Source: Burkholderiales bacterium (lineage in GTDB: Bacteria; Pseudomonadota; Gammaproteobacteria; Burkholderiales; Burkholderiaceae_C). From it: DNA of 41,598 nucleotides. Made by a program: the position numbers and the translations under genes. A model generated the notes under the pieces. The model was not told the origin of the DNA. It saw only the letters and a list, made by a program, of their open reading frames with translations, and did no database searches. How positions within the stretch are numbered: position 1 is the first letter of the stretch; each line of letters opens with the position of its first letter. The stretch covers positions 1-41,598 of the forward strand of contig QBMB01000034.1 in assembly GCA_003241965.1 (NCBI GenBank), written 5' to 3'. Below are positions 1-41,598 of the stretch, in pieces.

Positions 1-725
1 GGCGGGCGCTGCTCCATGTAGCCGCGCCCGTCCTTGACGCCGGTGCGCCCGGCGATCTGCCACGCGGTTTGCTGGTCGATCAAGCGGGCGAGAAACTCCA
101 GCTCTTCGTCGGTGTGGTTCAAGGCCGGTGCCGGGGTGAGGAAACGTCCGGCCTTGGGCTCCACTTCGCCCCAGAACGACTGGTGGTAGCTCGACACCGA
201 CAACGCGCGGTTGCCGCCAGCCTGCATGTCCACCGTGCCGTAGCAGTTGCAGAAGTAGCTGCGGTTGCCCTGGTCGGCAAACACCTCGGTGTACACACCG
301 GTGCCGCGGATGCCGGCGGTCAGGGTGGGCGTGACGATGGTCCGGCTGCTGCCCCGGCCAAAGGCACTCACCACCGCGCCCGTGAGCAGGCGCAGCAGGC
401 TCACGGTGTGCAGCGTGGCGCCGCGCTCCACCGTGAGGCGGGAGTTTTGCCGCACGTTGAACGAGGCACTGCCCAGCACGAAGATCAGCCGTGAGGCGAC
501 TCCGGTGGCGATCTCGTCGCCGGTTTGTATGGTCTGCTGGGGCAGCATGCGCTGGCCGTTGAGCAGCACATCGCCCACCAGCTCCACCACGTTGCTGCGC
601 TGCTGCGCCATGGCCGCCGGCAGCCCACCCATGGCCACCCACGCGGCGGCGGCCTTGAGGGTGTCGCGGCGCTGGAACCAGGTCACTTCGCTCTCGACGC
701 GGCCTTGCAGGGTGTGTTGACTCAT
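1..725 (-). CDS. FecR-domain protein with Tat-like signal peptide (3' end cut by window)
   Basis: The minus-strand frame opens with ATG at 725 and stays open for 241 codons to the left edge, so the C-terminus is missing. The N-terminus has a twin-arginine-like signal (FQRRDTLKAAAAW, then a small-residue hydrophobic stretch ending AMAQQ), which suggests export. Residues of about 45-165 match the FecR beta-sandwich pattern: an opening like VVELVGDVLLNGQ, a line like IATGVASRLIFVLG, a hydrophobic repeat around LRLLTGAVVSAFG, and the end TPTLTAGIRGTGVY. In known cases FecR domains sense or bind in the periplasm, but here no sigma factor or TonB receptor is adjacent, so a classical iron-signalling role is not supported. 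The start overlaps the preceding gene's stop (ATGA, 725-722), implying translational coupling. Family confidence is good; function is unknown. Confidence 0.8.
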   Translation of the reverse strand, partial: MSQHTLQGRVESEVTWFQRRDTLKAAAAWVAMGGLPAAMAQQRSNVVELVGDVLLNGQRMLPQQTIQTGDEIATGVASRLIFVLGSASFNVRQNSRLTVERGATLHTVSLLRLLTGAVVSAFGRGSSRTIVTPTLTAGIRGTGVYTEVFADQGNRSYFCNCYGTVDMQAGGNRALSVSSYHQSFWGEVEPKAGRFLTPAPALNHTDEELEFLARLIDQQTAWQIAGRTGVKDGRGYMEQRP

Positions 726-1522
726 GCCTCTTCTCCGGTAGTGATGGGCGTGGTGGGTGGTTCGGTGAGCTCGAAACTGTCGACAAACGTGAAATATATC
801 GACGTGTGAAACATGGAGGCCATGAACAGGACAGCCGGGTACAACACGATGTTGAGCGCTTCGGTACCACCGAGCACGGCGCCCAGCAGGGCCATGAGCA
901 CCCCCACCAGCATGAACACACCGACCCAGCCCAGCGTGTAGAACAGCATGGCGCCTTTGTTGCCCCAGCAGGCCATGAAGCTGAAGAAGAGGCTCTTGCC
1001 CGGGCTCACACCGTGCCAGTGCACGAGAGCCGGCGCGTGCCAGAAGGCCATGAGCACCGGCAGGTAGACCACCATGCCCGCGAGCAGGCCCTGGTTGGCC
1101 AGCGAGGCGCGCACCATCTCGGCCGACACCTCGCCCGCATTCGGGTCCAGAGGCGGCGCGTCACCGGCAAACAGCGTGGCCACACCCAACACCAGCAGCA
1201 GCCCGCCCGCATACATCGCACCCAGGATCAGCATGTTGCGGGTGTGCGCCGGTTTTCCACGCAGGCCCGACACCAGGGTGGTGGGCATGGGAAAGCGGCC
1301 TTGCACGGCCTCACGCGTGGCGGCCATCAGGCCCAGCGTGGCTGCGGGCACCAGCAGCAGCGAGATCACAGTTCCCAGCAAAGGGATGAGCGAGAGCACC
1401 GAGACGGTGGCCATGAACATGAAGAACAGGCCGGCCATGGCCAGTGGCTGGCGGAAGAAGGTCTTCACGCCAAGCTTGACCCATTGCAGGCCGGTTCGGG
1501 CGGGAACGAGGTGGAGTTTCAT
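722..1522 (-). CDS. BPSS1780-type multi-pass inner-membrane protein
   Basis: A 266-residue protein with several hydrophobic segments: about 25-65 (two segments rich in Phe, Met and Leu), 95-120, 145-165, and three more from 175 to 245. It begins MKLHLVPARTGLQWVKLG, a pattern I associate with the BPSS1780 family of betaproteobacterial membrane proteins of unknown function. The start at 1522 is chosen because the ATG overlaps the homoserine kinase stop (ATGA), and upstream in-frame sequence is only the kinase gene read in another frame. It is coupled at its own end to the FecR-domain gene by another ATGA. The kinase, membrane protein and FecR genes are therefore one transcription unit. No enzymatic motif is visible. 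Confidence 0.8.
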   Translation of the reverse strand: MKLHLVPARTGLQWVKLGVKTFFRQPLAMAGLFFMFMATVSVLSLIPLLGTVISLLLVPAATLGLMAATREAVQGRFPMPTTLVSGLRGKPAHTRNMLILGAMYAGGLLLVLGVATLFAGDAPPLDPNAGEVSAEMVRASLANQGLLAGMVVYLPVLMAFWHAPALVHWHGVSPGKSLFFSFMACWGNKGAMLFYTLGWVGVFMLVGVLMALLGAVLGGTEALNIVLYPAVLFMASMFHTSIYFTFVDSFELTEPPTTPITTGEEA

Positions 1523-2550
1523 GCGGTCACAGGTTGGGGCGCGCTCGCTCGGGCCGGGGCATCGAGCAACTGCACCGAGAGGGCTTGGGCGTTGGCGGCT
1601 CGATCGCGCAGAACGCGTTCGAAGTGGGTGGGGTCGTGGGCCTGCAGCATGGCGGCTTCGCGCGGCAGATGCAGGTCCCACAGGCGGGAAATCCAGAAGC
1701 GCAGGGCGCCTGCGCGCAGCATGGCCGGCAGCAAGCTGCGCTCGGCCGCGCTCAGCGCACGCACGGCCTGGTAGGCCGTCAGCAGGGCCTGGGCGCGCGC
1801 GGCGTCATGGCGTCCGTCGGTGGCGTCCTGGCTGTGGTGCACGCACCAGTCGTTGAGGCAGACGGCGATGTCGAACAGGAAGGTGTCGCAGCCAGCGAAG
1901 TAGAAATCAAAGAAACCGGTGAGTTCGCCGGCCTCGAACATCACGTTGTCGCGGAACAGGTCGGCGTGGATCGGGCCGCAGGGCAGGGCGGCGAAAGCCG
2001 GGCTGGCCGCCACGTGGTTCTGGTAGGCCAGCTCGGTGCGGATCAGCTGGGCCTGCGGCGCGCTCAGAAAGGGCAGCACCACCGGCACGGTTTCGTTCCA
2101 CCACGGCAGGCCGCGCAGGTTGGGCTGGTGCAGGGGGAAGCCGCGCCCGGCCAGGTGCATGCGCGCCAGCATGGCGCCCACGGCCTGGCAGTGCGCGATG
2201 TCGGGTGAGAGCTCGCTCTTGCCGCGCAGCTTGTTCACCACGGCGGCGGGTTTGCCCTGCACGGTGTGCAGGATCTCACCGGTGGCGGTGGCGGCCGGGT
2301 CGGGCACGGGGATGCCCTGGCCCGCCAGATGTTTCATGAGGTGCAGATAAAACGGCAACTGCTCGAAGCCCAGCCGCTCGAACACGGTGAGCACATGCTC
2401 CAGCGTGGCGCCGTTGCGCTCGCTGGTCACGAAGTAGTTGGTGTTTTCAATGCCGCCCTGGATGCCCCGCAGCTCGGTGAGGTTGCCCAGATCCAGGGTG
2501 TGCAGCAGGGCAGCGGCTTCTGCGAATGCGACTTCGGTGTAAACGGCCAT
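1519..2550 (-). CDS. thrB: Homoserine kinase, aminoglycoside-phosphotransferase-like type
   Basis: 343 residues. It phosphorylates homoserine to O-phosphohomoserine with ATP in threonine biosynthesis. The protein belongs to the APH-like ThrB class found in Pseudomonas and betaproteobacteria, not the GHMP-kinase class of E. coli. Visible features: a start typical of the family (MAVYTEVAFAEAAALL), a glycine-rich N-lobe (RGIQGGIENTNYFV, 28-41), the catalytic loop HADLFRDNV with Asp197 and Asn202, and the metal-binding segment GFFDFYFAG with Asp215. The start at 2550 gives the usual family N-terminus; no strong ribosome binding site is seen, and it lies 11 bp after the DUF2782 stop. Its 3' end overlaps the next gene by 4 bp. 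No thr attenuator-like leader was found. Confidence 0.95.
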   Translation of the reverse strand: MAVYTEVAFAEAAALLHTLDLGNLTELRGIQGGIENTNYFVTSERNGATLEHVLTVFERLGFEQLPFYLHLMKHLAGQGIPVPDPAATATGEILHTVQGKPAAVVNKLRGKSELSPDIAHCQAVGAMLARMHLAGRGFPLHQPNLRGLPWWNETVPVVLPFLSAPQAQLIRTELAYQNHVAASPAFAALPCGPIHADLFRDNVMFEAGELTGFFDFYFAGCDTFLFDIAVCLNDWCVHHSQDATDGRHDAARAQALLTAYQAVRALSAAERSLLPAMLRAGALRFWISRLWDLHLPREAAMLQAHDPTHFERVLRDRAANAQALSVQLLDAPARASAPQPVTA

Positions 2551-2561
2551 GAAACAGACGG

Positions 2562-2897
2562 TCAGAAGTCCAGGATGCGCCAGCTGCTGCGACCGGCGTT
2601 GCCGGTGCGTTTGCCACCCACTTCGCCAGTGGCCGAACCGCTCGCGTCGGGGTTGATCTGGTAAGCCGGCGCGCCGTTTTTGGGCTGCACATCGATGCTT
2701 TTTGTCTCGCCGCCCACACGCACTTCGTCGATGCGGGTGAGGGCGTCCTCGTTGGTGATGCGTTCGATGCGGTCGCGCGGCGAGGTCGTCTGGGGCGGCT
2801 GCTCCAGCGGGGCCGTCTGGCCCTGGGCAGCCGTTGCAAGGGCGATACCCGCCACCAGGGCGAGGGGGAGCAGCAAGCGAGAGGTGTGGGCGTTCAT
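2562..2897 (-). CDS. DUF2782-family small exported protein
   Basis: 111 residues with an N-terminal signal peptide (MNAHTSRLLLPLALVAGIALATAAQGQ, cleavage expected after AQG or nearby). The mature part has RIERITNEDALTRIDEVRVGGETKSIDV followed by a Gly/Lys/Arg-rich tail ending RILDF. This is the pattern of DUF2782, a betaproteobacterial family of unknown function usually encoded beside polA and thrB, as here. The start is the only ATG that preserves the signal peptide. A TACAAT hexamer lies 5 nt upstream of the ATG with no Shine-Dalgarno sequence, so the mRNA may be leaderless. It leads the operon with thrB. It probably acts in the periplasm. Confidence 0.85.
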   Translation of the reverse strand: MNAHTSRLLLPLALVAGIALATAAQGQTAPLEQPPQTTSPRDRIERITNEDALTRIDEVRVGGETKSIDVQPKNGAPAYQINPDASGSATGEVGGKRTGNAGRSSWRILDF

Positions 2898-2902
2898 ACG
2901 GC

Positions 2903-2908
2903 ATTGTA
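2903..2908 (-). promoter_or_regulatory. -10 element for the DUF2782-thrB operon
   Basis: TACAAT read on the minus strand (5/6 match to TATAAT), ending 5 nt before the ATG at 2897. The start site would fall on or beside the start codon. No convincing -35 was found. Inferred from sequence only. Confidence 0.45.
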
Positions 2909-3000
2909 GGCAGGGAGGGCCCGGCTCAGCGCACGCGGGGAGATGCGCCTTGCCTCTGGATACGCACCGGGCGGGCCGCTGGATGTGGCGCGATCTCCCC

Positions 3001-3006
3001 GACAAT
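3001..3006 (+). promoter_or_regulatory. -10 element for polA
   Basis: GACAAT, ending 6 nt before the polA ATG at 3013, with only GCGCGC between and no Shine-Dalgarno sequence. It predicts a leaderless polA mRNA. The -35 is weak. Confidence 0.4.
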
Positions 3007-3012
3007 GCGCGC

Positions 3013-5838
3013 ATGTCCGACGTTTCATCCCCCACCCCCACCCTGTTGCTGGTCGACGGCTCCAGCTACCTCTACCGCGCGTTCTTTGCGGGCGGCGAAT
3101 CCCTGAGCACGACCCTGCCCGACGGCACCGTGCTGAAAACGGGGGCCATCCGCATCATGATCAACATGATGCAGAAGCTGCGCAAGGACGTGCGGGCCGA
3201 TTACGCCGTCTGCGTGTTCGATGCCAAGGGACCGACGTTTCGCGACGCGCTGTATCCCGAATACAAGGCCAACCGCTCGCCCATGCCCGACGACCTGCGC
3301 GCGCAGATCGCACCGATCCACGAGGTGGTGAAGCTGCTGGGCTGGAAGGTGCTGGACGTGCCCGGGGTGGAGGCCGACGACGTGATCGGCACGCTGGCGC
3401 ACACCGCCGCGCAGCAGGGCATCACCTGCATCATCTCCAGCGGCGACAAGGACCTGAGCCAGCTGGTGAACGAGCACATCACGGTGATCGACACCATGAA
3501 CGACCGGCGGCGAGACGTGGCCGGCGTGACGGCCGAGTTCGGCGTGCCACCCAGCCTGATGCTGGACTACCAGACGCTGGTGGGCGACCAGGTGGACAAC
3601 GTGCCCGGCGTTCCCAAGGTCGGCCCCAAGACGGCTGTGAAATGGCTGCAGGAATACGGCTCGCTGGAGGCGCTGGTGGCGCGCGCGGACGAGATCAAGG
3701 GCGTGGCGGGCGAGAACCTGCGCAACGCGCTGCAATGGCTGCCCAAGGGCCGCGAGCTGCTCACCATCAAGATTGATTGCGATCTGCAGGAATACATCGA
3801 GGGCCTGCCCTCGCTGGAGGCCGTGACGATCGGTGGACAGGATTCCGAGGCCCTCAAGGTGTTCGGCGAGAAGTACGGCTTCAAGGGCCTGGTGCGCACG
3901 CTGGTGCAGCACGAGGTGCCGCCGGAGCTGATCGAGGCGCACCCAGCCCAGGCAAAAGGCAAAACCAAGGCCGGCGATGGCTCGCCCGGGCTGTTTGACG
4001 AACCCGACCTGACTGGCAGCGCGCAGCGCACCAGCAACCTGAACTACGACACCATCCTCACCTGGGAAGCCTTTGATGGCTGGTTGGCCCGCTTGCTGGC
4101 GGCCGAGCTGGTGGCGGTGGACACCGAAACGACCTCGCTGGACGAGATGCGCGCCGAGATCGTGGGCATCAGCTTCAGCGTTAAACCCGGCGAGGCGGCC
4201 TACATCCCCCTGCGCCACAGCGGACCCGACGCGCCCGAGCAGCTGCCGCTGGACGAGGTGCTGGCCAAACTCAAGCCCTGGCTGGAAGACCCGAAGCACC
4301 CCAAATTGGGCCAGCACGTGAAGTACGACCGCCACGTGTTTGCCAACCACGGCATCGAGGTGCAGGGTTATGAGCACGACACCATGCTGCAGAGCTATGT
4401 GCTCGAAGTGCACAAGCCGCACGGGCTGGCCAGCCTGGCCGAGCGCCACCTGGGCCGTCAGGGCATCGCCTATGAAGACCTGTGTGGCAAGGGCGCGCAC
4501 CAGATCCCGTTTGCGCAGGTCGACGTGGCCAAGGCGGCCGAGTACTCGTGTGAGGACAGCGACCAGACGCTGGACGTGCACCGGGTGCTGTGGCCGCAGC
4601 TGCAGGCCGATGACAAACTGCGCTTCATCTACGAGCTGGAGATCGCCAGCAGCGAGGCGCTCTACCGCATCGAGCGCAACGGCGTGCTGATCGACGCACC
4701 CACGCTGGCGAAACAGAGCCACGAACTGGGCTCGCGCATCCACGAGCTTGAGCTGGAAGCCTACGAGATCGCAGGCCAGCCGTTCAACCTGAGCAGCCCC
4801 AAACAGCTGGGCGAAATCTTTTTCGACAAACTCGGTCTGCCCGTCATCAAGAAAACCGCGACCGGCGCGCGCAGCACCGACGAGGAGGTGCTGGAAAAGC
4901 TGGCCGAGGACTACCCGCTGCCCGCCAAAATCCTGGAGCACCGGGGTCTCTCCAAGCTCAAGGGCACCTACACCGACAAGCTCGCGCAACTGGCGCACCC
5001 CCGGACCGGGCGCGTGCACACGCACTACGCGCAGGCCGTGGCCGTGACCGGGCGCCTCTCCAGCAACGACCCCAACCTGCAGAACATCCCCATCCGCACG
5101 CCCGAGGGCCGGCGTGTGCGCGAAGCCTTCGTGGCAAGCGCCGGGCATGTGATTGCGAGCGCCGACTACTCGCAGATCGAGCTGCGCATCATGGCGCACA
5201 TCAGCGGTGACGCCGCGCTCTTGCGCGCCTTCCACGAAGGCATCGACGTGCACCGCGCCACCGCCGCCGAGGTGTTCGGTGTGGACGCGGCGCAGGTGAG
5301 CAACGAGCAGCGCCGCTACGCCAAGGTGATCAACTTCGGCCTGATCTACGGCATGAGTGCGTTTGGTCTCGCCAAGGCGCTGGCCATCGACAACACCGCG
5401 GCCAAGAACTACATCACCCGGTACTTCGAGCGCTTTGCCGGCGTCAAACAGTACATGGACGACACGCGGAAGATCGCCAAAGCGCAGGGCTACGTGGAGA
5501 CGGTGTTCGGTCGGCGTCTGGTGCTGCCGAGCATCCAGTCCGCAAAAGGTGCGCTGTTGTCCTCGCTGGAGCGCCAAGCCGTCAATGCACCCATGCAGGG
5601 CACGGCGGCCGATCTCATCAAGCTCAGCATGGTGGCGGTGCAGAAGGCGCTGGACGCGCAGCAGCGCGGCACGAAGATGATCATGCAGGTGCACGACGAA
5701 CTGGTGTTCGAGGTGCCCGAGGCCGAGGTGGACTGGCTCAAGGTCGAGATTCCACGCCTCATGGCCGGCGTGGCCGAGCTCAAGGTGCCGCTGCTGGCGG
5801 AAGTGGGCGTGGGGCCCAACTGGGACAAGGCGCATTGA
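3013..5838 (+). CDS. polA: DNA polymerase I
   Basis: 941 residues, the normal length for PolA (E. coli 928). It fills gaps and removes RNA primers in lagging-strand synthesis and excision repair. Three domains are seen. The N-terminal 5'-3' exonuclease (about 10-300) contains LLLVDGSSYLYRAFFA, YKANRSPMPD and SGDKDLSQLV. The 3'-5' exonuclease (about 350-540) keeps its acidic residues (VDTETTSLD, EHDTMLQSYVLE, SCEDSDQTLD), so proofreading should be active. The polymerase domain carries motif A (SADYSQIELRIMAHISGD), motif B (RRYAKVINFGLIYG) and motif C (QVHDELVFE). The start at 3013 (MSDVSSPTPTLLLVDG) fits the family; longer upstream in-frame ORF sequence overlaps the divergent gene and is not coding. 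It is transcribed alone, divergently from the DUF2782 gene. Confidence 0.98.
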   Translation: MSDVSSPTPTLLLVDGSSYLYRAFFAGGESLSTTLPDGTVLKTGAIRIMINMMQKLRKDVRADYAVCVFDAKGPTFRDALYPEYKANRSPMPDDLRAQIAPIHEVVKLLGWKVLDVPGVEADDVIGTLAHTAAQQGITCIISSGDKDLSQLVNEHITVIDTMNDRRRDVAGVTAEFGVPPSLMLDYQTLVGDQVDNVPGVPKVGPKTAVKWLQEYGSLEALVARADEIKGVAGENLRNALQWLPKGRELLTIKIDCDLQEYIEGLPSLEAVTIGGQDSEALKVFGEKYGFKGLVRTLVQHEVPPELIEAHPAQAKGKTKAGDGSPGLFDEPDLTGSAQRTSNLNYDTILTWEAFDGWLARLLAAELVAVDTETTSLDEMRAEIVGISFSVKPGEAAYIPLRHSGPDAPEQLPLDEVLAKLKPWLEDPKHPKLGQHVKYDRHVFANHGIEVQGYEHDTMLQSYVLEVHKPHGLASLAERHLGRQGIAYEDLCGKGAHQIPFAQVDVAKAAEYSCEDSDQTLDVHRVLWPQLQADDKLRFIYELEIASSEALYRIERNGVLIDAPTLAKQSHELGSRIHELELEAYEIAGQPFNLSSPKQLGEIFFDKLGLPVIKKTATGARSTDEEVLEKLAEDYPLPAKILEHRGLSKLKGTYTDKLAQLAHPRTGRVHTHYAQAVAVTGRLSSNDPNLQNIPIRTPEGRRVREAFVASAGHVIASADYSQIELRIMAHISGDAALLRAFHEGIDVHRATAAEVFGVDAAQVSNEQRRYAKVINFGLIYGMSAFGLAKALAIDNTAAKNYITRYFERFAGVKQYMDDTRKIAKAQGYVETVFGRRLVLPSIQSAKGALLSSLERQAVNAPMQGTAADLIKLSMVAVQKALDAQQRGTKMIMQVHDELVFEVPEAEVDWLKVEIPRLMAGVAELKVPLLAEVGVGPNWDKAH

Positions 5839-5927
5839 GCGGTTCCACCCCGCGTGCATGGCTGGGTTGAACTCCTGGCGGCGTGCGGGGTCACCCCATC
5901 TCCCCCAACAACGAGAGAGACAACGAC

Positions 5928-6827
5928 ATGCTCAACGACAACTTCACCCAGGACCTCGGGGCGCTGCTGCCCGGCCAGTCGAACGAACACGGTGCCACCC
6001 GCCGCACCGCCCTCAAGGCCGCACTCGGCGTGGGCTATGCGGCGTCGGCCTTGCCGTTGATGGCGCAGACGGCGATCAGGACGTCCTCAGACGGCCTCAC
6101 CGTCGGCGAGGTCATGATCGACGTCAACGGCTACAAGATGCCGGCCTACCGCGCCGCCCCCGCCGGCAAGACCGGCCTGCCGGTGGTGCTGGTGCTGTCC
6201 GAGATCTTCGGGGTGCACGAATACATTGCCGACACCGCACGCCGCTTTGCCAAGGCGGGTTACATGGCGATTGCCCCGGAGCTCTTCGTGCGCCAAGGCG
6301 ATGCGCAGAGCTATGGCGAGATGGCCAAACTGATTGCCGAGGTGGTCTCGAAAGTGCCCGACGCGCAGGTGATGACCGACCTGGACGCCACGGTGAAGTG
6401 GGCTTCGGCCAACGGCGGCGATGCGGCCAAGCTGGGCGTGACCGGTTTCTGCTGGGGTGGTCGCCACACCTGGCTCTATGCGGCCCACAACCCGGCGGTG
6501 AAGGCCGGTGTGGCCTGGTACGGTCGTCTGGTGGGTGATGCCACCCCACTCAACCCCAGGCACCCGGTCGAGGTGGCCGCCCAGCTCAAGGGCCCGGTGC
6601 TGGGTCTCTATGGCAGCGCAGACACGGGCATCCCCCTTGACACGGTTGATAAGATGAAGGCCGCTTTGGCGGTGGGCAGTGCGGCCGCCAAGGCCTCGAC
6701 TTTTGTGGTTTACCCCGAGGCACCCCACGCCTTCCACGCCGACTACCGCCCGAGTTTCCGCAAGGAGCCGGCCGAAGACGGCTGGAACCGAGCGCTGGCG
6801 TGGTTCAAGCAGCACGGCGTGGCCTGA
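5928..6827 (+). CDS. Dienelactone hydrolase family protein with Tat signal
   Basis: 299 residues. An alpha/beta hydrolase of the dienelactone hydrolase family, whose founding member opens dienelactones in chlorocatechol degradation; the substrate here is unknown. The catalytic triad is visible as Cys175 (GFCWGG), Asp232 (GSADTG) and His267 (EAPHAFH). The N-terminus has a twin-arginine signal (Arg25-Arg26, RRTALKAALG) followed by a hydrophobic stretch ending LMAQ, so the enzyme is probably exported, unlike the cytoplasmic founding enzymes. The start at 5928 is preceded by GAGAGA at a suitable distance; an in-frame ATG at 5883 lacks one. An intrinsic terminator follows directly, and polA ends 89 bp upstream. 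It appears to be a single-gene unit. No catechol pathway gene is nearby. Confidence 0.9.
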   Translation: MLNDNFTQDLGALLPGQSNEHGATRRTALKAALGVGYAASALPLMAQTAIRTSSDGLTVGEVMIDVNGYKMPAYRAAPAGKTGLPVVLVLSEIFGVHEYIADTARRFAKAGYMAIAPELFVRQGDAQSYGEMAKLIAEVVSKVPDAQVMTDLDATVKWASANGGDAAKLGVTGFCWGGRHTWLYAAHNPAVKAGVAWYGRLVGDATPLNPRHPVEVAAQLKGPVLGLYGSADTGIPLDTVDKMKAALAVGSAAAKASTFVVYPEAPHAFHADYRPSFRKEPAEDGWNRALAWFKQHGVA

Positions 6828-6850
6828 GCTGCACCGTTTCGGGGGACCCA

Positions 6851-6875
6851 AGGCCGCTGCAAAGCGGCCTTTTTT
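6851..6875 (+). terminator. Intrinsic terminator after dienelactone hydrolase gene
   Basis: A 7-bp perfect stem GGCCGCT / AGCGGCC with a GCAA tetraloop, followed by six T residues. It sits 24 bp past the stop codon and isolates the next gene. Confidence 0.9.
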
Positions 6876-6898
6876 GTGGATGAACTGAAAAGAACAAC

Positions 6899-7702
6899 AT
6901 GACCTTGTTGGCGATCCTGGTGGGTACGGTGGCGGCCGGTGTGGGCAGCGTTTGGCTGGCCGCGCTGATGGCGTTTGCGATGCTGGCGCGTTTCACGCAG
7001 CACATGCTGAGCATGGCCGCCGGTGCGCTCATGGCCACGGCCTTCATGCACCTGCTGCCCGAAGCTTTCGAAAGCGAGGCCGGTGCGCACGAGCTGTTTG
7101 CCATGCTGCTGGGCGGGTTGGTGTTTTTTTTCCTGCTCGACAAGGCAGAGCTGTGGCACCACGGGCACGAGCACAACCAGGGGCCAGCGCAGGAAGCGGG
7201 TCACGGGGATCACGCTCACCACGATCATGGCCATGCCCACCACGCTCACGGCCCGCGTTCGGGCGGCTGGGCCGTGCTGGCGGGCGACAGCGTGCACGCG
7301 TTTGGTGACGGCATCCTGATCGCCTCGGCTTTCCTGGCCGACATGCGCCTGGGCGTCATCACGTCGCTGGCGGTGCTGGCGCACGAGGTGCCGCACCACA
7401 TCGGCGATCTGGTGGTGTTGCGCCACACCTCGGGCACCTCACGCGCGGCGCTGGTCAAGGTGTCCCTGGCGGGCACCGTCACCGCGCTCGGCGGTGTCGT
7501 GGGCTATTTCCTGGTGACGCAGTTGCACGACTATCTGCCGTTTTTCCTCGTGGCCGCATCCAGCAGTTTTGTGTACGTGGCGCTGGCCGACCTGATTCCG
7601 CAGCTGCAGAAACAGCTGGGCTTTCGGGACACGGTGGCGCAGGTGGCCTGGTTGTTGGCGGGCATCGGCCTGGTCACGCTCGTGAGCAGCCTGGCGCACT
7701 GA
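6899..7702 (+). CDS. ZIP-family divalent metal transporter
   Basis: 267 residues, about eight membrane segments, in the ZIP family that moves zinc, iron or similar cations into the cytoplasm. A His-rich cytoplasmic loop lies between the third and fourth segments (about residues 83-120; repeats such as HAHHDHGHAHHAHG), typical of metal-sensing loops. The metal path is formed by HAFGDGILIASAF and HEVPHHIGDLVVL, where the family's His/Asp/Glu ligands are kept. The start at 6899 lies 23 bp after the terminator, with only a weak purine-rich site (AAAAGAA). It is convergent with the sensor kinase gene, with only 3 bp between stop codons and no terminator between them. The actual metal cannot be read from the sequence. 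Confidence 0.9.
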   Translation: MTLLAILVGTVAAGVGSVWLAALMAFAMLARFTQHMLSMAAGALMATAFMHLLPEAFESEAGAHELFAMLLGGLVFFFLLDKAELWHHGHEHNQGPAQEAGHGDHAHHDHGHAHHAHGPRSGGWAVLAGDSVHAFGDGILIASAFLADMRLGVITSLAVLAHEVPHHIGDLVVLRHTSGTSRAALVKVSLAGTVTALGGVVGYFLVTQLHDYLPFFLVAASSSFVYVALADLIPQLQKQLGFRDTVAQVAWLLAGIGLVTLVSSLAH

Positions 7703-7705
7703 CCC

Positions 7706-10261
7706 TCAGGCAGTGGGTGCGTCGCCCAGCGAAAACTTGAAGGTGGCACCTGCACCGGGTTCGCTGCAGGCCGTGATGCTGCCTCCATGGCGCTCGACAA
7801 TGCGACGCACCGTGGCCAGACCGATGCCCGTTCCTTCGAACTCGCTGGCCATGTGCAGTCGCTGGAATGGCTTGAACAGTTTGGCCGCGTAGGCCATGTT
7901 GAAACCCACCCCGTTGTCGCGCACGAAATAGCACCGTGCGTTGTCCCCATCGGGCTCGCCCAGCCCGAACTCGATCACCACTTGCTGCTGGTCCCGGGTG
8001 TACTTCAGGGCGTTGCCCAGCAGGTTCTCCAGCGCAATGCGGGTCAGCTGCGGGTCGCATTGCGCCTGCAGGCCCTCGGCAACGTGGAGCCGCACCTCGC
8101 GCTGTGGCTGCTTGCCCAGTTCATCGGACAGGATGGCCTGCACCAACTGGCTGATGTCCACCGTCTGGCGCTCCAATGGAGCCTGGCTCACGCGGGCCAG
8201 CGCCAGCAGCGCCGAAATGAGAGCTCCCATGCGCGTGGTGGACGACAACACCCGGTCAAACATCTCGCGTTCGTCTGCACTCAGGCGTTCGCCGAGCTGT
8301 TCGTCGAGCAGGCGGGTGAAGCCGTCGATGGCACGCAGCGGTGACTTCAGGTCGTGCGAGACGGTGTAGGCGAACGAGTCCAGTTCGGCGTTGAGCTTTT
8401 GCAGATCGGCGGTGCGCTCGCGCACGCGCAGCTCCAGCGTTTCGGTCAGGCGCTGGATCTCGCGGTCCCGGTGCAGGCGCACCAGTTCGGCGTTGGCACG
8501 GCTGGCGAAGATGGAGATCAAGGCCTGCAGATCATCGCGCAGGATCAGGGGCTTGCGCCACATTGCAAACAGGATGCCGATGGGCGTGCCGTCCGCATCG
8601 CGCAAGGCCTGCCCCAGGTAGGACTGGAAGCCTTCCCTGTTGATGCCTTGGGCGGCCGGAAATCCCAGGGGCAGCTCCTGGGCGAACAGGAGCATGTCTT
8701 TTTGTTTGAGGGTTTCGGCGCAAGGCGTGCCGGCGGTGTCGAAGCTGAAGGTGGGGATCTCCTTCGAATCTTTCCAGATCGAGAGTGCACGCACGCGCAG
8801 CGGCGTTTTGCATTCGCCGATCAGCACCATGTCGCAGCCGATGGCGTCGCTGAGGTGGCGCGTGAGCGCGCTGAAGAAGGCTTCGCCGGTTTGCGCCGCC
8901 ACACCCCTGGCCACATTGAGCAGCAGCGACTCGCGCCGTTTTTCTGCCGACACATTCACCGTGCACGACAGGATGCAGGGTTCACCGTCGAGCTCGATCA
9001 GTTCGGCCCACAACCGGGTGTCCACGAGATTGCCGTCTGTATGGCGCATGCGCGTGTCGTAGTTGTCGACGTGACCATCACGCAGCAACTGCGCCACGAA
9101 CTTTTGCCGGTCGGCCGGTGTGAGCCACACACCGGCGTCAACCGAGGTCTTGCCCAGCAGCTCTTCACGCGCAATGCCTTGCACGTTGCCCCGCGCCTGG
9201 TTGATCTCTACAAAGCTGCCGTCGGCCAGCCGGGTGATGGTGAGGTTGAGCGGGCTGAAGTTGAAGGCCTTGGCAAAGCGTTCTTCGGAACGTTTGAGGC
9301 GCTCCATCGCGTCGGCCTGGGCGCTCACGTCGGTGATGGTGGTGATGATGAGCTTGTCTTCGCGGTCGGTGCCCATCTCGCTGGAGATGAGCGCCTTGAA
9401 GACGGTGCCGTCGGCACGTTTTCCCAGACAGGGGAACTGGTCCATGTGGCGCTCGGCATAGAGCTGCTGCAGGTAGGTTTCGCGCTCGGAAGCGTCGACC
9501 CAGAGAAAGTTTTCCTGCCGCCCGAGCACCTGGTCGCGCGTGTAGCCGTAGCCGCGTTCGAACGCCGGGTTCACATCCAGGATCGAGCCCGTGCGCGCCG
9601 ACTGCGCGATCATGGGGCTCGGACTGGTGCGGAAGATGCGCGCAAAGCGTTCCAGGTTGCGGTCGCGTTCCTGCTCGGTGGCTTTGCGGCGTTCCATCTC
9701 CTGTGCTTGAAGCTGGATCGCCCGGTTGGCGCGCATGCGGCTGTGGTGAACCATGATGGCCGCCACCAGGATGCAGGCCGAGTGGGTGATCCACACCCGA
9801 ACGCTGACCCGGAAGTCCGGCGTGGCGGTCAACAGGCCATACGCCTCGGCCCAGGTCAACGCCCCGAGTGAACCGATGCTGGCCACCGTGGTGACGATCA
9901 GCGCAGTGCGTCCCAGGAAGATGCCCGCGCCGATGACCGAGCCCACGAACAGGAAGCCCACTGCGGTGCGAACCGAGCCGTAGGTCAAGGCCGAGAAGAT
10001 GGCCGCCGCCAGCACCGAGCCGACGATGAGGTGCGCCACGAAACGGGTGCGGTTGGTGCGCGTGAGCCCAAAGCAGGTCCATGCCATGGCGGCCAAACCG
10101 CCGGCCACCCAGCCCTCGTGGTTGCCGGGTGAAGCGAGCACCAGTTCCATCGCCAGCACGAGCAGGGACACCACCCCGATCACTGCGCTGAGCAACGAGA
10201 GCGCGGCTTTGCGGTCCTTGTCACCCAGGATGTTCTGTGCTGCGTCGTCGGTAGGCTGCAT
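7706..10261 (-). CDS. Membrane-bound hybrid-PAS/GAF sensor histidine kinase
   Basis: 851 residues. The N-terminus has about six membrane segments between residues 20 and 175, then a basic linker, two PAS domains (about 205-320 and 325-440; the first includes ILDVNPAFERGYGYTRDQVLG), a GAF-like domain (about 445-600), a HisKA dimerisation domain with the phosphorylated His in YTVSHDLKSPLRAIDGF, and an ATPase domain with N box NLLGNALKYT, G1 DNGVGFN and G2 GTGIGLATV. It should autophosphorylate in response to an unknown signal. No response regulator is adjacent, so it is an orphan here. The HisKA sequence resembles phytochrome-type kinases, but no bilin-binding domain was seen. The start at 10261 (MQPTDDAAQ) is chosen because the preceding in-frame codons are low-complexity and overlap the intergenic region; no clear ribosome binding site is visible. 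Confidence 0.92.
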   Translation of the reverse strand: MQPTDDAAQNILGDKDRKAALSLLSAVIGVVSLLVLAMELVLASPGNHEGWVAGGLAAMAWTCFGLTRTNRTRFVAHLIVGSVLAAAIFSALTYGSVRTAVGFLFVGSVIGAGIFLGRTALIVTTVASIGSLGALTWAEAYGLLTATPDFRVSVRVWITHSACILVAAIMVHHSRMRANRAIQLQAQEMERRKATEQERDRNLERFARIFRTSPSPMIAQSARTGSILDVNPAFERGYGYTRDQVLGRQENFLWVDASERETYLQQLYAERHMDQFPCLGKRADGTVFKALISSEMGTDREDKLIITTITDVSAQADAMERLKRSEERFAKAFNFSPLNLTITRLADGSFVEINQARGNVQGIAREELLGKTSVDAGVWLTPADRQKFVAQLLRDGHVDNYDTRMRHTDGNLVDTRLWAELIELDGEPCILSCTVNVSAEKRRESLLLNVARGVAAQTGEAFFSALTRHLSDAIGCDMVLIGECKTPLRVRALSIWKDSKEIPTFSFDTAGTPCAETLKQKDMLLFAQELPLGFPAAQGINREGFQSYLGQALRDADGTPIGILFAMWRKPLILRDDLQALISIFASRANAELVRLHRDREIQRLTETLELRVRERTADLQKLNAELDSFAYTVSHDLKSPLRAIDGFTRLLDEQLGERLSADEREMFDRVLSSTTRMGALISALLALARVSQAPLERQTVDISQLVQAILSDELGKQPQREVRLHVAEGLQAQCDPQLTRIALENLLGNALKYTRDQQQVVIEFGLGEPDGDNARCYFVRDNGVGFNMAYAAKLFKPFQRLHMASEFEGTGIGLATVRRIVERHGGSITACSEPGAGATFKFSLGDAPTA

Positions 10262-10328
10262 GAGAGATGCGAAAGAAAAACGGTGGTCGCGTGCGGCGCA
10301 AGCTCGCTGCCAGCGGGTCAGGCTGGGC

Positions 10329-11186
10329 TCAACCGGCAGCGCAAGGCGTATCGGGTGTGGTGCACCACTCGCTCCAGCTGCCGGGGTAGAGCTTGGTGCG
10401 GCCCAGGCCGGCAATCTCCATGGCCAGCAGGTTGGGAATGGCGCTCACGCCGCTGCCGCAATGGTGCACCACGCTGGCGGGGTCGCGCCCAGCCAGCAGC
10501 TGTTCGAATTCGGCGCGCAGTTGTGCTGCCGGTTTGAAGTGGCCATCGGGTCCGAGGTTGTCGGCGAAAGGCCGGTTCAGCGCGCCGGGAATGTGGCCAG
10601 CCACCGGGTCGAGTGGCTCGACTTCACCGCGAAAGCGCGCGCTTGCGCGTGCGTCGATCAGGGTTTGGCCGGGGCGGCCCAGCGCTGCCGTGATCGTTGG
10701 TGTGGACGCGGTGTTGGCCGCCGAGGGTTTCAAGGTGAAGTGACCGGGCTCGGGCTGTGGCGATGGACCGCCAATGGCCGCGCCACCGGCCGCCTTCCAG
10801 GCCGCCAGCCCTCCGTCGAGCACGGCCACGGCTTCATGGCCGCACCACTTGAGCATCCACCACAAGCGCCCGCAGTAGTTGGCGCCTTGGCGGTCGAGCA
10901 CCACCACCTGCATACCGTCGGACAGGCCCAGTGCTGCCATGCGCTTGGCAAAAGTTTCGCGCGAGGGAAGTGGGTGGCGCCCGCCGCTGGCGCGGTCTGC
11001 ACCCGTCTTGTCGCTCAGGTGCTGGTCCAGGTGCACGTGCACGGAGCCGGGAATGTGCTCTTGGGCAAACTGCGCGGTGCCTGCGTCGGGGTTCATGAGT
11101 TCGAAGCTGCAGTCGAACACGCGCAGCGGCGCGCCGGAGGACATGAGTTGCTGCAGTTCGTGGGCCGTGATGAGGGTGGTGAACAT
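10329..11186 (-). CDS. sseA: Two-domain rhodanese, 3-mercaptopyruvate sulfurtransferase type
   Basis: 285 residues made of two rhodanese domains: an inactive N-terminal one (about 1-135) and an active C-terminal one (about 165-280). The active loop is HHCGSGVSAI with catalytic Cys243. CGSG is typical of 3-mercaptopyruvate sulfurtransferases, whereas thiosulfate enzymes usually have CRKG, so sulfur transfer from 3-mercaptopyruvate to thiol acceptors or cyanide is the likely reaction. Other marks are DGGLAAWKAAGG at the end of domain 1 and GHIPGALNRPF in domain 2. It is 27 bp downstream of the EamA gene on the same strand. A CACAAT hexamer lies 6 nt before its ATG, so it may also have its own promoter. 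The symbol is by family resemblance. Confidence 0.88.
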   Translation of the reverse strand: MFTTLITAHELQQLMSSGAPLRVFDCSFELMNPDAGTAQFAQEHIPGSVHVHLDQHLSDKTGADRASGGRHPLPSRETFAKRMAALGLSDGMQVVVLDRQGANYCGRLWWMLKWCGHEAVAVLDGGLAAWKAAGGAAIGGPSPQPEPGHFTLKPSAANTASTPTITAALGRPGQTLIDARASARFRGEVEPLDPVAGHIPGALNRPFADNLGPDGHFKPAAQLRAEFEQLLAGRDPASVVHHCGSGVSAIPNLLAMEIAGLGRTKLYPGSWSEWCTTPDTPCAAG

Positions 11187-11192
11187 GCGCAG

Positions 11193-11198
11193 ATTGTG
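11193..11198 (-). promoter_or_regulatory. Possible -10 element for the sulfurtransferase gene
   Basis: CACAAT on the minus strand, ending 6 nt before the ATG at 11186, inside the 27-bp gap after the EamA gene. It matches only 4/6 of consensus, so it is the weakest member of the leaderless set together with TACAGT and CATACT. Confidence 0.3.
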
Positions 11199-11213
11199 CG
11201 TCAGGTACCGGCG

Positions 11214-12104
11214 TCAGTGGTCTTCGGCGGGCGCGTTCGGCACAGCGCGTGTGCGCAACGCCGTGGCCGTGATGCCACTGACGATGATCAGGCCCATGCC
11301 GAGCCAGCCGATCAGGGGCAACTGGTCGCCGAAGATGAGCAGGCTGTAGAGCGCGGCGAAGACGATGCCCGAGTACTGCAGGTTGGCCACCACCATGGTG
11401 GCGCCGCTGGAGTAGGCGCGTGTCATGCAGAGCTGTCCGAACAAGGCCAGCAGCCCGATCGGCAGCAACCACAAGGCGCTGGGCCAATGCCATGCGCTTG
11501 CGCCCGCAAAGAGCATGCCCAGGGCACCGGCCAGCACCGCGCCGATGGAGAAGTAAAACACCGTGCGGCTCTCCGGTTCGCCGGCCCGTGCCAGGGCCGC
11601 CACCTGCAGGTAGGCGAAGGCTGAAAAGATGCCCGACATCAGGCCCACCAGGGCGCCGACCGCCTGACCTTCACCCAGCGATGGCCGCAGCATCATGGCC
11701 ACGCCACCGAAGCCCGCCAGCACGGCCAGGAACAGCGGCGCCTGCTGGCGCATGGGTGCGTTGCGGCCCTGCACCAGCAAGGCCCCGCCCAGCAGGAAGG
11801 CCGCAATCCACACGCTGCTCATGTAGTTCAAGGTCATGGCCGTGGCCAGCGGCAGGATGGCGATGGAATAGAACCAGGCGGTGAGCGCGGTCACGCCCAC
11901 CACACTGCGCCACACATGCATCATGGGCAGGCTGGTGCGCAGCGACACGCCTTGCAGGCGCGTGAGGCCGATGAGGAACACCACACCCACCACACCCCGG
12001 TAGAAGACGATCTCGAAGCTGTTGAAGTGGGTCGACGCGAACTTGATGCACACGCCCATGGTCGCAAAAAACAGCGACGCCAGGACCATCCACAGCGCCT
12101 GCAT
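11214..12104 (-). CDS. EamA-family (DMT superfamily) transporter
   Basis: 296 residues with about ten membrane segments arranged as two EamA repeats (about 1-140 and 150-285). The first repeat begins MQALWMVLASLFFATMGVCI and includes the typical FYRGVVGVVFLIGL. The second includes TRAYSSGATMVVANLQYSG, a segment typical of the EamA second half. The superfamily exports amino acids, metabolites and other small molecules; the substrate here is unknown. The start at 12104 lies 2 bp after the oxygenase stop codon, so the two are co-translated; the much longer open frame upstream is an antisense-type shadow inside the oxygenase gene. The pairing with a Rieske oxygenase suggests transport of a related compound, but this is only an inference. 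Confidence 0.88.
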   Translation of the reverse strand: MQALWMVLASLFFATMGVCIKFASTHFNSFEIVFYRGVVGVVFLIGLTRLQGVSLRTSLPMMHVWRSVVGVTALTAWFYSIAILPLATAMTLNYMSSVWIAAFLLGGALLVQGRNAPMRQQAPLFLAVLAGFGGVAMMLRPSLGEGQAVGALVGLMSGIFSAFAYLQVAALARAGEPESRTVFYFSIGAVLAGALGMLFAGASAWHWPSALWLLPIGLLALFGQLCMTRAYSSGATMVVANLQYSGIVFAALYSLLIFGDQLPLIGWLGMGLIIVSGITATALRTRAVPNAPAEDH

Positions 12105-12106
12105 CG

Positions 12107-13255
12107 TCAGCCCGTGAGCGCCGCCGCCATGCTTCGGCGGTACCACTCGTGGAAATGTTGCATGCCGTCTTCCATCGGGCTCTGGTAAGGACCGACTTCG
12201 TTGTCGCCGCGGGCCAGCAGCGCCTTGCGCCCCGCGTCCATGCGCTCGGCGATCTCGTCGTCTTCCAGGCAGGTCTCCATGTAGGCGGCGCGTTGGGCTT
12301 CGACGAAGTCGCGCTCGAAGGCTGCGATCTCTTCCGGGTAGTAGAACTCGACCATGTTGATGGTTTTGTCCACGCTCACGGGATGCAGCGTGGAGACGGT
12401 GAGCACATGGGGATACCACTCCACCATGATGTGCGGGTAGTAGGTCAGCCAGATCGCGCCGTGCTCGGGCATCTGGCCCTGGCGGTACTGCATGAGCTGT
12501 TCGTGCCAGCGCTGGTACACCGGGCTGCCCGCCTTGCCCAGCAGGTTGGCCGGGCCCACCGTCTGCACCGAGTACTCGGGCTTGAACTCCCAGCGCAGGT
12601 CTTCGCAGGTGACGAAACCACCCAGCCCCGGGTGAAAAGGCGCCACGTGGTAGTCCTCCAGGTAGACCTCGATGAAGGTCTTCCAGTTGTAGTTGCACTC
12701 GTGCAGCTCCACATGGTCGAGCACCATGCCGTCGAAATCCAGCGCGGCGCGCGGGCCCATGTTCGCCAGGTCGCCCTGCACGTCGCGGCCGTTGTCCTCG
12801 AACAGCAGGCCGTTCCACTCGCGAAGCGGGTAGTTGTTCAGGTTCAGGCAAGGGTCCTTGTCGAAGTGGGGCGCGCCCAGCAATTGACCGGCCTGCGCGC
12901 CCTGGACGCCGCTGTAGGTCCAGCGGTGCAGCGGGCACACGATGTTGCCGCCCGCGCTGCCGCTGCGGGTCTCCAGCAGGTTGCCCCGGCCCTTGAGGAT
13001 GATGGCCTGCCGGTGGCGGCAGACGTTGGAGACGAGCTCGACACCGCTGGCCGTGCGCACCAGGGCTCGCCCACCCGCTTCCTGCGGCAGGGCGTGGTAA
13101 TCCCCCACGTTGGGAACGGCGAGTTGGTGCCCCACATAACGGGGTCCGCGCTGGAAGAGTGCTTCCTTTTCGCGCTGGAACAGCGCTTCGTCGAAGTAAC
13201 TGGAAACCTGAAGTTGGCTTGCGGCCTGCTGCAGTTGAAGACTTAAATCAGACAT
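12107..13255 (-). CDS. Rieske non-haem iron oxygenase, alpha subunit
   Basis: 382 residues. Ring-hydroxylating or demethylating oxygenase large subunit. The Rieske [2Fe-2S] site is Cys79-x-His81 (CRHRQ) and Cys107-x2-His110 (CPLHRW). The spacing between the two halves is long (25 residues), as in related proteobacterial proteins. The catalytic domain has NWKTFIEVYLEDYHVAPFHPG, giving iron ligands His203 and His208; the third acidic ligand is probably in the CLEDDE region near residue 340. The substrate is unknown; no reductase or ferredoxin gene is in the cluster, so electrons must come from elsewhere. The start at 13255 has an AGGA site 6-9 nt upstream. It is the first gene of the minus run that continues into the EamA and sulfurtransferase genes. 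Confidence 0.9.
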   Translation of the reverse strand: MSDLSLQLQQAASQLQVSSYFDEALFQREKEALFQRGPRYVGHQLAVPNVGDYHALPQEAGGRALVRTASGVELVSNVCRHRQAIILKGRGNLLETRSGSAGGNIVCPLHRWTYSGVQGAQAGQLLGAPHFDKDPCLNLNNYPLREWNGLLFEDNGRDVQGDLANMGPRAALDFDGMVLDHVELHECNYNWKTFIEVYLEDYHVAPFHPGLGGFVTCEDLRWEFKPEYSVQTVGPANLLGKAGSPVYQRWHEQLMQYRQGQMPEHGAIWLTYYPHIMVEWYPHVLTVSTLHPVSVDKTINMVEFYYPEEIAAFERDFVEAQRAAYMETCLEDDEIAERMDAGRKALLARGDNEVGPYQSPMEDGMQHFHEWYRRSMAAALTG

Positions 13256-13396
13256 CGTGGTCCTGACCTAGAGACTCCCCCTATGAAGGGGCAGGGTAAA
13301 CGCTGTGCTCGTGAGACGAATTCGCGCGGGATGGGTGAAGTGGTGCGTCCCTCCGGGCGGTGTGGCCCGTCAGTGATGAAAAAGGGGCGAATTCTA
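13256..13396 (-). promoter_or_regulatory. Promoter and about 130-nt leader of the Rieske oxygenase gene
   Basis: A minus-strand TAGAAT at 13396-13391 would start transcription near 13384, giving a leader of about 130 nt, much longer than others in the window. The leader holds a hairpin CCCCT / AGGGG with a TCAT loop (13278-13291) just before the ribosome binding site. I could not match it to a named riboswitch. The same gap carries the plus-strand xseB promoter. Confidence 0.35.
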
Positions 13397-13450
13397 CCCT
13401 TCGGGTCAGTACCCGCTCGCCAGCGCCGGTATGCAAAAGCGTGCCCACTT

Positions 13451-13456
13451 TAGAAT
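13451..13456 (+). promoter_or_regulatory. -10 element for xseB-ispA-dxs
   Basis: TAGAAT (5/6 consensus) ending 7 nt before an in-frame GTG at 13464. An ATG at 13455 overlaps this hexamer, so it would not be transcribed if the promoter is real; this favours the GTG start. Confidence 0.45.
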
Positions 13457-13463
13457 GAACCAC

Positions 13464-13745
13464 GTGAACGAACCCATCCCCACCGTGCCCCGCTCCCCCA
13501 AGACCACCACAGCCGCGCCCTCGGCCGACACCGCGCCCATCGCCGCCAGCTACGAAGCCGCGCTGCAGGAGCTCGAACAACTCGTGTCCCAGCTCGATGC
13601 CGGCCAGTTGCCACTCGACCAGTTGCTGACGCGCTATCAGCGGGGTGCCGAGTTGCTGGCTTTTTGCCGCGCGCGGCTTGAAGCGGTGGAAAACCAGATC
13701 AAGGTTCTGGAAGGCGGCGAACTCAAACCCTGGGACGCAGCATGA
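13464..13745 (+). CDS. xseB: Exodeoxyribonuclease VII small subunit
   Basis: 93 residues from the GTG. XseB pairs with XseA to make exonuclease VII, which degrades single-stranded DNA from both ends. The conserved core starts near [20 protein letters not shown] and continues [35 protein letters not shown], which is the helical hairpin of the family. The first 25 or so residues (Pro/Thr/Ala-rich) are outside the core. In-frame ATGs exist at 13431 and 13455, but neither has a ribosome binding site and the second lies inside a good -10 hexamer, so GTG at 13464 is preferred; this remains uncertain. Its stop overlaps the ispA start by 4 bp (ATGA). The partner xseA is not in the window. Confidence 0.9.
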
Positions 13746-14653
13746 GCGTGGTGTGGGCCACCGAAGACGCAGCCGGCTTCGTCGGCTGGCGGGAAATGCA
13801 GCAAGGCGCAGTGGAGCAGGCGCTGTCGCGCTGGGTGCCGCCCGAGGCGCCCGCCGGTCTGGGTGATGCCATGCGCTATGCGGTGCTCGACGGTGGCAAA
13901 CGGTTGCGGCCCTTGCTCGTCCTGGCGACTTGCGAGGCCGCTGGTGGGCAGCCCGAAGCGGCCATGCGCGCGGCCTGCGCGGTGGAGTTGATCCACGCGT
14001 ATTCGCTGGTGCACGACGACATGCCCTGCATGGACAACGACGTGTTGCGCCGTGGCAAGCCCACGGTGCATGTGCAATTTGGTGAAGCCCAGGCCTTGCT
14101 GGCCGGCGACGCGCTGCAGGCGCTGGCTTTTGAGCTTCTGGTGCCCGATGACGGCAGCGTGCAGCCCGCCATGGCCGCGCGGCTGTGCCGGTTGCTGGCG
14201 CTGGCGGCTGGAGCCGGTGGCATGGCCGGTGGCCAGGCGATCGATCTGGCCAGCGTGGGCCATGCCCTGGACCAGCCAGCGCTGGAGACCATGCACCGGC
14301 ACAAGACCGGCGCGCTGCTGCAGGCCAGCGTCATGATGGGGGCTGCCACCGCACAGGTGTCGCCAGCCACCGAAGCGCGACTGGCCGAGTACGGCGCCTG
14401 TGTGGGCCTGGCCTTCCAGGTCGTGGACGACATCCTTGACGTGACCGCCGATTCGGCTACGCTGGGCAAGACGGCGGGCAAGGACGCGGCAGCGGACAAG
14501 CCCACTTTTGTGTCCCTGATGGGGTTGGCGTCCGCGCAGGCCTATGCAGACCATGTGCTTGAGCAAGCCCACGAGGCTTTGCGCCACAGCGGCATCGAGC
14601 GGCCCCACACCTTGCACGCCCTGGCCGATTGGGTCGGACGCCGTGCTTCCTGA
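13742..14653 (+). CDS. ispA: Farnesyl diphosphate synthase (polyprenyl synthetase)
   Basis: 303 residues. It condenses isopentenyl diphosphate with dimethylallyl and geranyl diphosphate to make farnesyl diphosphate. The first aspartate-rich motif is [10 protein letters not shown] (Asp92, Asp93, Asp98), in the bacterial DDx4D form; the second is [11 protein letters not shown]. The substrate-binding GGKRLRP segment is at about 51-57. Length matches bacterial IspA. It is coupled to xseB by a 4-bp overlap, and dxs follows after 48 bp, placing two isoprenoid enzymes together. This xseB-ispA-dxs order is common in proteobacteria and supports all three calls. Confidence 0.96.
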
Positions 14654-14701
14654 AGTTCATCGGCCCCGCGCCCACCATTCATGACCCGAGCGACCCTGCC
14701 C

Positions 14702-16597
14702 ATGAGTTCATTGCTCTCTTCCATCGAATCTCCGGCCGATGTGCGCCGCCTCACCCGCGCCCAGCTTTTGCCACTGGCTGACGAGTTGCGCGCCTACCTC
14801 TTGCAAAGCGTGGCACGCACCGGTGGCCACCTGAGTTCCAACCTCGGCACGGTTGAGCTCACGCTGGCCTTGCACTATGTGTTCAACACACCCGAAGACC
14901 GCCTGGTCTGGGACGTGGGCCACCAGACCTACCCGCACAAGATCCTGACGGGCCGGCGCGAGCGCATGAGCACGCTGCGCCAATTGGGCGGCATCAGCGG
15001 TTTCCCGCGCCGCTCCGAAAGCGAGTTCGATACCTTCGGTACAGCCCACTCGTCAACCAGCATCTCGGCCGCGCTGGGCATGGCCATGGGCGCCAAGATC
15101 AAGGGCGAGAACCGCAATGCGGTGGCGATCATCGGCGACGGCGCCATGACCGCCGGCATGGCCTTTGAAGCGCTCAACAACGCCGGTGTGGCCGAGGGCC
15201 GCCTGCTGGTGGTGCTCAACGACAACGACATGTCGATCTCGCCACCGGTGGGTGCGCTCAACCGCTACCTGGCCCAGCTCATGAGCGGGCAGTTCTACGC
15301 CGCGGCGAAGAACGTGGGCAAGCAGGTGCTCAAGGGTGCACCGCCCTTGTTCGAGCTGGCCAAGCGGCTGGAGGAGCACGCCAAGGGCATGGTGGTGCCG
15401 GCCACCCTGTTCGAGAAGTTCGGCTTCAACTACATCGGCCCCATCGACGGGCACGACCTCGACTCGCTGATTCCCACACTGGAGAACATCCGCCACCTGC
15501 TGGAGACCGACAGCGGGCCCCAGTTCCTGCACGTGGTCACCAAAAAAGGCCAGGGCTACAAACTGGCCGAAAACGACCCGGTTGCGTACCACGGGCCGGG
15601 CACGTTCGATCCGGCGGTGGGCATCGTCAAGCCGGCCGCGGCGCCCAAGACCACGTTCACCCAGGTGTTTGGCCAGTGGCTGTGCGACATGGCTGCGGCC
15701 GACGAACGCCTGGTGGGCATCACACCGGCCATGCGCGAGGGCTCCGGCATGGTCGAGTTCGAGCGCCGCTTTCCCAAGCGGTACTTTGACGTGGGCATCG
15801 CCGAGCAGCACGCAGTGACGTTCGCAGCCGGCCTGGCCTGCGAGGGCCTCAAGCCGGTGGTGGCGATCTACTCCACGTTCCTGCAGCGCGGCTACGACCA
15901 GCTGATCCACGACGTGGCGCTGCAGAACCTGCCCATGGTGTTCGCGCTCGACCGCGCGGGCCTGGTGGGGGCCGATGGCGCCACCCACGCGGGCGCCTAC
16001 GACATCGCCTACCTGCGCTGCATCCCCAACATGGCCATTGCGTGCCCGGCTGATGAGGCCGAGTGCCGCCAGCTTTTGTCCACCGCGCACGCCCAGAACC
16101 AGCCCGTGGCCGTGCGTTACCCGCGCGGTGCGGGTGTGGGTGTGGCCATCCCCACCAGCCTGGAAGGCCTGCCTTTCGGCAAGGGTGAACTCCGCCGCCA
16201 GGGCAAGGGCATTGCGGTCCTGGCCTTCGGCACGCTGCTGCACCCCGCGCTGGTGGCTGGCGAGAAGCTCGGTGCCAGTGTGGCCAACATGCGATGGGCC
16301 AAACCGCTGGACCTCGACCTGTTGCGTGAACTCGCTGGCACGCACGAAGCGCTGGTCACGGTGGAAGAGGGCTGCCTGTCCGGTGGTGCCGGCAGCGCAG
16401 TGCTGGAAGCGTTGCAGGCCGAGGGTATCAACCTGCCCGTGCTCTCGCTGGGCTTGCCCGACGAGTTTTCGGAGCATGGCGATCCGGCCAAACTGCTCAG
16501 CGCATTGGGCCTGGACGCTGCGGGCATCGAAGCCTCCATTCGCGCGCGGTTCGGGGCGCTGTTGCACGCGTCTCCCGGCCTGAAGGTGGTCGGCTGA
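14702..16597 (+). CDS. dxs: 1-deoxy-D-xylulose-5-phosphate synthase
   Basis: 631 residues, the usual length. It joins pyruvate and glyceraldehyde 3-phosphate to form deoxyxylulose phosphate, the first step of the MEP isoprenoid pathway, using thiamine diphosphate. The cofactor motif is [18 protein letters not shown] with NDNDMSIS; the transketolase-like central region includes [20 protein letters not shown]; the C-terminal domain includes [16 protein letters not shown]. The start at 14702 ([17 protein letters not shown]) aligns with the common family N-terminus; an in-frame ATG at 14681 would add seven residues. Neither has a strong ribosome binding site. It is the last gene of the xseB-ispA-dxs unit; no clear terminator follows in the 204-bp gap. 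Confidence 0.97.
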
Positions 16598-16717
16598 CCC
16601 TGCCCCTGCAGGTGGGCGGGTGCACGGCGTGTGCCCAAGCTTGCACAAGGCTGACCAGTCTTGCGCCGGGCGGGCCTTTCGAGGGAAAACCCCCGCGTGT
16701 GCTCGTGGATGCGTTCC

Positions 16718-16745
16718 TAGAATCGCGCTTGACTTGAACCAAGTC
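16718..16745 (+). promoter_or_regulatory. Promoter and operator candidate for the TRAP operon
   Basis: TAGAAT at 16718-16723 would start transcription near 16730. A perfect inverted repeat GACTTG-AAC-CAAGTC lies at 16731-16745, exactly over the expected first transcribed bases, a good position for a repressor. The leader to the ATG at 16802 is about 70 nt and includes a CGGAG ribosome binding site. Inferred from sequence. Confidence 0.4.
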
Positions 16746-16801
16746 TCCCGTCCGGACGGCCCGGGCAGGGTGTACCCATACCAACCACGGAGTCAATCGA
16801 T

Positions 16802-17881
16802 ATGGATCGTCGTTCCCTCATCAAACACGCGGGCATTGCCGGTGTGCTGGCTGCCGGTGCTGCACCCGCAGTGCACGCGCAGGCGGCCATCCGCTGGCGC
16901 CTGACCTCCAGCTTCCCCAAGGCGCTGGACACCATCCACGGCGCGGCCGATGTGTTCGCCAAGAAGATCGGCGAAATGTCGGGTGGCAAGTTCTCGGTCA
17001 CGGTGCATGCCCCCGGTGAACTCGTGCCCGCATTCGGCGTGGTCGACGCGGTGCAACAGGGCACGGTGGAAGCGGGTCACACCGCCCCCTACTACTACTT
17101 CGGCAAGGACGACACCTTTGCCATGGGCACGGCGATTCCCTTTGGTCTGAACAGCCGCCAGCTCACCGCCTGGTACTACGACGGCAACGGCCTCAAGCTG
17201 TTCCGCGAGTTCTACGACCAGTACAACATCGTCAACTTCCCCGGCGGCAACACCGGTGCCCAGATGGGCGGCTGGTTCCGCAAGGAAATCAAGACCGTGG
17301 CCGACCTCAAGGGCCTGAAGATGCGCATCGGCGGTTTCGCCGGCAAGGTGCTCACCCGCATGGGCGTGGTGCCGCAGAACATCCCTGGCGGTGAGATTTA
17401 CCAGGCGCTGGAAAAGGGCACCATCGACGCGACCGAATGGATCGGACCGTACGACGATGAAAAACTGGGCTTCCAGAAAGTGGCCAAGAACTACTACTAC
17501 CCAGGCTTCTGGGAAGGTGGCGCACAGCTCGATTTCTATATCAACAAGGCCGCCTTCAACGCCCTGTCCACAGAGAACAAGGCCATTGTCGAGATGGCGG
17601 CTTCGCACGCGCACACCCTCATGCAGGCCATGTACGACGCGCGCAACCCGGCCGCCCTCAAGCGCCTGGTGGCCGGTGGCGCCAAAGTGCTGCCTTTCCC
17701 CAAGACCGTGATGGACGAGGCTTACAAGCAGTCGATGGCGCTCTACGACGAGTTGAGCACCAGCAATGCCAACTGGAAGAAGATCTACACCGATTACTCG
17801 GCCTTCCGCAAGGACCAGAACCTCTGGTTCCGTTTCACCGAAGCCCAGTTCGACCGCTACATGCAGTCGGCCAAGCTCTGA
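16802..17881 (+). CDS. TRAP transporter substrate-binding protein, TakP-like
   Basis: 359 residues. Periplasmic solute receptor of a TRAP (tripartite ATP-independent periplasmic) transporter. The signal begins with Arg3-Arg4 (MDRRSLIKHAGIAGVLAAGA) and ends near VHAQA, consistent with Tat export. The mature protein resembles TakP, which binds 2-oxo acids: conserved stretches include GEIYQALEKGTIDATEWIG, GPYDDEKLGF and YYYPGFWEGG, and the MRIGGFAGKVL region with the carboxylate-binding Arg. A pyruvate-like or other 2-oxo or hydroxy-carboxylate ligand is inferred. The start has a CGGAG site about 10 nt upstream. An intrinsic terminator separates it from the permease genes, which would give excess binding protein over permease. 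Confidence 0.92.
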   Translation: MDRRSLIKHAGIAGVLAAGAAPAVHAQAAIRWRLTSSFPKALDTIHGAADVFAKKIGEMSGGKFSVTVHAPGELVPAFGVVDAVQQGTVEAGHTAPYYYFGKDDTFAMGTAIPFGLNSRQLTAWYYDGNGLKLFREFYDQYNIVNFPGGNTGAQMGGWFRKEIKTVADLKGLKMRIGGFAGKVLTRMGVVPQNIPGGEIYQALEKGTIDATEWIGPYDDEKLGFQKVAKNYYYPGFWEGGAQLDFYINKAAFNALSTENKAIVEMAASHAHTLMQAMYDARNPAALKRLVAGGAKVLPFPKTVMDEAYKQSMALYDELSTSNANWKKIYTDYSAFRKDQNLWFRFTEAQFDRYMQSAKL

Positions 17882-17902
17882 TCGGCTCCAAGGCTCCCAA
17901 AG

Positions 17903-17926
17903 AACCCCGCAGCCGCGGGGTTTTTT
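17903..17926 (+). terminator. Intrinsic terminator inside the TRAP locus
   Basis: Perfect stem ACCCCGC / GCGGGGT with an AGCC loop and a run of six T residues. It lies 22 bp after the binding-protein stop and before the permease genes, so it likely sets a high ratio of binding protein to permease. Confidence 0.88.
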
Positions 17927-18041
17927 ATGGGGCTTGGGTTCACTGTTCAGCGCCTCGTCGTCAGTCAGGCAAAAGGCGCTCCACTCTGCGCACCCTAAAC
18001 TAGCTGGCTTTGCCCTTCTGCCCGTATCCCTGGAGAACACC

Positions 18042-18638
18042 ATGGCGCTACTGCTCCGCCTTTCCCGACTCATCGACAGCCTGAGCATGCTCATCGGCAA
18101 GTTCGTCATGTGGCTGATCCTGGCCGCCACGCTCATCAGCGCTGGCAACGCCATCATCCGCAAGGTGTTCGGCACCAGCTCCAACGCCTGGCTGGAGATC
18201 CAGTGGTACCTGTTTGGCGCGGTGTTCATGCTGGGCGCCGGCTACGCCTTCCTGTGCAACGCGCATGTGCGCATTGATTTCATCTCGTCCAAATTCAGCG
18301 CCCGCACCCGCAACTGGGTCGACGTGGGCGGCATCCTCATTTTTCTCGCGCCGCTGTGTGTGCTGATGATCAGCGAGGGCTGGCCGCTGTTCGAACGCGC
18401 CTGGACCTCGGGCGAGGTTTCATCGAACGCCGGTGGCTTGTTGCGTTGGCCCGTGTACCTTTTGATTCCGGCCGGTTTTGCCATCTTGATGGCGCAGGGC
18501 GCCAGTGAACTCATCAAACGGTTTGCGTTCCTCACGGGCCACGGCCCTGATGTGCTGGTACAGGGCGGGCCGAGCGATGAAGAACGCCTGGCCGAAGAGC
18601 TGCTGGCCGAGCAGCAGCGTCTCAAGGGAGTCAACTGA
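18042..18638 (+). CDS. dctQ: TRAP transporter small permease subunit (DctQ type)
   Basis: 198 residues with four membrane segments (about 17-38, 50-70, 92-112, 133-155), the DctQ plan. The segment WLEIQWYLFGAVFMLGAGYAF and the following HVRIDF are typical of the TakQ/DctQ group. The C-terminal 35 residues are charged and cytoplasmic. The start at 18042 is preceded by TGGAGAA at 6-8 nt. A TAAACT hexamer at 17996-18001 could be its own promoter after the terminator. It is followed 2 bp later by the large permease gene. The symbol reflects subunit type, not a proven dicarboxylate substrate. Confidence 0.92.
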   Translation: MALLLRLSRLIDSLSMLIGKFVMWLILAATLISAGNAIIRKVFGTSSNAWLEIQWYLFGAVFMLGAGYAFLCNAHVRIDFISSKFSARTRNWVDVGGILIFLAPLCVLMISEGWPLFERAWTSGEVSSNAGGLLRWPVYLLIPAGFAILMAQGASELIKRFAFLTGHGPDVLVQGGPSDEERLAEELLAEQQRLKGVN

Positions 18639-18640
18639 TC

Positions 18641-20440
18641 ATGATCGACATCATCTCCGCCCAATTCGTCCCGCTCATGTTCGCCGGCTTGCTGGTGTTC
18701 CTGCTGTCTGGTTTCCCGGTGGCGTTTGCGCTGGCGGCCACCGGGCTCTTTTTCGGCCTGATCGGCATGGAAGCCGGTCTGTTCCCGCCCACCTTGTTTC
18801 AGGTGATGCCGCAGCGGGTGTTTGCCATCATGCAGAACGACACGCTGCTGGCGATTCCGTTCTTCACGCTCATGGGCATCATCCTGGAGCGCAGCCGCAT
18901 GGCCGAGGACCTGTTGTCCACCGTGGCGCAGGTGTTCGGCCCGGTGCGCGGCGGCCTGGCCGTAGCGGTGATTCTGGTGGGCGCCTTGCTGGCCGCCACC
19001 ACCGGTGTGGTGGCGGCTGCGGTCATCTCGATGGGCCTGATTTCGCTGCCCATCATGCTGCGCTACGGCTACAACCGCACCATTGCCACCGGCACCATCA
19101 CCGCGTCGGGCACGCTGGCGCAGGCCATTCCGCCGTCACTGGTGCTGATCGTGCTGGCCGACCAGCTGGGTCGCTCGGTCGGTGACATGTACGCCGGGGC
19201 GCTCGTGCCCGGCCTGATGCTGGTGGGCACGTACCTGCTGTTCATTGCCGGCGTGGCGATCTTCAAGCCCAAGTGGGTGCCGGCTCTGCCAGTCGAGGCG
19301 CGCATCTACAACGAAGCCGATGGGTCCAGTGGCCACCGCTCGCTGCTGCTGCTGCTGCTCATCTGCGGCGTGGTGAGCTTTGCATGGGGGCAAGTGCACG
19401 AGTCCATCATCAACCCGCTGATCGGGCGGGAGATGCCTGCACCGGGCGACGAGACGATCATTCTTTCGATCACGATCGGCTCGTTTCTGGCGCTGGCACT
19501 GGCGCTGCTCAACCGCCTGTTCCGCCTGGGTCTGCTGTCGCGTCTGGCCGAGCAGGTCACCTTCGTGCTGATCCCGCCGCTGGTGCTGATCTTCCTGGTG
19601 CTGGGCACCATCTTCCTGGGCATTGCCACCCCCACCGAGGGCGGTGCCATGGGTGCGCTGGGCGCGCTCATCATGGCGGGGGCGCGGCGCAGCCTGTCGT
19701 TCAGCCTGCTGCAGCAGGCCCTGGAAAGCACCACCAAGCTGGCCATCTTCGTGATGTTCATCCTGATCGGCTCCACGGTCTTCAGCTTCACCTTCAATGC
19801 CGCCGATGGCCACATCTGGGTGGAGCACCTGTTTGACAAGATGCCGGGTGGCCAGATGGGCTTCTTGCTGATCGTGAACTTCCTGGTGTTCATCCTGGGC
19901 ATGTTCATCGACTTCTTCGAGATCGCCTTCATCGTCATCCCGCTGCTCGCGCCCGTGGCCGACAAGCTGGGCATCGACCTGATCTGGTTCGGCGTGATCC
20001 TGGCCATGAACCTGCAGACCTCGTTCCTCACGCCACCCTTCGGCTTTGCGCTGTTTTACCTGCGCAGTGTGGCCGCACGAAGCGACTACACCGACGTCGT
20101 CACCGGCAAACGCATCCCGGCCGTGACCACCGCCCAGATCTACAAGGGCTCCATCGCCTTCATCATCCTGCAGCTCATCATGGTGGCGATGGTGATCCTC
20201 AATCCTGGCCTGGTGCTGGGCAATCTGGAAAAGGCTGCGGTGGTGGACGACGCGACCGTGACCGACATGCTCAACAACATGCCGGGCCTGGAGCAGGAGG
20301 AGGAGCCAGCTGCAGAGGAAGCCGGGGATCCGGCGGCCGTACCGGCAGAAGGAGCTGCGCCGGCCATGCCCACACCTCCCGCCGAGGAAGAAGTCGACCC
20401 GGGCAAGGCCCTGATGGACAGCATGAAGAAGCCGCAATGA
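18641..20440 (+). CDS. dctM: TRAP transporter large permease subunit (DctM type), extended
   Basis: 599 residues, far longer than the usual 425-450. The DctM core is clear: N-terminal [20 protein letters not shown], the [18 protein letters not shown] motif, the [18 protein letters not shown] motif, and [19 protein letters not shown]. The extra length comes from two places: an inserted segment of roughly 100 residues (about 215-320) that includes its own hydrophobic stretches, and a cytoplasmic C-terminal tail of about 70 residues rich in Glu, Ala and Pro ([18 protein letters not shown]) ending MKKPQ. Similar long forms occur in the TakM group. It couples sodium-driven uptake to the binding protein. 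dut follows 10 bp later. Confidence 0.92.
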
Positions 20441-20450
20441 GGGCGCAGCC

Positions 20451-20900
20451 ATGAGAGTCGACGTCAAAGTGCTGGACGCCCGCATGGCCGGGCAGCTGCC
20501 AGCCTATGCCACCTCCGGCAGCGCGGGCCTGGACCTGCGCGCCTGCCTGGACACGCCGCTCACACTGGCGCCCAACGCCTGGCAGCTCGTGCCCACCGGC
20601 CTGGCCATCCACCTGGGCGACCCCGGCTTTGCCGCCATGATCCTGCCGCGCTCCGGCCTGGGCCACAAACACGGCATCGTGCTGGGCAACCTGGTGGGCC
20701 TGATCGACAGCGACTACCAGGGCCAGCTCATGGTGAGCGCCTGGAACCGCAGCAGCGTGCCATTCACCATCGAGCCCATGGAGCGCATCGCGCAAATGGT
20801 GATCGTGCCGGTGGTGCAGGCGCACTTCAACGTTGTGGACGACTTCGAGGCCGCGAGCGAGCGCGGCGCGGGCGGCTACGGATCCACCGGGCGGGGTTGA
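20451..20900 (+). CDS. dut: dUTP diphosphatase
   Basis: 149 residues. It hydrolyses dUTP to dUMP and diphosphate, preventing uracil in DNA and supplying dTMP synthesis. All trimeric dUTPase motifs are present: [14 protein letters not shown] (1), [11 protein letters not shown] (2), GLIDSDYQG with the catalytic Asp (3), [10 protein letters not shown] (4) and the glycine-rich tail [10 protein letters not shown] (5). GAGGG lies about 6 nt before the ATG. It sits 10 bp after the TRAP permease, probably co-transcribed, and is convergent with slyD across a hairpin-rich gap. Confidence 0.97.
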
Positions 20901-20957
20901 GCCTCCTGAAGTCGCTGCGCAACGAGCGAAATGCCTCAACCCAGAGGTGCCGCGGAA

Positions 20958-21010
20958 CCGGCTTCGCCGGGCCGCAGCCACCGCCCCCTTGAGGGGGTCG
21001 CGCGAAGCGC
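20958..21010. repeat. Three tandem perfect hairpins between convergent dut and slyD
   Basis: CCGGC-TTC-GCCGG (20958-20970), CCCCC-TTGA-GGGGG (20984-20997) and GCGC-GAA-GCGC (21000-21010) follow each other within 53 bp. No T tract follows on either strand, so this is not a standard intrinsic terminator. It looks like a REP-type extragenic palindrome unit and could protect both 3' ends. Confidence 0.55.
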
Positions 21011-21020
21011 GGCGGGGGTG

Positions 21021-21572
21021 CTAATGAAGCGTATGTGGACCCGGTGGCGTGATGCCCGGGCCTTGGAGTTCATCTGGCTCGTCCACCTGCATGCGGAAGA
21101 AGCCCGTGCCCAGCGAGCCCTTGCCTACCTCGGCCTCGGACGCTTCGCGCACCGTGTGCACTTTCATCGAGATGCGCAGGGCGATGCCCGCCAGTGGGTG
21201 GTTGCCGTCGAGCACCACATGGTCAGGATAGATGTCGCTCACGAAGTAAAGCCGGTCGCGTGGAGCGGCCGGGTTGCAGCCGGCGGGCAGGCCTTCGAAA
21301 CCCATGCCCTCTTCGAGCTCTTCGGGAAACAGGTGGCGCGGCTCCAGGAAGAGCAGCGTGTCGTCGTAGTCGCCGAAACCGTCCACCGGCTCCAGGTGCA
21401 GCTCGATCGAGTCGCCCGGTGCGTGGTTGAGCAGGGCATCTTCGATCTTGACCAGCAGGTCGCTTCCGCCCACGAGAAACTCCACGGGTTCTTCGAGCAC
21501 ATCGAGCACTTCGCCCAGCGTGTCCTTCAGGGTCCAGGTCATTGCCACGACGCATTGTTGGGTGATTTTCAT
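21021..21572 (-). CDS. slyD: SlyD-type FKBP peptidyl-prolyl cis-trans isomerase
   Basis: 183 residues. A cytoplasmic prolyl isomerase and chaperone. The FKBP half (about 1-75 and 130-150) includes VEFLVGGSDLLVKIEDALLNHAPGDSIEL, and the inserted-in-flap chaperone domain includes EPRHLFPEELEEGMGFE. The long His/Cys-rich metal-binding tail of E. coli SlyD is absent: the C-terminus is only PPGPHTLH, so a nickel-storage role is unlikely. It starts at 21572, with no Shine-Dalgarno sequence and a GACAAT hexamer 6 nt upstream that is shared with the divergent roxA promoter. The hairpin cluster at 20958-21010 lies after its stop. Confidence 0.9.
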   Translation of the reverse strand: MKITQQCVVAMTWTLKDTLGEVLDVLEEPVEFLVGGSDLLVKIEDALLNHAPGDSIELHLEPVDGFGDYDDTLLFLEPRHLFPEELEEGMGFEGLPAGCNPAAPRDRLYFVSDIYPDHVVLDGNHPLAGIALRISMKVHTVREASEAEVGKGSLGTGFFRMQVDEPDELQGPGITPPGPHTLH

Positions 21573-21586
21573 CCGACAATTGTCCC
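21573..21586. promoter_or_regulatory. Divergent promoter with a palindromic shared -10
   Basis: The slyD and roxA ATGs are separated by 14 bp only. The centre is the perfect palindrome GACAATTGTC (21575-21584). Read on plus it gives GACAAT at 21575-21580, ending 6 nt before the roxA ATG; read on minus it gives GACAAT at 21584-21579, ending 6 nt before the slyD ATG. Both transcripts would start at their start codons. The two -10 elements overlap by two bases, so the directions should exclude each other on any one DNA molecule. Confidence 0.5.
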
Positions 21587-22738
21587 ATGTTCAAACCCGA
21601 AACCGCCCGTCCACCCGCTGCTGCTGCCGCGCCCGATGTCCCCACCCCGCTGCTGGGCGGTCTGTCGCCAGCGCAGTTCATGCGCCGCCATTGGCAGAAA
21701 AAACCGCTGCTCATCCGCCAGGCCATTCCCGGCTTCGAACCGCTGCTGAGTCGGGCGCAGCTGTTTGACCTGGCGAGCCAGGAGACTGTGGAGTCGCGCC
21801 TGATCGTGCGCAAACCGCAAGGCTGGACGCTCAAACAAGGCCCATTCAAGCGCAGCGGCCTGCCACCGCTCAAGCAGCCCGGCTGGACCCTGCTGGTGCA
21901 AGGGGTGGATCAACACGACGACGCCGTGCACGAACTCTTGCAGCGTTTTCGTTTTGTGCCTGATGCGCGACTGGACGACCTGATGATCTCCTGGGCCAGT
22001 GACGGCGGTGGCGTGGGCCCGCACTTTGACAGCTACGACGTGTTTTTGCTGCAGGCCAGCGGCCAGCGCCGCTGGCGCATCGGTCGCCAGAAAGACCTGA
22101 CGCTGCAGCCCGATGTGCCGCTGAAGATCCTGCAGAACTTCGAGCCCGAGGAAGAGCATCTGCTCGACGCCGGAGACATGCTCTACCTGCCGCCGCGCTG
22201 GGCGCACGACGGTGACGCGGTGGGCGAGGACTGCATGACCTGTTCCATCGGCTTTCGCGCGCCGCAGCGCGGCGGACTGGCCGGCGAGCTGCTGCAGCGC
22301 ATGGCCGACGAGCTCGACGACGAAACGCTCTACCGCGACCCGGCCCAGACCGCCACGGCCCACCCGGGCGCCATGCCCGACGGGCTGGAGGCTTTTGCGG
22401 TGGACGCCCTGCAGCGGCTGCTGGCCGAGCGCCAGTCGCTGGCCTGTGCACTGGGCGAGGTGATGACAGAACCCAAGCCGCGCGTGTGGTTCGATGAAGC
22501 GCACACCGATTGGTCAGTGGGCGGGGTGCGGCTGGACCGCCGAACCCGCATGATGTATGACCCCCGCCACGTGTTCATCAACGGCGAGAGCTTTCGGGCT
22601 GGCGGTGCCGATGCGCGCCTGATGCAGCGGCTGGCCGATGAGCGCGCGCTGGACGCGCGGCAGGTGCAGCGCGCCAGCGAGGGCGCTCAGTCGTTGCTGC
22701 AAGACTGGTTCGAGGCCGGCTGGTTGCACCGCGTGTGA
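21587..22738 (+). CDS. roxA: RoxA/YcfD-type cupin oxygenase (ribosomal protein L16 arginine hydroxylase family)
   Basis: 383 residues. A JmjC-like 2-oxoglutarate and iron oxygenase; the E. coli homologue YcfD hydroxylates an arginine of ribosomal protein L16. The N-terminal cupin half holds the iron triad His146, Asp148 (GPHFDSYDVFLLQ) and His207 (PPRWAHDGDAVGED). The early segment HWQKKPLLIRQAIPGF is a family hallmark, and the C-terminal winged-helix part ends SLLQDWFEAGWLHRV. The start at 21587 has no ribosome binding site. It is divergent from slyD; both act on proteins made or folded around the ribosome, which may explain the pairing. The next gene follows after 40 bp. Confidence 0.9.
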   Translation: MFKPETARPPAAAAAPDVPTPLLGGLSPAQFMRRHWQKKPLLIRQAIPGFEPLLSRAQLFDLASQETVESRLIVRKPQGWTLKQGPFKRSGLPPLKQPGWTLLVQGVDQHDDAVHELLQRFRFVPDARLDDLMISWASDGGGVGPHFDSYDVFLLQASGQRRWRIGRQKDLTLQPDVPLKILQNFEPEEEHLLDAGDMLYLPPRWAHDGDAVGEDCMTCSIGFRAPQRGGLAGELLQRMADELDDETLYRDPAQTATAHPGAMPDGLEAFAVDALQRLLAERQSLACALGEVMTEPKPRVWFDEAHTDWSVGGVRLDRRTRMMYDPRHVFINGESFRAGGADARLMQRLADERALDARQVQRASEGAQSLLQDWFEAGWLHRV

Positions 22739-22778
22739 AGCCACCGAAATACCGCTGACCACCACCCAGGAGTTCGCC

Positions 22779-23297
22779 ATGACCGAACCCGATACCGGAG
22801 ATCCTGCCCCACCTGTGGTGCTGGCCACGGGCCGCCTGGAGGGCCGCCAGGTCTTCCTCCAGACCGTGCGTCTGGCGTTCCAGGCGGCTGCCGAACAAGG
22901 CTGGAGCCACATCACCTTGAGCGACCCCGACTTCGCCGACTGGCCCTTGGGCGAGCGCGCAGTGGTCGAGTCGCTGAACCGGTGGGCGCGGCGCGGACGC
23001 ACGCTGAAGCTGCTGGCGCGCAACTACGACCAGTTGCGCCTGCTGCATCCGCGTTTTGTGCAGTGGCGGGTGACCTGGTCGCACCTGATCGAAGCACACG
23101 CCTGTCCTGGTGCCTCAGGCAGTGAGTTGCCCAGCGCGATCGGCTCACCGGTCTGGACACTGGAGCGGCTGGACCCACTGCGCAACACTTTGGTGGCCAG
23201 CACGGATGCCGAGCGGCGGGTGGCCCTGCGCGAGCGCGTGAACGAGTGCTGGCTCAAGAGCGTGCCGTCTTTTCCCGCGAGCCATCTCGGGCTGTAG
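22779..23297 (+). CDS. Conserved-looking cytoplasmic protein of unknown function
   Basis: 172 residues, not recognised with certainty. No signal peptide or membrane segment. The start at 22779 has a strong AGGAG site 6 nt upstream. Notable stretches are VLATGRLEGRQVFLQTVRLAFQAAAEQGW near the N-terminus, LNRWARRGRTLKLLARNYDQL in the centre, and a Trp-rich stretch QWRVTWSHLIEAHACPGA. The basic central helix resembles the C-terminal region of some phospholipase-D-like or acetyltransferase-linked proteins, but no catalytic HKD pair is present, so no enzymatic role is claimed. It lies 40 bp after roxA on the same strand and is probably co-transcribed. A minus-strand terminator lies just past its stop. 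Confidence 0.7.
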   Translation: MTEPDTGDPAPPVVLATGRLEGRQVFLQTVRLAFQAAAEQGWSHITLSDPDFADWPLGERAVVESLNRWARRGRTLKLLARNYDQLRLLHPRFVQWRVTWSHLIEAHACPGASGSELPSAIGSPVWTLERLDPLRNTLVASTDAERRVALRERVNECWLKSVPSFPASHLGL

Positions 23298-23307
23298 CCC
23301 GCCCATG

Positions 23308-23331
23308 AAAAAGGCCGCCCGGGGGCGGCCT
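23308..23331 (-). terminator. Intrinsic terminator for dapA-bamC
   Basis: Stem GGCCGCC / GGCGGCC with a 4-nt loop. Read on minus it is followed by five T residues (the A run at 23308-23312 on plus), so it acts for the minus-strand bamC gene; it may also slow plus-strand read-through. Confidence 0.85.
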
Positions 23332-23354
23332 GTGATCGGTCGTGCTGAAGATGT

Positions 23355-24494
23355 TTACTTCAGGTCGTCGGCCAGCCGTTGCGTGATGCGCCGGGCGTTG
23401 GCCGAGCTGTCGGCTTGACCCTGGGCGCCCAGCACCGAGACGGTGGTGGCGTTGTCGACGCTGCGCACCAGCACCTGGTAACGCTCGGTGGCCGCTTCCG
23501 GCTTGGAGCCGCCAAACAGCTTGCCGAAGAAGCCGGGTTCCTTGGCGTTGGTCACGGGTTCCACATAACGGACGAAGTAAATGCCTTTGGTGCGGTCGCG
23601 GTCTTCCACCGTGAAACCGGTGCGGTCCAGTGAGAGGCCGACACGGCGCCACGCGCGGTCGAAGTTGTCGTCGAACTGGACCACCGGCGAGTTGTTCACC
23701 AAGGTCACCTTGGCCGCGGCCTGCACCGGCGCAGACGCCGTGACAGCCTGGGACTGGGCTTCGGTCACGCCGAGCTTGACCATGAGGCGGCGCAGGAATT
23801 CGGTTTCGAGTTCCACGTCGGCTGGGCGGGGCTGCCACACGGTCTGGTCTTTGTCCTTGGTGGAGTACACCTCCACCATGCCGCGGTGGCTGATGTAGAC
23901 CTCGGTGCCGCCGCTGGGCGTGCGCTCCAGGCGGGTGCGGAAGCGGTCGCGCTCACCGGTGGAGTAAAGATTTTCGAACACCTTGCCGATGGTCGAGCGG
24001 ATGAAATCCTGCGGCAGTTTGGCGCGGTTCTCGGCCCAGTCGGTTTCCATGATGCCCAGTGTTTCCTGGTCGATGTCGAGCAGGAAACCGTTCTCCTGCC
24101 AGAAGTCGCGCACCGGGCTCCAGAGCTTGTCGGCCGGGCGGTCGATCACCAGCCAGCGCTGGTTGCCGGCGCGCTCGATGCGCACGTCGCCCACCTTGGC
24201 CATGGCGGTGGTGGCCGCGGTGGCCTGGGCTGGCAGGGCGGCCTGGTAGCCGCTGGCCGTCACGGTGGAGCCCGGCACGTTGTAGCGCGAGTCGCGGCTG
24301 AGCTGGGTCAGGTCGGGTGGCACGTCCAGCGTGCTGCCGCGCTGGGCGCTCTTGTAGTCGATCTTGTCTTCCTGGAGCATGGAGCAGCCCGAGACGATGA
24401 GGGCGGCGGCGGCCAACAGGCCCAGGCGGGACCAAGCGGCAGCACCGGCCCAGGACTTGAGGCGGGGCGTCTGATTCAGGGTGGGAATGGACAT
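23355..24494 (-). CDS. bamC: Outer membrane assembly lipoprotein BamC
   Basis: 379 residues. A lipoprotein of the BAM complex, which folds beta-barrel proteins into the outer membrane. The signal peptide ends in the lipobox LIVSGC with lipidated Cys37, followed by the unstructured segment with DYKSAQRGSTLDVPPDLTQL, a BamC hallmark that contacts BamD. Two helix-grip domains follow (about 105-215 and 270-375): the first includes WLVIDRPADKLWSPVRDFWQ and the second AWRRVGLSLDRTGFTVEDRD. The N-terminal leader before the hydrophobic core is unusually long. It lies 56 bp after dapA, a common neighbour in many proteobacteria, and is followed by a terminator. Confidence 0.95.
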   Translation of the reverse strand: MSIPTLNQTPRLKSWAGAAAWSRLGLLAAAALIVSGCSMLQEDKIDYKSAQRGSTLDVPPDLTQLSRDSRYNVPGSTVTASGYQAALPAQATAATTAMAKVGDVRIERAGNQRWLVIDRPADKLWSPVRDFWQENGFLLDIDQETLGIMETDWAENRAKLPQDFIRSTIGKVFENLYSTGERDRFRTRLERTPSGGTEVYISHRGMVEVYSTKDKDQTVWQPRPADVELETEFLRRLMVKLGVTEAQSQAVTASAPVQAAAKVTLVNNSPVVQFDDNFDRAWRRVGLSLDRTGFTVEDRDRTKGIYFVRYVEPVTNAKEPGFFGKLFGGSKPEAATERYQVLVRSVDNATTVSVLGAQGQADSSANARRITQRLADDLK

Positions 24495-24550
24495 GGGGCA
24501 GCTCGGTGTGGACCGGAAGTGTGTGGGGTGGACAGAAGAGAGGGTTGGAG

Positions 24551-25447
24551 TCAGATCAGGCCGCTTTGTTGCAGCGCGCCTTCGACCTGCGGCACCAGAT
24601 GGCGCGACAGCGGGGTGAGCGGTAGACGCATGGTCTCACGGCACAGACCCATGCGGGCCATGGCCCATTTCAACGGAATCGGGTTGGCCTCGCAAAACAG
24701 CTGTTTGTGCACCGGCATCAACCGGAACTGGATGTCCATGGCTCGCTTCACATCACCCGCCATCGCAGCCACGCACAGCTCGTGCATCAGGCGCGGCGCG
24801 ATGTTGGCAGTGACGCTCACGTTGCCCTGACCGCCGCACAGCATGAGCGCCACAGCGGTCGGGTCGTCGCCCGAAAACACCGCGAAGCCCTTGGGCACTT
24901 CGCGGATCAACCACTGAGCGCGTTCGATGTTGCCGGTGGCTTCCTTGATGCCGACGATGCCGGGCACTTGCGCCAGGCGCAGCACGGTCTCGTGGTGCAT
25001 GTCGGCCACGCTGCGCCCGGGCACGTTGTAGAGCACGGTGGGCAGGTCGCCCACGGCTTCGGCAATGGCCTTGAAGTGCTGGTACTGGCCTTCTTGCGTG
25101 GGCTTGTTGTAGTAGGGCACGACCTGCAGCTGGCAGTCGGCGCCCACGCTCTGCGCGAAGCGCGCCAGCTCGATGGCCTCGCGGGTGGAGTTGGCGCCGC
25201 AGCCGGCCATGATGGGCACGCGCTTCTCGCCGTGCGTTTTGGCCTGCTCGACCGAGACGCGGATGATCTCGCAGTGTTCTTCTACCGTGACGGTGGGTGA
25301 CTCGCCCGTGGTGCCCACCACGCCGATGCAGTCGGTGCCTTCGGTGATGTGCCAGTCGATGAGTTTGCGCAGGGTGGGGTAGTCCACGCTGCCGTCTTCA
25401 TGCAGGGGGGTGGCCAGGGCCACGATGCTGCCGGTGATGGTGTTCAT
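24551..25447 (-). CDS. dapA: 4-hydroxy-tetrahydrodipicolinate synthase
   Basis: 298 residues. It condenses pyruvate and aspartate semialdehyde in lysine and diaminopimelate synthesis. It is a TIM barrel with the Schiff-base Lys168 in [11 protein letters not shown], Tyr140 in TVLYNVPGR, and the [10 protein letters not shown] motif (45-54). Length and motif order are standard. The start at 25447 ([15 protein letters not shown]) matches the family N-terminus. A minus-strand TAGAAT at 25523-25518 is a promoter candidate, giving a leader of about 65 nt. bamC is downstream and co-transcribed. Confidence 0.97.
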
Positions 25448-25517
25448 TGCTGCAGGCTCAAATGGGTGCGCTCATCGGTGTCGCCCCGCAGGGCGCGGCG
25501 TGTCGCGCGAATCGTGC

Positions 25518-25523
25518 ATTCTA
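25518..25523 (-). promoter_or_regulatory. -10 element for dapA-bamC overlapping a stop codon
   Basis: TAGAAT on minus. Its first three bases (25523-25521) are also the TAG stop of the methyltransferase gene, so the two features share sequence. The -35 is weak. Confidence 0.4.
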
Positions 25524-26075
25524 CCCAGTGGCATCCAGCGCATACCGGGGCGGCGAGTCGGGTGTTCCCGGGTGTTTTCGCACCGCCGCGATGCGCTGCA
25601 CGAACCGCTCGGGGCGGTCGCAGAAGCCGTCTTCATACGCCACCACCTGCAGGCCCTCGCAGGCGCGCAACAGTTCGCCGGGCTGCAGCAGGAAATCGGG
25701 CCGCGAGGGTTTGCCCACATGCTCGTTGCCAGTGGCAAAGGTCTCGTAAATCAGCACACCGCCCGGCGCCACGCTGGCGGTGATCAGGGGCAGCAGCGCT
25801 CGCCACAGGTAGTTGGTGACCACCACCGCGCCGAAGCGCTCGCCTTCCAGCGGCCAGGGGCCGTTCTCGATGTCGGCCAGCACGGCGCGGCCGAAGGGCT
25901 TCACCGCCTCGATCGCCTCGACGGATCGGTCGACCCCGGTGACTGTGTGGCCGCGCTGCGCGAACCACTTCAGGTGGCGACCATGGCCACAGGCCACGTC
26001 GAGCACCGATCCGCCGGGGGGGATCAAGTGCGACCAGCGCTGCACCCAGAGGGATGGCGCCTCGGTGCCGTGCAT
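25521..26075 (-). CDS. Class I SAM-dependent methyltransferase
   Basis: 184 residues. Rossmann-type methyltransferase: motif I is VLDVACGHGRHL (about 26-37), motif II ends VTGVDRS (about 46-52), and the motif IV region is AVVVTNYLWRALLPLI. The set resembles TehB-like or small-molecule methyltransferases (thiopurine or tellurite type), but substrate cannot be named. The start at 26075 shares one base with the stop of the upstream 42-aa gene (TGATG), which is strong evidence for that ATG. Longer in-frame sequence upstream is a shadow of the MFS gene. Its stop codon is reused as part of the dapA -10 hexamer. Confidence 0.85.
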   Translation of the reverse strand: MHGTEAPSLWVQRWSHLIPPGGSVLDVACGHGRHLKWFAQRGHTVTGVDRSVEAIEAVKPFGRAVLADIENGPWPLEGERFGAVVVTNYLWRALLPLITASVAPGGVLIYETFATGNEHVGKPSRPDFLLQPGELLRACEGLQVVAYEDGFCDRPERFVQRIAAVRKHPGTPDSPPRYALDATG

Positions 26076-26203
26076 CAGAAGCAGCTCCAGAGCTGATCGG
26101 CCAGGGTCACCAGAAAGCCCGGCTGGTTGTAGAGCGCCAGCGTGCCCAACAGGACAGCGACGGCGCCGGTCCACACGAGGGCGCGCAGCGCCAGCGGTCT
26201 CAT
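26075..26203 (-). CDS. 42-residue single-pass membrane protein, overlapping both neighbours
   Basis: A small ORF too short for routine calling. It starts with ATG at 26203, overlapping the MFS stop (ATGA), and ends with TGA at 26077-26075, overlapping the methyltransferase start (TGATG). The peptide begins MRPLALRALVWTGAVAVLLG, continues TLALYNQPGFLVTLADQLW and ends SCF. It has positive residues first, one hydrophobic helix (about 8-24), then a short amphipathic tail with a C-terminal Cys-Phe. Precise coupling on both sides strongly supports translation. I do not recognise a named family. It should sit in the inner membrane, N-terminus inside. Confidence 0.75.
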   Translation of the reverse strand: MRPLALRALVWTGAVAVLLGTLALYNQPGFLVTLADQLWSCF

Positions 26204-27435
26204 GCTGCGACCACCAGGCGTTGTGGCGCACGCACGATGGGTGTCTCACGCACCGGCAGGTTGATGAGACCTGCGAACACGCCCAGCGCGATCGAGATGT
26301 ACCAGACGATGTCGTAGCTGCCGGTTCGGTCGTACAGCACGCCGCCCAGCCACACGCCCATGAAGCTGCCGATCTGGTGGCTGAAGAACACGAAGCCACC
26401 CAGCATGGACATGTGGGCCACGCCGAAGATCTGCGCCACCACTGCGTTGGTGGGAGGGATGGTGGAGAGCCACAGCAGGCCCATGACGCTGGCGAACACG
26501 TACACGCTCATGGGCGAGAGCGGCACGATCAGGAAGATGGCAATCACCACAGCCCGCGCGAAATAGATGAACGACAGGATGTGCCGTTTGGCCATGCGCT
26601 GGCCGAGCGCGCCAGCGGCGTAGGTGCCGAAGACGTTGAAGAGCCCGATGAGCGCCAGCGCGTAGCTGGCCACCTGGGGCGACAGGCCGTTGTCTTTCAA
26701 ATAACTCGGCATGTGCACGCCGATGAACACCACCTGGAAGCCACACACAAAGTAGCCCGCCATGAGCAACTGGAAGCTGCGGTAGCGAAAGGCCTCGCGC
26801 AGCGCCTGCAAAATGGATTGTTCCCGCGCGGGCGCCGCGCCGCCAGCAAAGCCCGGCTCACGCAGTCCCCAGGCCAGCGGCACGATCAGCAGCACCGCGG
26901 CGCTCAGGAAGAGCAGCGCTTCTTGCCAGCCGAAACTGCTGATCAGCCAGCCCTCCACCGGCACCATGAGGAACTGGCCAAACGAGCCCGCCGCCGCGGC
27001 AACACCCATGGCCCACGAGCGTTTTTCGGCCGAAATCTGCCGCCCGATCACGCCGTAGATCACCGCGTAGGTGGTGCCGGCTTGCGCCCCGCCGATCAGC
27101 ACACCCGCGGTGAGCGCAAACGTCATGGGCGTGGTGGTCAGCGCCATGCCGGCGAGGCCCAGCCCGTAGAGTGCTGCGCCGCCGATCAATACGCGAAACG
27201 CGCCAAAGCGGTCGGCCGCCATGCCGGCGAAGATGCCGAACACGCCCCACGAGAGGTTTTGAATAGCCAGCGCGAAGGCGAAGTTCTCACGCGTCCAGCC
27301 TTGGGCCTGGGTGATGGGCTGCAGCCACAGGCCAAAGCCGTGTCGGATGCCCATGGACAGCGTGACGATCATGGCGCCGCAAGCCAGAACCTGAAAGGTC
27401 GAGAGTGAGGCGCGGGTGGGTGGAGCAGAAGACAT
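26200..27435 (-). CDS. MFS transporter, monocarboxylate/oxalate-formate-like
   Basis: 411 residues with 12 membrane segments in two six-helix halves. N-terminal GIRHGFGLWLQPITQAQGW and the loop GMAADRFGAFRVLIGG (the MFS motif A region) resemble the oxalate/formate antiporter and monocarboxylate group. The second half includes FNVFGTYAAGALGQRMAKRHIL. Substrate unknown, likely an organic anion. An in-frame ATG 33 bp upstream (27468) gives MSSGLLRYSRR; the 27435 start is preferred because a TACAGT hexamer lies 6 nt before it, which would exclude the upstream ATG from the transcript. It leads the operon with the 42-aa gene and methyltransferase, divergent from parE. Confidence 0.88.
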   Translation of the reverse strand: MSSAPPTRASLSTFQVLACGAMIVTLSMGIRHGFGLWLQPITQAQGWTRENFAFALAIQNLSWGVFGIFAGMAADRFGAFRVLIGGAALYGLGLAGMALTTTPMTFALTAGVLIGGAQAGTTYAVIYGVIGRQISAEKRSWAMGVAAAAGSFGQFLMVPVEGWLISSFGWQEALLFLSAAVLLIVPLAWGLREPGFAGGAAPAREQSILQALREAFRYRSFQLLMAGYFVCGFQVVFIGVHMPSYLKDNGLSPQVASYALALIGLFNVFGTYAAGALGQRMAKRHILSFIYFARAVVIAIFLIVPLSPMSVYVFASVMGLLWLSTIPPTNAVVAQIFGVAHMSMLGGFVFFSHQIGSFMGVWLGGVLYDRTGSYDIVWYISIALGVFAGLINLPVRETPIVRAPQRLVVAA

Positions 27436-27441
27436 CCGGCG

Positions 27442-27447
27442 ACTGTA
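27442..27447 (-). promoter_or_regulatory. Possible -10 element for the MFS operon
   Basis: TACAGT on minus, 4/6 consensus, ending 6 nt before the ATG at 27435. It follows the same geometry as slyD, roxA and polA. Confidence 0.3.
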
Positions 27448-27511
27448 GCGAAGAAGCCCGCTGCTCACCTGTCGCTCAGGGCATCCGCTCGTGATATCGA
27501 CCGGCCCGATT

Positions 27512-27528
27512 GATGCCCGCTGGGCATC
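27512..27528. promoter_or_regulatory. 17-bp perfect inverted repeat in the MFS/parE gap
   Basis: GATGCCC-GCT-GGGCATC, 7-bp perfect arms. It lies mid-way in the 165-bp divergent gap, about 65-70 bp from each candidate -10. It could bind a regulator of either gene, or be a hairpin without a coding role. Confidence 0.4.
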
Positions 27529-27586
27529 GTTGGCAACTTCACACGCAAGAGTCTGTGGTTTTATCCAGTCTTTTGGGGTCGGTGCT

Positions 27587-27592
27587 TACAAT
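27587..27592 (+). promoter_or_regulatory. -10 element for parE-parC
   Basis: TACAAT, 5/6 consensus, ending 8 nt before the parE ATG with CCGCCCCC between. No Shine-Dalgarno sequence; a leaderless or near-leaderless mRNA is predicted. Confidence 0.45.
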
Positions 27593-27600
27593 CCGCCCCC

Positions 27601-29571
27601 ATGGCCACCCAAATCCCCCCCGTTTATTCCGAAGGCTCCATCCGTGTCCTCAAAGGCCTGGAGCCGGTCAAGCAGCGGCCGGGCATGTACACCCGGACCG
27701 ACAACCCCCTGCACATCATTCAAGAGGTGCTCGACAACGCCGCCGATGAGGCCCTGGCCGGCCACGGCAAGAAGATCAAGGTCACGTTGCACGCTGACAG
27801 CTCGGTGAGCGTGGACGACGACGGCCGGGGCATCCCGTTCGGCCTGCACCCCGAGGAGCAGGCGCCGGTGGTCGAACTGGTGTTCACCCGGCTGCACGCC
27901 GGCGGCAAGTTCGACAAGGGCAAGGGCGGCGCCTACAGCTTCTCGGGCGGCCTGCACGGCGTGGGTGTGAGCGTGACCAATGCGCTCTCGACCCGGCTGG
28001 AAGTGGCCAGTTACCGCGAAGGCCAGGTGGCAAAGCTGGCGTTTTCAGCGGGCGACGTGATCGAGGCGCTGGTGATCACGCCCAAGGGGGAAGGCGACCG
28101 CAAGCAGGGCACCACGGTGCGCGCCTGGCCCGATCCCAAGTACTTCGAATCCGCCGTGTTGCCCATGGCCGAGCTCACCCACCTGCTGCGCAGCAAGGCG
28201 GTGTTGATGCCGGGTGTGACGGTGACGCTGGTGAACGAGAAGAGCAAGGACATCCAGACCTGGCTCTACAAAGGCGGCCTGCGCGACTACCTGCAGCAAA
28301 CACTCAACGGCGAGCCGGTGATTCCGCTGTTCGAAGGCGAAGGTTTTGCCGACAGCGGGCACGACAGCTTCGCCGAAGGCGAGGGCGCGGCCTGGTGCGT
28401 GGCCTTTACTGAAGACGGCCAGCCGGTGCGCGAGAGTTATGTGAACCTGATCCCCACCAGCGCGGGCGGCACGCACGAGAGCGGCCTGCGCGACGGCCTG
28501 TTCCAGGCGGTCAAAGGCTTCATCGAACTGCACGCGCTCCTGCCCAAGGGCGTGAAGCTGCTGCCCGAAGACGTGTTTGCGCGCGCCAGCTATGTGCTGA
28601 GCGCCAAAGTGCTCGACCCGCAGTTCCAGGGTCAGATCAAGGAGCGCCTGAATTCGCGCGATGCGGTGCGCCTGGTGGGCAGCTTCGTGCGACCCACGCT
28701 GGAACTTTGGCTGAACCAGCACGTGGACTACGGCAAGAAGCTGGCAGAACTCGCCATCAAGGCCGCGCAGTTCCGTCAAAAAGCCGGACAGAAGGTCGAG
28801 AAGCGAAAAGGCTCGGGCGTGGCTGTCTTGCCCGGCAAGCTGACCGACTGCGAAAGCAAGGACCTGGCGCACAACGAGGTGTTTCTGGTCGAGGGTGATT
28901 CGGCCGGTGGCAGCGCCAAGATGGGCCGCGACAAGGAATGCCAGGCCGTGTTGCCGCTGCGCGGCAAGGTGCTCAACACCTGGGAGGTCGAGCGCGACCG
29001 CCTGTTTGCCAACAACGAGATCCACGACATTTCGGTCGCCATCGGGGTGGACCCGCACGGTCCCAACGACACGCCCGACCTCAGTGGTCTGCGCTACGGC
29101 AAGGTGTGCATCCTGTCCGACGCCGACGTGGACGGCTCACACATCCAGGTGCTGCTGCTCACGCTGTTCTTCCGCCATTTTCCCAAGCTCATCGAGACGG
29201 GTCATGTGTTCGTGGCGCGCCCGCCGCTGTTCCGGGTGGACATTCCCGCTCGGGGCAAAAAGCCCGCGGCCAAGCAGTACGCGCTGGACGACGGCGAACT
29301 GCACGCCATCCTCGACAAGGCCGAAAAGGACGGTGTGGCGCGCGACAAGTGCCAGATCAGCCGCTTCAAGGGCCTGGGCGAAATGAACGCCGAACAGCTG
29401 TGGGACACCACGCTCAACCCCGACACGCGCCGCCTCATGCCGGTGGTGCTGGGCGCGATCAACTTCGCCGACACCGAAGCCCTCATCACCAAGCTCATGG
29501 GCAAGGGCGAAGCCGCTTCGCGCCGGGAGCTGATGGAATTGCACGGCGATTCGGTCGAGATCGACATCTGA
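27601..29571 (+). CDS. parE: DNA topoisomerase IV subunit B
   Basis: 656 residues. The ATPase subunit of topoisomerase IV, which with ParC unlinks daughter chromosomes. The GHKL ATPase domain has EVLDNAADEALAG, VDDDGRGIPFGLHPEE and the glycine loop FSGGLHGVGVSVTNALS. The TOPRIM domain has FLVEGDSAGGSAKMGRDKECQA and the metal site SDADVDGSHI. The C-terminal end includes GLGEMNAEQLWDTTLNP. The length without the long insert of some GyrB proteins, the loop composition, and parC directly downstream (26 bp) favour ParE over GyrB. The start has no ribosome binding site; a TACAAT lies 8 nt upstream. Confidence 0.97.
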   Translation: MATQIPPVYSEGSIRVLKGLEPVKQRPGMYTRTDNPLHIIQEVLDNAADEALAGHGKKIKVTLHADSSVSVDDDGRGIPFGLHPEEQAPVVELVFTRLHAGGKFDKGKGGAYSFSGGLHGVGVSVTNALSTRLEVASYREGQVAKLAFSAGDVIEALVITPKGEGDRKQGTTVRAWPDPKYFESAVLPMAELTHLLRSKAVLMPGVTVTLVNEKSKDIQTWLYKGGLRDYLQQTLNGEPVIPLFEGEGFADSGHDSFAEGEGAAWCVAFTEDGQPVRESYVNLIPTSAGGTHESGLRDGLFQAVKGFIELHALLPKGVKLLPEDVFARASYVLSAKVLDPQFQGQIKERLNSRDAVRLVGSFVRPTLELWLNQHVDYGKKLAELAIKAAQFRQKAGQKVEKRKGSGVAVLPGKLTDCESKDLAHNEVFLVEGDSAGGSAKMGRDKECQAVLPLRGKVLNTWEVERDRLFANNEIHDISVAIGVDPHGPNDTPDLSGLRYGKVCILSDADVDGSHIQVLLLTLFFRHFPKLIETGHVFVARPPLFRVDIPARGKKPAAKQYALDDGELHAILDKAEKDGVARDKCQISRFKGLGEMNAEQLWDTTLNPDTRRLMPVVLGAINFADTEALITKLMGKGEAASRRELMELHGDSVEIDI

Positions 29572-29597
29572 CCCGCCCCCCTTTTTTGAACTGACGC

Positions 29598-31961
29598 ATG
29601 TCCGACATCCTGATTCCCGAACTGCCCTTGTCCGAGCCCGACGACGGCTTGAACCTGGCGAACTACGCGCAGCGCGCCTACCTCGAATACGCCCTGTCGG
29701 TGGTGAAAGGACGCGCGCTGCCCGATGTGTGCGACGGCCAGAAGCCGGTGCAGCGGCGCATCCTCTACAGCATGGACCGCATGGGCCTGAGCTTCAGCGG
29801 ACCCAACAACAACACGGCCGCGCGGCCTGTGAAAAGCGCACGCGTGGTGGGCGATGTGCTCGGCCGTTTCCATCCCCACGGTGACCAGGCCGCCTACGAC
29901 GCACTCGTGCGCATGGCACAGGATTTTGCGCAGCGGTATCCGCTGATCGACGGCCAAGGCAACTTCGGTTCGCGTGACGGCGACGGCGCCGCGGCCATGC
30001 GCTACACCGAAGCGCGGCTGGCCAAGATCACCACGCTGCTGCTGGACGAGATCGACGAAGGCACGGTGGATTTCGTACCCAACTACGACGGCTCCACCAT
30101 CGAGCCCAAGCAGTTGCCCGCCCGGCTGCCGTTCAACCTGCTCAACGGTGCCTCGGGTATTGCCGTGGGCCTGGCCACCGAAATCCCCAGCCACAACCTG
30201 CGCGAGGTGGCCGACGCCTGTGTGGCCTTGATCAAGAGCCCGAAGCTCACGGATGAAGAACTCTTTGCCATCCTGCCCGGGCCCGACTACCCCGGCGGCG
30301 GCCAGATCATCAGCCCGGCCGGCGACATCGTCGATGCCTACCGCACCGGGCGCGGCAGCCTCAAGGTGCGCGCGCGCTGGAAGATCGAAGACCTGGCGCG
30401 TGGCCAGTGGCAACTGGTTGTGACCGAGCTGCCACCCGGCGTGAGCACGCAGCGTGTGTTGGAAGAAATCGAGGAGCTGACCAACCCCAAGGTGAAGGCC
30501 GGCAAGAAGGCCCTCACGCAGGAGCAGACCCAGCTCAAGGCCAGCATCCTGATGGTGCTGGACGGCGTGCGCGACGAGTCGAGCAAGGACGCGCCGGTGC
30601 GTCTGTTGTTCGAACCCAAGAGCAGCCGCATCGAGCAGCAGGAACTCATCACCGCGTTGCTGGCCCACACCAGCCTGGAGAGTTCCACGCCGATCAACCT
30701 CACCATGATCGGGATCGACGGCCGACCCACGCAAAAATCGTTGCGGCAGATGCTCACCGAGTGGATCGAGTTCCGCCAGGGCACCATCACCCGCCGTTCA
30801 CAGCACCGCCTCACCAAGGTGCTGGACCGCATCCACATCCTCGAAGGCCGGCAGCTCGTGCTGCTCAACATCGACGAGGTGATTGCCATCATCCGCCAGG
30901 CCGACGATCCCAAGGCCGCGCTGATCGAGCGCTTTGCCTTGAGCGACCGGCAGGCCGAAGACATTCTTGAAATCCGCCTGCGCCAACTCGCGCGGTTGGA
31001 GGCCATCAAGATCGAGCAGGAGCTCAAGACCTTGAAGGAAGAGCAGGGCAAGCTCGAAGACATCCTGGGCAACCCCGGCAGCCTCAAGCGCTTGATGGTC
31101 AGGGAGATCGAGGCCGACGCCAAGACCTTCGCCGACGCACGACGCACGCTGATCCAGACCGAGAAGAAGGCCGTGGCCGAGATCAAGGTGGTGGACGAAC
31201 CGGTGACGGTGGTCGTCTCCAGCAAAGGCTGGGTGCGCGCACGCACTGGCCACGGCCACGAGGCCGGCAGCTTCGCCTTCAAGGCCGGTGACGGCCTGTA
31301 CGGCACCTTCGAGTGCCGCACGGTGGACACGTTGATCGTGTTCGGCACACCCAAGGACAAGGTGGGCCGTGTGTACAGCGTGCCCGTGGCCAGCCTGCCC
31401 GGCGCGCGCGGTGATGGTCAGCCCATCACCACGCTCATCGAGCTGGAGACTGGCACACAGCCACTGCACTACTTTGCCGGCCCGGCCAACGCCACGCTGC
31501 TGCTCAGCAGCAGCGGTGGTTATGGTTTTCTCGCGACGGTGGAGAACATGATCTCGCGCCAGCGTGGCGGCAAGACCTTCCTCAACCTGGGCGAAGGCGA
31601 ATCGCCTTGCGCACCATCGCACGCGGCGTTCACGTCGGGCGGTCAGCCGCTGAACGCAGCCACCCACGTGTGCTGCGCCTCCACCGGTGGGCGCATCCTC
31701 ACCTTTGAAATCGGCGAACTCAAGCTGATGGAGAAGGGCGGTCGCGGCCTGATGTTGATCGATCTCGAACCCAAGGACACACTGGCCGGCGCAGCGGCCT
31801 ACACCCGCAGCGTGAAGATCGAGGGCATCGGGCGCGGCGGCAAGGAGCGCGACGAAACGCTGGAGATCCGCAGCCTGAACAACGCGCGTGCATTGCGCGC
31901 CCGCAAGGGCAAGGCGGCAGACCTGGGCTTCAAGCCCAACCGCGTGACGCGGGTGGAGTGA
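29598..31961 (+). CDS. parC: DNA topoisomerase IV subunit A
   Basis: 787 residues. It cuts and rejoins DNA in partnership with ParE. The breakage domain shows [12 protein letters not shown], the quinolone-region helix [19 protein letters not shown], and the catalytic Tyr in [10 protein letters not shown]. In the quinolone region, the site equal to E. coli Ser80 is Gln and the site equal to Glu84 is Asp, both positions where mutation gives resistance elsewhere. The C-terminal beta-pinwheel (about 500-787) is a degenerate type (blade segments such as [13 protein letters not shown], no GyrA box QRRGGKG), supporting ParC over GyrA. It lies 26 bp after parE with no clear ribosome binding site; the next small gene is very close. 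Confidence 0.97.
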
Positions 31962-31963
31962 AC

Positions 31964-32143
31964 ATGGATACAGGAGAACTCACCGGCGTGGTGATTGCGG
32001 CTTCGCTGGCCGTGCTGAGCTTCGGCGTGGCGCGCTTCGCCGTGCGGTACTTCGCGCGGCGGCGCGCGGCCCGGGAGCCAGCGTCGACAGAGGCCACCCA
32101 GAGCCGCCAGGTGCGCCGCGCCAGCAAACGCCGCAAGCGCTGA
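31964..32143 (+). CDS. Small single-pass membrane protein with basic tail
   Basis: 59 residues. It starts 2 bp after the parC stop (31961), with GGTGGAG 5 nt upstream of the ATG. N-terminus MDTGELTGVVIAASLAVLSFG is one membrane helix; the rest is strongly basic (RYFARRRAAREP, then ASKRRKR at the end). A GTG at 31958 in frame would overlap parC and add two residues, but its distance to the site is wrong. No named family is recognised. Tight linkage suggests co-transcription with parC. It converges with the lipoprotein gene across 24 bp. Confidence 0.65.
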   Translation: MDTGELTGVVIAASLAVLSFGVARFAVRYFARRRAAREPASTEATQSRQVRRASKRRKR

Positions 32144-32167
32144 CCCTCTGCCAGTACGCTCAAGACT

Positions 32168-32536
32168 TCAGCACCTGCCAGCGGCTTTGTTCAACGCATT
32201 GCAGGCAGGCGATGCGGCCGCAGGTGCCGCCGCCTTGCCGCCCATGGGCGTGCAGATGGCGTCCGAGTTCGGCGTTTGCCCAAACGACATGGCTTTCTGA
32301 AAACCCGTGGCCGAGTACATGTAGCACTGGTAGGTCGCGCCGTTGCTGGTCTTGGCGGTGTAGTTGATGCGCCCGCCGGTTTCCTCGCTCTTGTTGGCGA
32401 TGGTGAAGGTGCCCACCTGGCGGCCAATCGCCACCGAGGTGCGCTGTTCCAGCCCCTCCTGGCTGATGGTGGCGGCACATCCGGAGAGGCCGAGCGCAAT
32501 CAGGAGGGCGGCAGGGTGGAGATGGCGAGATGTCAT
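32168..32536 (-). CDS. Small predicted lipoprotein
   Basis: 122 residues. A signal peptide with lipobox LGLSGC, lipidated Cys20, then a mature part with ISQEGLEQRTSVAIGRQVG, GGRINYTAKTSNGATYQCYM and a tail rich in Ala and Asn ending in Cys. Three Cys remain in the mature region besides the lipidated one, so disulfides are possible in the periplasm. The residue after Cys20 is Ala, not Asp, so outer-membrane sorting is expected. No named family is recognised. No strong ribosome binding site precedes the ATG; the gene is alone on its strand. Confidence 0.8.
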   Translation of the reverse strand: MTSRHLHPAALLIALGLSGCAATISQEGLEQRTSVAIGRQVGTFTIANKSEETGGRINYTAKTSNGATYQCYMYSATGFQKAMSFGQTPNSDAICTPMGGKAAAPAAASPACNALNKAAGRC

Positions 32537-32596
32537 GGGGTGTTGGCCTTTCGGAAATGAATCCGGACCAGTTTGATGACACTGCCGCCACGCGTG

Positions 32597-32635
32597 AACC
32601 CGACTTGGGTCGGGTTGACGAGCCCGAACGGGCTC
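32597..32635. repeat. Two adjacent perfect hairpins at the end of the Rid-family gene
   Basis: First: 8-bp arms AACCCGAC / GTCGGGTT with TTGG loop (32597-32616). Second: 6-bp arms GAGCCC / GGGCTC with GAAC loop (32620-32635), whose last bases overlap the Rid gene stop codon at 32634-32636. No T tract, so not a classical terminator on either strand. It resembles extragenic palindromes. Confidence 0.5.
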
Positions 32636-33101
32636 AGCCCAGTTCGGCGATCAGTTCAATCTCCACACAAGCACCCATGGGCAACTGCGCCACGCCGAAC
32701 GCACTGCGCGCGTGAGCGCCGACGGGGCCGAAGACCTCGCCGAGGAGTTCGCTGCAGCCGTTGGTGACCAGGTGCTGCTCGGTGTAGGTGGCGGTGGAGT
32801 TGACCAGGCTGAGCACCTTGACGATGCGCTTGACGTCGTCCAGCGTTTTGCCGGCGGCCAGGCAGGCGGCGGCCAGGGTGCCGAGCAGATCGATGGCCAC
32901 GGCGCGCGCGGCGGGCTTGGCTTCATCGGTGGTCATGGTCAGGCCGAGCTGGCCGACCCAGGGCTTGCCGTCCTTGCGTGCAATGTGGCCGCTCAGGAAA
33001 ATGAGGTTGCCGGTCTGCACGAAGGGCACGTAAGCCGCTGCGGGCACCGAGACGGGTGGCAGGACGATGCCGAGTTGGGACAGCTTGTCGTAAATGCTCA
33101 T
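32634..33101 (-). CDS. Rid-family (YjgF/RidA-like) protein
   Basis: 155 residues, longer than classical RidA (about 128). RidA enzymes hydrolyse reactive enamine and imine intermediates of amino-acid metabolism. The family core is seen as GNLIFLSGHIARKDG, a long helix with DLLGTLAAACLAAGKTLDDV, and the end ARSAFGVAQLPMGACVEIELIAE, with conserved Arg132 and Glu147. The N-terminus is extended (MSIYDKLSQLGIVLPPVSVPAAAYVPFVQ), as in the subgroup usually annotated simply as RidA-family. The start at 33101 has an AGGAG site about 8 nt upstream. A TAGAAT lies 29 nt before the start. Deaminase activity is not assured in this subgroup. Confidence 0.88.
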   Translation of the reverse strand: MSIYDKLSQLGIVLPPVSVPAAAYVPFVQTGNLIFLSGHIARKDGKPWVGQLGLTMTTDEAKPAARAVAIDLLGTLAAACLAAGKTLDDVKRIVKVLSLVNSTATYTEQHLVTNGCSELLGEVFGPVGAHARSAFGVAQLPMGACVEIELIAELG

Positions 33102-33129
33102 GGGTGTGCTCCTGATGGGTGAGCGACCC

Positions 33130-33135
33130 ATTCTA
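33130..33135 (-). promoter_or_regulatory. -10 element for the Rid-family gene
   Basis: TAGAAT on minus; the start site would fall near 33123 and give a leader of about 22 nt with an AGGAG ribosome binding site. This is a conventional promoter and leader, unlike the leaderless set. Confidence 0.4.
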
Positions 33136-33171
33136 ATGACGGCTCCCGATGCGGGGACGCCGGCTCGCCGC

Positions 33172-34149
33172 TCAGACTTTGGGCGCGTCCTGCTGGGCTT
33201 CGAGCAACTTCAGTTCGTCGGGCGGCGCGACCGTCACCGCCACTTGCAGGGTGTGCTCGGCACCGCTCTGGATCACGCCACGCATGGGTGAAACATCGCC
33301 AAAATCGCGCCCGGTGGCCAGCGTCACGTAGTCTTCGCCCGGGCTGCCCCAGCCGCAGCGGTTGTTGGTGGGGTCGAAGTCGAACCATGCGCCGGTGGGT
33401 GCTGGCTCCTCGCCTTCGTCCGACTCGTTCACCACCGGCACGTACACCGACACCCAGGCGTGTGAGGCATCGGCGCCGATCAGGCGCACCTTGCCGGGTG
33501 CCGGGCGTGTGAGCAGGTAGCCGCTCACATAACGCGCTGGCAGACCAAGCGTGCGCAGGCAGCCCAGCATGATGTGGGCGAAATCCTGGCACACACCCTT
33601 GCCTTGTTCGAGCGCTTCGAGCGCGGGGGTGTTCACCTCGGTGCTGGCGGTCTCGTAGGTCAAATCGGTGTGGATCAGTTCCATCAGCGCCTGGGCTGCG
33701 GCCAGCGCGGGCAGGCCGGGCTTGAATGCAGGGCGGGCGAAGGCGGCAAACGCGTCGTCGCGCGGCACGTAGGGCGAGGCGAACATGAATTCGCTGGCCG
33801 GGTCGAACGGTGCGTTGGCCCGGTAGCGGAAATGCTCACGCACACGCTCCCAGGTCATGCCGCGCCAGGGCGGTGTTTGAGGCAGCGGCTGGTGCGCGAT
33901 GGTTTCGACCAGGCTGTCGGCCTCCACCGTGAGCACGTTGTGGGTGGCCTGCAGCGAAAAGAAAGTGCGCTGGTTGCCGAACACGTCGGTGGTCTGGCTG
34001 CGCGCAGCTGGGGGCGGGTCGATGCGCAGTTCGTTGCCGATCAGGCGCTGGTACGGCGTGTCCAGCGGGCACAGGTGCACCATGTGCTGCGCCATGTCGA
34101 TCGAGCCGTGGTAGCGGTAGCGGGTGCGATGGAGGATGCGAAGGAGCAT
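33172..34149 (-). CDS. Transglutaminase-like cysteine protease/amidase family protein
   Basis: 325 residues. The N-terminal beta-domain (about 1-80; MLLRILHRTRYRYHGSIDM) is the bacterial transglutaminase N-terminal domain, followed by the catalytic core with Cys187 (GKGVCQDFAHI), His230 (DASHAWVSVYV) and Asp259 (FDFDPTNN). No signal peptide, so it is cytoplasmic. Members of this family in such loci are proposed to cleave or transfer amide bonds on peptides. The start lies 2 bases past the stop of the ATP-grasp gene, so they are translated together. It ends the three-gene amidoligase-type cluster, followed after 70 bp by the Rid-family gene. Confidence 0.9.
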   Translation of the reverse strand: MLLRILHRTRYRYHGSIDMAQHMVHLCPLDTPYQRLIGNELRIDPPPAARSQTTDVFGNQRTFFSLQATHNVLTVEADSLVETIAHQPLPQTPPWRGMTWERVREHFRYRANAPFDPASEFMFASPYVPRDDAFAAFARPAFKPGLPALAAAQALMELIHTDLTYETASTEVNTPALEALEQGKGVCQDFAHIMLGCLRTLGLPARYVSGYLLTRPAPGKVRLIGADASHAWVSVYVPVVNESDEGEEPAPTGAWFDFDPTNNRCGWGSPGEDYVTLATGRDFGDVSPMRGVIQSGAEHTLQVAVTVAPPDELKLLEAQQDAPKV

Positions 34150-34150
34150 G

Positions 34151-36751
34151 TCAGGCGCCCAAACTCTGGTTGCGCAGGTCCGCGTGGCTGAAATGCAAAC
34201 GGCTGAGTTCGTTGGAGAGTTCTCCCGCCGCCAGCTCACAGCCGTCCAGCAGCTCGGCCAGATCGCTCCAGGTGCGCAGGCCTTCGGGGCTGCGCTGCCA
34301 GTTGCTCAGGTCGGGCAGCACCCAGGTGTCGGGGTCGGGCAAGCCCTGGGCCAGCACGGCGTCTTGTGGCGTGGCGCTGTTGGCCAGCTTGGCCAGTCGC
34401 GAGCGCAGCGTCTGCACCACCCAGGCCAGTGAACGCGGGTTGTCGCGGTCCATCACCAGCAGGTCGATCAGGGCCACCATGTCGCGGCGCTGCTGGTACT
34501 GCGCGTGGAAGGTGATGGTGCTGTCGAACAGCGCCACGACCGCCTCAAAACCAGCCTGGTCGTGCACGCAGCCGTGTTCAAGCGCCAGCGAAAGCGCGCG
34601 CGAGAGCGTGATGAGGCGCTCGATGTGCCGGCCCATGGAGAGCAGGCGCCAGCCGTCGTCGTGCACCATGCGGTCGGTCTGTGAACCGGTGATGGCGGCC
34701 AGCAGTTCGCTGGCGTTCTGCAGCGCCGTCATGGCCTCTGCCGTGGCGTATTCGGCGTGGGTCGAGACGGCGGCGCAGTCGCGCGCGAAGGCGGTTTCGG
34801 TGCGCTCGATCAGGTGCCAGTGTTCTTGCGACAGGCGCTCGCGCACCTGGGAAGCGGCGGCCTTGAGCGCGCGCAGATTGAAGCCCACGCTGTGCGACTT
34901 GGTGGCCAATGGATCAGAAGCCTTGGGCGACAGCGCGGCCACCAGGTTGCGCGCGAACATGCGCGGCGATGCGCTGGCGCCCGGGGCTTCGCGGATCACC
35001 AGCGAGTTCTCGGTAGCGGTTGCGGTGAGCCAGGCCATGAGTGGGCGCGAGCTGGGCTCTTCGCCACCCAGGTGGTTGAGCACGATCTGCGCGAGGCGCA
35101 CGCTGTTCTCGGCGCGCTCGGTGTAGCGGCCAAGCCAGAAGAGGTTTTCAGCCGCGCGGCTGGTCACGGGGCGTTTCTGCTGAGCCAGCGCCAGCGTGCT
35201 GGGCGCAGATTGCAGTAGGCTGGTGTGGTCCACCGGGCCTTCGGTGAGCACCCAGCAATCGGCGCTGCTGCCGCCGCGCTGCATGGCGGCAACGAGTTCT
35301 CCGCGCGGTGCCAGGCGCACCAGGCCACCGGGCAGCACGCGCCACGAGCCTTTGCCGTCCGCCAGTGCAAACACGCGCAGCAGGGACGAGCGCGGCATGA
35401 CGCGTTCGCCCGACCAGGTGGGTGTTTGCGACAGCGGCAGCCACGATTGCACGGTGTAGTGGTCGGGGTGGCGCGCCATGCGGCCGGACCATTCATCGAG
35501 TTCGCGCTCGCTCAAGCTCTGGCCCATGGCGGTGTCCAGGCCGGAGCGTGGGTAGGTCGGCTTGATCACGCTGCTCTTGATGATGGGCAGCACTTCGCGC
35601 AAGGCCGCGTCTTCGCCGCACCACCAGGTGGCCAGCGAGGGCATGGCGAGTTCTTCGCCGAACAGATGGCGGCAGATGGCGGGCAGGAAGCCGAGCATGG
35701 CGCTGGATTCAAGCGGGGCCGAGCCGGGCGCATTGGCCAGCAGCAGGTTGCCCGCGCGCAGCACCTGCAGCAGGCCCGGAACGCCCAGGCGCGAGTCGGA
35801 GCGCAGCTCCAGCGGGTCAAGCCATTCGTCGTCCAGCCGCTTGATGAGCGCGTGCACCGGCTCCAGGCCGCTGAGTGTCTTGAGGTACAGGCGCTGGTCG
35901 CGCACGGTGAGGTCGTTGCCCTCCACCAGCGTGAGGCCGAGGTAGCGCGCCAGGTAGGCGTGTTCGAAATAGGTTTCGTTGTACGGGCCGGGCGTGAGCA
36001 GCGCGATGCGCGCGTTCTCGCCTTCGGGCGCCATGCGTTTGATACCGTCCATGAGCGCGCGGTAACTTGCGGCCAGGCGCTGCACCTTCATGCCGGCGAA
36101 GGCCTTGGGGAACTGGCGCGCGATGGCGATGCGGTTTTCCAGCAAGTAGCCCAGGCCCGAGGGCGCCTGGGTGCGCTGGCCCACCACCCACCAGCGGCCG
36201 TCGGGCCCGTGCGCCAGATCAAAGCCCACGATGTGCAGCCAGGTGTCGCCCGGCGGCTTCACGCCCTGCATGGAGCGCAGATAGCCTGGATGGCCCTGCA
36301 CAAGGGCGGCGGGCAGCAGCGCGCGCTTGAGCAGTTCCCGCTCGCCGTAGAGGTCGCCCATGATCGCGTTGAGCAGGCGCGTGCGTTGCAACACACCGGT
36401 CTCGATCTGCGCCCAGTCTTGCGGGCCGAGCAGCATGGGAAAGAGATCCAGCGCCCAGGGCCGCTGCAGCCCGGCGGAGGCATCGGCGTAGACGTTGTAG
36501 GTCACGCCGTTGTCGCGAATCTGGCGCTGCAGGTTGTCGTTGCGGCGGTTCAGATCGGCAAAGCCGTCGGTGCCGATGTGATCGAAGAAGTTGGCCCAGT
36601 GGGGCGCCAGCGCGTCGCTGGTGGACTTGCCGCCGGCGCGAAGTTCGTCGCGGTGGCCCGCATCGGCGGGCACCGACAAAGACAGAGCCCAGTCACCGGG
36701 GTTGTCGGGACTGAGCTCGTCAAATAGGGAGTCGGAGGCGTCGTGGTTCAC
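34151..36751 (-). CDS. Circularly permuted ATP-grasp enzyme fused to an alpha-E domain
   Basis: 866 residues in two parts. Residues of about 60-510 are the circularly permuted type 2 ATP-grasp domain: WALDLFPMLLGPQDWAQIETG, the LENRIAIARQFP helix, LTPGPYNETYFEHAYLARYLG and the SSVIKPTYPRSG loop. Residues of about 530-860 are an alpha-E (all-helical, DUF403-like) domain beginning SRAAENLFWLGRYTERAENSVRL, with repeated motif MGRHIERLITLSR later. The two domains are often separate genes; here they are one polypeptide. ATP-grasp enzymes make amide or peptide bonds using ATP, so a ligase on an unknown substrate is likely. It starts with GTG at 36751; a CATACT hexamer lies 8 nt before it. Cytoplasmic. 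Confidence 0.93.
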   Translation of the reverse strand: MNHDASDSLFDELSPDNPGDWALSLSVPADAGHRDELRAGGKSTSDALAPHWANFFDHIGTDGFADLNRRNDNLQRQIRDNGVTYNVYADASAGLQRPWALDLFPMLLGPQDWAQIETGVLQRTRLLNAIMGDLYGERELLKRALLPAALVQGHPGYLRSMQGVKPPGDTWLHIVGFDLAHGPDGRWWVVGQRTQAPSGLGYLLENRIAIARQFPKAFAGMKVQRLAASYRALMDGIKRMAPEGENARIALLTPGPYNETYFEHAYLARYLGLTLVEGNDLTVRDQRLYLKTLSGLEPVHALIKRLDDEWLDPLELRSDSRLGVPGLLQVLRAGNLLLANAPGSAPLESSAMLGFLPAICRHLFGEELAMPSLATWWCGEDAALREVLPIIKSSVIKPTYPRSGLDTAMGQSLSERELDEWSGRMARHPDHYTVQSWLPLSQTPTWSGERVMPRSSLLRVFALADGKGSWRVLPGGLVRLAPRGELVAAMQRGGSSADCWVLTEGPVDHTSLLQSAPSTLALAQQKRPVTSRAAENLFWLGRYTERAENSVRLAQIVLNHLGGEEPSSRPLMAWLTATATENSLVIREAPGASASPRMFARNLVAALSPKASDPLATKSHSVGFNLRALKAAASQVRERLSQEHWHLIERTETAFARDCAAVSTHAEYATAEAMTALQNASELLAAITGSQTDRMVHDDGWRLLSMGRHIERLITLSRALSLALEHGCVHDQAGFEAVVALFDSTITFHAQYQQRRDMVALIDLLVMDRDNPRSLAWVVQTLRSRLAKLANSATPQDAVLAQGLPDPDTWVLPDLSNWQRSPEGLRTWSDLAELLDGCELAAGELSNELSRLHFSHADLRNQSLGA

Positions 36752-36759
36752 TGCGCTTG

Positions 36760-36765
36760 AGTATG
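36760..36765 (-). promoter_or_regulatory. Possible -10 element for the ATP-grasp/alpha-E gene
   Basis: CATACT on minus, 4/6 consensus, ending 8 nt before the GTG at 36751 without a Shine-Dalgarno sequence. If real, the downstream two genes can be expressed apart from the DUF2126 gene. Confidence 0.3.
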
Positions 36766-36779
36766 CCCGCTGGTCTTTG

Positions 36780-36830
36780 GGCCACGCCCTTCCGGGGTGG
36801 CCGCCTTGTTGCTTCCGTCACACAAGGCGG
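36780..36830. repeat. Two abutting hairpins between the DUF2126 and ATP-grasp genes
   Basis: GGCCAC...GTGGCC arms (36780-36785 and 36797-36802) extended by CCC/GGG around a TTCC loop with one bulged G, then 8-bp perfect arms CCGCCTTG / CAAGGCGG (36801-36808 and 36823-36830) with a 14-nt loop. They share two bases, so they cannot both form fully. No T tract. They could be alternative mRNA folds in the 97-bp gap of the operon. Confidence 0.5.
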
Positions 36831-36848
36831 ACACCCCAGTCTGGACGG

Positions 36849-39800
36849 TCAGTAGCGCAGGTCCAGCGTGGTTGGGAATTCGCGGCTGCTGCTGGCCGGC
36901 TTCACGTCCATGTGGCCAGGGGTGTGCCCCATCTGGAAGAAGCGCGACATGCGACGGCTCTCCGCCTCGTAGGCGTTGATCGGGAAGGTGTCGTAATTGC
37001 GCCCGCCCGGGTGAGCCACGTGGTACTGGCAGCCGCCGAGCGAGCGCTTCATCCAGGTATCGACGATGTCGAAGGTGAGCGGCGCGTGCGACGGAATGGA
37101 GGGGTGCAGGGCCGACGGTGGGCTCCACGCCTTGTAGCGCACGCCGGCCACGTACTCGCCCGCCGTTCCGGTGGTCTGCAGCGGGATGGCGCGGCCGTTG
37201 CAGGTGATCACGTGGCGGCTGTCGTTCCAGCCGCTCACGCGCACCTCGATGCGCTCCAGCGACGAGTCCACATAACGCACGGTGCCGCCGGGCGCGCCTT
37301 CCTCACCCATCACATGCCAGGGTTCCAGCGCGCTGCGCAGGCTGAGTTCGATGCCGCGAGCGGCCACCTGGCCCACCAGCGGGAAGCGGAACTCGAAGTG
37401 CGGGTCGAACCACGCCATGTCGAACTTGTAGCCAAAGTCGGCCAGGTCGGTCAGCACATCTTCAAAGTCCATCTGCACGTAGGTCGGCAGCAGGTAACGG
37501 TCGTGCAGCTCGGTGCCCCAGCGGGTGAGGCGGCCATGCCATGGCTTCTGCCAGAAACGCGAGACCAGGGCGCGCAGCAGCAGCTGCTGCGCAATGCTCA
37601 TGCGAGCGTGCGGTGGCATCTCGAAGGCACGCAACTCCAGCAGACCCAAACGCCCGGTAGGGGAGTCGGGCGAATAGAGCTTGTCGATGCAGAACTCGCT
37701 GCGGTGCGTGTTGCCGGTCACGTCGATCAGGATGTTGCGCAGCGTGCGGTCCACCATCCAGGGCGGCATGTGGTCGCCATAGGTGGTGCGGTTCTTCTCG
37801 ATCTGCGCCAGTGCGATCTCCAGCTCGTACAGCTGGTCGTTGCGCGCTTCGTCCACGCGCGGTGCCTGACTGGTCGGGCCGATGAAGAGGCCGCTGAACA
37901 AATACGACAGCGAAGGGTGGTTGTGCCAGTAGGCAATCAGGCTGCCGAGCAGCTCGGGCTTGCGCAGGAAGGGCGAGTCGGCCGGGGTGGCGCCGCCCAT
38001 CACGAAATGGTTGCCGCCACCCGTGCCGGTGTGGCGGCCATCGGTCATGAACTTTTCGGCGCACAGCTTGGTCTGGTGCGCGGCTTCGTACAGGAACTCG
38101 GTGTGTTCCACCAGTTCGCCCCAGGTGTGGGCCGGGTGGATGTTGACCTCCACCACGCCCGGGTCGGGCGTGATCTGCAGCATTTTCAGGCGCGGGTCGC
38201 GCGGAGGCGGGTAACCCTCCAGCACGATGGTCACGCCCAGGCGCTCGGCCGTGGCCTCCACGGCGGACAGCAGATCGAGGTAGTCCTCCAGGTGCGCCAT
38301 GGGCGGCATGAAGATGTAGAGGTGCTGGATCTTGCCGCCGCCGGCTTTTTCGGCCTTGGGGCCGTTGGAGCGGTGCGGGTCGCGGGCTTCCACGCAGAGC
38401 GCGGTGCGGGTGAGCCAGGCCGCCGACTCGGCGCGCTGCGGGAAGCGCGCAGACAAGGCCTGGGCGGGTGCCGCACCAGGACCGGGCTGGCCAGGGCGCA
38501 AGCCCTCCACCGTCTCTGCATCGGGGTCGAAGTCCGCACCCTGCATCGACACCGTGCCGCCTTCGGCAAAGCCGCCACCCACCTGGTAGGGAGAGACCTG
38601 GTGCTTCACCGTGGCGCCTCGGGGCAACGGGTCGCGCGCGGTGTGCGGGTCCTGCTCAATGTGGTACGGGTAGTCGCCGGCCGAGACCCAGGGCAGCGAG
38701 TCCAACGGCAGGCGGTAGCCCATGGGCGAGTCGCCCGGTATGAGGTACATGCGCTCGTCGCGGAAGAACCAGGGGCCGGTGGACCACACGGTGCCCGAGA
38801 TGCGCGTGTAGTTGCCCGACTTGACCCGGCTCTTGCCGTTGTTGGACAACTCGCCCTCGGGGCCCGAAGCCTGCAACGGCAGCACGTAACCCACCGTGGA
38901 TTCCAGGCCCTGGGTGAACACGCGGCGCAAGCGCGAACGCTCCAGCTCGTCGTCCAGCTTGGCGTCGAACGGGTCCACGTTGACCGGCAGGCGGCGTTCG
39001 CGCCAGAGGTAGTACCAGGTGTCCTCGAAGCCGGGGGTGATGTACTGGGTGGACAGGCCGAGCTTGCGCGCGAGCGCCTGCGTGAAGCGGCGTGCATCGT
39101 CGCTGGTGTAGTGCTTCTCGTCGCGCTCGTCGGCCAGCAGCGCGGGGTTTTGCCAGATGGTTTCGCCATCGGCGCGCCAGAACATCGAGAGGGCCCAGCG
39201 CGGCAACTGCTCGCCCGGGTACCACTTGCCCTGACCCATGTGCACGAAGCCGCCGGCGCCGTATTCAGCGCGCAGGCGGTTCAGCAGTTCGGTGGCATAG
39301 CCGCGTTTGGTGGGGCCGAGCGCGTCGGTGTTCCATTCGGCCGCGTCGCGGTCGCTGGTGGCCACGAAGGTGGGCTCACCCCCCATGGTCAGGCGCACGT
39401 CGTGTTTTTCCAGATCGAGGTCGACCTTCTCACCCAGCGCCACCACGCCGGCCCATTGTTCGTCGGTGTAGGGCAGGGTCACGCGGGGTGACTCGTACAC
39501 GCGCGTCACGCCCATGTGGTGGCTGAACTCCACCTCGCACTCGTCCATGGCGCCTTCCACCGGCGCGGCACTCGATGGCTGCGGCGTGCAGGCCAGCGGC
39601 ACATGGCCTTCACCGGCGAGCAGGCCGGAGGTCGGGTCCAGGCCGATCCAGCCGGCGCCGGGCAGGAACACCTCGCACCAGGCGTGCAGGTCGGTGAAGT
39701 CCTGCTCGGGGCCGTTCGGGCCGTCGACCGATTTCACGTCGGATTTGAGCTGGATCAGGTAGCCCGAGACGAAGCGCGCGGCCAGGCCCATGTGGCGCAG

Positions 39801-40370
39801 GATCTGCACCAGCAACCAGCCGGTGTCGCGGCAGGAGCCGCTGGCCAGCTTGAGCGTTTCTTCCGGCGCCTGCACGCCCGGCTCCATGCGGATGGTGTAC
39901 GCAATGGCGTGCTGCAGTTTCTGGTTCACGTCGACCAGGAAGTCGATCGTGCGGCGCTCGGTGCGGTCCACCGTGGCCAGGTACGCTTTGAGCAGCGGCG
40001 TCACGGGCGCGGTGACCAGATAGGGCTGCAGCTCGAGTTTTTGCGCTTCGTCGTAAGTGAACGGGTAGTTCTCCGCGCGCGGCTCCAGGAAAAAGTCGAA
40101 CGGGTTGTGCACCGCCATTTCCACCACCAGATCGATCGTGACCTTGAACTCGGTGGTGGGCTCGGGGAAGACCAGGCGTGCCTGGTAGTTGGCAAACGGA
40201 TCCTGCTGCCAGTTGATGAAATGTCCCTCGGGCTCGATGCGCTGGGAGTACGACAGCACCTTGGTGCGGCTGTGCGGTGCGGGCCGCAGGCGGACCACCT
40301 GTGGGCCCAGTTTGACGAGCCGGTCGTATCGATAATGCGTGATGTGGCTCAGGGCGACGTGAATGGCCAT
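36849..40370 (-). CDS. Transglutaminase fused to DUF2126 putative amidoligase
   Basis: 1173 residues, the typical size for this fusion. The N-terminal part (1-280) is a transglutaminase-like unit: MAIHVALSHITHYRYDRLV, then Cys180 (ASGSCRDTGWLLVQ), His229 (DLHAWCEVFLPG) and Asp245 (GWIGLDPTSG). The remainder (about 300-1110) is DUF2126, assigned in Pfam as a putative amidoligase and proposed to have a glutamine-synthetase-like fold. Visible segments include LTMGGEPTFVATSD, HMGQGKWYPGEQLPRWALS, GRHTGTGGGNHFVMGGATPAD and MPPWMVDRTLRNILIDVTGN. Both a bond-breaking and a bond-forming active site thus lie on one chain. No signal peptide. No ribosome binding site or leaderless hexamer is clear at 40370. 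Upstream is the divergent comEC region. Confidence 0.95.
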   Translation of the reverse strand: MAIHVALSHITHYRYDRLVKLGPQVVRLRPAPHSRTKVLSYSQRIEPEGHFINWQQDPFANYQARLVFPEPTTEFKVTIDLVVEMAVHNPFDFFLEPRAENYPFTYDEAQKLELQPYLVTAPVTPLLKAYLATVDRTERRTIDFLVDVNQKLQHAIAYTIRMEPGVQAPEETLKLASGSCRDTGWLLVQILRHMGLAARFVSGYLIQLKSDVKSVDGPNGPEQDFTDLHAWCEVFLPGAGWIGLDPTSGLLAGEGHVPLACTPQPSSAAPVEGAMDECEVEFSHHMGVTRVYESPRVTLPYTDEQWAGVVALGEKVDLDLEKHDVRLTMGGEPTFVATSDRDAAEWNTDALGPTKRGYATELLNRLRAEYGAGGFVHMGQGKWYPGEQLPRWALSMFWRADGETIWQNPALLADERDEKHYTSDDARRFTQALARKLGLSTQYITPGFEDTWYYLWRERRLPVNVDPFDAKLDDELERSRLRRVFTQGLESTVGYVLPLQASGPEGELSNNGKSRVKSGNYTRISGTVWSTGPWFFRDERMYLIPGDSPMGYRLPLDSLPWVSAGDYPYHIEQDPHTARDPLPRGATVKHQVSPYQVGGGFAEGGTVSMQGADFDPDAETVEGLRPGQPGPGAAPAQALSARFPQRAESAAWLTRTALCVEARDPHRSNGPKAEKAGGGKIQHLYIFMPPMAHLEDYLDLLSAVEATAERLGVTIVLEGYPPPRDPRLKMLQITPDPGVVEVNIHPAHTWGELVEHTEFLYEAAHQTKLCAEKFMTDGRHTGTGGGNHFVMGGATPADSPFLRKPELLGSLIAYWHNHPSLSYLFSGLFIGPTSQAPRVDEARNDQLYELEIALAQIEKNRTTYGDHMPPWMVDRTLRNILIDVTGNTHRSEFCIDKLYSPDSPTGRLGLLELRAFEMPPHARMSIAQQLLLRALVSRFWQKPWHGRLTRWGTELHDRYLLPTYVQMDFEDVLTDLADFGYKFDMAWFDPHFEFRFPLVGQVAARGIELSLRSALEPWHVMGEEGAPGGTVRYVDSSLERIEVRVSGWNDSRHVITCNGRAIPLQTTGTAGEYVAGVRYKAWSPPSALHPSIPSHAPLTFDIVDTWMKRSLGGCQYHVAHPGGRNYDTFPINAYEAESRRMSRFFQMGHTPGHMDVKPASSSREFPTTLDLRY

Positions 40371-40394
40371 GGGGGGCTTTCAAGGGAGGAAACA

Positions 40395-40520
40395 ATGAAT
40401 CGTCAGGCAAAGGCTTGGCCGTGGGCGCTGGGAGTGATCCTAGCAAGTCTTGCGCCAAACAACGATGACGGCACCGGGGAGCGGGTGATCCGGGGGGCGA
40501 GTGGGAGGCGCCTCTCATGA
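40395..40520 (+). CDS. 41-residue ORF with strong ribosome binding site, overlapping comEC
   Basis: A short ORF preceded by AAGGGAGGA ending 4 nt before the ATG at 40395, the best Shine-Dalgarno sequence in the window. The peptide begins MNRQAKAWPWALGVILASLA and continues PNNDDGTGERVIRGASGRRL with a final Ser. The first half is basic then hydrophobic, like a short signal or membrane anchor. Its TGA overlaps the comEC ATG (ATGA at 40517-40520). Could be a real small protein, a translation-coupling leader for comEC, or chance. Confidence 0.45.
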   Translation: MNRQAKAWPWALGVILASLAPNNDDGTGERVIRGASGRRLS

Positions 40521-41598
40521 TGCCGCTGGCGTTGTTGCCGGGCTGGGTGCTGGGGGTGGCGTTGCAGTTGCAGCAGCCGACCTTGGGGCAGCCTTCGGTG
40601 TACGGACTGCTGCTGTGCGCGGGCCTGGTGCTGGCGCTCGGTGTTCGACGGCTGCGCGCCGGGACCGCCGGGACCGCCGTTGTGGTGGTGGCGTTGCTGA
40701 CCGGCAGCTTGATCGGTTTCGGGCTCACGGGTGCACGCGCCGCCCATTTCGCCAGCCATGCGCTGGACCCGGCGCTGCAAGGCATCGACATCGAACTCAC
40801 GGGGCGCATTGCTTCGTTGCCCCAGCGCATGGCGCAGGGCGAGCGCTTCGAATTTGTGGTGCAGACCGCCACGCGCAACGGGGCTTCGGTGACATTGCCC
40901 GAGCGCATTCAGCTGGGTTGGTACAGCGGTTTCACCGCTGCGCCCGAGGAACCGCTGTGGGAACTCAACCGCCGTGGCCCGGCCCTGCGCGCCGGTGACC
41001 GCTGGCAGTTCACCGTGCGCTTGCGGGCGCCGCACGGCTTGTCCAACCCGCACGGGTTTGACCGTGAGGGTTGGCTCTGGGAACGGGGCATCCAGGCGAC
41101 AGGCCATGTGAAGACCAGCCCGCGCGACCCGGCGCCGCAGCGCCTGGAAGCGAGCCCATGGCCTTCGCTGGACGCGCTGCGGCAGGGGGTGAGCGAACGC
41201 ATTGACGAACGCGTGGCCGATCCGGCGGCGGCGGGTGTGCTCAGCGCCCTGGTGGTGGGTGACCAGTCCGCCATCGACCACGACGACTGGGCGTTGTTCC
41301 GCACCACTGGGGTGGCCCACCTCATGAGCATCTCGGGCCTGCACGTCACCATGTTCGCCTGGCTCGCCACCGCTTTGCTGGCCTGGGGTTGGCGACGCCT
41401 GGCCCCGGTGTGGCCGCAGGCGCTGCTGGCCTTGCCCACGCCGGTGGTGGCCGGTGTCGGTGGCGTGTTTTTGGCCACCGCCTATGCCCTGTTTGCGGGC
41501 TGGGGCGTGCCCGCGCAGCGCACGCTGATCATGCTGGCCGTGGTGGTGGGGCTGCGCCTGGGTGGGCGCCACTGGCCTTGGCCGGTGGTGTGGCTGCT
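40517..41598 (+). CDS. comEC: DNA internalisation protein ComEC/Rec2 (5' part; cut by window)
   Basis: 360 codons open to the right edge, so the C-terminal half is missing (family length usually 750-850). ComEC is the inner-membrane channel that brings single-stranded DNA into the cell in natural transformation. Seen: three N-terminal hydrophobic segments (about 1-80), an OB-fold-like DUF4131 region (about 90-200; TGRIASLPQRM, FEFVVQTATRNG), and the beginning of the competence domain with GVLSALVVGDQSAID, then FRTTGVAHLMSISGLHVTMF, the most conserved ComEC signature. GGGAGG lies about 8 nt before the ATG at 40517 (a second ATG follows at 40520). It overlaps the small upstream ORF. No other competence gene is in the window. 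Confidence 0.93.
   Translation, partial: MMPLALLPGWVLGVALQLQQPTLGQPSVYGLLLCAGLVLALGVRRLRAGTAGTAVVVVALLTGSLIGFGLTGARAAHFASHALDPALQGIDIELTGRIASLPQRMAQGERFEFVVQTATRNGASVTLPERIQLGWYSGFTAAPEEPLWELNRRGPALRAGDRWQFTVRLRAPHGLSNPHGFDREGWLWERGIQATGHVKTSPRDPAPQRLEASPWPSLDALRQGVSERIDERVADPAAAGVLSALVVGDQSAIDHDDWALFRTTGVAHLMSISGLHVTMFAWLATALLAWGWRRLAPVWPQALLALPTPVVAGVGGVFLATAYALFAGWGVPAQRTLIMLAVVVGLRLGGRHWPWPVVWL

Follow-up and report, generated by a model that had tools for sequence, protein, structure and literature searches.

The locus raises the question of what three neighbouring genes, encoding both ligase-type and hydrolase-type domains, do together, and how many of the ligase-type domains are likely to be working enzymes. 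In the window (the whole stretch of 41,598 nucleotides that was analysed) the minus strand carries three ORFs, at 33172-34149, 34151-36751 and 36849-40370, so that the whole trio is one-stranded. The ORF at 36849-40370 (ATG start) encodes a protein of 1173 residues in which a transglutaminase-like (TG) Cys hydrolase domain (residues 6-246; Bact_transglu_N, E 6.6e-26, and Transglut_core, E 1.6e-14) precedes DUF2126, a predicted carboxylate-amine ligase domain (residues 276-1172, window 36855-39545) that matches PF09899 over its full length (826 of 826 positions, E 0, 1334.7 bits). After a gap of 97 bases follows an 866-residue protein with a GTG start (34151-36751), which combines a circularly permuted (CP) ATP-grasp domain (residues 105-481, 35309-36439; PF14403, CP_ATPgrasp_2, E 9.8e-142) with an alpha-E domain (residues 530-854, 34190-35164; E 2.9e-55) that is helical in the AlphaFold2 model. 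One base after the stop codon of this gene, the third (33172-34149, ATG at 34149) encodes a TG-like protein of 325 residues (Bact_transglu_N, E 3.5e-22; Transglut_core, E 4.5e-20). A search of the three proteins against NCBIfam profiles gave zero matches.

A first-pass annotation, made from the letters alone, had described three same-strand genes of 1173, 866 and 325 residues with the last two 1 base apart, and had named the TG, DUF2126, CP-ATP-grasp and alpha-E domains; ORF positions and Pfam profile matches bear this out. Its claim that both Cys-His-Asp triads are intact was also correct, residue by residue: Cys180/His229/Asp245 is invariant in 113 of 113 aligned copies of the TG-DUF2126 fusion, and Cys187/His230/Asp259 in 90 of 90 copies of the 325-residue TG (the window copy included in each case; TG matches below 130 bits or 180 residues were left out). 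As it had also stated, no signal peptide is obvious, a crude hydropathy scan finding no strongly hydrophobic N-terminus in the trio proteins.

The second gene departs from what had been supposed. The 866-residue protein has the CP-ATP-grasp fold, as judged by Pfam and by a predicted structure (AlphaFold2, mean pLDDT 87.9) whose best Foldseek match is 3n6x (E 5.8e-32), followed by glutathione synthetases. The residues of an active ligase, i.e. acidic and Asn metal ligands and a glycine-rich loop, are absent. Where stand-alone homologues have Glu-Asp-Asn-Leu-Arg, the fused protein has Gly191-Gln192-Arg193-Thr194-Gln195 (36167-36181, minus strand), and where they have KEVHGAGGYG it has KPTYPRSGLD (residues 397-406, 35534-35563, minus strand); both sites were located by alignment, and we take them to be the positions equivalent to those of glutathione synthetase. 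Among sequences with at least 300 aligned residues, the E/N ligand pair is kept in none of the 103 fused copies, counted without dereplication, as against 61 of the 63 stand-alone copies, and the GG.G loop likewise in none of the 103; relatives share ancestry, and these counts, like the locus and promoter counts below, are therefore not independent events. Both stand-alone exceptions are truncated (L094 is a fused gene that a contig end has shortened and that entered the count as stand-alone, L050 ends at the edge of the fetched region), and all stand-alone copies that are uncut at those positions have intact sites, as does one stand-alone ATP-grasp each from Bacteroidota, Actinomycetota and Deinococcota plasmids. 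A tree of sequences with at least 380 aligned residues contains one clean split with support 1.0, separating 104 fused from 66 stand-alone sequences (our own sequences entered twice). The fused ATP-grasp is accordingly a predicted pseudo-ligase in which residue loss is fixed in the family, as far as alignment can tell.

That the fused domain remains an enzyme with altered chemistry, for instance metal-independent nucleotide binding or transfer, seems to us very unlikely, given that the ligand pair and the glycine loop are both missing from every one of the 103 copies and that Lys368 (stand-alone numbering) is retained in only 68 of them. There are, nevertheless, signs of constraint that such an enzyme would explain: the replacements are specific (the Asn has become Arg in 99 of 103 copies and His in 4, and the Arg has become Gln in 91), Arg430, Asp468 and Trp470 persist in all but one of the 103, and the family survives as intact reading frames. 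The window copy retains the loop lysine, and a single fused copy elsewhere retains the Glu. Pseudoenzymes may also have other chemistry, which counts against a firm pseudo-ligase call. With the fused ATP-grasp lacking residues that are invariant in stand-alone enzymes, the trio has one predicted ligase, DUF2126, and not the two ligase-type domains that the first-pass annotation had counted; that annotation had itself named loss of ATP-binding residues as evidence against its reading, and such a loss is what the alignment revealed.

The arrangement itself is common. In 69 of 80 named loci the three genes are contiguous (of the others, 6 are cut by a contig end, 3 have the fused gene at another place and 2 have none), where one locus search kept its best 80 matches and those loci therefore lean toward close relatives. 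The same holds for 26 of the 35 unnamed DUF2126 loci (of the rest, 7 lack the fused gene, 1 has it at another place and 1 is cut). Genomes of the Pseudomonas fluorescens group also carry the trio. This recurrence, whose absence the first-pass annotation had named as evidence against its reading, indicates that the trio is not a chance arrangement; the double fusions, by contrast, are no special condensation in this bacterium, as had been suggested, but the usual state of these families. In clustering of the neighbourhoods (BLAST at 1e-8, 50-residue floor, families named by eye and not by profile) the three biggest clusters are the system genes with overlapping frames, followed by a comEC family in 22 loci and then by families of at most 14 loci; no conserved sixth partner or substrate gene emerged. 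RidA matches occur in 21 loci, in 17 of these directly after the trio. A viral origin was considered and set aside: of 22 pattern matches among viral contigs none was confirmed, and the single match among phage records is weak and confined to the TG part (E 9e-11).

A candidate for the missing ligase lies just outside the window. The contig extends another 10 kb past the window edge, and 1.4 kb into this extension begins a pair of stand-alone ATP-grasp and alpha-E genes that is intact; its ATP-grasp keeps EDN and GGYG, and no TG gene follows the pair. In a phylum sample of 299 genomes, DUF2126 was found in 92, alpha-E in 171 and an ATP-grasp match in 171, with all 92 DUF2126 genomes inside the 171 ATP-grasp genomes. 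A stand-alone ATP-grasp or alpha-E gene is present in 92 of the 92, on the evidence of ATP-grasp rows in 75, alpha-E rows (313-391 residues) in 12 and fetched loci in 5, whose ATP-grasps of 483-523 residues keep both motifs (the genome tables of positives are complete; 17 DUF2126 genomes do not appear among the ATP-grasp matches listed and are covered by the alpha-E rows and fetched loci). In some genomes DUF2126 occurs but the fused ATP-grasp/alpha-E gene does not, and a plasmid of Enterobacter roggenkampii carries all five genes in one block. On this contig urtAB is close to the pair. Urea transporter (urt) genes flank it in 4 same-genus loci and in L102; the search covered 141 loci, many of them too short to extend to that position. 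A link to urea transport was rejected, the synteny being only local. A metagenome study did find urea domains to correlate with the domains of this system (PMC3597751). Shared NtrC control would be a simpler reason for the proximity.

Upstream of the trio a sigma-54 (RpoN)-type promoter-like site of the form GG-N10-GC, TGGCGCAAGACTTGCT, lies at 40442-40457 on the minus strand, its first base 87 nt upstream of the ATG at 40370, and matches 10 of 12 positions of the pattern that we take to be the sigma-54 consensus. Such sites precede both the trio and the stand-alone pair, and are enriched before both in relatives. Sites scoring at least 10/12 were found in 37 of 100 dereplicated TG-DUF2126 upstreams and in 26 of 44 stand-alone ATP-grasp upstreams. 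Shuffled sequences reached this score in 11 of 1000 and 4 of 440 cases, respectively, and the regions before other genes in 11 of 622. The motif had been spotted by eye before this enrichment was tested, and upstreams were left out when they fell short of 180-300 nt or when no start could be recognised. No GG-N10-GC site whatever occurs in 9 of 109 upstreams. Dyads scoring at least 11/14 against what is presumably the NtrC consensus occur in 16 of 108 TG-DUF2126 and 7 of 46 stand-alone ATP-grasp upstreams, against about 1.7% of shuffles; the window's own dyad, at 10/14, is at chance level.

Published data show that expression of homologues is nitrogen- and NtrC-dependent. In an ntrC mutant of B. 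cenocepacia the log2 changes are -8.2 for DUF404/407, -9.4 for DUF403, -9.4 for the TG and -6.0 for a 'large protein containing transglutaminase-like domain', genes that the study places among the targets shared by sigma-54 and NtrC (PMC5491218). In P. putida, PP_2686-2688 rise 11-37 fold under nitrogen limitation (PMC7801951), PP2685-2687 rose 2.6-11.1 in a separate study (PMC3325844), and the promoter of PP_2688, annotated as CP ATP-grasp type 2, is induced 3.7-fold (PMC8050072). The P. putida rpoN mutant argues against sigma-54 dependence: there PP_2686-2688 are still up 14-20 fold under nitrogen limitation, compared with 11-15 fold in the wild type, and the induction of urtA is likewise kept (11.1 against 12.7) (PMC7801951). 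Either this operon is RpoN-independent in P. putida or the mutant is uninformative. The Anbu gene of P. putida, PP_2685, also speaks against nitrogen induction of the whole set: its promoter gave no response (PMC8050072), and its transcript increased by only 1.1-4.8 fold (PMC7801951).

Taken together, we propose, at slightly less than even confidence, that the trio and the stand-alone pair form a five-gene cytoplasmic system, induced by nitrogen limitation, that makes and cuts amide bonds of a peptide or gamma-glutamyl type, with the pseudo-ligase/alpha-E protein as scaffold or regulator. Induction would most likely run via NtrC and sigma-54. The working ligases would be the stand-alone ATP-grasp and DUF2126, and the TG domains would release or transfer the acyl group. 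The pseudo-ATP-grasp/alpha-E protein, a putative duplication relative of the active pair, might bind the acceptor substrate or dock the hydrolase and DUF2126, and the system as a whole might serve to remodel, under nitrogen stress, a pool of nitrogen bound in amides or peptides. An intermediate might, as the first-pass annotation suggested, pass from one protein to the next. It counts against the proposal that Anbu-operon proteins of Yersinia formed no stable complex (PMC6376114). The narrower idea that the ATP-grasp was inactivated once, ancestrally, has Arg in place of the metal-binding Asn, and now assists the stand-alone ATP-grasp and DUF2126 without catalysis of its own, i.e. that a dead paralogue governs a ligase complex which, induced as a single sigma-54/NtrC unit, makes and removes an amide compound in nitrogen-starved bacteria, is more doubtful.

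Two other accounts of the chemistry have to be weighed. One is a gamma-glutamylation route for amine nitrogen, after the Puu and methylamine pathways, in which DUF2126 and the ATP-grasp would load an amine on glutamate and the TG would hydrolyse the product. It would fit the nitrogen control of homologues, the nitrogen-type promoter sites, the presence of a ligase and a Cys hydrolase in one chain, and the resemblance of the ATP-grasp to glutathione and glutathionylspermidine-type synthetases. Among the weak Foldseek matches of DUF2126 is also gamma-glutamylmethylamide synthetase (E 0.19). A glutamine synthetase-like fold of DUF2126 is at most tentative: the predicted model is mediocre (pLDDT 69.7), and Foldseek returned several glutamine synthetase matches at E 0.09 or worse. 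In hhalign, with alignments from genome relatives, DUF2126 gave a best E of 0.078 against GCS2, over a stretch with a G.H...G match; its match to glutamine synthetase is an artefact, arising where that alignment ends raggedly. We nevertheless regard the route as unlikely, since none of the recurrent neighbours stood out as an amine oxidase, an aldehyde dehydrogenase or a transporter (families named by eye), and the urt genes, again limited to the 4 same-genus loci and L102, point to urea uptake, a different chemistry.

The other account, already proposed in print (PMC5666114, PMC6376114), is protein tagging for Anbu: the ligases would attach a peptide to proteins, the TG would trim it, and Anbu would degrade the tagged proteins or recycle the tag. 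Anbu does co-occur with system genes, being present in this genome and in 113 of 115 cases accompanied by an ATP-grasp match in the 299-genome sample, and in some relatives it lies directly after the trio or after the pair and a TG (L018, L020). As previously noted it is absent from the window; the genome-wide profile search that had been suggested gave 1 match (E 4.4e-127), beside mutS on another contig (C8, L017), with no sigma-54 site upstream. Among the 171 genomes with an ATP-grasp match, the presence of DUF2126 shows no association with that of Anbu (58/34/55/24, p 0.42, own genome among the positives), and 34 of the 92 DUF2126 genomes lack an Anbu match; these statistics do not support Anbu as the defining partner. 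No small tag-like ORF recurs in the neighbourhoods, in a clustering whose 50-residue floor makes it insensitive to small proteins. In a Yersinia study no peptidase activity of Anbu was observed (PMC6376114). Tagging for Anbu consequently appears quite improbable for this locus.

Returning to the five-gene proposal, the fixed pseudoenzyme, a live ATP-grasp/alpha-E partner in every sampled DUF2126 genome and the nitrogen-type promoter sites would turn a vague idea of 'peptide modification' into one that is concretely testable. Catalytic roles can be assigned beforehand, and the product to be sought would be a metabolite or adduct whose presence in nitrogen-limited cells requires the five genes; the literature searched states no product for the system.

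Among known systems, glutathionylspermidine synthetase/amidase couples amide synthesis to a Cys amidase and, like glutathione synthetase, has a circularly permuted ATP-grasp. It is an apt model of how the system may work, with the differences that the hydrolase here is TG-like and the fused copy has no metal ligands. The Anbu operon (ATP-grasp, alpha-E, TG and Anbu together) resembles the stand-alone ATP-grasp/alpha-E pair beside the window, which is of that type, and the P. putida operon is nitrogen-responsive; here, however, only ATP-grasp and alpha-E are adjacent, no TG follows and Anbu is on another contig, and the window trio is not that operon. The Pseudomonas rlo operon likewise joins an ATP-grasp to a TG-type partner, but its ATP-grasp is RimK-related (24% identity) and its TG is inactive and membrane-bound (PMC12239564), whereas the window TGs have intact triads and nothing resembling a transmembrane segment, and one of the ATP-grasps is degenerate. 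There is also a close likeness to the amidoligase sets of Iyer, Burroughs and Aravind (PMC2588565), to which the first-pass annotation had rightly pointed and which have the same domains as the trio. The fusion of an N-terminal TG to a C-terminal carboxylate-amine ligase was described in 2008, with Rv2566 as example (PMC2588565), and papers that cite Iyer 2009 report linkage of ATP-grasp, alpha-E and TG genes. The passages covered make no mention of an inactive alpha-E-fused ATP-grasp or of sigma-54 control. With both the TG-DUF2126 fusion and the conserved order of CP-ATP-grasp, alpha-E and TG neighbours present, the trio is, judged by its sequence, a member of this widespread known gene set, probably making and cutting amide bonds when nitrogen is short.

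The first-pass annotation described three genes on the minus strand of the window, and this arrangement was borne out exactly: a transglutaminase-like (TG)-DUF2126 fusion (1173 aa), a fused circularly permuted (CP) ATP-grasp/alpha-E protein (866 aa) and a separate TG protein (325 aa), with domain identities supported by Pfam. The TG triads are intact, as proposed, and invariant in 113/113 and 90/90 aligned copies. The putative superfamily assignment of DUF2126 rests on its Pfam name and on PMC2588565. Among the named matches listed, the closest TG-DUF2126 relatives are from Polaromonas, Variovorax, Rhodoferax and other Burkholderiales, with 67–73% identity in the best of them, so this bacterium very likely belongs to the Comamonadaceae or is a near neighbour of that family. 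A natural split of the fusion is seen in L052 (genome G274), where TG and DUF2126 are separate frames of 327 and 714 aa. Loci from Burkholderia and Achromobacter (L075, L095, L097) encode an extra TG upstream of TG-DUF2126 with Ser replacing the catalytic Cys, an apparent second pseudoenzyme of the system. A RidA/YjgF-family gene (32634–33131, same strand) lies directly downstream of the trio; RidA matches occur in 21 other fetched loci, in 17 of them directly after the trio.

The fused ATP-grasp domain has a fold of the glutathione synthetase type (Foldseek), but lacks an E/N pair and a G-G-Y-G loop that, by glutathione synthetase, presumably bind Mg-ATP. In an alignment of 103 fused and 63 stand-alone copies, the pair is present in 61 and the glycine-rich loop in 62 of the stand-alone copies, the exceptions being cut sequences, whereas neither occurs in any fused copy. 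Position 163 is Arg in 99 fused copies and His in 4; a single fused copy retains Glu161. In the window protein the metal-ligand site is GQRTQ and the loop site KPTYPRSGLD. Both motifs are kept in the solved homologue 3n6x, which is of the stand-alone type, and in one stand-alone copy each from Bacteroidota, Actinomycetota and Deinococcota plasmids. Loss of ATP-binding residues, named in the first-pass annotation as evidence against its reading, is thus found for the fused ATP-grasp, and the trio is predicted to hold one ligase, DUF2126, rather than two. In a tree, one branch with support 1.0 parts all 104 fused sequences from the 66 stand-alone ones (own sequences entered twice) without error, so the inactivation looks ancestral and retained.

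Stand-alone counterparts lie on the same contig, C105, whose bases 1–41598 make up the window; it is 51,741 bases long and one of 177 contigs in a draft genome of 4.9 Mb. Searching this genome for alpha-E finds the fusion and one further match outside the window, at C105:44511–45455. A stand-alone CP-ATP-grasp gene (486 aa, C105:43035–44495) begins 1.4 kb past the window edge and is followed by a stand-alone alpha-E gene (319 aa, C105:44511–45470). No third TG follows this pair; the genome's two Bact_transglu_N matches both belong to the trio. Between trio and pair, a comEC-type gene (517–3001 of L016, a stretch of C105 that reaches past the window) runs away from the trio; runs of N and a repeat within it point to a probable assembly fault. 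A family holding comEC-type genes recurs in 22 loci. Beyond the alpha-E gene lies, on the other strand, a RhuM-family gene (PF13310; L016:5574–6698, C105:45574–46698), with a relative at the same place in one other compared locus only (L137, same genus, 41% identity). It precedes urea-type ABC transporter genes, of periplasmic-binding and permease families by Pfam, which we read as putative urt genes, beginning with a urtA-like gene.

Co-occurrence was surveyed in a phylum sample of 299 genomes searched for DUF2126 (92 genomes), alpha-E (171), ATP-grasp (171) and Anbu, an NTN-type peptidase (115). All 92 DUF2126 genomes fall inside the 171 with ATP-grasp, as do 113 of the 115 with Anbu; within these 171, DUF2126 and Anbu show no association (p 0.42), which gives no support to Anbu as the defining partner. 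In the own genome Anbu lies on contig C8, beside mutS; alpha-E and ATP-grasp matches are both missing from genomes G152 and G303, which do have an Anbu match. The ATP-grasp query also picks up fused copies, so the stand-alone gene was checked separately. Among the matches listed, 75 of the 92 DUF2126 genomes have an ATP-grasp frame below 700 aa (one of them, G234, has a longer frame, yet a separate alpha-E) and 12 more have an alpha-E of 313–391 aa; the fetched loci of the last 5 contain ATP-grasp genes of 483–523 aa with both motifs intact. At least two alpha-E copies are found in 85/91 DUF2126 genomes (own left out) versus 11/207 others.

The expected co-occurrence of the three genes was also seen locally, the trio being contiguous in 69 of 80 named loci (the best matches listed, which lean to close relatives) and in 26 of 35 further DUF2126 loci. 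The fused ATP-grasp is absent from 7 of these 35. ATP-grasp, alpha-E, Anbu and TG-DUF2126 occur together in four of the seven (L022, L026, L027, L043) and in L021, and four genomes of these five loci (G045, G051, G057, G058) have a single alpha-E match. Since such loci exist, the predicted pseudo-ligase is common yet dispensable in some lineages. In a Limnohabitans locus (L081) all parts are present but rearranged, with the fused gene and TG before the pair and Anbu after TG-DUF2126. All five genes stand in one row on the Enterobacter roggenkampii plasmid p1_120063 (L157:3132–12323; 90.7 kb, IncFII), where the fused copy keeps neither motif; arsC flanks one side and an IS26 element lies further along the other. 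No other plasmid record contained near-identical DNA, and E. coli genomes gave no match at that sensitivity.

The mechanism that we consider most likely is a system working in the cytoplasm: amide bonds would be formed by the stand-alone ATP-grasp and by DUF2126 and cut or transferred by the TG domains, and the pseudo-ATP-grasp/alpha-E protein would be a non-catalytic partner. Reactions, direction, complex and substrate are what we infer from the observed residues, gene sets and promoter-like sites.

Upstream of TG-DUF2126 in the window lies TGGCGCAAGACTTGCT (40457 to 40442), which agrees at 10 of 12 positions with the sigma-54 consensus; the stand-alone ATP-grasp gene has a comparable site in front of it, TGGCCCAGTCCTTGCT. 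Among dereplicated relatives, 37/100 TG-DUF2126 and 26/44 stand-alone ATP-grasp upstreams hold a site scoring 10/12 or better; the corresponding rates are 1.1% and 0.9% in shuffled sequences and 1.8% in regions upstream of other genes. Their spacer varies by lineage and the core is constant. NtrC-like dyads are enriched in relatives; that of the window is not above chance.

The gene set itself is known, and the window is an ordinary member. No report of an inactive fused ATP-grasp was found in the literature searched; as the key paper, Iyer 2009, lies outside that search, the predicted inactivity may already be published. PMC5491218 lists four genes of a B. cenocepacia cluster whose expression drops by 6.0–9.4 log2 when ntrC is mutated, and counts them among the targets shared by sigma-54 and NtrC; we infer that its 'large protein containing transglutaminase-like domain' is TG-DUF2126. 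The P. putida Anbu operon is described as nitrogen-responsive in PMC7801951, PMC3325844 and PMC8050072, of which the last gives no response for the PP_2685 promoter, and in an rpoN mutant PP_2686–2688 are still induced 14–20 fold, as is urtA (PMC7801951). Taken together, the published data speak for RpoN dependence in one species and contradict it in another. That homologues are under nitrogen control is therefore already in print, and what is added here is the promoter survey across families.
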